NCBI RefSeq assembly: GCF_033597815.2
Contig: NZ_CP166245.1
Span: 1,860,001 to 1,924,000 of the forward strand
Direction: 5' to 3'
From: Staphylococcus sp. KG4-3
Lineage (GTDB): Bacteria > Bacillota > Bacilli > Staphylococcales > Staphylococcaceae
DNA length: 64,000 bases
In this document: positions 1 through 64,000 of the stretch, piece after piece
Numbering within the stretch: the stretch's first letter is position 1
Layout of the letters: each line of letters begins with the position of its first letter
The notes under the pieces: model-generated
What the model was told of the DNA's origin: nothing
Seen by the model: only the letters and a program-made list of their open reading frames with translations
Database searches by the model: none
Made by a program: the position numbers and the translations under genes

Positions 1-829
1 CAATCAAGCCACCAATTATACCGTTTATAGTTAATGGAACTGCAATAATTAAATGTTTAAAATAAACCGGTATCATCATTTTTGCAGCACCGATTATTAG
101 AACTAAATTCACGCCAGCGCTATTAACTCTAATTGAACCAAATAAAAATGTTACACACGCAGCAACTATCCCCATATTTGCAGCACCACTTCCTAATCCT
201 GATAAACCTATGGCAGTTGCAATAGCTACAACAGATATTGGCGTTACCATTAATAATGAATAAGTAATACAAATTAATATCGACATTAACATTGGATTAA
301 GTTCTGTAAACGAACTAACAACATGCCCTAAACCTTTAGTAACATTTGATACGTAACTTAGCGTATATAATCCAATAACGCCACTTATTACAGGTATTAA
401 CACTGGTAAAATAATCATTTCTAATGAACCTAGTTTATCGCGTAATAATAAATATAAAAAACATGCAACAATAACGACGAGAATAGTGTTTATAATATCA
501 CCGATACCATTTAACACAAATCCTCCAGCTGTAATTTTCACGGCACCACTACCTAACATAGCAGAGACACCAACCATTGCAGCACCTGCACCATTAAACT
601 TAAATTGATGTGCTGCCAAAACGCCAATGATAAATGCCATAAATGACTGAATTAATACTACAAGTTGATATATTGATTCTAGTAATTGATTACCATCTTT
701 AAAAAACTTTAATAACTCTCCTAATAATGCATTAGGTAATAAAGCAATTACTACTCCTGCACCAACAGCTTGTAAAATATTACTAAAAAATTGTTTTCCA
801 TTTGATTCTGAACTTTTATACTTAACCAT
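1..829 (-). CDS. PTS EIIC-like membrane permease (PTS_EIIC_2 type), C-terminus cut by window edge
   Basis: The reading frame opens with ATG at 829 behind a good ribosome site (TTTGGAGGA about nine bases upstream) and stays open to base 1, giving about 276 residues without a stop. The protein is almost wholly hydrophobic, with long membrane spans rich in I, V, L and G and repeated small-residue stretches such as GAGAAMVGVSAMLGSGA and GLSGLGSGAANMG. This pattern fits the standalone PTS transporter subunit IIC family (PF13303) found in staphylococci. No EIIA or EIIB domain is visible in the part seen, so phosphotransfer partners, if any, lie elsewhere. The substrate cannot be inferred. The family call rests on pattern recognition and is moderately sure. 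Confidence 0.7.
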   Translation of the reverse strand, partial: MVKYKSSESNGKQFFSNILQAVGAGVVIALLPNALLGELLKFFKDGNQLLESIYQLVVLIQSFMAFIIGVLAAHQFKFNGAGAAMVGVSAMLGSGAVKITAGGFVLNGIGDIINTILVVIVACFLYLLLRDKLGSLEMIILPVLIPVISGVIGLYTLSYVSNVTKGLGHVVSSFTELNPMLMSILICITYSLLMVTPISVVAIATAIGLSGLGSGAANMGIVAACVTFLFGSIRVNSAGVNLVLIIGAAKMMIPVYFKHLIIAVPLTINGIIGGLI

Positions 830-1040
830 CAAATTATGTCCTCCAAATATAACATTAGACTAATAATATTACACATTGTATTAAACTACAATATTAACTT
901 AAGCATAGTAATAATTAATTTTAAAGGTTCTATAAGTATAGAGATTTATAAAAAAACTTCTATATTAATAAAAGAAATGACATATGACTAAATTTAAAAT
1001 ACAATATTTAAATTTACTTCTATTTAAACTTAAAGAAAGT
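830..1040. other. AT-rich intergenic region
   Basis: This gap between the permease start and the terminator of tRNA-Leu is AT-rich and holds no plausible coding sequence. It should contain the promoter of the minus-strand permease gene. No clear operator was recognised. Confidence 0.4.
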
Positions 1041-1072
1041 AAAAAAAAGAAACATCATTAAATGATGTTTCT
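1041..1072 (-). terminator. Rho-independent terminator after tRNA-Leu(CAA)
   Basis: On the minus strand a perfect hairpin, AGAAACATCAT paired with ATGATGTTTCT, is followed directly by a run of eight T. It lies about 20 bases after the tRNA-Leu gene and would end that transcript. Confidence 0.85.
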
Positions 1073-1094
1073 AAAGTGTTAGTTATTTTATTAG

Positions 1095-1177
1095 TACCGG
1101 CGGTCGGGATCGAACCGACACTCCAAAAAGGAACGGGATTTTGAGTCCCGCGCGTCTGCCAATTCCGCCACGCCGGC
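1095..1177 (-). tRNA. tRNA-Leu(CAA)
   Basis: The minus strand folds as a class II tRNA: acceptor GCCGGCG against CGCCGGT, discriminator A, anticodon loop CTCAAAA giving CAA, a long variable arm and T-loop TTCGATC. The CCA end is not encoded. It stands apart from the main cluster, beyond panD, with its own terminator. Confidence 0.95.
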
Positions 1178-1496
1178 TCAATAGCTCATACGAGACTATT
1201 TATTAATCATCATTTATATCTGTAAATATTATACAACTTCTAAATGGCATAAATACATTATATTACTAACTACATTTGTCGTCAATAGATTTATTAAATA
1301 AACCTGTAATTGCTAGGTTTAAGTACAATAATTTAAAATGTAAATTGTAAATTTTGTCACTATTCAACTTCAAAGCTTTAAGCATAATAACTTAGATAAA
1401 TGTTAAAAATTAAGTAAAAGTTAAAATCTATAAAACATGAATTTCCTCTATATAATTATATAGAGGAATTAAAAAGATCAAAGTAAAATATTAATG
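1178..1496. other. Intergenic region between panD and tRNA-Leu
   Basis: This stretch of about 320 bases is AT-rich and has no credible gene. Its one clear structure is a near-perfect palindrome at 1441-1470 just after the panD stop. The promoter of tRNA-Leu(CAA) must lie here or further upstream, but I could not assign it. Confidence 0.4.
1441..1470 (-). terminator. Near-perfect palindrome, probable panD terminator
   Basis: Thirty bases form two 15-base arms (ATTTCCTCTATATAA / TTATATAGAGGAATT) with one mismatch and no spare loop. It follows the panD stop by 27 bases. The minus strand continues with AAATTCATGTTTTATAG, so the T-run is poor. A terminator is the simplest reading; a protein-binding palindrome is possible. 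Confidence 0.5.
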
Positions 1497-1883
1497 CTAA
1501 TCAGTTATGACTTCACTCTCAACTTCATGAATCATTTGTGTAATTTGATTATATTCATTCAAAACAGCAACTTTTGGGGCATGTGTAGAAAGCTCTTCTT
1601 CCTTCAGTTGAACATAACTCATAATGATTACCACATCATCCACTTCAACTAATCTAGAGGCCGCGCCATTCAAACAAATCTTACCACTACCTCGTTCACC
1701 TTCAATCACATATGTTTCAAACCTTGCCCCATTATTATTATTTACAATAGCTACTTTTTCATTAGGTAATATATCAACTGCTTCTAATAAATCTTTATCT
1801 ATAGTAATACTACCTACATAGTTTAAATTTGATTCCGTAACTCTCGCTCTATGAATTTTTCCATTCATCATTGTTCTAATCAT
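1497..1883 (-). CDS. panD: Aspartate 1-decarboxylase
   Basis: PanD removes the alpha-carboxylate of L-aspartate to give beta-alanine for pantothenate and coenzyme A. The product of 128 residues matches the usual family length. The self-cleavage site is visible as YVGSITID, so Gly24-Ser25 is the expected point where the proenzyme splits to form the pyruvoyl group. Further family landmarks are the [10 protein letters not shown] and [20 protein letters not shown] segments. I start at the ATG at 1883, which has GGAG ten bases upstream; an in-frame TTG three codons earlier is less likely. The gene stands alone, between two tRNA transcription units, with no panB or panC nearby. The family assignment is firm. 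Confidence 0.95.
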
Positions 1884-2040
1884 TATATACAATCTCCTAC
1901 CACAAAATATTTATAATAATGTATGTTGTTTAAATTAATAGTACAAAATACTATTATGATTATTCATATTACCATATTATATAGAAATTGCTACAAATAT
2001 TAGAATTTAAAATAAGATTACATGTTAAGACAAAAAAGAT

Positions 2041-2068
2041 ATAAAAAAAACTTCCCATAAGGAAGAAT
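2041..2068 (-). terminator. Terminator of the rRNA/tRNA operon
   Basis: Just past the last tRNA-Gly gene the minus strand reads CTTCC-TTAT-GGGAAG followed by eight T. This is where the long 16S-23S-5S-tRNA transcript should end. Confidence 0.85.
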
Positions 2069-2071
2069 AAA

Positions 2072-2146
2072 TGGAGCGGAAGATAGGACTTACACCTATA
2101 TCTCATTCCAGGAAGGAATGTGTTCTGAGAGTTGAACTACTCCCGC
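2072..2146 (-). tRNA. Non-proteinogenic tRNA-Gly(UCC), copy 1 (type A)
   Basis: The minus strand folds as a tRNA: acceptor GCGGGAG against CTTCCGC, encoded TCCA end, D-stem GTTC/GAAC, anticodon stem CATTC/GAATG with loop CTTCCTG (anticodon TCC). The D-loop AACTCTCA lacks the GG pair, and the T-loop is TGTAAGT in place of TTCRANY. Loss of both elbow signatures is the known mark of staphylococcal tRNA-Gly that feeds FemX/A/B pentaglycine bridge synthesis and is poorly bound by EF-Tu. Confidence 0.9.
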
Positions 2147-2161
2147 TTAATTATTAAATTA

Positions 2162-2236
2162 TGGAGCGGAGGATAGGACTTACACCTACACCACGTTCCG
2201 GGAAGGAACGTATTCTGAAAGTTGAAATACCCCCGC
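2162..2236 (-). tRNA. Non-proteinogenic tRNA-Gly(UCC), copy 2 (type B)
   Basis: Acceptor GCGGGGG pairs with CCTCCGC and the TCCA end is encoded. The anticodon stem is CGTTC/GAACG with loop CTTCCCG (TCC). The D-loop is AACTTTCA without GG and the T-loop is again TGTAAGT. It differs from copy 4 at a few places, including the acceptor and T-stem. It begins exactly 90 bases after copy 1. Confidence 0.9.
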
Positions 2237-2251
2237 TTAATTACTAAATTA

Positions 2252-2326
2252 TGGAGCGGAAGATAGGACTTACACCTATACCTCATTCCGGGAAGGAATG
2301 TGTTCTGAGAGTTGAACTACTCCCGC
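2252..2326 (-). tRNA. Non-proteinogenic tRNA-Gly(UCC), copy 3 (type A)
   Basis: Nearly identical to copy 1: anticodon stem CATTC/GAATG, D-loop AACTCTCA, T-loop TGTAAGT. It differs in the anticodon loop (CTTCCCG) and one base in the variable region. Spacing to its neighbours is again 90 bases. Confidence 0.9.
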
Positions 2327-2341
2327 TTAATTATTAAATTA

Positions 2342-2416
2342 TGGAGCGGAAGATAGGACTTACACCTATACCACGTTCCGGGAAGGAACGTATTCTGAAA
2401 GTTGAAATACTCCCGC
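2342..2416 (-). tRNA. Non-proteinogenic tRNA-Gly(UCC), copy 4 (type B)
   Basis: First of the four to be transcribed. Acceptor GCGGGAG/CTTCCGC, anticodon stem CGTTC/GAACG, loop CTTCCCG (TCC), D-loop AACTTTCA without GG, T-loop TGTAAGT. This is the type closest to the non-proteinogenic tRNA-Gly I remember from S. aureus. Confidence 0.9.
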
Positions 2417-2426
2417 ATTTTGATGA

Positions 2427-2497
<71 letters not shown>

Positions 2498-2506
2498 AAT
2501 AAAAAA

Positions 2507-2578
2507 CTGGGCTAGCTGGATTCGAACCAGCGCGTGATGGAGTCAAAGTCCATTGCCTTACCGCTTGGCTATAGCCCA
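2507..2578 (-). tRNA. tRNA-Gln(UUG)
   Basis: Acceptor TGGGCTA/TAGCCCA with discriminator G, anticodon loop CTTTGAC giving TTG. In this genus it is first charged with glutamate and then amidated by GatCAB, which is encoded at 45157-48358. CCA is not encoded. Confidence 0.95.
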
Positions 2579-2589
2579 TTAATATAGAG

Positions 2590-2663
2590 GGCGGATGATG
2601 GGAATCGAACCCACGAGTGTCGGAACCACAATCCGATGCGTTAACCACTTCGCCACAACCGCC
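2590..2663 (-). tRNA. tRNA-His(GUG)
   Basis: Has the extra 5' G (G-1) opposite C73 that marks tRNA-His. Anticodon loop TTGTGGT gives GTG. The acceptor GCGGTTG faces CATCCGC, which leaves a T5-T68 mismatch. Its 5' end is only one base from the CCA end of tRNA-Trp. CCA is not encoded. Confidence 0.94.
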
Positions 2664-2664
2664 A

Positions 2665-2738
2665 TGGCAGGGGCAGTAGGAATCGAACCCACATCAAAGG
2701 TTTTGGAGACCTCTATTCTACCGTTGAAATATGCCCCT
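2665..2738 (-). tRNA. tRNA-Trp(CCA)
   Basis: Acceptor AGGGGCA/TGCCCCT, discriminator G, anticodon loop CTCCAAA giving CCA, encoded CCA end. Confidence 0.95.
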
Positions 2739-2755
2739 ATTAAATTAAAAATAAA

Positions 2756-2839
2756 TGGTGGAGGGGGGCAGATTCGAACTGCCGAACCCGAAGGAGCGGA
2801 TTTACAGTCCGCCGCGTTTAGCCACTTCGCTACCCCTCC
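2756..2839 (-). tRNA. tRNA-Tyr(GUA)
   Basis: Class II tRNA with acceptor GGAGGGG/CCCCTCC, discriminator A, anticodon loop CTGTAAA giving GTA, long variable arm and encoded CCA end. Confidence 0.95.
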
Positions 2840-2845
2840 TAAGAA

Positions 2846-2921
<76 letters not shown>

Positions 2922-2931
2922 TTGCATAAAA

Positions 2932-3004
2932 TGGTTCAGGACAGAATCGAACTGCCGACACATGGAGCTTCAATCCATTGCTCTACCAACTGAGCTACTG
3001 AACC
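2932..3004 (-). tRNA. tRNA-Phe(GAA)
   Basis: Acceptor GGTTCAG/CTGAACC, discriminator A, anticodon loop TTGAAGC giving GAA. CCA is not encoded. Confidence 0.95.
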
Positions 3005-3014
3005 ATAATTAAAA

Positions 3015-3090
3015 TGGCGGTCCCGATGGGATTCGAACCCACGATCTCCTGCGTGACAGGCAGGCGTGTTAACCGCTACACTACGGGACC
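3015..3090 (-). tRNA. tRNA-Asp(GUC)
   Basis: Acceptor GGTCCCG/CGGGACC, discriminator G, anticodon loop CTGTCAC giving GTC, encoded CCA. Confidence 0.95.
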
Positions 3091-3098
3091 TTTAAAAA

Positions 3099-3172
<74 letters not shown>

Positions 3173-3185
3173 ATAATAATATTAA

Positions 3186-3278
3186 TGGCGGAGGAAGAGG
3201 GATTCGAACCCCCGCGAGCCGTTAAGCTCCTGTCGGTTTTCAAGACCGATCCCTTCAGCCGGACTTGGGTATTCCTCC
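3186..3278 (-). tRNA. tRNA-Ser(UGA), copy 1
   Basis: Class II tRNA with acceptor GGAGGAA/TTCCTCC, anticodon loop CTTGAAA giving TGA, encoded CCA. The variable-arm stem is GAGC/GCTC; the neighbouring copy has GGGC/GCCC. Confidence 0.95.
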
Positions 3279-3322
3279 ACAAATATTAGCTAAAATTAAA
3301 TTATATTCAATTATGATAAAAA

Positions 3323-3415
3323 TGGCGGAGGAAGAGGGATTCGAACCCCCGCGGGCCGTTAAGCCCCTGTCGGTTTTCAAGACCGATCCCTTCAGCCGGA
3401 CTTGGGTATTCCTCC
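3323..3415 (-). tRNA. tRNA-Ser(UGA), copy 2
   Basis: Same 93-base gene as the copy at 3186-3278 apart from a paired change in the variable arm (GGGC/GCCC). Anticodon TGA, CCA encoded. The two copies are 44 bases apart. Confidence 0.95.
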
Positions 3416-3424
3416 AAAATTATA

Positions 3425-3498
3425 TGGACCTTGCAGGATTCGAACCTGCGACCGAACGGTTATGAGCCGTTAGCTCTGACCAACTGAGCTAAAGGTCC
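3425..3498 (-). tRNA. tRNA-Ile2(CAU, lysidine type)
   Basis: Anticodon loop CTCATAA gives CAT, but the body (acceptor GGACCTT/AAGGTCC) matches the Bacillus-type minor isoleucine tRNA and not the elongator Met tRNA. C34 would be converted to lysidine by TilS so that it reads AUA. CCA is not encoded. The Ile2 reading rests on similarity to remembered Firmicute sequences. Confidence 0.82.
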
Positions 3499-3525
3499 TA
3501 AATATAATTTACAACTAATAATTAG

Positions 3526-3599
3526 TGGCGGTGGAGGGGATCGAACCCCCGACCTCACGGGTATGAACCGTGCGCTCTAGCCAGCTGAGCTACACCGCC
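3526..3599 (-). tRNA. Elongator tRNA-Met(CAU)
   Basis: Acceptor GGCGGTG/CACCGCC, discriminator A, anticodon loop TTCATAC giving CAT. The body matches Firmicute elongator Met tRNA. CCA is not encoded. Confidence 0.9.
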
Positions 3600-3626
3600 G
3601 TTGTATTTATGTTGTATTATTAAATA

Positions 3627-3702
3627 TGGTGGAGACTAGCGGGATCGAACCGCTGACCTCCTGCGTGCAAAGCAGGCGCTCTCCCATCTGAGCTAAGCCC
3701 CC
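3627..3702 (-). tRNA. tRNA-Ala(UGC)
   Basis: Acceptor GGGGGCT/AGTCTCC with the G3-U70 pair that AlaRS requires, anticodon loop TTTGCAC giving TGC, encoded CCA. The 16S-23S spacer copy at 7729-7804 has the same sequence. Confidence 0.95.
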
Positions 3703-3720
3703 ATATATATTTTAGGTTTA

Positions 3721-3794
3721 TCGGGAAGACAGGATTCGAACCTGCGACCCCTTGGTCCCAAACCAAGTGCTCTACCAAGCTGAGCTACTTCCCG
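3721..3794 (-). tRNA. tRNA-Pro(UGG)
   Basis: Acceptor CGGGAAG/CTTCCCG, discriminator A, anticodon loop TTTGGGA giving TGG. CCA is not encoded. Confidence 0.95.
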
Positions 3795-3802
3795 TAAATT
3801 AA

Positions 3803-3876
3803 TGCGCCCAATAGGGGTCGAACCTATAACCTCTTGATTCGTAGTCAAGTACTCTATCCAGTTGAGCTATGGGCGC
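3803..3876 (-). tRNA. tRNA-Arg(ACG)
   Basis: Acceptor GCGCCCA/TGGGCGC, discriminator A, anticodon loop CTACGAA giving ACG; A34 would be deaminated to inosine by TadA. CCA is not encoded. Confidence 0.95.
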
Positions 3877-3893
3877 ATAATTTTATAGGATTA

Positions 3894-3979
3894 TGCCGAG
3901 GACCGGAATCGAACCGGTACGGTGATCTCTCACCGCAGGATTTTAAGTCCTGTGCGTCTGCCAGTTCCGCCACCCCGGC
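3894..3979 (-). tRNA. tRNA-Leu(UAA)
   Basis: Class II tRNA with acceptor GCCGGGG/CCTCGGC, anticodon loop CTTAAAA giving TAA, long variable arm. CCA is not encoded. Confidence 0.95.
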
Positions 3980-3987
3980 AAAAATAA

Positions 3988-4062
3988 TGGAGCAGAAGAC
4001 GGGATTCGAACCCGCGACCCCGACCTTGGCAAGGTCGTATTCTACCGCTGAACTACTTCTGC
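3988..4062 (-). tRNA. tRNA-Gly(GCC), proteinogenic
   Basis: Acceptor GCAGAAG/CTTCTGC, discriminator T, encoded CCA, anticodon loop TTGCCAA giving GCC. D-loop (AGCGGT) and T-loop (TTCGAAT) are normal, in contrast with the four tRNA-Gly(UCC) genes at 2072-2416. Confidence 0.95.
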
Positions 4063-4065
4063 ATA

Positions 4066-4147
4066 TGCGGGTGAAGGGAGTCGAACCCCCACGCCGTAAG
4101 GCGCTAGATCCTAAGTCTAGTGCGTCTGCCAATTCCGCCACACCCGC
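4066..4147 (-). tRNA. tRNA-Leu(UAG)
   Basis: Class II tRNA with acceptor GCGGGTG/CACCCGC, anticodon loop CTTAGGA giving TAG, long variable arm. CCA is not encoded. Confidence 0.95.
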
Positions 4148-4160
4148 GATATTAAAATAA

Positions 4161-4236
4161 TGGTGAGCCATAGTGGGCTCGAACCACTGACCCTCTGATT
4201 AAAAGTCAGATGCTCTACCAACTGAGCTAATGGCTC
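4161..4236 (-). tRNA. tRNA-Lys(UUU)
   Basis: Acceptor GAGCCAT/ATGGCTC, anticodon loop CTTTTAA giving TTT, encoded CCA. Confidence 0.95.
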
Positions 4237-4243
4237 TTTAAAA

Positions 4244-4319
<76 letters not shown>

Positions 4320-4335
4320 TATTAAAAGTAATAAA

Positions 4336-4411
4336 TGGTGGAGGATGACGGGTTCGAACCGCCGACCCTCTGCTTGTAAGGCAGATGCTCTCCCAGCTGA
4401 GCTAATCCTCC
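4336..4411 (-). tRNA. tRNA-Val(UAC)
   Basis: Acceptor GGAGGAT, anticodon loop CTTACAA giving TAC, encoded CCA. It is the first tRNA downstream of 5S rRNA in the operon. Confidence 0.95.
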
Positions 4412-4420
4412 ATATAAGTT

Positions 4421-4535
4421 GCCTGGCAACGTCCTACTCTTGCGGAACGTAAGTCCGACTACCATCGGCGCTAAAGAGCTTAACTTCTGTGTTCGGCATG
4501 GGAACAGGTGTGACCTCTTTGCCATTGTCACCAGA
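4421..4535 (-). rRNA. rrf: 5S ribosomal RNA
   Basis: Typical Firmicute 5S sequence on the minus strand, starting TCTGGTGACAATGGC and ending GTTGCCAGGC, with paired ends and the conserved CCGAACACAGAAG loop. About 115 bases. Confidence 0.95.
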
Positions 4536-4614
4536 CAATGAAATGTATGAAATTATACATTCAAAACTAGATAGTAAGTAAAATATGATTTAACCAAAAC
4601 AAAACAATTTAAAA

Positions 4615-7538
<2,924 letters not shown>

Positions 7539-7728
7539 TTTTTTGACTTTCAACACGAACAAGTCGGTTGAAAACCCAAAATGTTATTAATCTGTGAGTG
7601 TTCTTTCGAACACTAGCGATTATTTCTTTTTGAATTCAAAGCTTGTTAAAAAACTCTAATTCACTCGGTTTTGCTTGGTAAAATCATAAATTTTACTTAC
7701 TTATCTAGTTTTCAATGTACAAATTTTA

Positions 7729-7804
7729 TGGTGGAGACTAGCGGGATCGAACCGCTGACCTCCTGCGTGCAAAGCAGGCGCTCTCCCATCTGAGCTAAGC
7801 CCCC
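7729..7804 (-). tRNA. tRNA-Ala(UGC), 16S-23S spacer
   Basis: Same sequence as the tRNA-Ala at 3627-3702, with anticodon TGC, G3-U70 and encoded CCA. It lies just before 23S. Confidence 0.95.
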
Positions 7805-7824
7805 ATAAAAATATTCAAATCTAA

Positions 7825-7901
<77 letters not shown>

Positions 7902-7994
7902 ATTCCGATATGAATACTCTAATGAGCATTCAAAACTGAATACAATATGTCAATGTTATTCCTGTTTCATCTTCGTAAGAAGATGTTTCCGAAT

Positions 7995-9557
<1,563 letters not shown>

Positions 9558-9706
9558 TGAATTATGATGTTTGATTAGCTCATAAAATACTAATTTGTGT
9601 TATCTCTAACACTTGTTTTGAACCAACAATTTAATGTTGTATTCGGAATTAACGTTGACATATTGCAATTCAGTTTTCAATGTTCATTAATGTGTTACAA
9701 GAAATT

Positions 9707-9735
9707 ATTTTATCATTAAGTTTTTGTTAAGTCAA
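9707..9735 (-). promoter_or_regulatory. rRNA operon promoter P2
   Basis: On the minus strand a -35 box TTGACT (9730-9735) and a -10 box TAAAAT (9707-9712) are separated by 17 bases, about 150 bases upstream of 16S. Confidence 0.75.
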
Positions 9736-9899
9736 TGATAAATTTTTAATTTTTTTGTTAAGTTTGTTTCGTTTTCCTCAACTCAACATTTACTATTATA
9801 TAACTTACAAATGATATTCACAAGCGTTAATTTTACACTTTTTAAAATTCATTTTGTTTCAATTGATGTTGCAATGCGTCTTGTTTTGACGACTTTTAT

Positions 9900-9928
9900 A
9901 TAGTATCAAGATTATTCCATATCGTCAA
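9900..9928 (-). promoter_or_regulatory. rRNA operon promoter P1
   Basis: On the minus strand TTGACG (9923-9928) and TACTAT (9900-9905) are separated by 17 bases. It lies about 190 bases upstream of P2, giving the usual tandem arrangement of rRNA promoters. Confidence 0.7.
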
Positions 9929-9935
9929 TAATTAT

Positions 9936-10419
9936 TGCGAATCTTTTTAGTTGAATTTTACCTTTATATTCACTATTTAGTAAATAGATGTACAGGTTTT
10001 TAAAATGGTGTAATAACATTGCATAACTAATTACACATTTTATTGTAATTTCTCACCCTCCTAGTAAGTAAATGTATTTTTGTATACGATCTATCTCCTA
10101 TATTTTAAATAATCATATATTTTTAATAATACTTGTTTCTACTTATAGAAAGAATTGAAAATAAAAAGAAACCGAGATATCAGATATCTCGGTTTCTAGC
10201 TTTGTACAAGATAACAACTAACTGGTACAAGTTGAACTTATTTAACAGTCCATTTAATTGATAAACAATTAGAAGCTTAAAGATGCTAAATATCAATTTC
10301 AAACATAATTAGTTTTGTCTGTGCATAAAAAGTAAATTATTTCCATAATATGTTTACTTACTTTCAATTTAGTTTCTTCATAGCTATTAAATTAATCATT
10401 ACTTCAACTATGGTTACGA
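9936..10419. other. Intergenic region upstream of rRNA promoters
   Basis: AT-rich stretch between the perR stop and rRNA promoter P1. Apart from the hairpin terminator at 10157-10197 I see no gene or defined site. Confidence 0.4.
10157..10197 (-). terminator. Terminator downstream of perR
   Basis: A perfect stem GAAACCGAGATA / TATCTCGGTTTC with a five-base loop sits at 10168-10196. On the minus strand it is followed by TTTTTATTTTC. It is the only strong terminator after perR, about 220 bases past its stop, and insulates the rRNA promoters. Confidence 0.75.
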
Positions 10420-10872
10420 TTATTCTTTTTTATCTTGGCAATCTTTGCATAAACCATAAATTTCCATACGATGATGCGTTACATTAAAGTCTGTTACGTG
10501 TTGGGCTAATTGTTCTACCTCATCTAGTTGTGGATAATGAAAGTCTACGATTTTACCACAATCTTCACATATAACATGGTAGTGATTGTGTGTACTGAAA
10601 TCAAAACGGCTTGATGAATCTCCATACGGTAATTCTTTAACTATCCCTATTTCTTTGAAGACACGTAAATTATTATATATAGTAGCAACACTTATATTTG
10701 GAAAATCAGGTGAAAGTGCTTGATAAATTTCATCGGCTGTAGGATGTGACTCTGAAGCAATTAAGAATTTAAGAATCGCTTGTCTTTGTGGAGTTATTCT
10801 CACGCCATTATTTCTTAAAGATGCAATTGAATCTTCTAGTTGATGTTCAACTGTTTCCATCTCTGCACTCAT
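10420..10872 (-). CDS. perR: Peroxide-responsive Fur-family repressor PerR
   Basis: PerR is a metal-dependent DNA-binding repressor that senses hydrogen peroxide by oxidation of histidines in its Fe/Mn site and controls genes such as katA, ahpCF and ftnA. The 150-residue product shows the winged helix ([24 protein letters not shown]), the histidine-rich sensing region ([16 protein letters not shown]) and two CxxC zinc pairs (CEDC and CKDC). I start at the ATG at 10872 to match the S. aureus protein; an ATG four codons upstream exists but has a weaker ribosome site. A PerR-box-like sequence lies at 10894-10908, suggesting autoregulation. Identification is strong. Confidence 0.95.
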
Positions 10873-10893
10873 TTCCCTCACCATCTTTCTATT

Positions 10894-10908
10894 TAAGAAT
10901 TATTATTA
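10894..10908 (-). promoter_or_regulatory. Candidate PerR box upstream of perR
   Basis: TAAGAATTATTATTA matches the staphylococcal PerR box TTATAATTATTATAA at 12 of 15 positions. It lies 22 bases upstream of the perR start, where a repressor would block the promoter. AT-richness makes chance matches likely. Confidence 0.45.
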
Positions 10909-10966
10909 CTTAATATTAATATAACTGTTAAATTAGGGAAATGTCAATATTCTTAGTCTAAACTCG

Positions 10967-11917
10967 TTAATATCCACTCTTTGGATCAACCAAATTCTCA
11001 ATTAGCTTATTATTATTGAGAATAGATGTTAGGTTTTCAATAAAAATCTCTGTTACTTCTGCTTTGTTTTCTGAGTTATTACCAGTAATATGAGCTGTAA
11101 TTGTAACATTCTCTAATTCATATAGTGGGTTTTCAGAAGTTAATGGTTCATTTTCAAATACATCTAAATATGCATGTCTAATCAATTTTTCATTTAAAAC
11201 TTCAACTAAAGCTTCTTCTTTTACGATAGTTCCCCTACCTACATTAATAAATAATGCTTCGTTTTTCATCAATTCAAAATGATTTTTTGTGAGTAGATGT
11301 ATTGTTTCATTTGTTTCGGGGAGTGTGTTAACAATAATATCCGCTTCAGATATAACTTTCTTTAAATCTTTAATAGCATATGTTTTACTAAAGCCATCTA
11401 CATCATGAGCACTTGTATTTATCCCAAGTACTTCCATATTCATAGTATTAGCTATTTTAGCGGTATTTTGTGCGATACTGCCTGTACCTAGAAATAATAT
11501 ACGTTGGCCACTTAATCTTTTACCACTCATTTTTGAATCATAATGCTTATTAATTTGATTTAAATAGGAAGTTCTCATTTTTTTATAATCATCTAAGATA
11601 TATGCAAAGATAAACTCTGACATCTGTTTTGCATGTACACCTTTACCATTTGTAAGTTTTATATTATTTTCGTCAATAAATTTTAACGGAAGTTTATTGA
11701 CACCTGTAGAGTACCAGGCTATCCATTTTAAATTTGGACAATCACTTAAAAATGCAGCATCTAAGTCACTATCGTAACCAAACAATATATCTAAAGTTTG
11801 TTTATCTTCAGCATTGATACTAGAAACACCCTTTGTAAATACAAAGTCGACATTGGGAAAGCGTTCAATTAAATCGGATTCTAGATCATCCATCCTCATT
11901 AAGCTTACAGCTTTCAT
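10967..11917 (-). CDS. D-isomer-specific 2-hydroxyacid dehydrogenase family protein
   Basis: NAD(P)-dependent oxidoreductase of the 2-hydroxyacid dehydrogenase family, 316 residues, probably reducing a 2-keto acid; the substrate is unknown. The Rossmann motif GTGSIA is at residues 144-149. The catalytic arginine (INVGRGT, R228), glutamate (DVFENEP, near E257) and histidine (TITAHITG, H276) are all present. The start ATG at 11917 follows GGGGTGA. The gene begins six bases after the bcp stop, so the two are cotranscribed, and perR follows downstream on the same strand. The link to peroxide defence is by location only. Confidence 0.85.
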   Translation of the reverse strand: MKAVSLMRMDDLESDLIERFPNVDFVFTKGVSSINAEDKQTLDILFGYDSDLDAAFLSDCPNLKWIAWYSTGVNKLPLKFIDENNIKLTNGKGVHAKQMSEFIFAYILDDYKKMRTSYLNQINKHYDSKMSGKRLSGQRILFLGTGSIAQNTAKIANTMNMEVLGINTSAHDVDGFSKTYAIKDLKKVISEADIIVNTLPETNETIHLLTKNHFELMKNEALFINVGRGTIVKEEALVEVLNEKLIRHAYLDVFENEPLTSENPLYELENVTITAHITGNNSENKAEVTEIFIENLTSILNNNKLIENLVDPKSGY

Positions 11918-11923
11918 TTTAAA

Positions 11924-12379
11924 TCACCCCAATATATCTTTTAGTTCTTCTATTTGAGTTTTCACTTTAACTTTATTAATCACATCTATAATAATCCCAT
12001 TTTCATCTAAAACAAAAGTAGTTCTTACAATACCCATAGACTCTTTACCAAAAGATTTCTTCAATTGGTATACACCAACTTCTTCAGAAAGCTTATAATC
12101 TTCGTCTACCAATAAATCAAAATTCAACTCTAACTTATTACTAAAATTTTGGTGTTTCTTTTTACTATCTCCACTAATCCCATAAACATTTACATTTAAT
12201 TCATTGAACATTTCAAGGTTGTCTCTAAACTCACAAGCTTCTGTAGTACATGTGGGTGTATTATCCCTCGGGTAAAAATAAAGAACGGCCTTTTTACCTT
12301 TAATACTTTCATTGGATATTAACTCACCATTCTGGTTTTCTAATTCAAATTTTGGAAACTGACTTCCTTTTTTTAACAT
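11924..12379 (-). CDS. bcp: Thioredoxin-dependent thiol peroxidase (Bcp/PrxQ type)
   Basis: Peroxiredoxin that reduces hydrogen peroxide and organic peroxides in the cytoplasm at the expense of thioredoxin. In the 151-residue product the motif PRDNTPTCTTEAC carries the peroxidatic Cys44 and the probable resolving Cys49, five residues apart as in the PrxQ class. I start at the ATG at 12379 with AGGGTG six bases upstream; an in-frame GTG three codons earlier overlaps that ribosome site. It is first in a short operon with the hydroxyacid dehydrogenase, diverges from hemL, and lies close to perR. Confidence 0.93.
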   Translation of the reverse strand: MLKKGSQFPKFELENQNGELISNESIKGKKAVLYFYPRDNTPTCTTEACEFRDNLEMFNELNVNVYGISGDSKKKHQNFSNKLELNFDLLVDEDYKLSEEVGVYQLKKSFGKESMGIVRTTFVLDENGIIIDVINKVKVKTQIEELKDILG

Positions 12380-12461
12380 TTCATTCACCCTATTTCTTTT
12401 TATTCTTTAATTTATGATACGATAATAGTCGCAAATATTAAATAAAAAGAGGTTGATAACT

Positions 12462-13751
12462 ATGAAATTTACTGAAAGTGAAAATCTTCAGAAATTATCT
12501 GATGAATATATTTTAGGTGGTGTTAATTCACCTTCACGTTCATATAAAGCAGTTGGCGGTGGTGCACCAGTAATGATGCGTTCTGGACAAGGCGCATATC
12601 TTTATGATGTAGATGGAAACAAATATATTGATTACTTACAAGCATATGGTCCTATTATCACTGGGCATGCTCACCCACATATTACTAAAGCGATTCAAGA
12701 ACAAGCAGCATTAGGCGTGTTATATGGGACGCCTACTGAATTAGAAATTGAATTCGCCAAGAAATTACGTGGAGCAATTCCTTCATTAGAGAAAATTAGG
12801 TTTGTTAACTCTGGTACCGAAGCTGTAATGACTACTATACGTGTTGCACGTGCTTATACCAATCGAACAAAAATCATCAAGTTTGCCGGACAATATCACG
12901 GACACTCAGATTTAGTATTAGTAGCTGCTGGTAGCGGTCCATCACAATTAGGCTCTCCTGATTCTGCTGGTGTACCTTTAAGTGTTGCTCAAGAGGTTAT
13001 TACTGTGCCTTACAATGATATTGACGCTTACAAAGAAGCTATAGATTATTGGGGCGACGAAATTGCTGCAGTTCTTGTTGAACCGGTTGTCGGAAATTTT
13101 GGTATGGTGAAACCACAACCCAACTTCTTAGAACAAGTGAATGAAATATCACATAACAATGGTAGTTTAGTAATATATGATGAAGTGATAACTGCGTTTA
13201 GATTCCATTTTGGCGGAGCTCAAGATTTGTATAATGTTTATCCTGATTTAACTGCGTTTGGCAAAATTATCGGAGGCGGTCTACCAATTGGTGGATACGG
13301 TGGTAAACAAGACATCATGGAACAAGTTGCCCCATTGGGACCTGCATATCAAGCTGGTACGATGGCTGGAAATCCTTTATCTATGAAAGCAGGTATTGCG
13401 TTATTAGAAGTACTAGAACAAGAGGGTGTTTATGAAAAATTAGATTACTTAGGTAAACGTTTAGAAGATGGCCTTCTTTCATTAATAGAAAAGCATAATA
13501 TCACAGCGACAGTTAATAGAGTATATGGTGCTTTGACACTCTATTTTACAGAAGAAACTGTAGTCCACTATGATCAGGCGGAAAATTCTGACGGAGAGGC
13601 ATTCGCTAAATTCTTTAAATTGATGCTAAATCAAGGTATAAACCTAGCACCTTCTAAATTCGAAGCTTGGTTCTTAACAACGGAACATACTGAAAAAGAA
13701 ATAGATATAACATTAAAAGCAGCTGATTACGCTTTTAGTCAAATGAAATAA
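12462..13751 (+). CDS. hemL: Glutamate-1-semialdehyde 2,1-aminomutase (second-copy type)
   Basis: PLP enzyme that converts glutamate-1-semialdehyde to 5-aminolevulinate for haem synthesis. The product has 429 residues; the PLP lysine is K268 in [18 protein letters not shown], preceded by the YDEVITAFR aspartate motif. I start at the ATG at 12462 behind AGAGG, which gives the same N-terminus (MKFTESE) as the S. aureus GsaB/HemL2 protein. Staphylococci usually carry another copy inside the hemAXCDBL operon, so this isolated copy is probably the paralogue. No other haem gene is nearby. Confidence 0.9.
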
Positions 13752-13815
13752 ACTTGAATTTTAGCTCCAATCATTGTATAACAAGTATAAATACATTTAT
13801 TAAGGAGCGGTACAT

Positions 13816-14910
13816 TTGAAATTAGGAGCCCGTATTCTCAAGACAGGTATAGCCATTATACTTGCTTTGTTTATCGCTTCTCTATTACCTGATGAAGCTG
13901 GTTTAAAAGCAATCGCTGGAGTCAGTGCAGTCGTTGCTATGCAACCAAGCGTTTTTCGATCTATAAAAACTGTTTCTGACCAAGCGCTTGGTAATGTCGT
14001 TGGCGCATTACTTGCTGTAGCAATGGTTACGGTATTTGGAGATAACGTCATAATTATGGGTGTTACTGTCATACTTTTAATTGCTATACTTTTCCGTTTC
14101 AATTTAGCACATGTTGCTACATTAGCGAGTGTTACAGCGTTAATTATTATGGGACAGCACTCAGGAGATTTTTATGTTTCTGCATTTTATAGATTTGCAC
14201 TAGTTATGATTGGTGTAATTAGTTCTTCAACAGTTAATCTATTATTCTTACCACCAAAATTTGAATCGAAAATTTATTACAACTCCTTGAATATATGTTC
14301 TGATATTTTTGTATGGTTTAAACTCGTATTGAACGATACATCAGAATATCATCATATTAAAGAAGATAGAGGTGTAATAAGCGGTCGTATTAAGAGACTT
14401 GAACAAACATTTAGTTATTATGAAGAAGAACGACCATTTACTAAAAAACAAGTATATGCGCAAAATCGTAAAAAGATTCTTTTTAAAGAAGTCGTCCGCA
14501 GTACTCGTCATGCATATGAGGTACTAAAAAAAATGAATCGCTATCAAAACGATTTACACAATTTAAATCATGAGTTATTACTACAAATTAAATTAGAACT
14601 AGATACACTAATTGCATATCATGAACAAATATTTATAAGTCTATCTAAAAAAGCTAAATATGATGTCAGTCAATTTGATAGTCAAATAGAGAATCCACAG
14701 AAAAAAGAACTTATGGATGCTTTCCAAAAAGAAATAATTAAAAACCCATATCAAACGGTATACTCCTATGCTAATATTATGCAAATTATATCTGCTATAG
14801 AAGAATATCGCTATACACTAGAACACTTAGACAGATTACGCATCAGTTTCTTCTCATATCATAATAACGATAATGAAATTGATATTTTAGATGAAGATTT
14901 CGATTTATAA
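13816..14910 (+). CDS. FUSC / aromatic acid exporter family membrane protein (copy 1)
   Basis: Inner-membrane protein of 364 residues. The first ~150 residues form several transmembrane spans with the family's conserved start (GARILKTGIAIILALF) and a GNVVGALLAV segment; the rest is a soluble, charged helical region ending in an acidic tail. Members are proposed efflux pumps for aromatic or organic acids, but the function is unproven. Translation probably starts at the TTG at 13816, eight bases after AAGGAG; no ATG fits better. A paralogue is at 35625-36611. A bidirectional terminator follows. Confidence 0.8.
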   Translation: MKLGARILKTGIAIILALFIASLLPDEAGLKAIAGVSAVVAMQPSVFRSIKTVSDQALGNVVGALLAVAMVTVFGDNVIIMGVTVILLIAILFRFNLAHVATLASVTALIIMGQHSGDFYVSAFYRFALVMIGVISSSTVNLLFLPPKFESKIYYNSLNICSDIFVWFKLVLNDTSEYHHIKEDRGVISGRIKRLEQTFSYYEEERPFTKKQVYAQNRKKILFKEVVRSTRHAYEVLKKMNRYQNDLHNLNHELLLQIKLELDTLIAYHEQIFISLSKKAKYDVSQFDSQIENPQKKELMDAFQKEIIKNPYQTVYSYANIMQIISAIEEYRYTLEHLDRLRISFFSYHNNDNEIDILDEDFDL

Positions 14911-14955
14911 AAAAAGCCCAAGGTTGTGTTATTACAACAACCTCGGGCTTTTTTA
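14911..14955. terminator. Bidirectional terminator between FUSC gene and ABC exporter gene
   Basis: AAAAAGCCCAAGGTTGT and ACAACCTCGGGCTTTTTT form a strong stem with A and T tracts on both sides. It serves the two convergent genes. Confidence 0.9.
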
Positions 14956-14992
14956 TATCATTTATTTAAATCAGCAGCAGAAAAGTAGCATT

Positions 14993-16729
14993 TTATAGAT
15001 TTTGTATACTATAAAGGTGTTCATAAGCACCTCTTTTAGCTAATAACGCTTCATGTGTGCCTATTTCGACAATCTCTCCGTTTTCAACTACCACAATTTT
15101 ATCAGCATGCGTAATAGTTGAAAGTCTATGTGCCACTATCAATGTCGTACGATTTTCACTTAAAATATTTAATGCATCCTGTATAATAGATTCACTCTCT
15201 AAATCTAATGCACTTGTAGCTTCATCTAAAATAATAATAGGTGGGTTGTTTAAGAAAATACGAGCGATAGATACGCGTTGCTTCTGCCCTCCGGAAAGTT
15301 TTACGCCTCTTTCTCCAACTTCTGTATCATAGCCTTCAGATAATTCCATGATAAAGTCATGAGCGTTTGCCATTTTGGCAGCTTTTATTACTTCTTCATC
15401 TGTGGCATCAGGACGACCTAATAAGATATTCTCTTTTATTGTATCTGAAAACAAGATGTTATCTTGTTGGACTAAACCTATTTGATTTCTTAAACTTCCA
15501 GTTAAATATGATTTGATGTTGGTTCCATCAATTTTTATTTCACCATCTGTTACATCATAAAATCTTGGAATCAGATTGATTAAAGTAGATTTTCCTCCAC
15601 CACTCATACCAACAAATGCCACAGTTTCACCTTGATTAATTTCTAAATTTATATTATTTAAAATTGTTGACTCTTCTGAGTTATATTTAAAACTTACATC
15701 ATTTAACTCTATATGACCTTTATTAATTTCAATTGGTAATGCGCCTTTTTTATTTTTAATGTCATAACCTTCATCCATTAATTGGAAAACACGGTCCATT
15801 GAAGCAAAACTTTGTGTCAATGTTGTAAATGAAGATACAAGTCTACGTAACGGACCAAATAATTGCTCTAAATAGCCGACAAATGCAGCCAATGTCCCAA
15901 CAGTTATTGAGCCATTGATAGCTAAAAATGCACCTGAGCCAATAACAATTAACGGCCCTATATCAGTTACTGTATTAATCGCTGAGAAGGAGTAAGCATT
16001 CCAACGTGTATGATTAAATGCTCTTTGCAAGAAATTACGGTTATGTTTATCAAAATTTTGCGCTTCATTGTCTTCAATGGCAAAACTTTTAATAACAGAC
16101 ATACCTTGTACACGCTCATGTAAAAAACCTTGAACTTCCGCTAATGCTTGTGATCTCTTTCTAGTTAAACTTCTTAAACGACCGAAGAAAAAGTAAACAG
16201 TTAGTATATACACCGGGAAAATCACAAGTGCTGCTAGTGTTAATTTAACATCTAAGAAAAACATAATGGAAAGTGCAATCACAATGGTGATACAGTCCAA
16301 CCAAATATTCATCAATCCTGTTAAAATAAAATCTTTTGTTTGCTCGACATCATTGATTACTCTAGATATAACCTGTCCTGCTTGGTTATTTGCATAAAAT
16401 CTAGCACTTAATGCTTGTAAATGGTTATAAAGTCTTCTGCGTATATCATATAAAATCTTATTGCTTGTCCACTGTGCTAAATATTGTCTTAAAAATTCAA
16501 TTGGTGGTCGTACAATTACAAAAATAAATACTGCAATGCCCAAAGCAATAGCTAATCTTGTAAATTTCTCTTCTACCGAAATTGAATTATTATTAATAAT
16601 ATCGTCAATAACGTATTTTATTAATAATGGAATCAACATCGGAATCCCAAATTTTAAAATACCAACAAGTATCGTAGCAATGATTCGCCATTTATATGGT
16701 TTTACAAATTGTAAATATCTACGAATCAT
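14993..16729 (-). CDS. Sav1866-type multidrug ABC exporter (fused permease-ATPase)
   Basis: Half-transporter that works as a homodimer to export hydrophobic drugs or lipids. With the ATG at 16729 the product has 578 residues, the same length as S. aureus Sav1866, and is closely similar over its whole length. Residues 1-320 hold six membrane spans. The ATPase domain has Walker [10 protein letters not shown] (near 374), signature LSGGQKQR (near 479), Walker [13 protein letters not shown] and the H-loop AHRLST, so it should be active. An earlier ATG three codons upstream is too close to its GGAGG. It is transcribed alone. Confidence 0.92.
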
Positions 16730-16767
16730 ATATTTCATTCCTCCCCCAAACTTGATAGCAAATGAAA

Positions 16768-16796
16768 CAGCCTACGTTGAGCTATCAACGAGGCTG
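16768..16796 (-). terminator. Weak terminator after ntdP
   Basis: CAGCCTCGTTGA pairs imperfectly with TCAACGTAGGCTG on the minus strand, followed by TTTCATTT. It lies between ntdP and the ABC exporter gene. Confidence 0.5.
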
Positions 16797-16936
16797 TAGT
16801 AAACGCGTTATCTTAGTTTGTTTATCATTTCATTCGCGCGCATACGATTATTTATATCAAACATGTTTTGCCATGCCTAAATAGCTCATACGCATATCAC
16901 TATAAATGATAATGTAATTAAAAACATTAAATGTGC

Positions 16937-17497
<561 letters not shown>

Positions 17498-17546
17498 TTA
17501 ATTTCACAATATAAATTATAACATAAGTATGGATTCAACAACGAGT

Positions 17547-18593
17547 CTAACCATGTGTTGAAATGAATTTAAATATTTTCGACATACTCACAGGAAAATT
17601 AAACATTTCTTTCTCATTAACGTGCATCCATGTCATATTTTCAGGTAAATTAACATCCATTTTATTAATTACTTTATCCGCTAAGTATACTTCAATATCC
17701 CATGTAATATGAGTAAATTGATGTTTCAATTTATAAATAGGCGCTTGGGAAAATTGAAGATTTGTATTTAGTTTCGTATTAATATTTTCTGCTTCATCCG
17801 CCTCATACATTGGAAATTCCCACATATTATTTAACAATTTCTGCATTCTTTTTTCTATTAGTAATTGATCATCTTCATTTCTAACAATGTATACATGTTG
17901 CTTTACATGTTTCTTTTTAATTTTTGTTGTTTTTACAGGCAAGTCCTCGACAGTCCCTTTTTCAAATGCTTCACAATTCTCTTGTACAGGACAAAATAAA
18001 CACAGTGGATTTTTAGGGGTGCAAACTAAAGCTCCTAATTCCATCATAGCCTGATTAAATGTACCAGAATCTTGTTCAACATATGGTTGTAATTCTTTTT
18101 CATATGCTTTTCTTGTTGATTGCAATTTAATATCTTTAGTATCATTATTTAACCTTGACCATACTCTAAAGACATTACCGTCTACAGTTGCTAAAGGTAA
18201 ATTAAATGCAATACTCATCACTGCGGCTTGTGTATACGGTCCCACGCCCTTCAATTCACCAAATACTTCTGGTGAATTAGGCACTTGTCCACGATAGTTT
18301 TCATGGACGTCTTTAATTGCAGTATGAAAATTTCTCGCTCTACTATAATAACCTAAACCTTCCCAATACTTTAGCACTTCATCTTCTTCTGCATTACTTA
18401 AATCTTCAATTGTAGGAAAACGGTTAATAAATCTATGATAATAATCTATAACTGTTTTTACTTGTGTTTGTTGCAACATGACTTCACTTAACCAGATATA
18501 ATAAGGATTTGAAGTTTCTCTCCATGGCATTTCACGTTGATTGGTTTCAAACCATGTTACAAGATTGTTTTTAAATTTCTGTTCATTAAACAT
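17547..18593 (-). CDS. mutY: A/G-specific adenine DNA glycosylase
   Basis: MutY removes adenine mispaired with 8-oxoguanine. The 348-residue product has the helix-hairpin-helix (LKGVGPYTQAA) with its catalytic aspartate in ATVDGNVFRVWSR, the iron-sulphur cluster motif CTPKNPLCLFCPVQENC (Cys-x6-Cys-x2-Cys-x5-Cys), and a C-terminal NUDIX-like domain for 8-oxoG recognition. The N-terminal E in LSEVMLQQTQV is conserved. The start is taken at the ATG at 18593; another ATG three codons upstream is possible and neither has a strong ribosome site. Divergent from yfhP, the usual Bacillales neighbour. Confidence 0.93.
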   Translation of the reverse strand: MFNEQKFKNNLVTWFETNQREMPWRETSNPYYIWLSEVMLQQTQVKTVIDYYHRFINRFPTIEDLSNAEEDEVLKYWEGLGYYSRARNFHTAIKDVHENYRGQVPNSPEVFGELKGVGPYTQAAVMSIAFNLPLATVDGNVFRVWSRLNNDTKDIKLQSTRKAYEKELQPYVEQDSGTFNQAMMELGALVCTPKNPLCLFCPVQENCEAFEKGTVEDLPVKTTKIKKKHVKQHVYIVRNEDDQLLIEKRMQKLLNNMWEFPMYEADEAENINTKLNTNLQFSQAPIYKLKHQFTHITWDIEVYLADKVINKMDVNLPENMTWMHVNEKEMFNFPVSMSKIFKFISTHG

Positions 18594-18715
18594 TTTCCAC
18601 ATCTCTTTCTTTAGTTTAGTAAAAGTTTTTTATGATTAACATAGTATGTTATTTTTAAAATTATGCATATTCGATTATAATGAATATAATATTGACATGA
18701 AAAGAGTGAATACTT

Positions 18716-19693
18716 ATGGATACAGGAACACATATAGTCATGGGTATCGGACTCACTGCATTAGCTACCCAAGACCCAGCTATGGCTGGTTCTTTTGCAG
18801 CAACAGCTACAACGTTAGTAGTTGGTTCATTAATACCTGATGGTGACACGGTTTTTAAATTAAAAGATAATGCTACTTATATATCCAATCATAGAGGGAT
18901 AACACATTCAATACCTTTTACAATTCTATGGCCTTTATTAATCACACTTTTCATTTTCACATTTTTTAAAAATGTAGATACCACACATGTTTGGTTATGG
19001 GCTCAACTTGCTGTATTTCTTCATGTATTTGTTGATATCTTCAATTCTTATGGTACGCAAGCCCTTAGACCCATTACTAATAAATGGATTCAGTTAAGCG
19101 TAATCAATACTTTTGATCCTATTATTTTCATATTATGGTGCGTAGGAATATTATTTTGGCTAATTGGTATCCATCCATATGTCGCTTTCTTCCCTATCAT
19201 CGCTATTCTTGTAGTATATTATATGATACGTTTTAGAATGCAAGCGATAATTAAACAACAAGCATTGAAACAAATCAAGCAAGAACATAATCCTGTAAAA
19301 GTTTTTGTAGCACCAACTATTCGTTTTATGCAATGGCGCGTTGCTATTCAAACTGAAAAACACGATTATGTAGGAAGAAGTTATGGACGTAATATAGTCT
19401 TCAGTGATAAAGGTAAACGGCAGTCATTTCCTAATGATGATTTAATGCAATATGTAAAAAATGATAAAAACATAAGAACTTTCCTTAATTTTTCCTCTAT
19501 TTATCGTTGGCAAGCCAAAAAATTAGAGGATGGTACTACTGAAATAAGGCTAGTTGATTTACGCTATTTAAAAAATGGTCACTATTCTTTTGTTGCTATT
19601 GCTCACTTAGATAAAAATATGCAGATAGACCATTCATACATTGGTTGGGTATTTAGCGAAGATAAATTACAACGTAAATTATTTGCAAAGTAA
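18716..19693 (+). CDS. YfhP/YdjM family membrane-bound metal-dependent hydrolase
   Basis: Membrane protein of 325 residues in the YdjM family (PF04307). The N-terminal MDTGTHIVMGIGLTAL, then SLIPDGDTVFK and NHRGITHS, carry the histidines and aspartates thought to bind metal. Four or so membrane spans follow, then a soluble C-terminal domain of about 130 residues. The reaction is unknown; B. subtilis YfhP represses a nearby operon by an unclear mechanism. It starts at the ATG at 18716 after AAAGAG. It is divergent from mutY, as in B. subtilis. Confidence 0.85.
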   Translation: MDTGTHIVMGIGLTALATQDPAMAGSFAATATTLVVGSLIPDGDTVFKLKDNATYISNHRGITHSIPFTILWPLLITLFIFTFFKNVDTTHVWLWAQLAVFLHVFVDIFNSYGTQALRPITNKWIQLSVINTFDPIIFILWCVGILFWLIGIHPYVAFFPIIAILVVYYMIRFRMQAIIKQQALKQIKQEHNPVKVFVAPTIRFMQWRVAIQTEKHDYVGRSYGRNIVFSDKGKRQSFPNDDLMQYVKNDKNIRTFLNFSSIYRWQAKKLEDGTTEIRLVDLRYLKNGHYSFVAIAHLDKNMQIDHSYIGWVFSEDKLQRKLFAK

Positions 19694-19712
19694 AAATCAA
19701 TATTTCATTAAT

Positions 19713-19757
19713 AAAACTGGAGGCACACGTTATTTTTTAACGGTTGCCTCCAGTTTT
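19713..19757. terminator. Bidirectional terminator between yfhP-like gene and ABC permease gene
   Basis: AAAACTGGAGGCA pairs with TGCCTCCAGTTTT around a 19-base loop. T-rich or A-rich tracts flank both sides, and the two genes converge here. Confidence 0.85.
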
Positions 19758-19857
19758 CTGTTTCATTTACAAATATTATTTTTAAAACAACGAAAATAAT
19801 ACTTTAAATTAGAAATCATTTATAATTTGAATTTTTCATACTATTAAGGTTATACAT

Positions 19858-20697
19858 TTAATATTCTGGTGTATGTTGTTCTTCTTCATTTTGTTGATTT
19901 TCTTGTGTTGTCTCTTCCTTATTTGAAAGTGATTCCGCGTAAACATATTTTTTATATGCTATTATTCTATACAATGCATAGATAAATACACACATAATTG
20001 CTAAAAACAAAACAAAATATAAATGATATGGAATATTATTCAAACTCAATGCGCCTAACACTACAGATTGTGAAATACCTTCAACCAAATAGAACAAAGG
20101 GTTCAACATTAAAATATGCGACCATATAGAGGTGTCACTATTAGGAATAAAAATAATTGGTACAGTAAAGAACATAATGAATGTAACAACATAGAATATG
20201 ATATCAACTTTACTTTGTATGATTGAAATTAAACCTAAAAGAGTAGATATAACTACTATAAACAGCATAGTCATAACAACATAAAATAATGCCGAATAAA
20301 TAGAACTTTCAATATTAACAGGCGTTGCTAAGATAATAATTATGAGTGTAATAAACATAGTTATACTTGTAACAATCGCAATAAGAACATTTTGGTAAAT
20401 AGGGTTTAAATTAAATAATTTCACTATAAAATAATCGTCTTTAAATGTGTTATAGCTTTGGTATATCGCAACCCAAATAAACACAAAACAGACTAATGAA
20501 GATAATCTAAAATAACCACGTGCTTGCTTAATTTCTTCAGTACCACTTAAATGAAATATCAACATCATTATAAGTAACATAGCAATGCTTACCATAAACG
20601 GTATTACTAACCACATCCACTTTGACTTCAAACGATGATATGCATGTTTCATTAAATATGGCGTATTTTTAAAATAGCTAATCATACTATCAATCAT
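19858..20697 (-). CDS. ABC-2 type transporter permease (TagG-like)
   Basis: Membrane protein of 279 residues with about six spans in ABC-2 arrangement and a cytoplasmic, Glu/Gln-rich tail (about residues 255-279). The N-terminal YFKNTPYLMKHAYHRLKSKW segment resembles polysaccharide or teichoic-acid exporters of the TagG kind. It is read with the preceding gene, whose stop is nine bases upstream, and that gene encodes its presumed ATPase partner. Substrate unknown; the real tagGH pair is expected elsewhere in the genome. Confidence 0.75.
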   Translation of the reverse strand: MIDSMISYFKNTPYLMKHAYHRLKSKWMWLVIPFMVSIAMLLIMMLIFHLSGTEEIKQARGYFRLSSLVCFVFIWVAIYQSYNTFKDDYFIVKLFNLNPIYQNVLIAIVTSITMFITLIIIILATPVNIESSIYSALFYVVMTMLFIVVISTLLGLISIIQSKVDIIFYVVTFIMFFTVPIIFIPNSDTSIWSHILMLNPLFYLVEGISQSVVLGALSLNNIPYHLYFVLFLAIMCVFIYALYRIIAYKKYVYAESLSNKEETTQENQQNEEEQHTPEY

Positions 20698-20706
20698 CTT
20701 TTACAC

Positions 20707-22239
20707 CTACAATTCAATATAAATCCATTTATTATTCTTTAAATCTGCCATGAAAAAACCATCGCCTGATTTAGTAATCCAGAAATTATTTTCAATATCA
20801 AATTTATCTTTCAATTCTTTTTTATCTTTAATAGGGAAAGTGAAACCAGTTAATTTATTTTGATCGTCAAAAATCATAGCAATTGGTTGTTGTACAATTG
20901 GTACATTAAAGCGATTATCTTTCCCGTTTTCAGGTACAAGTGAGTCTGTTACTTTATTATGCTTTTTATGCAAATGACTGTTAAAAAACTCATTGTAATT
21001 ACTATAATTTGTATGCATATACGGTGATAATGATTTCAAGCTATGCTCTTCAAATAATCCCGCTGGGTCAAAATAGCGTAATTTATTTTTGGCAATTTTA
21101 TAATTGGTATTATCTACAACAACACGGTAGTTTTTAGAATTTTCACCAGTGATAGTGACGAATGAATATTGATCTGCATTCATTTTCTTACCATTTTTCA
21201 TGTTCTCTAAATTAACAGCATCATTTAATACAATGCCATACGCCAATTTCTCTTCATATGGATTTTTCTGTTGATTTTGAATAGAAGCCTGGTCTTGATT
21301 TTCACCAATCTCAAGTTTACCTAAATCATTAAACATCAATAATGCCATAAATAACAGACCCATAAAGAAAACCGTAAACAAAGTCCAAAAACGAACCAAT
21401 GCAACAGGTGGCTTCGCATGTTTATAACGTTCAATTCTTCTAAAATTGTAAGTCAATTCTGGAATTCTTGTTCTACTTTTTTTCCAGTCCACATCAAAAT
21501 TATCTTTCTCTTCTTCACTCTTTAATGATTGTCTATCCTTTTCATGTTCTTTAAACATAGGCAATACTTGTTTGATTGAACCTTCCATTCTTAATTGTCC
21601 GTGAGAAATCCATGCTAAATAATTACTAGCTCTTGAAATACGATTTATATCATCATCTATCATAACTATTGTTAAGTTATTATTTATGTATTCATCTGTT
21701 AATTCAATTGCTTTTTCAAAATAACTTTCATCCAAATTATGTAAGATTTGATTCATGATAATAATGCTAGCTTTAGACGTTCTAGCTAACGTAAATTGCA
21801 ATTGAGCATACTGTTGATCGGTTAGAGAGTTAATTGGTGCATTTGTTACATCATGAAGATGTGAAAACTTTATTATTTGTTCTACTTTATGTTCAGAAGT
21901 GTTGTATTGGAATAATGTAATTGCATTTTTTACATAATCACTTACCGATAAAGATAACAACGATTTATCTTCGATATCCGCGAAAAACATATCTGTTTTT
22001 CTCACAACTTTACCCTTATCTGGTTTGATTTCACCACTCAACAAACGACCTATCAATGATTTAGAGGAATCGATTTCACCAATTATACCTAAGGCTTCAC
22101 CTTGATAGATATGTAGGTTAATATTATTCAATTCTATATCTTCTGCATCATAACCAAAGGGTTGATACCATTTTTTGGATTTTCTATTTCTATAATAATG
22201 CGTTACATTCAGTAACTTTAATATAATTGAACTACCCAT
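20707..22239 (-). CDS. TagH-like ABC ATPase homologue with degenerate nucleotide-binding motifs
   Basis: A 510-residue protein with an N-terminal ABC fold (about 1-215), a single membrane span near 280-303 (FWTLFTVFFMGLLFMALLMF) and an extracytoplasmic C-terminal domain with an SH3-like stretch (KLAYGIVLN...YSFVTITGENSKNY), the layout of teichoic-acid exporter TagH. Every catalytic motif is altered: Walker A is GEIDSSKS (no GK), the signature is LTDQQYAQ in place of LSGGQ, Walker B reads IIIMNQ in place of DE, and the switch histidine is replaced in MIDDDINR. It is therefore unlikely to hydrolyse ATP and may be a regulatory or scaffold partner of the permease. Cotranscribed with yfhH upstream and the permease downstream. 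Confidence 0.82.
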   Translation of the reverse strand: MGSSIILKLLNVTHYYRNRKSKKWYQPFGYDAEDIELNNINLHIYQGEALGIIGEIDSSKSLIGRLLSGEIKPDKGKVVRKTDMFFADIEDKSLLSLSVSDYVKNAITLFQYNTSEHKVEQIIKFSHLHDVTNAPINSLTDQQYAQLQFTLARTSKASIIIMNQILHNLDESYFEKAIELTDEYINNNLTIVMIDDDINRISRASNYLAWISHGQLRMEGSIKQVLPMFKEHEKDRQSLKSEEEKDNFDVDWKKSRTRIPELTYNFRRIERYKHAKPPVALVRFWTLFTVFFMGLLFMALLMFNDLGKLEIGENQDQASIQNQQKNPYEEKLAYGIVLNDAVNLENMKNGKKMNADQYSFVTITGENSKNYRVVVDNTNYKIAKNKLRYFDPAGLFEEHSLKSLSPYMHTNYSNYNEFFNSHLHKKHNKVTDSLVPENGKDNRFNVPIVQQPIAMIFDDQNKLTGFTFPIKDKKELKDKFDIENNFWITKSGDGFFMADLKNNKWIYIEL

Positions 22240-22254
22240 CCTATCTTCATCCTT

Positions 22255-22569
22255 CTATAATTTTAATAATGCAATAGGTAAACCTTCTTCAGGTTCTGCA
22301 CTTTTAATTCTAAAGCCCCATGCAAATACACCTTTTAATCTTTCAACTTTAAAATAGTTTCCTGTACCATCATTTAATTTGTATATTTTTCCTAGTTCAA
22401 TTTTTGTTCTATCAACTAAGTAGCTTTCTGCAATTATAACTTTACTTTGATAGACATCATATTCATTTAAAATACCATTCATTTCTGCTTTTCTCATTTT
22501 TTCTTTGTAACCTTGAATTTCGTGACGTAATTCTATTTCACTCATTTCACTCAATTTCTTCTGTTCCAT
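22255..22569 (-). CDS. YfhH family protein (DUF1811)
   Basis: Small soluble protein of 104 residues. The N-terminal half is a charged helical hairpin ([21 protein letters not shown]), and the C-terminal half is a small beta domain with [21 protein letters not shown]. Its function is not known. The start ATG at 22569 lies inside the 3' end of recX, so the two overlap by 23 bases; recX-yfhH adjacency is common in Bacillales. Stop is 15 bases before the next gene, implying an operon recX-yfhH-ABC pair. Confidence 0.85.
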
Positions 22570-23365
22570 CGACAATACCACTCTCTTCTAATTTACCTTT
22601 AATTTTATCATATTTATAGCCTTTTCTCATGAGACCTTCAATCGTTTTATTAATCAATTTTCTGCCCGAATATTTTCTAGACTGTTTGTTATATACTTTC
22701 TCTAATTCTTGTTGTAATAAACCATCTAATTCTTCTTCTGGCTGAGAAAAATCCAATTCATCTATAACTTCTTTAATTTTTTCAAATGAGTATCCTTTTT
22801 GCATTAATGACTGAGTTAATTTTTCTTTTCTCTTTACTATTGGACCTTTTTTTTGCTTTAAAATCTTATTCGCTACTTTAACAACCGCTTCTAATGGTTG
22901 TTCTGCTTCATATTTGTCTACATAATCATCTATGATAATTTGCTCGACACCAGCTTCACGTAATTTTTCTTTGAATATACCTGGACCTTTGTCAGTAGTT
23001 AAAATCATAGTGTTTTTTAAGCTATTAGCGTAATCGTTATGGTCAATCAAACGTTGATCATGACAGTATTCTATTACCTTTGCTATTACAGATTCTGAAA
23101 CTTCTTTTTTTTGTAAATGTTGTATAACTTCATGATCTGTTCTTTTCCGATAAGATATATATTGAATCGCTGTATTTACAGCTTGTCTATATTGATCATA
23201 ATTTTGAATTTTTTCCATATCTTGCGCTTCGACAATTTGGCCTTTTTTTAAATTGAAATGAATATACGTGTCCATATCTATACCCATTTCAAATTCGCCA
23301 TCTAAATATAAATTAAAGCGCTCTTTATTCTTTTTCTGAACTTCTATTTTAGTAATTTTAGGCAT
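22547..23365 (-). CDS. recX: RecA regulator RecX
   Basis: RecX binds RecA filaments and limits recombination. The 272-residue product is the long Firmicute form with several three-helix repeats; motifs such as [25 protein letters not shown] and [17 protein letters not shown] recur. I start at the ATG at 23365, eight bases after GGAG, rather than the GTG three codons upstream, giving the same length as in S. aureus. It heads a probable operon with yfhH and the two ABC genes. Confidence 0.92.
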
Positions 23366-23574
23366 AATCCTCACTCCACTTATTAGGATAACTTATATTG
23401 TTTATTAATGGAATTATAGTGTCTAGCATATTTAAAATTAATTTTAATTCATAATATGTATTACTAAATTATAACATTAATAACGTAAAAAATTTTATGA
23501 ATATATCATAAATTCAAACGAATATTAGTACGAACAACATAAATCAGTTTGCATATACTTTCTCCAAAATATAG

Positions 23575-23625
23575 AAAAGCAGCAATATGATATCCTTTTG
23601 GTACTAGTTATCATATTGCTGCTTT
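23575..23625 (-). terminator. Terminator of sgtB
   Basis: AAAGCAGCAATATGATA pairs with TATCATATTGCTGCTTT around a loop of about 15 bases, six bases past the sgtB stop. The T-run on the minus strand is short (TTTTC). Confidence 0.75.
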
Positions 23626-23631
23626 ATTTAG

Positions 23632-24441
23632 TTAAACACCTAATTCTTGTATAGCATTTTCATATTGTTCATTTGTTATATAATCTTGTTGCTTCATTTT
23701 TTCCAAATCTGTTTTAACTCGATTAATAAAATTCCCTGACATATCATTTATGTCATACACACTTGGTGCATTAATTTTACTTGCTAAGATCGCGCTTTGT
23801 AAAACTGATATTTGTGGTAAATTAGGGTTGTTCTTATCTGTTGTTACCCCAAAATAATGATTCGCTGCAGATTCTACAGTATACTGATTGCTACCAAAAT
23901 ATATATTATTCATATAAAAACTTAACACTTCATTTTTATCATAATTTTTTTCTACTCTATGAGCGACAAATAATTCTTTGACTTTCCTAGTAAAAGACTG
24001 TTCATTATCGTAGTAATAATTTTTCACTACTTGTTGGGTGATGGTACTTCCACCTTGAACACTTTTATCGCTTAGTGTTGAAAAAAGTGCCCTTGAAGTT
24101 CCTTTGAAATCAAATCCATGATGCTTATAAAATCGTTCATCTTCCATAGCAATAAATGCGCCTTTTGTATAATCAGGCATATTTGAAGCAGAAACAAAGC
24201 TTTCTTTGTCTTCAATTGTTTTTAATTCATCAACATCTGCTCGTAAAGACAGAGCATACATTGCACCTATAAAAACCCCTATTATGAGAATAATTGGCAT
24301 TAATAGTTTAAATAACAACCCGATGCCTTTTTTCTTTTTCTTTGGCTTACTAACAGGTTGTGAGTAAGTATTGTGGTGCGGTATATTCGAACCTTTTGCT
24401 TTATATTGTTTATTTTCTTTATATCGATCGCTTCTTTTCAT
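23632..24441 (-). CDS. sgtB: Monofunctional peptidoglycan glycosyltransferase
   Basis: GT51-family enzyme that polymerises lipid II into glycan strands without a transpeptidase domain. The 269-residue product has a basic cytoplasmic N-terminus, one membrane anchor at about 41-64 and the catalytic domain: [12 protein letters not shown] with catalytic Glu100, [29 protein letters not shown] with second Glu156, and [22 protein letters not shown]. Length equals the S. aureus protein (also called Mgt). In S. aureus it belongs to the VraSR cell-wall stress regulon, and vraUTSR lies about 8 kb away here. Transcribed alone with its own terminator. Confidence 0.95.
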
Positions 24442-24741
24442 GCGGTAGCTCCTTTATGTTGCTCTCATATCATTATAAGTGAGTTTATCAATAGTTTAAA
24501 TGTTTATCTAGAGCTAATTGTAAAAATCAGTCCAAGGGTGTATGCCATACTCAACATGAAGTTTTACATTATAACTAAGCCACATAAAATAACTTACATT
24601 TCCATAAAAAAACTGGAAAAACAGAGACACTTACATATTATTTCATGATAAATTAAAAAATATCACTTATTAATATGCGTTATCATATGTTTTTCCAGTA
24701 ATGGAAAATTAAACCACTATTTTATTTAATTAGTGTTACTC
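24442..24741. other. Intergenic region between DJ-1-like gene and sgtB
   Basis: About 300 AT-rich bases. It must hold the sgtB promoter close to 24441; further out it holds the long stem-loop at 24606-24698 that follows the DJ-1-like gene. No gene is supported. Confidence 0.5.
24606..24698 (-). terminator. Long stem-loop with T-run after DJ-1-like gene
   Basis: On the minus strand CTGGAAAAAC pairs with GTTTTTCCAG across 66 bases, with shorter nested pairings (CATAT/ATATG and GATAA/TTATC) inside. Seven T follow. It is a plausible terminator for the gene ending at 24742, though the loop is unusually long. Confidence 0.55.
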
Positions 24742-25260
24742 TTAGTCGTTAAGTTGATTCACAATCTCTCTATTAAAATCATCTAAATCATCTGGTGTAC
24801 GACTTGTAACGATATTTTTATCTACCACTACAGATTCGTCGACAACTTGTGCTCCGGCATTAGCCAAATCTTTACGGACGTTTAATACTGCAGTTAGTGT
24901 ACGACCATTTAAGTCATCAGTATCTATTAGAATTTGTGGTCCGTGGCAAATTGCAAAGGTTGGAACATCATTTTTAGTAAAGTATTTCGCAAATGTGCCA
25001 TATCTACCTTCAGAATCTCCACGCAAGTGATCAGGTGAAAATCCACCAGGAATTAATAATCCATCATAATCTTCAGGATTAGCATCTGCAATACTCAAAT
25101 CTACTGTAACTTTTTCACCGTGTTTACCGACTACTTCACTATTTGCTTCATCGCCAATTACAACTGTTTCATGTCCTGCTTCTTCAATTGCTTCTTTAGG
25201 ACTTGTTAATTCGCTATCTTCAAATTCATTCGTTACTATGATTGCTACTTTTTTCGCCAT
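24742..25260 (-). CDS. DJ-1/PfpI family protein (general stress protein 18 type)
   Basis: Cytoplasmic protein of 172 residues with the DJ-1/PfpI fold. The nucleophile elbow is AICHGPQ with Cys105, and the conserved acid is Glu17 in [20 protein letters not shown] and [11 protein letters not shown] are further landmarks. S. aureus SAV1875 is its counterpart and is modified at this cysteine under oxidative conditions. Members are annotated as proteases or deglycases, but the true activity is disputed. It is transcribed alone, with a good ATG at 25260 behind AAAGGTGA. Confidence 0.9.
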
Positions 25261-25346
25261 GTATAATCACCTTTCTCTATTTAAGTTCTACATACTATAT
25301 AGACTAAATAACTAGGATTTAAACATAGTTTCTTATTTTCATTTAC

Positions 25347-25529
25347 TTATGCGTTGTTTGAGTTAGAAGTGCTTGAAACAGTTTTAACTTTTTCTTCTAG
25401 TTGATCGAGTAAGCCAATCCACTCATCAATATCTTCCACTTTGACTTCATCTGGATTAACATGGTCAATGTCATCGATAAATTTTTCTAATCTAGCCTTT
25501 ATTTGATCAATCGTTTGATTTTCATCCAT
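25347..25529 (-). CDS. Small acidic staphylococcal protein (SE1561-like)
   Basis: Predicted product of 60 residues, strongly acidic and helical (DQIKARLEKFIDDIDHVNPDEV), with a Ser/Asn-rich tail. I believe it belongs to the SE1561 family of small conserved staphylococcal proteins, function unknown, but this rests on memory of the sequence pattern. A ribosome site (AAAGGAGTC) lies just upstream of the ATG on the minus strand, which supports real translation. Confidence 0.7.
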   Translation of the reverse strand: MDENQTIDQIKARLEKFIDDIDHVNPDEVKVEDIDEWIGLLDQLEEKVKTVSSTSNSNNA

Positions 25530-25788
25530 TTTTAAAAATGACTCCTTTTTTTATGATAGTTATATCCTAACATGGATTTGACAAATTTTGGTATAGTCTT
25601 AATAATATTAAATTGAATGTTTGATTTGTTTTATGTTTCCATACCTCAAAAAATCATACATACATTATTTTATAAATCACATTACTACTCACTAAATTCA
25701 TTTATTTATTATGCTATGATGCAATTACTAAAATTCATTTATTTTCAATTATCCTAAGTACAAAGTTAATAAAAAGGAAGTTTAATTT

Positions 25789-26943
25789 ATGCTAAATCTA
25801 CACACTACTAAGTCAAAAAAACCAATTTCACTAAACAATGACCCTTGGGAAGCTTACAATGACATGCAAGAACACAAGCGTTTAACGTTAAGTAATATAG
25901 AGTTTACTACGACCAATTTATGTAATATGCGTTGTAGTCACTGTGCTGTTGGTTATACATTGCAAACAGCCGATCCTGATCCACTGCCTATGGACTTAAT
26001 TTATCGTCGTTTGGATGAAATACCAGATCTTAAAACAATGTCAATTACCGGTGGAGAACCTATGTTTTCTAAGAAATCTATTAAAAATGTCGTTAAACCA
26101 TTATTAAAATACGCTTATGACCGTGGTATTTACACGCAAATGAATTCAAATCTTACATTACCATTAGATCGCTATTTAGATATCGCTGAATATATAGATG
26201 TTATGCACATTTCCCACAATTGGGGTACCATCGATGAATTTACAGACGTTGGTTTCGGAGCCATGGATAAGCAACCGCCTTTAAAAGCAAAACTTAAATT
26301 ATATGATCAGATGCTTACAAATTCTAGCACTCTTTCTGATCAAGGTATGTTTGTTTCAGCTGAAACTATGTTAAATCAAAGTACTGTACCATATCTTGAA
26401 AAGATTCATAAAGAAATCGTTAATGATATGAAATGTCAACGACATGAAATTCATCCGATGTATCCTGCAGATTTTGCGAGTCAATTGGATGTATTATCAC
26501 TTAAAGACATGAAAGCAGCGATACATCATCTTTTAGATTTACGTGATCCAGACTTATGGATGCTATTTGGTACGCTACCAATTTATCCATGTATTAATGA
26601 CGAAAATGACCAAGCGTTACTTCAACGTTTGCGCGATACGCCAAATGTCACAATGCGCAATGACCCGGATGGTAGAAACAGATTAAATGTTAATGTGTTT
26701 ACAGGTAATGTAATTGTCACAGATTTTGGAGACGAAAACGGCACTATTTCAAATATTAAAAATGATAAATTACCCGATGTATTTAACCATTGGTTAAACT
26801 CTTCACTCGCACAATCTCTCAATTGTCATTGTTCATCATTTAGTTGTCTTGGTCCTAATGTTCTTGTAAAAAACATGTATTATCCAAACACTGATTTTAA
26901 AGAAAAAGAAAAAGATATGCACTCATTACATACAATGCTTTAA
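25789..26943 (+). CDS. Radical SAM protein YfkAB
   Basis: A 384-residue radical SAM enzyme. The iron-sulphur and SAM-binding motif is TNLCNMRCSHCAVGY (CxxxCxxC) near residues 44-52, followed by the SAM-contact SITGGEPMF. A second cysteine cluster, CHCSSFSCLGPN, lies near the C-terminus, matching the name 'radical SAM/CxCxxxxC motif protein'; it could bind another cluster as in SPASM-type maturases. In B. subtilis the equivalent is split into yfkA and yfkB. Substrate and reaction are unknown. Transcribed alone, with AAGGAAG upstream of the ATG and a strong terminator after it. Confidence 0.88.
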   Translation: MLNLHTTKSKKPISLNNDPWEAYNDMQEHKRLTLSNIEFTTTNLCNMRCSHCAVGYTLQTADPDPLPMDLIYRRLDEIPDLKTMSITGGEPMFSKKSIKNVVKPLLKYAYDRGIYTQMNSNLTLPLDRYLDIAEYIDVMHISHNWGTIDEFTDVGFGAMDKQPPLKAKLKLYDQMLTNSSTLSDQGMFVSAETMLNQSTVPYLEKIHKEIVNDMKCQRHEIHPMYPADFASQLDVLSLKDMKAAIHHLLDLRDPDLWMLFGTLPIYPCINDENDQALLQRLRDTPNVTMRNDPDGRNRLNVNVFTGNVIVTDFGDENGTISNIKNDKLPDVFNHWLNSSLAQSLNCHCSSFSCLGPNVLVKNMYYPNTDFKEKEKDMHSLHTML

Positions 26944-27010
26944 ATACTAATCATATGTATCGTAATTGTTTTAATTCAATTATAAAAATAGGACGAAACT
27001 CGAGTTATAC

Positions 27011-27070
27011 TAATATGATAAAAAAAGCGGCTAGGACCATTAAAGGTCCTAGCCGCTTTTTTATCATTAT
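27011..27070. terminator. Strong bidirectional terminator between yfkAB and thioesterase gene
   Basis: GATAAAAAAAGCGGCTAGGACC pairs perfectly with its complement around ATTAAA, giving a stem of over 20 base pairs with T-tracts on both strands. It serves two convergent genes. Confidence 0.92.
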
Positions 27071-27093
27071 ATTAGATTTCGTTGTGCCAATCA

Positions 27094-27615
27094 CTATTTC
27101 ATATTTTGAGCATTTGCTAAAAAAGCTATGGTTTCTTTACTTTCATTTCTACGTTCTTTTCTACGTTTCACTCGTGCAAGCGCCGTGTCATGAAACCACA
27201 TTTCAGTTTGTGTCTCTGGATAAACTTGAGGTACTTCTTGTGGTTTACCATCCGCATCTAGTGCAACAAAAGTTAAGAAACTTAACGCTGCTAAATGACG
27301 CTCATTTCTTATAATATCTTCTATAATGATTTGTACACAAACCTCCATAGATGATTGTCCTGCATATGACACCATAGCTTCATAGGACACAATATCACCA
27401 GTCTTAATCGGTTTTAAAAAATCGACAGAATCTGTTGAAGCTGTTACTACTTGAGAATTACTATGTTTCGTTGCTGTTATTGCAGAAATTTCGTCCACAT
27501 TTGCCATCAACATGCCTCCAAACATTGTATGCAAATGGTTTGTATCTTGCGGAAATACTTGTCGTTCCTTAATACTTCTTGATTCTGACATTGACTTACG
27601 CTTTACATTTCCCAT
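27094..27615 (-). CDS. Acyl-CoA thioesterase (YkhA-like hotdog protein)
   Basis: Single-hotdog acyl-CoA hydrolase of 173 residues. The conserved segment is FPQDTNHLHTMFGGMLMANVDEISAITATKHS, with the catalytic Asn/His and Asp of the BFIT/YkhA type, followed by VDFLKPIKTGDIVSYEA and the SSMEVCVQI strand. It would release CoA from short or medium acyl-CoA. I start at the ATG at 27615; an in-frame ATG four codons upstream touches its own AAAGGA and is less likely. The basic C-terminal tail RVKRRKERRNE is notable. Confidence 0.85.
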   Translation of the reverse strand: MGNVKRKSMSESRSIKERQVFPQDTNHLHTMFGGMLMANVDEISAITATKHSNSQVVTASTDSVDFLKPIKTGDIVSYEAMVSYAGQSSMEVCVQIIIEDIIRNERHLAALSFLTFVALDADGKPQEVPQVYPETQTEMWFHDTALARVKRRKERRNESKETIAFLANAQNMK

Positions 27616-27707
27616 AATATAATCCATTCCTTTGCTTTGAACTAATAAAAATCAGTGTTCTGAAATGACATCAAAACACTGTAAATTTATTTATTAACCG
27701 TTATATC

Positions 27708-28946
27708 TTATTTTGCCCAATTTCCCTGTTCAAACACTAGTTCTTTTTCACCATTTTGTGTAATACCATAAATAGTTAAATCACGACTACCAATCATAAA
27801 ATCGACATGCACCAATGAGTCATTAAGTCCGTGTTCTATTTTTTCATCTGTTGTCATTTCTGTACCGCCTTCAATATTGAAAGCATATGCCGCACCTAAA
27901 GCAATATGACATGAAGCATTTTCATCAAATAATGTATTATAATAAATCGTATTTCTGTTTGAAATCGGTGAATCATCAGGTACAAGCGCTACTTCTCCTA
28001 AACGTTTTGCACCTTCATCAGTATTTAATAAGTCGCGTAATACTGACTCGCCTTTTTCAGCTTTAAAGTCAACTACAGCGCCATCTTTAAATGTTAACGT
28101 GAAATTATCAATAATATTGCCATTATGACTTAAAGGCAATTTATTCGTAACATAGCCATTAACTTTCAATCGATGTGGTGCAGTGAAAACTTCTTCTGTA
28201 GGAATGTTAGCTACAAAAGCTTGTCCTTCACTTGTATAACTCGTAGCGTCTTCCCAAATATGCCCTTCAGGTAAACCAATCTCTAAATCTGTACCTTCTG
28301 ACACATAATGAAAAGCTTTATAGTTTTTAAGTTGCAACCTTTTAGCATGTTGACTTAAATTGTCTACGTGTTTTTGCCAATTCGTAACTGGATCATTACC
28401 ATCTACACGCACAATATCTAGCACTTCATCAATAAATTTACAGTATGCGTCTGTTTCAGATAGTTCTGGATAGACACGTTTTGCCCATGCTTTAGATGGA
28501 AATGCTGCTACACACCAAGGAAATTGATTTTTTTGACTCGCTTCCATATATCCTTTATATGCCATTGAATATTCTCGTTGAAATGCGGATAATTTATCTC
28601 CATCTATACCACTTAATAAATCAGGATCTTTAGTAATTAACGCAAGATTCGCTGCACCTCTTTTAACATAATCCATGCGTTGTTCAACTTCGTATGATTT
28701 AACTTCATTTTTCTCAAAATGTTCTACTGTCTCATACTCAAATTTCAAGCGTGACAATCTATCATCACTATATTCGACTTTAACGTCAGAGGCACCGCGT
28801 TGATAAGCAGCTTCTACTATGTAATGTGTTAACTCCAATGCATCAACGCTCGAACGAATAAATACTGGTTGATCTTTTTGAACATTCATACCTACACCTA
28901 CTAAAAGTTCGGCATATTGTTTAAGTTTATCTTGTAATTGAGTCAT
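27708..28946 (-). CDS. ampS: M29-family metallo-aminopeptidase AmpS
   Basis: Cytoplasmic aminopeptidase of 412 residues in the M29 (AmpS/PepS) family, which uses two divalent metals and prefers hydrophobic or basic N-terminal residues. Motifs include [41 protein letters not shown] with a metal-binding Glu, and the C-terminal [15 protein letters not shown] and HVDFMIGS with histidine and aspartate ligands. Length agrees with the family. It follows the UPF0435 gene after 17 bases and is probably cotranscribed with it. Confidence 0.93.
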
Positions 28947-28963
28947 ATGTACTCACTCCATTT

Positions 28964-29167
28964 CTATTGACGAATCTGACCAAGTGCCTCTGCAATAGCT
29001 GATGCTTCACTTGGCGTAAATGACGCCTTTGATGTAACATAATCGTAAATTTCACGAATTTCTTGCTCATTCGCTGTTTTAAACTTTTCTGGATCAATCA
29101 CGCTTTGATTCACAAGATTTAAGCGTCCTCTTATTTCGTCTATCATTTGCTCATTATTATTTGCCAA
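28964..29167 (-). CDS. UPF0435 (DUF1128) family protein
   Basis: Small helical protein of 67 residues. It resembles the UPF0435 family, with the pattern RGRLNLVNQSVIDPEKF, then EIYDYVTSK and TPSEASAIAEALGQIR at the C-terminus. Function unknown. I place the start at the TTG at 29167, which has AGAGGTGA five bases upstream; starting at the ATG at 29191 would need no ribosome site. It lies between ampS and the divergent ptpA, its usual neighbours in staphylococci. Confidence 0.82.
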   Translation of the reverse strand: MANNNEQMIDEIRGRLNLVNQSVIDPEKFKTANEQEIREIYDYVTSKASFTPSEASAIAEALGQIRQ

Positions 29168-29301
29168 ATTATTCACCTCTTTTTTTCTCATTTTATCAAA
29201 TTTAATTACCTTGTAAAACTTTTATCATAATTCCCCCTTTAGAAATGATTAAAAAAGCTTTAAAATGGGAATGAGGATTATATAAATTTGGAGGTACTCA
29301 T

Positions 29302-29766
29302 ATGACAACTGTAGCATTCGTGTGTCTAGGTAACATATGTCGCTCGCCTATGGCAGAAGCCATTATGCGACAAAAATTACTAGATAGAAACATTCAAGAT
29401 ATCAATGTATCCTCTAAAGGTACAGGGAAATGGAATTTAGGAGAACCTCCTCATGAAGGGACTCAAGCAATTCTAAACTCGCATAACATACCATTCAATG
29501 GTATGATTAGCGAATTGTTTCAGCCTAATGATGACTTTGACTATATCATTGCAATGGATCAAAGTAACGTAGATAACATTAAACAAATCAATCCAAACAT
29601 TAAAGGTCAATTATACAAATTGTTAGACTTTAGTGATATGGACGAAACTGATGTGCCAGACCCTTATTATACAAATAATTTCGAAGGTGTTTATAAAATG
29701 GTACAATCATCTTGTGATAATTTAATTAATTTTATAATTAAAGATGCAAACTTAAGAGAGGGGTAA
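29302..29766 (+). CDS. ptpA: Low-molecular-weight protein-tyrosine phosphatase
   Basis: LMW-PTP of 154 residues. The P-loop CLGNICRS gives nucleophile Cys8 and phosphate-binding Arg14, and the general acid is Asp120 in DVPDPYYT. It removes phosphate from tyrosine residues; in S. aureus PtpA is secreted and affects survival in macrophages, though no signal peptide is present. The start ATG at 29302 has GGAGG upstream. The YtxH-like gene follows after six bases, so the two form an operon. Confidence 0.93.
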   Translation: MTTVAFVCLGNICRSPMAEAIMRQKLLDRNIQDINVSSKGTGKWNLGEPPHEGTQAILNSHNIPFNGMISELFQPNDDFDYIIAMDQSNVDNIKQINPNIKGQLYKLLDFSDMDETDVPDPYYTNNFEGVYKMVQSSCDNLINFIIKDANLREG

Positions 29767-29772
29767 AATATA

Positions 29773-30057
29773 ATGCAAAACAAATTAATTCCAGGAATAT
29801 TAATAGGTGCCATCATCGGAGGTGCAGCAACATTAGCAGACAAATCAACAAGACAGTCTTTAAAGCAGTCTATTAAAGATAGAAAAGAAGGCAACCGTCC
29901 TCAAAAACCATCTGCACTTAATAATATAAAAGATGAAGTATTTTATTGGAAAGATGTTGTTGAAGAAATCAGACGCAATAATCCTGAATTGGAACGCTCA
30001 ATAAAAGAAGCTAAAAACACATTTGTCGAACGTAAAAACAATCGTTTAAACAGCTAA
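29773..30057 (+). CDS. YtxH-like small membrane protein
   Basis: A 94-residue protein with one N-terminal membrane segment rich in glycine (GILIGAIIGGAATLA), then a charged, helical cytoplasmic or surface region with KSTRQSLKQSIKDRKEG and ELERSIKEAKNTF. This matches the general form of YtxH-type stress proteins. Function is unknown. It is cotranscribed with ptpA, and a hairpin follows about 170 bases downstream. Confidence 0.75.
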   Translation: MQNKLIPGILIGAIIGGAATLADKSTRQSLKQSIKDRKEGNRPQKPSALNNIKDEVFYWKDVVEEIRRNNPELERSIKEAKNTFVERKNNRLNS

Positions 30058-30412
30058 TGCAGTTTCTGAAATAAACATGAGGTATTACATTGTATGTTAT
30101 TTATTATCATTAACAAACTAAAATTGCAAGTTTGTAATTCTATAGTAATTCCATACACAGTAATAATTGATATTTAAATACTAAGTATTAGTCATTTTAT
30201 TTTTTTAGATATCAATCACTCTAACTCGGGGCGAAACATGAAATCAGATTAAAATTTTGATTTCTGTCTCGCTCCTTTTTATATTATTTTATAATTTACA
30301 ATATTATCTAGAATTATTCATTTCATTTTTACAGTAAGAATATTGCAACACATATTTACCTTATTATCATTTTAAAGTATATTAAAAATATAAATACATA
30401 AGGAGTTTTGAT
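30058..30412. other. Intergenic region with terminator hairpin upstream of YihY-family gene
   Basis: About 355 bases of AT-rich DNA without a gene. It holds a hairpin at 30228-30279 and, near its end, the ribosome site (AAGGAG) of the next gene. Confidence 0.5.
30228..30279 (+). terminator. Hairpin terminator of the ptpA operon, of a recurrent staphylococcal type
   Basis: GGGGCGAAACATGAAATCA pairs imperfectly with TGATTTCTGTCTCGCTCC and is followed by TTTTTAT. A looser relative (GCGAGATAAAAAT...TTTTTCGTCGCTC) is at 31591-31633. Confidence 0.7.
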
Positions 30413-31558
30413 ATGTCTAAAAAAGAAAAAACTAATTCTAACTTTTTAAATTCTGCTAAAGAGATGGAAAAGAAGGACTCAAACGAAAATAATGGTGAAC
30501 AGATTAAACGTGATCGTACATATATTACACCTGACGAATTCAAATCAAAATCACCCAAAAAGGACAATCAAGCGTTCTTTGTATCACGTATTAACAAACC
30601 AGCAAAATATACCAAAGATTCTAATTTTTTCTCTTATTTGGTATATAGAATAGGAAAAGATGACGCATCTGGTTTATCAGCCCAACTGTCTTATTACTTC
30701 ATGTTATCCCTATTCCCTATGCTATTATTTTTACTATCAATAGTTCCTGTAGTTGGTGTAAAACAATCTACTATTAGAGATATGATTAAAGATCATGTGC
30801 CACCTACTTATGCTTCACAGGTAGCTGATATCATCGGCGATATCATGAGTAATGCTAGTGGTAGTATTTTATCTGTAGGTTTAATCTTAGCATTGTGGTC
30901 AGCATCTAATGGAATGACTGCATTAATGAATTCATTTAACGTTGCCTACGATGTTGAAGATAGTAGAAATTTTGTTGTTTCAAAATTATTTAGTGTTTTG
31001 TTTACATTAGCTATGATAATTGTTATGCCAGTAGCACTGGTATTACCGACATTCGGTCAACAAATTGGCGATTTATTATTCGGCCCACTCGGTCTAGGCG
31101 AACAAGTGAAATGGATATTTGACACGATACGTTATGTACTTCCAGTAATTGTAGTTTTGATTGCATTCATGGTCTTATATACCTTAGCACCAAATGTTAA
31201 AATTAAGTTAATGTCTGTCATACCTGGCGCTATCTTTGCAACTATCGTTTTCTTAGCTGGTTCATACTTATTTGGTATATATATATCTAATTTTTCCAAT
31301 TATTCTAAAACGTACGGTAGTATCGCTGGTATTATTATATTGATGCTTTGGTTATATATCACTGGTTTTATTATCATTATAGGTGCTGAAATCAATGCTA
31401 TTTTTCATCAAAGAAAAGTTGTTGTTGGTAAGACACCTGAAGAACAAACTTTTGAGGAAATCAAACAAAATCATACATCATCTGAACGACAAGAATCTAA
31501 TTCAGAAGATGTAAATTTAGCTACTGATTCTAATAATAGCAAAGAAAATAATCAATAA
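30413..31558 (+). CDS. YihY/BrkB family membrane protein
   Basis: Integral membrane protein of 381 residues with six predicted spans between about 75 and 330, preceded by a charged, Lys-rich N-terminal tail and followed by a long Ser/Asn/Glu-rich tail. Landmarks are DASGLSAQLSYYFMLSLFPMLLFLLS, the ALWSASNGMTALMNSFNVAYD loop and LWLYITGFIIIIGAEINAIF. Family members were once called ribonuclease BN in error; no nuclease motif is present and the function is unknown. Transcribed alone from the ATG at 30413 behind AAGGAG. Confidence 0.88.
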   Translation: MSKKEKTNSNFLNSAKEMEKKDSNENNGEQIKRDRTYITPDEFKSKSPKKDNQAFFVSRINKPAKYTKDSNFFSYLVYRIGKDDASGLSAQLSYYFMLSLFPMLLFLLSIVPVVGVKQSTIRDMIKDHVPPTYASQVADIIGDIMSNASGSILSVGLILALWSASNGMTALMNSFNVAYDVEDSRNFVVSKLFSVLFTLAMIIVMPVALVLPTFGQQIGDLLFGPLGLGEQVKWIFDTIRYVLPVIVVLIAFMVLYTLAPNVKIKLMSVIPGAIFATIVFLAGSYLFGIYISNFSNYSKTYGSIAGIIILMLWLYITGFIIIIGAEINAIFHQRKVVVGKTPEEQTFEEIKQNHTSSERQESNSEDVNLATDSNNSKENNQ

Positions 31559-31646
31559 ATTTTAACAACAATATAATACCTTTAGTTATGGTAGCGAGAT
31601 AAAAATCCAATTTATAAAAATTTTTCGTCGCTCTTATCCGCAAAAA

Positions 31647-31712
31647 ATGACTAGCTTAATAGTTATAAAGTGATTACTTGAGCTGTAGTTTAGGCACAAG
31701 TCCTACTAACTT
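31647..31712. repeat. Dispersed intergenic repeat, copy 1
   Basis: Starts ATGACTAGC and ends with CACAAGTCCTACTAACTTA. The middle contains TGAGCTGTAGTTTAGGCA. It aligns along its length with copy 2 at 44912-44979. Confidence 0.6.
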
Positions 31713-31752
31713 AATACACTGATTATGACTGACTTGGCTCCTCTTTATATAA

Positions 31753-31812
31753 AAATAAAGGCTAAAACACAACGTATTAAATGATTACGTTTCTGTTTTA
31801 GCCTTTATTTAT
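31753..31812. terminator. Terminator of the vra operon, bidirectional
   Basis: AAATAAAGGCTAAAACA pairs with TGTTTTAGCCTTTATTT around a loop of about 25 bases. It lies just past the vraR stop, between convergent genes. Confidence 0.85.
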
Positions 31813-31827
31813 TAAATACTTTGTAAC

Positions 31828-32457
31828 TTATTGAATTAAGTTGTGTTGAAAAGCGTAAATAACAGCTTGTGTTCTATCTTGTACTTCTAATTTACTCAAA
31901 ATATTACTTACATGTGTTTTAACGGTTTTAATTGTAATATGTGAGGCGCTTGCTATTTCTTGGTTTGAGTAGCCTTTTGCAATTAATAATAAGATTTCCA
32001 TCTCACGCTCTGTTAACATTTCATATAATTCTGCACGTTGTTTCATCCTATTTCTCATCTTAACTAAAACTTCTGCTTCAAAAACCGATTCATTATTATA
32101 GGTTTTTCTTATTGCTTCTGCAATATCACTAGCGCTCGTTGTTTTTAAAATGTAACTATCTACACCAGAATCAAGCGCACGGTATACTTCGTTATCTTCT
32201 ATATAACTCGTAAGCATGACTACCTTCATATGAGGTAAATCTTTTTTAACTTGTTCAGTTGCTTCAACACCGTCCATATCATCCATTAGTAAATCCATTA
32301 ATATTAAATCTGGATTCAATTGGTGTGCCTTTTCAATTGCTTCCTTTCCGGATTTCCCTTCTCCTACAACATCAATATCTGGTTGTGTTGATAAATAGCT
32401 AGATATTCCAATTCGGACCATTTCATGGTCATCCACAAATAAAACTTTAATCGGCAT
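31828..32457 (-). CDS. vraR: Cell-wall stress response regulator VraR
   Basis: NarL/FixJ-type response regulator of 209 residues. The receiver domain has acidic residues D9-D10 and phospho-acceptor Asp55 ([10 protein letters not shown]), with Thr and Lys at LTSY and LKTT. The C-terminal LuxR helix-turn-helix reads [22 protein letters not shown], then [14 protein letters not shown]. In S. aureus it switches on cell-wall synthesis genes (sgtB, pbpB, murZ, fmt) when wall synthesis is blocked by beta-lactams or vancomycin. Its start overlaps the end of vraS by 11 bases. Last gene of vraUTSR. Confidence 0.96.
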
Positions 32458-33490
32458 ATGAATCCTCCTTATTTAATGGGGCTTTAACTTCAATTCTGGT
32501 ACCTGCGTCAGGTAATGACACAATATGAAACGTTGCACCAATCTCAAGTGCACGTTCACGCATATTTTTCAAGCCATAACTTTGTTCTACTTTATCATCT
32601 ACATTAAAGCCTTTACCATTATCTTGTATTCTCAATAATAAATAATCATCTCTATTGAATAACTCTATAGTCACTTTAGTTCCTTTCGAATGCCTTAACG
32701 TATTCGATATAGCTTCTTGTGTGATTCTAAACAAATGATCTTCGATACCTTTAGGTACTTTAAATTCTTCTATATCATGTATAACTTTCATCGGTACTTT
32801 TTTCTGTAAATCTACAACCAAATCTTTAATACCTTCACCAAGTGATTTATCTTTCAAGCCTAAAGGTCTTAAATGTAATAATAAAGCTCTCATCTCTAGC
32901 TGAGAATCTTGTATCATTTTTTCTAGTACTGGAATTTGTTGATCTAATGGTGCTTCTAATTTTGTTTCTTTTATCGCTGATAACATCATGCTAGCTGCGA
33001 ACAACTGTTGACTCACCGAATCATGTAGTTCGCGTGCTAACCTTTGTCGTTCATCTTCAATAATTTTTTTCACTTTTACATCATTAATATTATATGATTC
33101 ATTTGTTAAATTTTGCGTTTTCATCCTTAATTTATGTACTTCTTGATTTAAAGGGACTAACGTTTGATATAACTCAATGGTTTCGTTATACAATTCTATA
33201 TTTTGATCATTTATACCTACAGTTTGCCCTTCTATTGACCTTTCTATTTGGTCTTTTAACCAATGGTTTTGCTGGTTTATTTTATAAGCTAATACAGAAC
33301 CTACAATAATACAGAGTAAAATAACCATTAGATTTAAAAATAATAAGACGGGTATACCAAATATTTGCGTATAAAACATACCTTGAAAGTACATGATGTT
33401 AACAAATACTTTATCAATAAAAAATATGGCAAAAAATGTACTATAAACTAATATCAACATTGAACCTATTGCTCTAATATAGTGATTCAT
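32447..33490 (-). CDS. vraS: Cell-wall stress sensor histidine kinase VraS
   Basis: Membrane histidine kinase of 347 residues, the sensor for VraR. Two N-terminal spans (about 7-28 and 43-68) with a very short outer loop mark it as an intramembrane-sensing kinase. The HisKA_3 helix is [19 protein letters not shown] with phospho-acceptor His156; the ATP-binding boxes are [18 protein letters not shown] and GLKNMRERA. The start overlaps vraT by four bases (ATGA), so translation is coupled. Confidence 0.96.
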
Positions 33491-34188
33491 TTATAAATCA
33501 CCTCAACATCACCTAAGAAGGACGAAACATAAATGTTCACAGCATAGTTATCCTCTTTAGTTTCCTCAATAATTTTGATATTATTGTTCTCGACTTTATA
33601 AGATGTCTCATTTACATAGGCATTGCCATATAGTGTCGTGAAATGCAAGATTATATTGTAGTTCAATGGGACGATAATTTGTACTTTCCCAATAATATGA
33701 CGGATAACTAGAGTATTATTCTCTTTAATATTTGCTGCTTTCGACATATCGATATGGATGTCTCCAATACCATGTTGTACCTGTATGTCTTCCCATTTAT
33801 ATACATATACAGGCGTACGTTGTTCACCAAACCATTTTTGCTTTATAAAGTCTGGCGTATCGACCTCTTCTTCAGTAGCGGTTATTTTTAAAGGTCTAAA
33901 TCTATATATAATGTATCTCACAATAAGTACTATTAAAAATACAAACAAGATTATAATCGTGTATTTATTAGACAGCAGCGTAAATGCAATCAACAATACC
34001 CCTATCCAAAATGAGAGTAACCCACGTACTTTATGAAAATAAATATAACCTACATAAACTAAAATACAACCAAGTAATAAAACAAGTAAAAAACCAATTT
34101 TTTCAAAGAAAATATAGTAAAAATTGGCAATAATCATCAATGCTGTAAAAACAATAAGCATCTCTGTCGATATATATTTATGAGTCAT
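33487..34188 (-). CDS. vraT: VraT (YvqF/LiaF-like membrane protein)
   Basis: Membrane protein of 233 residues: about four spans in the first 95 residues, then a cytoplasmic C-terminal beta domain of the YvqF/LiaF type ([44 protein letters not shown]). It is the third partner of the VraSR system; in S. aureus it is needed for full methicillin resistance and controls VraS activity. Coupled to vraS by overlap, and it follows vraU by 16 bases. Confidence 0.93.
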
Positions 34189-34204
34189 GTTTCGCCACCT
34201 TTCT

Positions 34205-34591
34205 TCAAGCGACTAAACTAATGCGTTCGATTAAATCACACTCAGTTTCGATATTTGCTCTTTCAACTGCTTGTTGTGATAGATCGGATTCGATTCGAGC
34301 GTAGTCTGCTTCCATTTCATTTAAGTCATTTTTTATTCTATCTATTTCGATATCCTCAATCTCTTGAGCACAATAAATGTAATCTTCATCTATCATATCA
34401 ATATACTTATTTTCTAATGATAAAGTTAAATTATCAATTAATTTCTCTACATAAATTTTTCTTTCGATTAAGTAATTTATGTACATTTCAATACTTCTTA
34501 ATTTTTTATCTAAATACTGTCTATATTCTACTAAACTAGTATAGAAAGTGTTTTTTGTCATTTTTTCTAAGTAAGTCTTAATATAATTCAT
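34205..34591 (-). CDS. vraU: VraU, first gene of the vra operon
   Basis: A 128-residue, Glu-rich, soluble protein that is almost wholly helical and likely coiled coil (IEMYINYLIERKIYVEKL and IDRIKNDLNEMEADYARIE). Function is unknown; in S. aureus the matching gene is the first of vraUTSR. The start ATG at 34591 has GAGGTGA upstream. A possible promoter (-10 TATAAT at 34620-34625) lies just ahead. Confidence 0.88.
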   Translation of the reverse strand: MNYIKTYLEKMTKNTFYTSLVEYRQYLDKKLRSIEMYINYLIERKIYVEKLIDNLTLSLENKYIDMIDEDYIYCAQEIEDIEIDRIKNDLNEMEADYARIESDLSQQAVERANIETECDLIERISLVA

Positions 34592-34619
34592 AGAATCACC
34601 TCATGATTGATTAGCTTCT

Positions 34620-34625
34620 ATTATA
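34620..34625 (-). promoter_or_regulatory. Candidate -10 box of the vra operon promoter
   Basis: TATAAT on the minus strand, 28 bases upstream of the vraU start. The hexamer 17 bases further upstream is a poor -35 (ATTAAA-like), as expected of a promoter that needs an activator such as VraR. It lies immediately after the map terminator hairpin. Confidence 0.45.
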
Positions 34626-34631
34626 AAAATT

Positions 34632-34660
34632 ATCCGGAACCTTTAATATAGGCTCCGGAA
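34632..34660 (-). terminator. Terminator of map, abutting the vra promoter
   Basis: TTCCGGAGCC pairs with GGTTCCGGA (minus strand) around TATATTAAA, followed by TAATTTTTATAA. It separates map from vraU. Confidence 0.65.
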
Positions 34661-34695
34661 CCATCTTATATTAGGACTTTAGACCGAAACACTAT

Positions 34696-35547
<852 letters not shown>

Positions 35548-35624
35548 TTATGGAACGAATGACATGACTACTTTTAATATTTCATGTTGATTTGACTACT
35601 ATGCACACCATTAGGAGTTTTTCT

Positions 35625-36611
35625 ATGAATGACATTTGGTATAAAAAGATTATTGGTGCACGAACAATCAAAACAGGATTAGCTACATTTTTAACAGCAT
35701 TTTTCTGCTTGGCTTTAGACTTAAACCCTATTTTTGCAATTTTAACAGCAATTGTTACGATTGAACCGACTGCTAAAGCTTCTCTGAAAAAAGGCTATCG
35801 AAGACTGCCAGCAACAATTATTGGTGCTTTATTTGCCGTAGTATTTACATTTATCTTCGGTGACCAATCACCTTTTTCCTATGCTTTTAGTGCAACATTT
35901 ACAATTATTTTGTGTACAAAATTAAATTTACACGTAGGTACAACAGTGGCAACGCTGACAGCAATGGCTATGATTCCAGGCATTCACGATGCTTATTTCT
36001 TTAACTTCTTTTCCAGACTTTTAACGGCTATCATTGGCCTTGTAACTGCTGGCCTTGTAAACTTTATAATTTTACCGCCAAAGTATTATGAGCAATTAGA
36101 ATCTTCAATTAATACTTCAGAACGTAAAATGTATGCTCTGTTTAATTTAAGGATGCGTCAACTCTTACTTGGTAAATTTACCAAAAACGCACCTTATCGC
36201 CAGTTAAATGCTTTAATTGACATTAATCAAAAAGTGGAAATGTTACTAGCTTACCAAAAAGATGAACTTAGTTACCATAAGCATAATGACTCCGATTGGT
36301 TACGATTAAAATCATTAACTACTCGATCACACACAAATAGATTATTTATAACTCATTTATCAAATTTAGTCTACTTACCAAAAGATACTAATGTAACATT
36401 TACACATGAGGAAAAATTGGCTATCCTTTATATTGCACATAGTATAAATAACATCTATGCTACTGGACATTTTGAACGCCAACCACGCCATGCTTCATTG
36501 CTAAAGACATCAGTCAAAGGTTTAGATGAATTTGACGAAAACCAAATTAAAAGTCACATCATTTATGAAATTCTATTAATATATCGCATATTAGATCATC
36601 GTTTCGCTTAA
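35625..36611 (+). CDS. FUSC / aromatic acid exporter family membrane protein (copy 2)
   Basis: A 328-residue membrane protein with about six spans in the first 160 residues and a soluble C-terminal half. The opening [23 protein letters not shown] and the [20 protein letters not shown] block are typical of the family and align with the paralogue at 13816-14910. I start at the ATG at 35625, seven bases after TTAGGAG. The substrate is unknown. In S. aureus the same gene also neighbours map and the vra operon. Confidence 0.82.
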
Positions 36612-36663
36612 TAACATTATAATTACAATCTATATGCTTTCATTTTTTCAAATAATTATACAT

Positions 36664-36720
36664 AAAAAAGAGTGGTACAGAAATTATTTAAGCCAAAAAT
36701 AATTTCTGTACCACTCTTTT
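36664..36720. terminator. Bidirectional terminator between FUSC gene and gatD
   Basis: AAAAAAGAGTGGTACAGAAATTATT pairs with AATAATTTCTGTACCACTCTTTT around a short loop, a stem of over 20 base pairs with tracts on both strands. Genes converge here. Confidence 0.92.
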
Positions 36721-36803
36721 GCATCAACAGTAAATCATGCTATCGTATTAACATAAATTTTTAATACACTTTATTCAAAACATTTATCGTAAAGTCTTTA
36801 AAT

Positions 36804-37526
36804 TTAATTATTTTTTTGTACACGCTCAACAATTACTCTTTTAGCAGCTTCTTCTTCTGTATTATCCACTTGCTTCGGCTCAAATTCTATACCTTTACGC
36901 TCACACGCTTTCTCTAATAAGTAATCTGTAATTTCATGGTTTTTTGGTAAAATTGGGCCATGTAAATACGTACCTAATAAATTTTTATAATGGATACCTT
37001 CTGCTGCTTCATCATCGTTATTACCATAACCATGTGTTACTTTGCCTAATGTACCATATGGATGATATGTGCGACCGCCGTGATTTTCAAAGCCAACAAT
37101 TGTGCCAAAAGTCTCGCTTTGTATAACGATATCACCAGTAAGACGCTCTTTTTGTGATTCTGTATAAAAATCCAATATACCTAAGCCCGCAAGTTCTGTA
37201 CCATCAGGAGTAATATATTTACTACCCAAAAATTGGTATCCTCCACAAATTGTTAGACCTGGCATTCCATCTTCTATCGCTTCTTTTAAAATTTCTTTAA
37301 TTTTACTCAACTCTTTTGTTGCAAGGGCTTGTTCTCTATCACTTCCACCGCCAATAAAGAATATATCACACTCATCTAATGTAACACCTTCTGTTTCGTT
37401 AACATCTACAACATTCAATTTAATATTTCTTAATTTGGCACGTTGCTTTAGTGCTATAATGTTACCTATGTCACTATATAAATTTAATTTGTCTGGCATA
37501 AAATGATAAATAGTTAATTCATTCAT
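36804..37526 (-). CDS. gatD: Lipid II glutamine amidotransferase subunit GatD
   Basis: Glutaminase subunit of the MurT-GatD complex, which amidates the alpha-carboxyl of D-glutamate in lipid II to D-isoglutamine, needed for normal cross-linking and resistance to lysozyme and beta-lactams. The 240-residue class I amidotransferase-like domain has nucleophile Cys94 ([11 protein letters not shown]) and His189 (TYLHGPILP), and the [10 protein letters not shown] segment. Its start overlaps the murT stop by four bases, so the two subunits are made together. Confidence 0.96.
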
Positions 37527-38842
37527 TTCACTTTGACCTCCTCAAATGAGTGGTTTAATTGTTCTAGCATTGGTGCAAGTGAAGTGTAATTTGGAATGGC
37601 CACGGTGAAACTTCCTTTATAATCCATTGTTTTAGCTGTTGCTTTATATATATCCTTTTCCAAAATAATCGGTACGTTAACACCAGCAAGTTTCAATCGT
37701 AATTGCAATTCCTCAGCACGTGTACCTGTAACAATAATTGCTTCAATTTGTTGTCTAGTTAACTTTTCAAAGTCTGCATCATATATCCATGATGTATCCC
37801 TACCATCTGCTGCATTATCATTTAAACTCAACACATAAATTTTACTACCAGTTAATTGTTCTCCCACAGATAAACTTGCATTCATTCCAGCAGGATTTTT
37901 CGCAAGATTTATCATTGCTTCTTTACTATCTTTTTTAAAATACTGCATACGCCCATTGTCCGAAGTATAAGTTTCAAAACCTTGTCGTATACCTTCATCA
38001 TCTAAGCCTAATTCTCTTAAAACTGTGTATGCTGCTATCGCATTATATGCATTAAAATCACCAGCTATTTTCATATTAAATGTAGTTGTTCCTACATCTA
38101 AATTAATAAATGGTGTAAGCGTAAATTGAGATACTTCGTATTTTGCATCTTCACGTTTAAATCCACATTCGCAATGGTAGTGCCCGATTTGATTATATTG
38201 TACATAATCATAATGTAATAATCGACCACAGTTTGGACAATAACGACTTTCATTCATTGTACTTTGCTCAAATTCATGTGCATGTGCTTTCATCCCATAA
38301 TAAACAACTGTATCACTAGCTATTTTTAATCTACTAACAAATGGATCATCCGCATTCAATAGCAACTTAATTCCCTTATTATTGATTGCATTTGCTATGT
38401 TATTAACCATAATATCGATTTCACCAAAACGATCCATTTGATCTCGGAAGAAATTCGTAACAACCATCATTGTCGGTGTTACTTCATTAAGCACTCTTGG
38501 AATTGACCCTTCATCTATCTCAATAACTGCAATTTTTGTATCTTTGTTATTTTGCAAAATAAAGGCTGATGTTATACCTGCAGCCATATTTGCACCTTCA
38601 TTATTATGTATGATTTCTATATCATTAGCTCTTAATGTATGACCGATTAAGTTCGAAGTTGTAGTCTTCCCATTTGTACCACTAATAAAGACAATCTCAT
38701 CAACTTTAGAAGCTAATTTTCGTAATATATTTTTATCTATTCTTCTAGCAACTTGACCTGGCAAATCTGTGCCTTTTTTACCGGCAGCTCTACTCGCTTG
38801 CCTAGCCATTTTTGCTAATCGGGTTGCAGTCCAATGTCTCAT
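37523..38842 (-). CDS. murT: Lipid II isoglutaminyl synthase subunit MurT
   Basis: Mur-ligase-type subunit of 439 residues that activates the lipid II carboxyl with ATP and receives ammonia from GatD. The ATP loop is [14 protein letters not shown] near 54-66. A small cysteine-rich zinc ribbon is inserted ([12 protein letters not shown]...HYHCECG, about 202-226), typical of MurT. The C-terminal DUF1727 domain is present with NPAGMNASL and [15 protein letters not shown]. It forms a two-gene operon with gatD. Confidence 0.96.
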
Positions 38843-39010
38843 ATACTTCCTCCTCTACTATTCACTAGAATATTATAACATGATTATGTTGTATTCCAAA
38901 CAATTCTAAATCTAAATTACCGTTACATTTTTACTAATGTTATTGTGTATAATTTACTACTATGAATAGTTTTGATATACTTAAAAAAAAGCATTGGAGG
39001 CTTATTAATT

Positions 39011-39514
39011 ATGTTAAATGAAGACTTATTATATGCGTTAAATGAACAAATGAATCATGAATTTTATGCAGCTCATGCATATATGGCTATGGCTGCTTTT
39101 TGTGATGATAATTCTTATGAAGGGTTTGCTAACTTCTATATTCAACAAGCTAAAGAAGAACGTTTCCATGGTAAAAAAATATACGACTACATTAATGACC
39201 GTGGCGGCCATGCACTATTTAGTTCAATCCCTGCACCAAAAACAGAATTTTCAAGTATTTTAGAAACATTTAAAGATGGTTTAGCACAAGAACAAGACGT
39301 TACACGTAGGTTCTATAACTTATCTGATTTAGCCAATAAAGCTAAAGACTACGCAACAATTTCATTCTTAAATTGGTTCTTAGATGAACAAGTTGAAGAA
39401 GAAGCTATGTTTGAAACACATATCGATTATTTAAATCGTATTGGTGATGATAGTAATACACTCTATCTTTATGAAAAAGAATTAGCTGCACGTTCTTTCG
39501 ACGAGGAAGCTTAA
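39011..39514 (+). CDS. ftnA: Bacterial non-haem ferritin
   Basis: Iron-storage protein of 167 residues that assembles into a 24-mer and oxidises Fe(II). The four-helix bundle carries the ferroxidase ligands in [17 protein letters not shown] (Glu), [17 protein letters not shown] (Glu, Glu, His) and [14 protein letters not shown] (Glu, Gln). I start at the ATG at 39011 with TTGGAGG upstream, not at the earlier in-frame start. In S. aureus ftnA is repressed by PerR, whose gene is at 10420; I could not find a convincing PerR box here. Confidence 0.95.
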
Positions 39515-39541
39515 GTCTCATCTTACATTTAACCTACTTAT

Positions 39542-39587
39542 AAGATATTTATGCTGTCAAAATACCATAGCATAAATATCTTTTTTT
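39542..39587 (+). terminator. Terminator of ftnA
   Basis: AAGATATTTATGCT pairs with AGCATAAATATCTT around a loop of about 13 bases and ends in TTTTTTT, 28 bases past the ftnA stop. Confidence 0.9.
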
Positions 39588-39810
39588 ACACTCCATGCCC
39601 TAATTTGGCAAATCATAAAAGGCGCAGATTACAAATCAAATTTTTGTTAAATTGATTTTTACTCCACTTCCTCCTTTTTATATTTTTCCACAATATAATA
39701 TTTTTTAAACTAATTACAAAAACGACTTTGAATAGTACTGTTAACTTGACTAGTTTGCTATATTTATATAAAGTCATTACATATTAATATTAAGAAAGGG
39801 ATCATGTAAC

Positions 39811-40365
39811 ATGAATTCAGAAGCCTTTATTGCACTAGATTTTGAAACTGCAAATGGAAAACGTACGAGTATTTGTTCAGTTGGGATGGTTAAAGTTATC
39901 AATCATCAAATAACAGAAACATTTTACACACTCATTAACCCTAATGACTTCTTTTCAAAACAAAATATTGCGGTTCATGGTATTCATCCCGAGGAAGTTG
40001 CAGATGCTCCTACTTTTAAAACTGTGTACCCATACATGTTAAAATTTATAGGTGATTTACCTGTAGTAGCTCATAATGCAGCTTTTGATATGACTGTATT
40101 ACATGAAAGTATTAAATCATTAGGGATTGAAACACCGTGCATGACTTATTTTTGTTCACTTCAATTATCACGAAGAACAATTCATCATCACCGTTATGGT
40201 TTAAACTATATGATGCAATATTACAATTTAGATTTCCATGGACATCACGATGCTCTAAACGACGCTAAAGCTTGTGCTATGATTACATTTAGACTTTTAA
40301 AACATTATGACAATTTACCCAGTATGCTTAGGGTATACGGTAAAGATCTTAGAGATAAAGACTAA
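39811..40365 (+). CDS. DEDDh 3'-5' exonuclease (DnaQ epsilon-like)
   Basis: A standalone 184-residue exonuclease domain of the DnaQ family. Catalytic acids are Asp10 and Glu12 in ALDFETAN, Asp93 in HNAAFDMTVL, and His146 with Asp151 in GHHDALNDAKACA, which is the full DEDDh set. It should degrade single-stranded DNA or RNA from the 3' end; the biological role is unknown. It starts at the ATG at 39811 after GAAAGGGAT and converges with dinB. Confidence 0.87.
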   Translation: MNSEAFIALDFETANGKRTSICSVGMVKVINHQITETFYTLINPNDFFSKQNIAVHGIHPEEVADAPTFKTVYPYMLKFIGDLPVVAHNAAFDMTVLHESIKSLGIETPCMTYFCSLQLSRRTIHHHRYGLNYMMQYYNLDFHGHHDALNDAKACAMITFRLLKHYDNLPSMLRVYGKDLRDKD

Positions 40366-40413
40366 ACACTATTAAGACATATAAATTGTTAAAGCTATAT
40401 AAATTAAACTCAT

Positions 40414-41484
40414 TTAAATATAGTCATAAATTGTCATATTTTCGAATATCGCCTTTTCTAGGTTCCCTACGGTTACACCTATAAGTCTAATAGGTGTATC
40501 GGAATCTTTTAGCTCAGTGTATAAACTATATGCAACATTATATATATCGGTTTCGTTCCGTACAGGATCACGTAAGCTGCGTTGCTTTGATAATGTTTCA
40601 AATTTAAATGTCTTTATTTTAACGGTTACTGTTTTACCCGATTTATGCAATTTAGCTAACCTTTCTGCTGTTTTATTACTTAATTCCCAAACTTTTTGTA
40701 ATATTTCATCATCATCGTTCATATCTGTAGCAAATGTTCGCTCTGTGCCGACAGATTTTCTAATCCTCGTTGATTTAACCGGATTATCGTCTATCCCTCT
40801 CGCCTTGTTATATAAGCCGTGACCCCTTTTACCAAACAGTCTAATAAGCTCTCGCTCGCTTTGATTATATAAATCTTGCCCCGTATATATATGATGCTCA
40901 TGCATTTTTTCTTTCGAAGCTTTACCTACCCCCGGAAAATCACCAATATCTAACTCCATCAATATTTTGTGTACATTATGATAATCAATTACAGTTAAGC
41001 CGTTTGGTTTGTTCATCCCACTAGCTAACTTTGCCAGAAATTTATTATAAGAGACACCTGCAGATGAAGTGAGTTGTGTCGCTTCAAAAATATCTCTTCG
41101 TATATATTGTGCAATATGAGAAGCAGGTAAATCCGGTCTGACAAGATGTGTAATATCTAGGTAGGCCTCATCCAATGAAAGTGGCTCAACTATATCAGTA
41201 TAACTTTTAAATATATTCATGATCTGTTCTGACGCTTCCCTATAAGCTTCAAACCGAGGTCTCACATAATAACCATTTGGACAAAGTTTATGAGCCTGAG
41301 CGGTGGGCATTGCAGAATGGACGCCATATTTCCTTGCTTCATAAGACGCTGTAGAAACAACGCCTCTACCACTTGCTTTACCACCTACAATAACTGGTTT
41401 CCCCTTTAAATTAGGATTATCTCTCATTTCAACCTGTGCAAAAAAATAATCCATATCAATATGAATGATTCTTCTCTCTGACAA
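40414..41484 (-). CDS. dinB: Translesion DNA polymerase IV
   Basis: Y-family polymerase for bypass of damaged bases. The 356-residue product has the catalytic acids in [12 protein letters not shown] (Asp10) and SLDEAYLD (Asp105, Glu106), a helix-hairpin-helix ([16 protein letters not shown]) and the little-finger domain. Translation probably starts at the TTG at 41484, eight bases after AGGAGG, giving the same length as S. aureus DinB; a GTG three codons upstream overlaps the ribosome site. The usual C-terminal beta-clamp motif is not obvious in MTIYDYI. Confidence 0.93.
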
Positions 41485-41574
41485 TGACCTCACCTCCTCT
41501 TTTTACTATTTTTCAAATTTTACATTACTTATATCTTACAATTTACTATATTCTAATTCTTCAAATTTGCTCAT

Positions 41575-41656
41575 AAAAAAAGAGTTAGTTCTAGCTATTA
41601 AAATACATACTGAACGTATCGTCAATATGTATGTTAATAGCAGAAGCCTAACTCTC
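41575..41656 (-). terminator. Long hairpin terminator after DUF3267 gene
   Basis: On the minus strand AGAGTTAGG...GCTATTAACATAC pairs with GTATGTATTTTAATAGC...CTAACTCT, ending in TTTTTTT. It lies 30 bases past the DUF3267 gene stop. Confidence 0.8.
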
Positions 41657-41686
41657 TAATTAAAAACAATTTATGTTAAATATATG

Positions 41687-42238
41687 CTATTTTGCTTCTG
41701 TTTGTAAGTCTTGAAGTGAAGCTTTAGTGTAAAATATAATACCATCTTCTGTGTCTTCAATCAATTGCACATTTTTATTAAAAGCACCTGATAGAAAGTA
41801 CAAATCCAACACACAGTATCCTATGTGAAAACATGCTATAAATATAAGCGATGAATATGCAAAGAAAGAAAATAATATGAATAGCGCACTTGTAATGATG
41901 ACTAATGGAGCTAACATGATGCTGATGTACTGCCATTTTTTGAAATAAACATTTGGCATATGTGTTGTCATTAAACCTAATCGAATACGATACGTAGGTT
42001 TATTACCCTTTGCAAACATTCGAAACATAATGTTGTGAATAAATTCATGTAAAAAGTATACAACTGCAAAACCTATTATGCCAAGCAACAAATTTAAAAC
42101 AATATTCTGTTCAATAATATGTGTCATAGAATAAGCTAATTTATAAGATACTAAAATGCTAATCATCACAATTGTAAATTGAAATAAGATAAAGCCTTCA
42201 AGCGCCTTTTTGCTCGAAAATAAATCAATTTTGAACAT
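41687..42238 (-). CDS. DUF3267 membrane protein with HExxH motif
   Basis: A 183-residue membrane protein with about four spans. The second span runs into YFLHEFIHNIMFRMF, whose HEFIH (His64, Glu65, His68) is the zincin signature HExxH, so it may be a membrane metalloprotease. DUF3267 is the matching family; no substrate is known. The short C-terminal region (QLIEDTEDGIIFYTKA) is soluble. It stands alone between dinB and the rRNA methyltransferase gene. Confidence 0.78.
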   Translation of the reverse strand: MFKIDLFSSKKALEGFILFQFTIVMISILVSYKLAYSMTHIIEQNIVLNLLLGIIGFAVVYFLHEFIHNIMFRMFAKGNKPTYRIRLGLMTTHMPNVYFKKWQYISIMLAPLVIITSALFILFSFFAYSSLIFIACFHIGYCVLDLYFLSGAFNKNVQLIEDTEDGIIFYTKASLQDLQTEAK

Positions 42239-42450
42239 CAGTCAACCCTCCATGTCATTCGTTATTACCTAGAGTATACAACGATTATCTCCACTAATAA
42301 AGGGCTTTTCAAGAAAGTTAGTTGCTTGTAATTAAATTTTAACAAACTTACTCGATTTGCAATAATCTGCAATACTCAGTAAACAACTAATTAATTAATT
42401 TCACAATTACTATATATAATAAAACATCCCATTCACTTAATGATTTAAAT

Positions 42451-43812
42451 CTAAAGTCTCTCAAATTGTGCAACAGTCTCAACATGTGTTGTATGTGGAA
42501 ACATATCTACGGGTGTTATTTGCGTTAATTTATAATGACGTGCTAGTAATTGAGCATCACGTTGTTGTGTCGATGGATTGCAGGAAATGTAGACGATCTT
42601 TTTGGGTTTTAATTCCAATAATGTTTCCAAAAATGTTTCGTCACACCCTTTGCGAGGTGGATCAACCATTACTATATCTGGTTTAATTCCTTCTGATTCC
42701 CATTTTAAGATAACATCTTCGGCCTTGCCACAGACAAAAGTAGTATTTTCAAATTGGTTTATAGTCGCATTTAACTGCGCGTCCTTAATCGCTTCAGGAA
42801 CAACTTCAACTCCATAAACATGTTTCGCTTTTGGAGCCATGTATAATCCTATAGTACCAATACCGCAATACGTATCAAGCACAACTTCTTCACCTTGTAG
42901 TTCAGCATATTCTATAGCACGCTGATATAACTTTTCAGTTTGAATGGAGTTAATTTGATAAAATGATTGGTCATTTATTTTGAATGTAACATCAGATAAT
43001 GTATCTTCAATCTCATCTTTTCCATATAAAGTATATGAATTGTCTCCCATAATTACATTAGAATGTGTTGTATTTATATTTTGTTTAATACTGACAATTT
43101 CTGGGAAGTCCGCCACTAATCTATCTGTTATGATGTCACTTTGTTTAAATTTTTTGCCATTTGTGACAAAGATAACCATTAATTCTCTCGAATGGTGTCC
43201 AGTTCTAATAACTACATGACGCATTAATCCTTGCTTCTGACGTTCATTATAAATACTAACATTAAGTTCATTAAACCATACTTTAACTTTATTTATAACG
43301 TCTTGATGTAAACTATCTTGTATTAAACATTCATCCATGTCGATTATGTCATGACTACGTTGACGATAAAATCCAGTTATTACTTCATGCTCATTATTTT
43401 TACCTACTGGAATTTGTGATTTATTTCTGTAATACCAAGGATTATCCATTCCAATTGTATCGTGTATAACTACGTCTTTAAACCCTGCTTTTCGTTGAAA
43501 TAAATTTATCACTTGTTCTTTTTTCATATCTAATTGTGATTGATAAGTCATATGCTGTAACTGACAACCACCACATTTATAATAATAGACACAAGGTGGT
43601 TCTACACGCGACTCACTTTGCTCTTTAATAGTCATTAATTTACCTATTGCAAAATTTTTCTTCACTTTAATTACTTTAAATTCAATAATTTCATCAATTA
43701 ATGCATTAGGAACAAAAACAGGATAACGATCGAATTTCACAACACCATGACCTTCGTGCGTTAAATCTACAACTTTACCCTCTGCGACTTCATTTTTTTG
43801 AATTGTGTTCAT
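42451..43812 (-). CDS. rlmD: 23S rRNA (uracil-5-)-methyltransferase, RlmD/RlmCD (RumA) type
   Basis: Makes m5U in 23S rRNA with S-adenosylmethionine. The 453-residue product has an N-terminal TRAM domain (VVDLTHEGHGVVKFDRYPVF), an iron-sulphur cluster site (CVYYYKCGGCQ plus a later Cys), the SAM motif LDTYCGIGTIGLYM, and the catalytic Cys in YISCNPSTQQRD. In B. subtilis one such enzyme (RlmCD) methylates both positions 747 and 1939. I start at the ATG at 43812 behind GGGGTGA, which gives the S. aureus length. Confidence 0.92.
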   Translation of the reverse strand: MNTIQKNEVAEGKVVDLTHEGHGVVKFDRYPVFVPNALIDEIIEFKVIKVKKNFAIGKLMTIKEQSESRVEPPCVYYYKCGGCQLQHMTYQSQLDMKKEQVINLFQRKAGFKDVVIHDTIGMDNPWYYRNKSQIPVGKNNEHEVITGFYRQRSHDIIDMDECLIQDSLHQDVINKVKVWFNELNVSIYNERQKQGLMRHVVIRTGHHSRELMVIFVTNGKKFKQSDIITDRLVADFPEIVSIKQNINTTHSNVIMGDNSYTLYGKDEIEDTLSDVTFKINDQSFYQINSIQTEKLYQRAIEYAELQGEEVVLDTYCGIGTIGLYMAPKAKHVYGVEVVPEAIKDAQLNATINQFENTTFVCGKAEDVILKWESEGIKPDIVMVDPPRKGCDETFLETLLELKPKKIVYISCNPSTQQRDAQLLARHYKLTQITPVDMFPHTTHVETVAQFERL

Positions 43813-43828
43813 TATTTCACCCCACATT

Positions 43829-43868
43829 AAAAGAGGTTAGGGAATATTTATAGACTGACCTAACCTCG
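43829..43868 (-). terminator. Terminator of dgkB
   Basis: GAGGTTAGG pairs with CCTAACCTC around a 17-base loop, followed by TTTTAA on the minus strand. It sits 16 bases past the dgkB stop. Confidence 0.75.
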
Positions 43869-43884
43869 TAGTTTATTCTATATT

Positions 43885-44802
43885 TTATTGTTCAACTATT
43901 TCTTCATTTTGTATATCACTTGGTGTAAACACTTCAATATGTTGTTTCAAATTCAAGAAATTACCTGGTAGTTTACCACCATATTCGCCATCTACATTAA
44001 GTTGCATATCAGTAAATGAGGAAATACTTATAGATTTCGCCTTCTTATAATGTACCTTTGGATGTTTCGTATGCTCACCTCTTGAAGCTAAAGTCATTAT
44101 ATGACCTAGTTCTGCAAGATTCGCCTTTTCAACGATAATCAAAGTAAAATAACCATCATCTAATTTTGCATCAGGTACTAATTTCTCAAAACCTGCCATT
44201 GAATTTGTCAAACCAAGTAAAAATAAAAGTGCTTCGCCTTGAAATAATTCGTCATCATATTCAATGCGGATATCTACTGCTTTCATCTGCGGTAACATTT
44301 CAAACCCTTTTATATAATATGCAAACGGTCCAACAATTGATTTTAATTTACTCGGTGTTTCATACGATACTTGAGTTAATTGTCCTCCTGCGGCTAAATT
44401 AATAAAATAGCGACTATTCATTTTCCCTATATCTACACGCGTAATGTGACCTTCAATGATAACATCAATCGCACTCATTATATCAGTAGGTAAATGTAAC
44501 GCACGACCAAAATCATTAACAGTGCCCATTGGAATGATACCTAAACTCGGTCTATTGGCTTTTTCTGCTATACCATTGATAACTTCGTTTAAAGTGCCAT
44601 CACCACCAGCGGCTATGAGTACATCGTAATTTTGTTCTAAACAACGTGTTGCTTCTGTTGTAGCATCTCCGACTTTTTCAGTTGCGTAAGCACTTGTTTC
44701 AAAACCTGCTTTTTCTAATTTAATTAAAACATCTGGTAAGGTGCGCTTAAAAAGTTCTTTTCCAGATGTTGGGTTATAAATGATTCTAGCTCGTTTTCTC
44801 AT
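43885..44802 (-). CDS. dgkB: Diacylglycerol kinase
   Basis: Soluble lipid kinase of 305 residues that returns diacylglycerol, produced by lipoteichoic acid synthesis, to phosphatidic acid. The catalytic motif is AAGGDGTLNEVING near residue 70, with the N-terminal IIYNPTSGKE and the later LGIIPMGTVNDFGRAL typical of the DgkB/LCB5 family. The acidic C-terminus (PSDIQNEEIVEQ) is variable in the family. It appears monocistronic with its own terminator. Confidence 0.93.
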   Translation of the reverse strand: MRKRARIIYNPTSGKELFKRTLPDVLIKLEKAGFETSAYATEKVGDATTEATRCLEQNYDVLIAAGGDGTLNEVINGIAEKANRPSLGIIPMGTVNDFGRALHLPTDIMSAIDVIIEGHITRVDIGKMNSRYFINLAAGGQLTQVSYETPSKLKSIVGPFAYYIKGFEMLPQMKAVDIRIEYDDELFQGEALLFLLGLTNSMAGFEKLVPDAKLDDGYFTLIIVEKANLAELGHIMTLASRGEHTKHPKVHYKKAKSISISSFTDMQLNVDGEYGGKLPGNFLNLKQHIEVFTPSDIQNEEIVEQ

Positions 44803-44911
44803 AATTTATCCCTCAACTTCGTATACTCATTAACTATATTAAATGATTTACATAGATGATAAAAGCATTTTACGTTAAATTTTAAAAGAAAATATATAAC
44901 CATCCCTGGCA

Positions 44912-44979
44912 ATGACTAGCATTGTTTGGATTATGAGCTTTACCTGAGCTTGCGTTCATGCATAAGTCCCACTAACTCT
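44912..44979. repeat. Dispersed intergenic repeat, copy 2
   Basis: Starts ATGACTAGCATTG and ends CATAAGTCCCACTAACTC. It shares its ends and a central TGAGCTTGCGTTCATGCA with copy 1 at 31647-31712. Confidence 0.6.
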
Positions 44980-45054
44980 TAAAAGCGGAACACCTGAGTT
45001 TTTTCTCATGTGTAAGAGAAGTGCGACTTTAGCTATTTCAAATATAATGATTAA

Positions 45055-45081
45055 GGCTGAGACAATTAAATTGTCCCAGCC
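45055..45081 (-). terminator. Hairpin terminator of gatCAB
   Basis: GGCTGGGACAATT pairs with AATTGTCTCAGCC with one mismatch. The following T-run is weak (TTAATCATT). It is the only hairpin after gatB. Confidence 0.6.
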
Positions 45082-45156
45082 CACTAGTATTAGCAATAAA
45101 AGTTTCAGCACATATGATAATAATTTTGCAATTAATAAATATCTATGCGTGAACTA

Positions 45157-46584
45157 TTATCTTTTATCTAATTCTTGTTTCAATAATTGATTGACTAGTT
45201 GTGGATTTGCTTGACCTTTCGAAGCTTTCATAATTTGACCAACTAAGAAGCCCATCGCTTTACCCTTACCATTTTTATAGTCTTCAATTGATTGTTCATT
45301 ATTATCTAATGCTTCATTTACAAACTTCAGAAGCGTTGCCTCATCCGAGATTTGAACTAAGCCTTTATCTTCCATAATTTGCTTGGCATCCCCACCATTT
45401 TCGGCAAGTTCTGGGAATACTTTTTTAGCAATTTTACTACTCATTGTGCCGTCTTCGATTAATTTAATCATTCCAGCTAAGTTTTCAGGTGTAAGTTTAG
45501 TATCTAATAATTCAATTTGGTTCTTATTTAAATACTCGTTCACCCCGCCCATTAACCAGTTAGATGTTAATTTGACGTCAGCACCTTGTGCTACAGCACC
45601 TTCGAAGAAATCTGACATTTCTTTAGTAAGCGTAAGTACATGTGCATCATAAGCTGGTAAACCAAATTGGTTAACATATTTTTCTTTTCTTTCATCTGGT
45701 AATTCTGGAATTGTTTGGCGAACATGCTCTTTCCACTCATCATCAACGTATAAAGGAACAATATCTGGTTCCGGGAAGTAACGATAGTCATCAGAACCTT
45801 CTTTAACACGCATTAATAATGTTTTACCATTAGATTCATCAAATCTACGTGTTTCTTGAAGAATTTCCCCACCATTTAACAACTCTTCTTCCTGGCGTTT
45901 TTCTTCATATTCTAGACCTTTACGAACATACGTAAATGAATTTAGGTTTTTAAGTTCTGCTTTTGTACCAAACTCTTCTTGACCATATGGACGTAAAGAA
46001 ATATTAGCATCACAACGTAGTGAACCTTCTTCCATTTTACAATCAGAAACGCCTGTGTATTGAATAATAGAACGTAATTTTTCTAAGTACGCGTACGCTT
46101 CTTGTGGTGAACGAATGTCTGGTTCAGATACGATTTCAATTAATGGCGTACCTTGTCTATTTAAATCAACTAAAGAATAGCCATCTTTATGTGTTGATTT
46201 ACCAGCGTCTTCTTCCATGTGTAAACGTGTGATACCAATACGTTTTGTCTCTCCATCAACCTCGATATCAATATAGCCATTTTCACCAATTGGTTGGTCG
46301 AACTGTGATATTTGATATGCTTTTGGATTATCTGGATAGAAATAGTTTTTACGGTCAAATTTTGATTCCGTAGCAATTTCCATATTTAATGCCATTGATG
46401 CTCTCATAGCCCAATCAACTGCACGTTTATTTACTACTGGCAAGACACCAGGATATGCAAGGTCAATTACATTTGTATTTGAGTTTGGTTTCGCTCCAAA
46501 ATGCGCTGGTGATGATGAGAACATTTTAGAATCTGTTTTCAACTCAACATGGACTTCTAGCCCAATAACTGTTTCAAAATGCAT
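45157..46584 (-). CDS. gatB: Aspartyl/glutamyl-tRNA amidotransferase subunit B
   Basis: GatB is the tRNA-binding and kinase subunit of GatCAB, which turns Glu-tRNA-Gln into Gln-tRNA-Gln (and Asp-tRNA-Asn into Asn-tRNA-Asn). The 475-residue product has [21 protein letters not shown], the [10 protein letters not shown] segment, [11 protein letters not shown] and [13 protein letters not shown], plus the helical and YqeY-like C-terminal domains ending in [14 protein letters not shown] start at the ATG at 46584 behind AAGGAGTG. It follows gatA by 12 bases. Confidence 0.97.
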
Positions 46585-46596
46585 GATTTCCACTCC

Positions 46597-48054
46597 TTAT
46601 AATTTTTCGTATTCATTATGAAAATTGAATTGTGTTTCGTATTGGTAAGCGACACGGTACAATGTTTTTTCATCAAAAGGTTTACCGATAAATTGTAAAC
46701 CAATTGGTCGACCATTTGAGTGCCCACACGGTACAGATATACCTGGTAATCCTGCTAAGTTTACAGGCGTTGTTAATAAATCGTTCGCATACATTGTAAG
46801 TGGATCATCAATCTCTTCACCTAAATTAAATGCAGTAGTTGGTGTAGTAGGTCCTACTACAACATCATAATTTTCAAAAATACGATCAAAGTCGTTTTTA
46901 ATTAAAGTTCTAACTTTTTGTGATTTTTTGTAGAAAGCATCATAATATCCTGAGCTTAATGCAAATGTACCTAAGAAGATACGACGTTTAACTTCTTCAC
47001 CAAAACCTTCACTTCTGGACATTTTATATAATTCTTCTAATGAATTGGCTTCAGGTGAATGATAGCCATATCTTATACCATCAAAACGAGATAAGTTAGA
47101 TGATGCTTCTGAAGATGCAATAACATAATAAGATGGAATACCATACTTCGTATTAGGTAATGAAACTTCTTCAACTGTTGCACCTAATGATTTCAGTGTT
47201 TCGACTGCTTCTTTAACTGAATCTTTAACCTCATCAGAAACACCTTCGCCTAAATATTCACTTGGTAAAGCTACTTTAAGACCTTTGATGTCTTTTCCTA
47301 TGTCAGCTGTATAATCAGCTTCTTCAACAGGAGCACTTGTTGAATCATTTTCGTCAACACCTGTAATTGCCTCTAGCACTAGTGCATTATCTTTAACCGT
47401 ACGTGTCAATGGACCAATTTGATCTAATGATGATGCAAATGCAACAAGACCAAAACGAGATACACGTCCATATGTTGGTTTTAGACCTACGATACCACAG
47501 TATGCAGCTGGTTGACGGATTGAGCCACCAGTATCTGAACCTAAACTAAACGGTACTAAGCCAGCTGCTACAGCTGCTGCTGAACCACCAGATGAACCAC
47601 CTGGAACCGCGGTATGATCGAATGGATTCACTGTTTTTTTGTAATAAGATGTTTCTGTTGAACCACCCATTGCAAATTCATCCATATTCAATTTACCGAT
47701 AAGTACCGCATTTTCATTATGTAACTTGTTCATTACAGTTGATTCATAAATCGGTACAAATCCTTCTAACATTTTACTAGCACAAGTTGTTTCCACACCT
47801 TCGGTAATAATGTTATCTTTAATTCCCATTGGGATACCAAATAACTTACCTTCCATTTGATCCTTAGCTTGTAATTCATCAAGCTCTTGTGCTTTCTTAA
47901 TTGCATTTTCTTTATCTAACGCAAGAAATGATTTAATAGTTGGATCCGTTTCTTCAATTGCATCGTAAATGTCATTGACAATTTGTGATGGTTTTATTTC
48001 TTTGTTTTTGATTAAGCTGATTAAATTCTCCACAGATTCATAACGGATCGTCAT
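46597..48054 (-). CDS. gatA: Aspartyl/glutamyl-tRNA amidotransferase subunit A
   Basis: GatA releases ammonia from glutamine and carries out transamidation. It belongs to the amidase-signature family; the Lys79 ([10 protein letters not shown]), Ser154 (GGSSGGSAA) and Ser178 ([12 protein letters not shown]) catalytic triad is complete in the 485-residue product. I start at the ATG at 48054 behind GAGGAGG. It begins one base after the gatC stop, so the two are coupled. Confidence 0.97.
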
Positions 48055-48055
48055 C

Positions 48056-48358
48056 TTAAGCGTCCTCCTCATTCATGATAGATGGCACTTTAAATTGTCC
48101 ATCTTCCGTCTCTTTAGCATTTTTTAATGCAAGTTCTTGGGGAATGCCCTCGACTGCTTTATCTTCACGTAATACATTTTGTAAATCTAATACATGATAT
48201 GTTGGTTCAATATTACTTGTATCCGCTGTATCTATTTGGTTAGCAAAGTTTAAAATACTTTCTAAAGTGTTTTGCATTTCTGCAGTTTCATCTTCAGTAA
48301 TTTGAAGTCTTGCTAAATTAGCGATGTGTTCAACTTCTTCTCGTGTAACTTTAGCCAT
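48056..48358 (-). CDS. gatC: Aspartyl/glutamyl-tRNA amidotransferase subunit C
   Basis: Small structural subunit of 100 residues that clamps GatA to GatB. The family pattern [25 protein letters not shown] and [16 protein letters not shown] is clear. It is the first gene of gatCAB; its ribosome site AAAGGAGG is just upstream. The operon substitutes for a glutaminyl-tRNA synthetase. Confidence 0.96.
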
Positions 48359-48727
48359 TAAATAAAAGCCTCCTTTTTACTCATTCATTACAAAATTGTA
48401 CCAAAATTCCGGTCAAAAATCTAAGTTTTTCAATAATATACGCAAATTAAAGCGTTTTAATTTACTAAAATGTACCATTTACTTTTTTAATTTTAATGGA
48501 TTCATTAGCTTTATCTATAGGTTAATCATTTTAAACTGCATATTAAATCACAAAATTTTATAACAAGTGTATCATTACAACAAAAATATGTAAGCGCTTA
48601 ACAATAGGTTGATAAACGCAATATATCTTTTAAAAATAAAAATAGTACTACTCTATTTATAAATTTTATTGTATAATCATTCATGTACAACAATTTAATA
48701 GATAAAGACAAAGGGAGATGATGAGCC
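48359..48727. other. Divergent intergenic region gatC-putP
   Basis: About 370 AT-rich bases between divergent operons. It holds a cre-like palindrome at 48589-48603 and a TATAAT at 48672-48677 that could be the putP -10 box. No gene is visible. Confidence 0.5.
48589..48603. promoter_or_regulatory. Candidate cre site (CcpA) upstream of putP
   Basis: TGTAAGCGCTTAACA contains the cre core (AAGCGCTT) in a near palindrome, but has one base more than the 14-base consensus. It lies about 70 bases upstream of the putative putP -10 box. CcpA is known to repress proline uptake genes in S. aureus. Confidence 0.5.
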
Positions 48728-50263
48728 ATGCTGATTTTGGGCACTTCATTAGCTAATCAAGTTCATGCGAGTTGGCAAACTTATATTATGATCGTAATAT
48801 ATTTCATTATACTACTCGTTATTGGTTATTATGGGTATAAACAGTCTACAAGTAATTTAAGTGAATTTATGCTTGGAGGCAGAAGTATTGGTCCTTATGT
48901 CACCGCTCTTTCAGCTGGTGCATCGGATATGAGTGGTTGGATGATTATGGGATTACCTGGTTCTGTATATAGTACGGGGCTTTCAGCAATGTGGATAACA
49001 ATCGGTCTCTCATTAGGCGCATATGTGAACTACTTTGTCGTAGCGCCTAGGTTAAGAGTTTATACTGAACTCGCAGGCGATGCGATTACATTACCAGATT
49101 TTTTCAAAAATAGACTGAATGATCAAAATAATTATATAAAAATTATTTCTGGTTTAATTATCGTAGTTTTCTTCACGCTGTATACACACTCTGGTTTTGT
49201 TTCAGGGGGCAAATTATTCGAAAGTGCTTTTGGTTTGAACTATCACTGGGGACTTATTATAGTAGCTGCTATTGTCATTTTTTATACTTTTTTTGGAGGT
49301 TACTTAGCTGTTTCTATTACAGATTTCTTCCAAGGAGTTATCATGTTAATTGCCATGGTCATGGTACCCATTGTTGCTCTCCTAGAGCTCAGTGGTTTGG
49401 ATACATTTAGACAAGTAGCTGAAATGAAACCAACAAATATGAACTTATTTAAAGGTACAACAGTACTAGGGATTATTTCATTATTTGCTTGGGGCTTAGG
49501 CTATTTTGGTCAGCCACATATCATTGTTAGGTTTATGTCTATTAAAACACATAAATTGTTACCTAAAGCAAGGCGACTTGGCATTAGTTGGATGGTTATA
49601 GGTTTGTTAGGTGCTGTAGCAGTTGGGCTTACTGGTATTGCATTTGTTTCTGAGCGCAATATTCAATTAGAAGATCCTGAAACCCTATTTATTGTTATGA
49701 GTCAAATTTTATTCCACCCTCTTGTAGGTGGTTTCTTATTAGCAGCGATATTGGCTGCAATTATGAGCACAATATCATCTCAGTTACTTGTAACCTCTAG
49801 TTCATTAACTGAAGATTTTTATAAATTAATTCGTGGAGAAGATAAAGCCCGAGAACATGAAAAAGAATTCGTCTTAGTTGGTAGGTTATCTGTATTGTTA
49901 GTAGCCATTGTTGCTATTTGGATTGCTTGGTCACCAAATGATACTATTTTAAATTTAGTCGGAAATGCATGGGCAGGATTTGGCGCTGCTTTCAGTCCTT
50001 TAGTTATCTTCTCACTATACTGGAAAGGTTTATCACATGCAGGGGCTTTATCTGGCATGATTACAGGTGCAGTAGTTGTTATTATCTGGATTGCTTGGAT
50101 AAAACCTTTAGCTACTATCAACGAAATATTTGGTATGTATGAAATCATACCTGGTTTCTTGACAAGTGTGATTGTAACTTACCTTGTTAGTAAATATACT
50201 AAAAAACCTGGAGATTTTGTCGAAAAAGATCTCAATAAAGTCAAACAACTTATTAAAGAATAA
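48728..50263 (+). CDS. putP: Sodium/proline symporter
   Basis: Member of the sodium:solute symporter family, 511 residues with about 13 membrane spans, importing proline with sodium for osmoprotection and nutrition. Conserved segments include [30 protein letters not shown], the SITDFFQG loop and [23 protein letters not shown] with the Na-site serines. The start is the ATG at 48728, ten bases after GGGAG. It is transcribed alone and ends in a strong terminator. Confidence 0.94.
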
Positions 50264-50292
50264 ACACTTGCTAATTCTTTATATAATGTGAA

Positions 50293-50336
50293 GACGCCCT
50301 TCAAGATTGATATAAAGTTACCATCTTGAAGGGCGT
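50293..50336. terminator. Bidirectional terminator between putP and camS
   Basis: ACGCCCTTCAAGAT pairs perfectly with ATCTTGAAGGGCGT around a 16-base loop. The two genes converge here. Confidence 0.85.
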
Positions 50337-50357
50337 TAATTTAATATATTCTATTTA

Positions 50358-51566
50358 CTAATTATTATTTTTATAAATATGAACTTGCGGTTCTTTATCA
50401 TCTTTTGATTTACTGATTAAGGCTTTGGGATTATTACCATCCTTAATATGAATTTCATATTCATCAATATCATCAAAATATTTTTCTGCTTGTTCTGTCA
50501 CATACTGAGTGATACCAATTGTTTCTGCTTTACCATAGTAATCAATTGGTACATCGACAGACAATTGTTTTGCTTCTTTTTTATCGAATTTAACCGTTCC
50601 TACTGCTTGAGTAAAGTTATTAAAATAAGTTTGCAAGTCATCATTAAACTGTTTAAAATCATTATTTAAGTTTTCATCTAAATCAGCCGCTTCTTGTGAA
50701 GGTAATAAGACTGTCTTTTGATTAATATCTTTCCAGTCATTGATACGAGTTTTACTTTCTTCAACAGTTGTACCTGCAATAAACTCTCCAGGTACAATAG
50801 AATTTTCTCCAGTTTGTCTGTAGATTGCAAAATGGATTGGTATTTCTTTTAAATCTTTATGCTCACGAATTCTAGATAGAATTTCTCCTGCCATTTGCTT
50901 GCCTTGCTTTTTAATTTCTTTATCATCTAAATCTTCACTATAAGTTTCGCCATCTTTTTCTTTTTGATAATAGTATGTACTATTCATTGCTAAACCTATT
51001 GTCATACCTTTGATTTTTTTACCTTTAGTATCACCGCTACCATAAAAATCCTGCTCTAAAATGTTAGATAAATAGGCTGGGGAATTTTTAGCAATTTTTT
51101 CAGGGTCTGTCTCACCATTATGAGAAGGATTAAGCCCTAAATTCTCATTTGCTTTTTTCTCTTTACGCTCATCTTCATCCATCTTATCTACTTCAGATTT
51201 CGTATACTTCGGACTTAAAAATGCGTTAATTGTGGATTTATCTAAGTATTGGCCATCTTGATATAAATATTCGTCAGTTGGGAATACGCTTTTACTTAAA
51301 TCTAAAAGGCCATTTTCAAAGTCTTCTCCATTATAACTATTAGCCATATTATCTTGTAATAATCCTCGAGCCTGACTTTCTTTAAAAGGTAAAATTGTTC
51401 TGTAGTTATCACCTTGTACATTTTTATCAGTTGCGATTTCTTTTACAGAACCTGATTCTTGTTGCTGTTCATTACCCTTTGATTTTTCTTTTGGTTTCTC
51501 TTCGTTTTGACCACATGCTGATAATACAAAAATTGCTGAAATGATTAATATTATCGTTCTTTTCAT
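50358..51566 (-). CDS. camS: CamS-type sex pheromone lipoprotein
   Basis: Secreted lipoprotein of 402 residues. The signal peptide ends in the lipobox FVLSACGQ, with lipidated Cys18, followed by a Lys/Glu/Gln-rich linker and the CamS domain (about 60-395). In S. aureus a peptide cut from the CamS signal sequence acts as the cAM373-like sex pheromone for enterococci; here the region before the Cys reads IFVLSA, so any released peptide would differ. The role of the mature protein is unknown. It follows ligA by 12 bases in the pcrB-pcrA-ligA-camS operon. Confidence 0.9.
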   Translation of the reverse strand: MKRTIILIISAIFVLSACGQNEEKPKEKSKGNEQQQESGSVKEIATDKNVQGDNYRTILPFKESQARGLLQDNMANSYNGEDFENGLLDLSKSVFPTDEYLYQDGQYLDKSTINAFLSPKYTKSEVDKMDEDERKEKKANENLGLNPSHNGETDPEKIAKNSPAYLSNILEQDFYGSGDTKGKKIKGMTIGLAMNSTYYYQKEKDGETYSEDLDDKEIKKQGKQMAGEILSRIREHKDLKEIPIHFAIYRQTGENSIVPGEFIAGTTVEESKTRINDWKDINQKTVLLPSQEAADLDENLNNDFKQFNDDLQTYFNNFTQAVGTVKFDKKEAKQLSVDVPIDYYGKAETIGITQYVTEQAEKYFDDIDEYEIHIKDGNNPKALISKSKDDKEPQVHIYKNNN

Positions 51567-51578
51567 GCATTATCTCCT

Positions 51579-53585
<2,007 letters not shown>

Positions 53586-55796
53586 TTACTCCCCCTTCTT
53601 CTCAATTGGTGCGAATTGTGCTAGTAAACGTTTTGGTCCTTCTGATTTAAAGATAATATCTAATTCTACCGAACCATTTTTTTCTTTCACATTACTAACC
53701 ATACCCTCACCCCAAGATTTATGCATCACTTTATCGCCAACATTCCAATTAGTTGTTGCTTGAGCTTTTCTTGAAGCAGTAGTTTTTTGGCTATGTGCTC
53801 TTTTAGCGGGTTGTTTCGTAGCTGATTGGAAACGATTTCCTTGACTTTGAGATGTAGACTTACGCTTAGACTCATTTTCTAATAAATCTTCAGGAATTTC
53901 TCTTAAGAATCTAGATGCCATATTAGACTGCGGTCTACCAAATAACATTCTAGATGTAGCATGTGTTAAGTATAATGTTTCTTCTGCACGTGTAATAGCC
54001 ACATAACAAATACGTCTTTCTTCTTGCATTTCATGTTCATCATCACTTTTAATCGCTCTAATATGTGGGAATAGCGATTCTTCCATCCCCATTATAAAAA
54101 CAATCGGGAATTCTAAACCTTTAGCCGAATGCATTGTCATCAACGTTATACCATTTTCAATTTGTGCTTCATCTATATCAGCAACTAATGATAAGTCAGT
54201 AAGGAAATTTATCAAAGATTGTTCTTCTAACGGAGTATTTTCTTCATAATCTTTTGGCACAGACATGAACTCATCAATATTTTCTAATCTACTTCTAGAT
54301 TCTAATGTTTGTTCACGCTCTAACATTTCACGATAACCTGATTTCTCTAATACTTCATTTACAATCTCTGTAATTTCTAAAAATTCTTGCTGTTTGATGA
54401 TGTTTTGCATCGTATCATAAAAAGTTATGCATTCTTGTGTTACTTTTTTAGATAAACCTATAAAATCAACTTCTGCTAATGCATCAAACATGCTCAAATC
54501 ATTTTGTACGGCATAAGCTTGAATTTTATCTACTGAAGATGGACCAATACCACGTTTTGGAATATTGATAACACGACGTAAGCTAATATCGTCATTACTG
54601 TTTGCAATTATTCTTAAGTAACTTAATAAATCTTTAATTTCTTTTCTATCGTAGAACTTTTGGCCCCCGACCATAGTATAAGGGATATTAGATTTCATAA
54701 AAGTTTCTTCCAAAACACGTGATTGTGCATTGGTACGATATAGTATTGCCATATCTTGATATTTCTTACCATTTCGTTGATGCTTCATGATTTCACGTAC
54801 AACATATTCTGCTTCATCGCGTTCAGTTGTTGCTTCGTAGTAATGAATTTTATCTCCATCTGTATTGCCTGTCCATAACCCCTTAGGTTTACGCTCTGAA
54901 TTATTTTTAATAACTTCATTCGCTGCATTTAATATATTTTTAGTAGAACGATAATTTTGTTCTAAGAAAATTGTTTTTGCTTCAGGATAATCTTCTTCAA
55001 ATGACAAGATGTTTTGGATGTCTGCCCCACGCCAACCGTAAATTGATTGATCAGAATCTCCCACTACACATAAATTTTTGAATTTTGATGCTAATAATTT
55101 CACTAATGTATATTGCGCTTTATTCGTATCTTGATACTCATCCACATGGATGTATTGGAATTTGTTTTGATAATAATCTAATACTTCTGGAACACGCTCA
55201 AATAATCGAATTGTCACCATAATTAAATCATCAAAGTCTAGTGCTTCATTTCTTGAAAGTTGACGTTGATAACCTTTATATACAGTCGCAACCATTTGCG
55301 TATGATAGTCATTTGCTTCTTTTTGCGCATCCTCAGGTGTCTTTAATTCATTTTTCAAATTACTAATTGCGCCTATAAACATTCTAGGTTCAAATTTTTT
55401 ACTATCTATATTTTCATTTTTTAAAACATCTTTAATAACTGATTTTTGGTCAGTTGGATCAATAATTGTAAAGTTTCTTTCAATACCAATACGATCCGCG
55501 TCTCTTCTAAGAATTCTCACACACATTGAGTGGAACGTTGACATCCAAATAACTTCAGCTTGTTCACCAACTAAAGTTTGGACACGTTCTTTCATTTCCT
55601 TAGCTGCTTTATTTGTAAAAGTAATCGCTAAAACATTATACGGAGACACTCCCTTTTCATCTAACAAATAAGCAATACGGTGTGTTAAGACACGCGTTTT
55701 ACCTGAACCCGCGCCTGCCATTATAAGTAATGGGCCCTCTGTTGTACGTACTGCCTGGCTTTGCTCATCATTCATTTTATTAACTAATGCATTCAT
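53586..55796 (-). CDS. pcrA: ATP-dependent DNA helicase PcrA
   Basis: Superfamily 1A 3'-5' helicase of 736 residues used in repair and rolling-circle replication. Walker A is [13 protein letters not shown] (about 29-41), Walker B is HVDEYQDTN, and further motifs are [35 protein letters not shown] and [10 protein letters not shown]. The C-terminal Tudor-like domain that binds RNA polymerase ([16 protein letters not shown]) is present. The start overlaps pcrB by four bases, so translation is coupled. Confidence 0.97.
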
Positions 55797-56485
55797 TTAT
55801 GTGTCTCCTTTATCTTAACTGTTTTTAGTGCTTTATTTATATCTTCATAAATAATGTTGCCGACGATGATTGTATCAGCCACAGAAGCCATTGCCTCTGC
55901 TTCTTCATAATCACTAATACCACCACCATAAAATAATTGTGTATTAGATAATGAATAAGCTGCTGCTTCTACCATATCAACTTCTCCATAAACACCACTA
56001 TATTCAATATACATAACCGGTAATTTATAAATATCATTAATCATTTGTGCATATGCTTCAATATCTTCTGTTGTTATTTGTGTGTTAGCTTGTGTTAATT
56101 TTGCCACTTTACAATCGGGGTTTAGTACAACATAACCTTCGAATACTATTTCTTCAAAATCGATTAAATACCCATAATTTTTCAGTGCTTCTAAGAGCAT
56201 ACCATTATGAAACTTTACATCCATGCTATTTAACACTGTAGGTATAAAATATAAATCAAACCCTGGCACGATACTCTCTAAATTTGAAAATTCAAATATT
56301 AACGGTACGGAATGAGTATTAACTTTTTTCATTAAGTGTGAAACGTTATCTTCGGTAACATTATCTGTACCACCTATCATAATAGCATCGGTTCCAGACC
56401 TACAAATTAACCCTAAATCCTCGTCACTAATTGGCTTTGCAGGATCTAATTTAAAAATATGTTTCCACTTTTTAATCTCATTCAT
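55793..56485 (-). CDS. pcrB: Heptaprenylglyceryl phosphate synthase PcrB
   Basis: TIM-barrel prenyltransferase of 230 residues that couples heptaprenyl diphosphate to glycerol-1-phosphate, making an archaeal-type ether lipid. Family features are the N-terminal [29 protein letters not shown], the YIEYSGVYG segment and the phosphate-binding [11 protein letters not shown] and [10 protein letters not shown]. It is first in the pcrB-pcrA-ligA-camS operon. Confidence 0.93.
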
Positions 56486-56559
56486 AACATGTTACTCCTT
56501 CTTTTAGCATACATTTGATTATAGCATTTTTATGCTATGAGTTCTAAAATGATGTAGAA

Positions 56560-56590
56560 AAAATCACCCCGAATTTTCGAAGTGATTTGT
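56560..56590 (-). terminator. Terminator of the VanY-like gene
   Basis: AAATCAC...GAA pairs with TTC...GTGATTT, with T-rich sequence on both sides (minus strand ends GTGATTTTTTC). It lies 12 bases past the gene's stop and upstream of pcrB. Confidence 0.7.
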
Positions 56591-56601
56591 TTATTTTAAT
56601 T

Positions 56602-57282
56602 TCATTTTTCATTTAAACGATAGTAACTTTCTAAATTAGTATCTTGTTCATCAATAATTTTGGCAAGCGGTTTACCAACATAACGAAGATGCCATGCCTC
56701 ATATGCATAACCTGTTTCATGTGATTGACCTTTTGGGTATCTAATAATAAAGCCATAGTCTGATGCATTTTGTGCTATCCAATGACCTTCTTTAGTTTTC
56801 TCAAAATCTTTATGAAAGTCATCTAACGGTTTATTGGTACCAACATCAAATGCAAGACCTGTTTGATGTTCTGAGTGCCCAGGTTTTGCAGTATATTGAT
56901 GTGCAACTTTTTCACCATCTTTTTTCTCATATTCTTTCACTACTTTTTGTTGTTCACTATAACTTCGATAACCGCTAGAAAATTTTAAATCTAATTGATC
57001 TGTTTCACCTTTAGCTAATAATTTATTAAAATTTTGTTTCGCTATTTTATCTTCACCTGGATGGTATTGTGGAGGGAGTTTATATTTTTTATTTACAATT
57101 ACATGACCATTAACACGTGTAACTCCTTGTGTTTTATTAATGATTGGCAAGGCATTGGTAGGTTTTACAATACTCGATTTAGTTGGTGTGTATGAATTCG
57201 AAAATACTGCCAAAACAATTCCAAATATAAGGCCTAATAATAATATTATTATTATCAAACCAAATAACAATTTTTTAAACAT
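56602..57282 (-). CDS. VanY-family D-alanyl-D-alanine carboxypeptidase, membrane-anchored
   Basis: Peptidase of 226 residues in the VanY/M15B family. A single N-terminal membrane segment (LLFGLIIIILLLGLIFGIVLAV) anchors the catalytic domain outside the cell. Zinc ligands and catalytic residues are visible: SEHQTGLAFDVG (His, Asp), then the Glu and His of YEAWHLRY; SGYRSYSEQQ binds the peptide. It should trim the terminal D-Ala of peptidoglycan stems. I start at the ATG at 57282 with AAAGGAAG seven bases upstream. Similarity to VanY does not imply vancomycin resistance; no vanHAX is present. Confidence 0.88.
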   Translation of the reverse strand: MFKKLLFGLIIIILLLGLIFGIVLAVFSNSYTPTKSSIVKPTNALPIINKTQGVTRVNGHVIVNKKYKLPPQYHPGEDKIAKQNFNKLLAKGETDQLDLKFSSGYRSYSEQQKVVKEYEKKDGEKVAHQYTAKPGHSEHQTGLAFDVGTNKPLDDFHKDFEKTKEGHWIAQNASDYGFIIRYPKGQSHETGYAYEAWHLRYVGKPLAKIIDEQDTNLESYYRLNEK

Positions 57283-57456
57283 AAAGTTACTTCCTTTCAC
57301 TCAATTACACAAGTCAATTCAATGACTATTATATTTATTCGTTGTTACCTTTCAATTACCTTACTTTATTTTTATAAACATTTAAACCAAGTTTTATAAT
57401 ATGTATACATTTAAAAAAGGCTTTTTAATAGTTTCAATGATATTCCTTATAAAAAC

Positions 57457-57501
57457 AAAAAAGCTAACGACAAAGATGTTAAACATCTTATCGTTAGCTC
57501 A
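57457..57501 (-). terminator. Terminator of the yerC-like gene
   Basis: GAGCTAACGATAAGATGT pairs with ACATCTTTGTCGTTAGCTT, ending in TTTTTTG on the minus strand, about 40 bases past the stop. Confidence 0.9.
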
Positions 57502-57539
57502 AATAAGCCAAATCTTTTATTTTCTAATTTGCGAAATCG

Positions 57540-57842
57540 TTAATCGGCCGTTTCTATGTTCATGCGCTCTAGAATCATCGTATAAGCATCATTACCCCAT
57601 TGTAATGATCTTTTCACACGTGAAATAGTTGCAGTTGATGCACCAGACTCTTGTTCAATGGTTGCATACGTATAGCCTTGTTTAATCATTTTTGCTACTT
57701 GTAACCGCTGTGATAATGACTGAATTTCATTAACAGTACATAAATCATCAAAGAACTGATAACATTCTTCTCTATTTTCTAGTGTTAAAATAGCATCAAA
57801 CAATTCATCTAATGCTTTCCCTTTTAGTTTTTCTATTTGCAT
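57540..57842 (-). CDS. YerC/YecD family Trp-repressor-like DNA-binding protein
   Basis: A 100-residue helical protein of the TrpR-like YerC family. The helix-turn-helix is seen in QRLQVAKMIKQGYTYATIEQESGASTATISRVKRSLQ. It probably regulates transcription, but targets are not known; the gene's position near purB and the pcrB operon is conserved in Bacillales. It has its own terminator, so it may be monocistronic or read from purB. Confidence 0.87.
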   Translation of the reverse strand: MQIEKLKGKALDELFDAILTLENREECYQFFDDLCTVNEIQSLSQRLQVAKMIKQGYTYATIEQESGASTATISRVKRSLQWGNDAYTMILERMNIETAD

Positions 57843-57928
57843 TTAAAACAACCCCTGTATTTTTCAATTTAATCTCAGTTTAACGTACTAATACATTAAA
57901 GTGTAACGATTTCACTTGAAAAATTCAA

Positions 57929-59236
<1,308 letters not shown>

Positions 59237-59400
59237 CTATCATACATAATTTTTGTTAATATTACGCCTTAAAACATGTACATTAAAACATAATTTTAAA
59301 TAAAAGTTCGTGTTTATCCTTTTCATTATTAGTTTAACAGAATTCTTATGAAAAGTATAAACCTTTTCAACTATCTGCATAAAAAATTTAAGTGCCGATA

Positions 59401-59440
59401 AAAACAACCGTTATGGACATGTAATTCCATAACGGTTTAC
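59401..59440 (-). terminator. Terminator after the NETI-motif gene
   Basis: AACCGTTATGGA pairs with TCCATAACGGTT (one gap) around ATTACATG; the minus strand continues with GTTTTTATC. It lies seven bases past the stop at 59447. Confidence 0.85.
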
Positions 59441-59446
59441 CAATCA

Positions 59447-59632
59447 TTATTGTAAAATTTTACCAACGAATTCTATTTCTTGCTTATACACTTCAAAAGT
59501 TCCATCTTCATTCTCTTTATAAAGTGGTTTTTCAAAGCGCTTCACAGGTGTGTACCCTGCATCACGCATGCGTTGCAAACAATCTTGAATTGTTTCATTT
59601 TCTTCTACTTTAAATTTTTGCTGTTTTTTCAT
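59447..59632 (-). CDS. NETI motif-containing protein (YebG-like)
   Basis: A 61-residue protein with the eponymous motif [27 protein letters not shown] and a C-terminal beta strand ([12 protein letters not shown]). Function unknown. It overlaps the upstream DUF2179 gene by four bases (ATGA), the same pairing (yebE-yebG) as in B. subtilis, so the two products are probably made together. Confidence 0.85.
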
Positions 59633-60207
59633 ATGCTTTCAACTTCATCCGTATCATATTGTTTAAGCTTTTTACTTCTAACACCTTTCGCCCAGAAACC
59701 ACCGTGAATTGTACGAGGTTCATACGCTACAATAAATGCTTTTTCATCTATTTGTTTAATGGTCTCTATTAACTTAAATTCAAAACGTCGTGGCGTTAAA
59801 ATTTGTAAAATTAATCGATTTCCATCACGACCATAAGCTGTATAGTGCGTTACACCGTAACCTAAATCTCTTAATTGTCGTGGTAAATCTAACTCATATT
59901 CAGATGAGGTAACGTTAACGACAGTATAACCTAGCGCTAATTTCTCTTCTATTTTCATACCTACAATAATCCCAATTGAAAACCCAAAGGCATATGCAAA
60001 TACATTTTGAATTTGATCTAAACTAGACATTACCATGCCTAATCCAACGACGTATACAAGAACTTCTAAAAAGCTGACAATTGCAGCTACATAGCGATAA
60101 CCTTTAAGTGTTAATATTGTTCTCATTGTAAGACACGTTACATAGGCAACGTTTATAATAAAAATCGCTAAAACCATTAACCATGGGTTAGATGTTATCA
60201 CTGACAT
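59629..60207 (-). CDS. DUF2179 / UPF0316 membrane protein (YebE-like)
   Basis: A 192-residue protein with three N-terminal membrane spans (about 8-100) and a cytoplasmic DUF2179-type domain ([36 protein letters not shown]) followed by a conserved basic tail. The domain resembles those in YitT-type proteins. Function is unknown. I start at the ATG at 60207, eight bases after AAAGG, in agreement with the S. aureus N-terminus; two other in-frame starts lie upstream. Confidence 0.85.
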
Positions 60208-60289
60208 GACCATTTTCCTTTCTGATATCAAATTCAAGTTATTTTACCAACATCTTTTTATTTTGTCACTAAAAATATTTAGAACTTAA

Positions 60290-61111
60290 TCAATTTTTTG
60301 GCCAAGTATATCTTGTATATGCTAACTCTCTTTTATGTGCAGTTTTAATATAATGATTTTCTATTATAGTCTTTACATCACTAGGTACTGATTTACCTTC
60401 TAAATAATCATCGATATCATTATAACTTACACCTAGCGCTTCTTCATCAGGTAACTGGGGTTTATCTTCTTCTAAATCAGCAGTTGGCACTTTTTCATAA
60501 AGATGTTTGGGCGCACCTAAATATTTTAATAGTTGCTTACCTTGTCTTTTATTTAAACCAAATAAAGGTGCAATATCTGCAGCGCCATCTCCATATTTAG
60601 TGTAAAAACCTGTTATATTCTCAGCAGAATGATCCGTACCTACAACGATGCCTCTTTTGTTAGATGCAATTGAAAATTGAACTTTCATACGCTCTCTAGC
60701 TTTCTCATTGCCTTTTTGAAAATCTGTCAAAGTAATTCCAGCATCTTTAAGGGATTGTACACTTTGATCCACTGCAGGTTTAATATTTATAGTTTTGATT
60801 TCATCTGGCTGAATATAGGTTAATGCATCTTCAACCTCTGAAGCATCTTTTTGCTCCCCATAAGGTAACTTGACCGCTATAAATTCACATGAATTACCTT
60901 CTTCTCTTAATTCTTCAACTGCCATTTGACACAATTTCCCTGCTAATGTTGAATCTTGGCCACCTGAAATTCCTAATACTAATGCTTGTACAAAGGAATG
61001 GGATTGTACATAACTTTTTATAAAATGAATAATCTGTTTTGTTTCAATTTTACTTTCTATTTCAGGTTTCACTTTCATTTCTCTAACAACAATATCTTGT
61101 AGGTTACTCAT
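60290..61111 (-). CDS. nadE: NAD synthetase (ammonia-dependent)
   Basis: Final step of NAD synthesis: amidation of nicotinic acid adenine dinucleotide. The 273-residue product has the PP-loop [14 protein letters not shown] near 45-58, the [17 protein letters not shown] and [29 protein letters not shown] segments, and no N-terminal glutaminase, so ammonia is the likely donor. I start at the ATG at 61111 behind GGAGGAAG. It overlaps the end of pncB by eight bases, so the two salvage enzymes are coupled. Confidence 0.96.
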
Positions 61112-62573
61112 TTTCTTCCTCCATCTCTTTAACGTGTTCAGCAACTTCAAAAATACGTTTGTGTTTATTTTCCCAACATGCTGTACTTAAATCTACTGGG
61201 TATTCTTGTGGATTTAAATGACGTTTATTTTCATCCCATAAGTAATCAAGACTATTTCTTAAATACGTTTGTGCCTCACTCTCACTTGGCATTTCGTAAA
61301 CTAGTTGACCATTTTTAAAAATATCATGATGTAAATCTTTTGCGATAAATGTTTTTATAAATTTCATTTTATAGGTATGAACTGGATGGAATAGTTTTAA
61401 AGGCGATTCTTCATATGGATCCTCATGATCAAGCGTAATGTAGTCACCTTCAGCTTTATTCGTTTTTTTATTGATAATACGGTAAACATTTTTCTTACCT
61501 GGTGTTGTAACTTTTTCAGCATTATTAGAAAGCTTAATACGATCCACATACTCACCATTATTATCTTCTACTGCAACCAATTTATAAACTGCGCCTAATG
61601 CAGGTTGATCAAAACCAGTTATGAGTTTTGTTCCGACACCCCATGAATCGACTTTTGCGCCTTGTGATTTCAAACTAGTAATTGTCTGCTCGTCTAAATC
61701 ATTCGAAGCGATAATTTTAGCATTAGGAAATCCAGCTTCATCTAGCATACGACGTGCTTCTTTTGATAAATATGCTATGTCCCCAGAGTCCAAACGAATG
61801 CCCACGAAATTAATTTTATCACCTAATTCTTTAGCAACTTTAATTGCTGTCGGCACACCAGATTTTAATGTATGGAACGTATCAACTAAGAACACACAAT
61901 CTTTATGACGCTCAGCATATTTTTTAAACGCAATATATTCATCACCATATGTTTGTACCATGGCATGCGCATGTGTTCCTGAAACAGGGATACCAAATAA
62001 TTTTCCTGCTCGTACATTACTTGTAGAGTTAAATCCACCAATGTAAGCAGCTCGAGCTCCCCATAATGCTGCATCTGCTTCTTGTGCTCGACGCGTACCA
62101 AATTCCATTAACATATCTTCATGTGCTACTTGTCTAATTCTACTCGCCTTTGTCGTTATTAATGTATGGAAATTAACGATATTTAATAGCATCGTTTCTA
62201 TTAATTGTGCTTGTATTAAGGGCGCCTCGACTCTTAATAACGGTTCATTACCAAAGCAAAGTTCCCCTTCTTGCATTGAACGAATATTGCCAGTAAATTT
62301 TAAAGTTTTTAAATAACTTAGAAAATCTTGTTGGTAACCAATAGATTTTAAATAATCGATATCTGATTCTGAGAAGTGAAAACCATTAATGTAATCAATG
62401 ACACGTTTCAACCCGTTAAAAACAGCATACCCACTATCAAAAGGCATATTTCTAAAATATAAATCAAATACTGCCATACGTTCATGAATCCCATCATTCC
62501 AATAACTTTCTGCCATATTTATTTGATATAAATCGTTATGCAATACTAACGTATCGTCTTCAAATTGGTACAC
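61104..62573 (-). CDS. pncB: Nicotinate phosphoribosyltransferase
   Basis: First step of nicotinate salvage to NAD. The product has the family's [15 protein letters not shown] start, the [33 protein letters not shown] block, GTHAHAMVQ and the [10 protein letters not shown] and [10 protein letters not shown] phosphate-binding segments. I place the start at the GTG at 62573, eight bases after GGAG, which gives 489 residues as in S. aureus. Longer frames to an ATG at 62633 have no ribosome site. It forms an operon with nadE. Confidence 0.92.
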
Positions 62574-62720
62574 AACCATCTCTCCAATCGGCTTTTCCAT
62601 TAGTTTAGCATAAATGAAAGCTTGATAGCACATGAAAGAGGACTTAAATATACTGGAAAATTCAACATAAGATTATATTTTTTTCATATACAATTTAATC
62701 TATGATTTAAATTTGTTTAA

Positions 62721-62754
62721 AATGTGACATGACTAACGACAATGTCGTGACATT
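62721..62754. promoter_or_regulatory. Candidate operator on the nos promoter
   Basis: Two dyads, ATGT-G-ACAT at 62722-62730 and AATGTC-GT-GACATT at 62741-62754, have their starts exactly 20 bases apart. Between them another dyad, ACGACA-A-TGTCGT (62736-62748), overlaps. The right dyad covers the -35 box of the nos promoter. Confidence 0.5.
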
Positions 62755-62775
62755 TATATGATATAAGATTATAAA
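62747..62775 (+). promoter_or_regulatory. Candidate nos promoter
   Basis: -35 GTGACA (62747-62752) and -10 TATAAA (62770-62775) separated by 17 bases, about 40 bases upstream of the nos ATG. Confidence 0.6.
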
Positions 62776-62814
62776 AACTCAAAAATGATTTATAATCTTA
62801 ATTGAGGTGTTTAT

Positions 62815-63879
62815 ATGTTAAAAGAAGCAAAATCCTTCATCGACACGATGTATAAAGAATTAAATTATGATAATCAAAGCATTTCAAAAAGAATTAAAGA
62901 AGTTGAGTATGCCATTGAAGAAACCGGAACTTATGAACATACTGCAGAAGAATTAACTTATGGAACGAAAATGGCTTGGCGTAATTCCAATCGCTGTATT
63001 GGACGATTTTTTTGGGATTCATTAACTGTTGTTGATGCAAGACACATACAATCTGAAAATGAGTTTATTAATGCAATAGAAAACCATATTGCAACAGCGA
63101 CAAATAACGGAAAAATAAAACCCTATATCACAATATTCTCGAAGGATAATCCTCCTCAAATATTTAATAATCAATTAATCAGATATGCAGGTTATGAAGA
63201 TATAGGTGACCCCGCAGAGAAAAGCATTACCCAACTTGCTGAACATCTTGGCTGGCATGGTTCACATACTGACTTCGATATTTTACCTTTAATTTATAAA
63301 ATGCCTAATGAGGCAATGAAATATCATGAATATCAACCACACTTAATCAAAGAAGTTATAATTGAACATGACCATTTTCCAAAATTACAGCAACTTGGAT
63401 TAAAATGGTACGCGGTACCAATCATATCTAGCATGGATCTAAAGATTGGCGGTATTACATATCCAACTGCACCATTTAATGGTTGGTATATGGTAAATGA
63501 AATAGCTGTACGTAATTTTACAGACTCTTATCGTTATAATTTATTAGAAAGTGTTGCAGAAGCGTTTGAATTTGATACACTAAAGAATAATTCTTTCAAT
63601 AAAGATCGCACACTTGTCGAATTGAATTATGCAGTTTATCACTCCTTTAAAAAATCTGGGGTATCTATTGTTGATCATCTCACTGCATCGAAGCAATTTG
63701 AAAGATTCGAACTAAACGAAACAAGAAATGGTAGAGAAGTTACTGGTAAATGGTCATGGTTAGCTCCTCCCCTGTCACCCACATTAGTATCCAATTATCA
63801 TCACGGATATAAAAATGTTATGAAAGAGCCTAATTTCTTTTATAAAAAAACAGAAGCTAATGGTTGTCCATTTCATTAA
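62815..63879 (+). CDS. nos: Bacterial nitric oxide synthase oxygenase
   Basis: Makes nitric oxide and citrulline from arginine with a borrowed flavodoxin-type reductase; it has only the oxygenase domain, 354 residues. The haem thiolate is Cys61 in [17 protein letters not shown], and the substrate-binding glutamate lies in [12 protein letters not shown]. The tail [18 protein letters not shown] fits the pterin site and dimer interface. In staphylococci it protects against oxidants and antibiotics and supports microaerobic respiration. The start ATG at 62815 has GAGGTG upstream. pheA follows after 39 bases, as in S. aureus. Confidence 0.96.
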
Positions 63880-63918
63880 CGACCCTACCACACACATATA
63901 AACAAGGGGTAACGTCAA

Positions 63919-64000
63919 ATGAAACTTTATTATTTAGGTCCAAAAGGAACTTTTTCCTACTTAGCTGCAACACAATATCAATCAGAAACAGACATAGATT
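63919..64000 (+). CDS. pheA: Prephenate dehydratase, 5' part (cut by window edge)
   Basis: Only the first 27 residues are in the window: MKLYYLGPKGTFSYLAATQY and a few more. The YLGPKGTFSYLAA stretch is the conserved N-terminus of prephenate dehydratase, which turns prephenate into phenylpyruvate for phenylalanine synthesis. AAGGGGT stands about ten bases before the ATG. The gene is on the same strand as nos and is probably cotranscribed with it; the nos-pdt arrangement is known from S. aureus. Confidence 0.9.
   Translation, partial: MKLYYLGPKGTFSYLAATQYQSETDID

Follow-up and report, generated by a model that had tools for sequence, protein, structure and literature searches.

What do four tandem tRNA-Gly(UCC) genes at the end of an rRNA-tRNA cluster do in a Staphylococcus genome, and do the two types that alternate among them have separate tasks? 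The genes occupy positions 2072-2416 on the minus strand of the window, the whole 64,000-nucleotide stretch of DNA that was analysed, which comes from a source genome of 3.02 Mb in two contigs. Each gene is 75 nt long and encodes its CCA end, and near-identical spacers of 15 nt separate the copies, giving a period of 90 nt. By analogy with Staphylococcus aureus, the array very probably represents, in the S. xylosus clade, the known staphylococcal non-proteinogenic (np) tRNA-Gly, which would donate glycine to the cell-wall bridge. The array ends a 16S-23S-5S-tRNA cluster that lies entirely on one strand:

4421-9557, minus strand: 5S, 23S and 16S rRNA genes with two spacer tRNAs, upstream of the array (Rfam, ARAGORN).
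2427-4411, minus strand: 22 more tRNA genes of the cluster, of ordinary type, including tRNA-Gly(GCC) at 3988-4062 (ARAGORN).
2342-2416, minus strand: np tRNA-Gly(UCC) of type B, transcribed first; found by ARAGORN; Rfam tRNA score 38.5 bits; U10/U25 and A26-U44.
2252-2326, minus strand: np tRNA-Gly(UCC) of type A, transcribed second; Rfam tRNA score 46.8 bits; 100% matches in genomes G082, G060, G053 and G009.
2162-2236, minus strand: np tRNA-Gly(UCC) of type B, transcribed third and thus penultimate; found by ARAGORN; Rfam tRNA score 36.8 bits; G6-C67 and G49-U65.
2072-2146, minus strand: np tRNA-Gly(UCC) of type A, transcribed last, with U37; Rfam tRNA score 47.3 bits; 2 differences from 2252-2326.
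2051-2065, minus strand: terminator-like stem-loop of the intrinsic kind, then eight T, after the last np copy (one hit in a terminator scan, where shuffles give 0.5).

Immediately upstream of the array are the genes for tRNA-Cys, tRNA-Gln, tRNA-His and tRNA-Trp, and beyond the terminator-like element is a panD-like gene with an aspartate decarboxylase domain. A similar element, identified by visual inspection, comes after the last np copy in 11 related genomes. The rRNA genes, the tRNA genes and the array presumably form one transcript. Another tRNA of the cluster, tRNA-Ser(UGA), also occurs twice in near-tandem (window positions 3186-3278 and 3323-3415). Over 1584 bases, the array region shares 99.7% identity with the S. 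xylosus NJ record (L135); it matches the S. xylosus CCM 2738 record (L108) in two pieces, at 95.6% and 91.2% identity. A search of plasmids matched 351 records, all from other genera and none spanning 80% of the query.

The sequence-only reading had described four tandem 90-base units with CCA and with alternating types, a description borne out by the coordinates, the spacers, the repeat periods and the differences between copies. Tandem Repeats Finder gives a period of 90 nt with 89% matches and a better one of 180 nt with 96% matches. Numbered by coordinate, copies 1 and 3 have 2 mismatches and copies 2 and 4 have 3, whereas unlike pairs have 6-11; thus, the alternation of types is real, and the order along transcription is B-A-B-A. 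The type A copy at 2252-2326 is identical to copies in records of S. xylosus, S. shinii, S. pseudoxylosus and S. caeli. A check of another assembly for collapse of the array found none: G083, which the genome collection lists as the same species as the source genome, also carries the four copies, and their order is unchanged. Given that agreement and a source genome of only two contigs, an assembly collapse or artefact is ruled out.

Recognition of these genes as tRNA depends on the search. ARAGORN finds only the two B copies, and a default Rfam run over 12 kb reports the two A copies alone. With a more permissive Rfam search focused on the array, every one of the four is recognised as tRNA at a score over the gathering threshold of 29. 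The minimum-energy fold of every copy is a cloverleaf, with z of -2.5 to -3.0 and only 1-2 of 200 shuffles folding equally well. For the B copies, the cloverleaf makes up only 0.07 and 0.11 of the predicted ensemble, and the centroid falls short of a full cloverleaf. All four copies carry the UCC anticodon and the glycine identity bases U73 and C2-G71; U73 and G71 are described as glycine identity marks (PMC9976931). A whole-genome Rfam search listed no np copy, perhaps because it scored only 150 of 249 candidates, so np copies were located genome-wide by patterns and BLAST.

Several features set the array apart from the other tRNAs of the genome. As the sequence-only reading had noticed, the D-loop GG is absent from all four copies and the T-loop reads TGTAAGT. 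Positions 18-19 are CU in type A and UU in type B. In addition, position 37 is C or U in all four. The other tRNA genes examined in the genome (an ARAGORN set from the window and from nine stretches covering the genome's other Rfam tRNA matches, with D-loop and T-loop scored by simple motif tests) all show GG in the D-loop, match TTCRANN in the T-loop and have position 37 occupied by a purine (58/58). A pyrimidine at position 37 is an extra mark of np tRNAs, one that the sequence-only reading had overlooked. ARAGORN confirms the statement of that reading that the cluster contains no proteinogenic tRNA-Gly(UCC), and a search of the whole genome for a normal gene finds two identical ones outside the cluster, at G000:C1:1819265-1819338 and 1986792-1986865. 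These proteinogenic genes share the anticodon and the discriminator U73 with the array copies but have the D-loop GG, a TTCGATT T-loop, A37, G49-U65 and G51-C63. Within the array, A49-U65 and A51-U63 occur together in three of the four copies, and copy 2162-2236 has G49-U65 with A51-U63; across the genus, G49 is found in 11 of 232 np copies. G49-U65 is counted as a strong EF-Tu pair (PMC4052509). Thus, of the earlier proposal that these are np tRNAs avoiding EF-Tu, the kind stands, by its loops, its T-stem pairs in three of four copies and the presence of Fem enzymes in the genome, but uniform avoidance of EF-Tu is weakened by the G49-U65 copy.

In S. aureus, three of the five tRNA-Gly isoacceptors are described as having UU or CU at 18-19, and in the same three A49-U65 and A51-U63 replace strong EF-Tu pairs (PMC4052509). 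One np tRNA-Gly of that species is reported to be charged well, to be recognised poorly by EF-Tu and to be involved in the pentaglycine bridge (PMC8007984). Compared with these genes by their published descriptions (Giannouli et al. 2009, via PMC4052509, PMC9976931 and PMC8007984), the array is alike in its UCC anticodon, its UU/CU at 18-19, its altered T-loop, the A49-U65/A51-U63 combination of three of its four copies, the presence of several copies per genome and the accompanying Fem enzymes. It is unlike them, as described, in having four copies versus the three reported, in the B-A-B-A order, in the A26-U44 pair and predicted longer anticodon stem of its B copies, and in its one G49-U65 copy.

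These likenesses suggest how the array might work. It would share the transcript of the rRNA-tRNA cluster and be matured into tRNAs, which glycyl-tRNA synthetase would charge, as the conserved glycine identity bases suggest. Having lost the contact between D-loop and T-loop and most of the strong T-stem pairs, the charged np tRNAs would bind EF-Tu poorly, and the pyrimidine at 37 would make them bad at decoding. With poor EF-Tu binding and bad decoding, their glycine would go to FemX, FemA and FemB for the interpeptide bridge, as the S. aureus work leads one to expect. The several copies would serve dosage, and the alternation may have arisen when a pair was duplicated and then have been maintained by exchange between like copies. 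Against the np reading stand the G49-U65 copy, the predicted fold of the B copies, in which the cloverleaf is not dominant, and a relative, G142 (discussed later), that has Fem enzymes but no np tRNA found.

The source genome encodes the enzymes in question. Its FemX scores 750 bits to 6snr and its FemA 760 bits to 1lrz, which we take to be the S. aureus FemX and FemA structures. FemB is assigned by its position adjoining femA and after it, and a fourth gene of the FemAB family is also present.

The array is ordinary for the genus. Copy number across staphylococci was checked by BLAST in 84 genomes, the source included, and 79 have the array, with one copy in 5, two in 19, three in 32, four in 22 and five in 1. 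In the 75 genomes in which the array lies at least 200 nt from either end of the extracted sequence, the corresponding numbers are 4, 19, 29, 22 and 1. Copy counts by HMM and by BLAST agree in 99 of 99 genomes of the wider comparison, and the array lies directly after tRNA-Cys in 96 of these 99, the remaining three ending at a contig edge. Judged by titles and abstracts, no genus-wide survey of np tRNA-Gly was recognised in the open-licence literature.

Five genomes of the genus yield zero copies (G079, G023, G031, G049 and G052). The tRNA-Trp of the cluster is also not findable in these five and is found in the control, G032. tRNA-Trp is indispensable; its DNA is thus missing from the five assemblies, the absence of np genes there cannot be judged, and a true loss in these genomes is not accepted. 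In G031, a contig starts exactly at the tRNA-Leu gene that elsewhere follows the array, which fits a break inside the array. In G052, tRNA-Leu is internal to a contig, where its neighbours are genes other than the tRNA cluster; in G049, the first 3 kb do not contain it. These two loci are thus rearranged or incomplete. The best match to the gene adjoining the array reaches 68-86% in G031, G049 and G052 and only 35-40% in G079 and G023. All five assemblies are reported to be 99% complete and G079 is a single contig, yet they seem to lack part of the rRNA-tRNA cluster.

Outside the genus, np tRNA-Gly is present in four other groups of the family at the rank of genus: in 9 of 9 genomes of g2, 8 of 8 of g4, the single genome of g5 and 2 of 6 of g3. 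Group g4 is Mammaliicoccus for at least three of its eight genomes, and g2, g3 and g5 are presumably Macrococcus-like. The np genes of g2-g5 are like the array in lying directly after tRNA-Cys (20 of 20 genomes), in having the same loops and in having U10/U25, as type B does. They are unlike it in numbering one to three copies, in belonging without exception to the U10/U25 class (31 copies) and, in g2, g3 and g5, in having U37. Another family of the order gave weak matches, and the one genome examined there, G110, has only a proteinogenic gene.

The four genomes of g3 in which np tRNA was not found (G142, G143, G144 and G146; L230, L229, L228 and L226) differ from the zero-copy staphylococci, since tRNA-Trp is present in all six g3 genomes. 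In these four, the tRNA cluster stops after tRNA-Cys at a terminator-like hairpin (shuffles would give about 0.1), with no np gene. Genome-wide BLAST of the four found no np tRNA, G144 giving only two short fragments with E >0.2, and a pattern search of G142 found no np gene, only two proteinogenic ones. The two proteinogenic tRNA-Gly(UCC) genes of G142 (G142:C40:86981-87054 and G142:C44:91183-91256) differ from each other, while those of the source genome are identical. A variant of tRNA-Cys is common to the four genomes and is lacking in the two np carriers of g3, which would fit a single loss of np tRNA in the ancestor of the four. In G142, the one genome among the four whose fem genes were examined, the source genome's FemX, FemA, FemB and fourth FemAB-family gene each have an intact orthologue, at 59, 63, 61 and 46% identity, respectively. 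Fem enzymes thus do not always occur together with np tRNA. For some macrococci, A3alpha Lys-Gly3-Ser or Lys-Gly1-2 bridges have been reported (PMC6008420).

Taken over 99 genomes, the 263 np copies never have the D-loop GG and always have the discriminator U, and pair 2-71 is C-G in 161 of 161 distinct sequences, the window's included. All 263 copies were retained in these counts, including copy 3 of G025 (L050), in which a one-base deletion in the acceptor arm shifts the parse of the anticodon and T-loop, and copy 3 of G007 (L042), which ends in TCA instead of CCA; both are perhaps decaying, in arrays that are otherwise intact. The idea that the copies of the array are themselves decaying or pseudo tRNA genes draws on such defects among relatives, on the low tRNA scores and on the missing canonical bases of the D-loop and T-loop. 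It is nevertheless highly improbable: standard pairs are found in 3201 of 3220 stem cells outside 10-25 (161 distinct sequences), with changes on both sides of pairs, and genes of this kind occur in five genera, nearly always at the same place after tRNA-Cys. Pairing that is kept while the bases vary is what would be expected of genes under selection. At the excepted pair, U10 occurs in 48 distinct sequences, each time with U25, which could pair with A9 instead in a shifted D-stem. The U10/U25 class accounts for all 31 copies outside the genus versus 36 of 232 inside it, so the B-like D-arm looks ancestral.

In the array, the B copies have lost the 10-25 pair to U10/U25 and have A26-U44, and at minimum energy they are predicted to fold with three pairs in the D-stem and, relative to type A, two extra pairs in the anticodon stem. 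A26-U44 is found in 8 of the 263 copies: two each in G000 (the source genome) and G083 and one each in G053, G060, G054 and G075. The A-U versus G-C difference at 28-42, on which the sequence-only reading had drawn, was dropped as a mark of type because that pair varies throughout the genus; among the distinct np sequences, G-C, A-U, U-A and G-U all occur there. Strict alternation, in which every next-but-one distance is below every adjacent distance, is found in 6 of the 23 arrays of at least four copies (G000, G083, G082, G021, G035 and G050); G025 and G032, whose copies are of unequal length and not fully scorable, are counted as non-alternating among the 23. Eight genomes have a G6-C67 pair, and in every one of the 8 it sits in the penultimate copy, suggesting that copies have held their positions since before those species split. 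Both B copies also share species-specific changes, A26-U44 in the source species and C26 in S. xylosus, suggesting that like copies have exchanged sequence since. Thus, the block duplication of a pair that the sequence-only reading proposed agrees with the spacers and the 180-nt period, but the position of G6-C67 and the shared changes of the B copies imply that local exchange between copies probably acted as well. Together, duplication of a pair and patchy exchange would account for both patterns, neither of which would demand different functions.

Are the two types nonetheless different in use? The sequence-only reading had suggested that they may differ in affinity for the Fem enzymes, and in its full form the idea is that A and B are specialised donors for different Fem steps, distinguished at the junction of the D-arm and anticodon-arm, with alternation holding their ratio at 1:1. 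The lost 10-25 pair and the predicted longer anticodon stem of the B copies would suit this idea, as would the sharing of A26-U44, or of C26 in S. xylosus, by both B copies while A and B stay distinct. However, the rarity of A26-U44 among np copies and of strict alternation among the longer arrays, the near-identical copies of some arrays (e.g., G024 and G078), the uniform U10/U25 class of the four other genera and the presence of FemX, FemA and FemB in G142, with no np tRNA found, all speak against it, and the idea appears quite unlikely. A broader form, in which staphylococci have two np classes, the first retaining its D-stem and the second marked by U10/U25 and, in this array, by a lengthened anticodon stem, that are kept apart by exchange of like with like and are preferred by different Fem steps, is given an equally small chance. 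That A and B serve different Fem enzymes is a possibility that the comparison does not support. The account that we favour, with some reserve, is that the copies are interchangeable, that the alternation is a neutral trace of block duplication and gene conversion, and that copy number matters as dosage only. It is consistent with the range of one to five copies among the 79 genomes, with the near identity of the 15-nt spacers, with the existence of arrays of near-identical copies and with changes that mostly preserve pairs. The persistence of two classes in several arrays, e.g., in five genomes that have a U10/U25 copy between two G10-C25 copies, is less readily explained if the copies are interchangeable.

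The array is of a known kind and is arranged as one would expect in a staphylococcus; the comparative set and the np-less relatives are the useful addition. According to a 2023 review, the determinants for the enzymes that use np tRNA-Gly are still to be discovered (PMC9976931), and the 263 natural copies provide a set for finding what the Fem enzymes recognise. Position 37 provides an additional mark by which np tRNA-Gly may be told. Finally, G142, with its Fem enzymes and no np tRNA found, offers a natural test of whether np tRNA is needed for glycine bridges.
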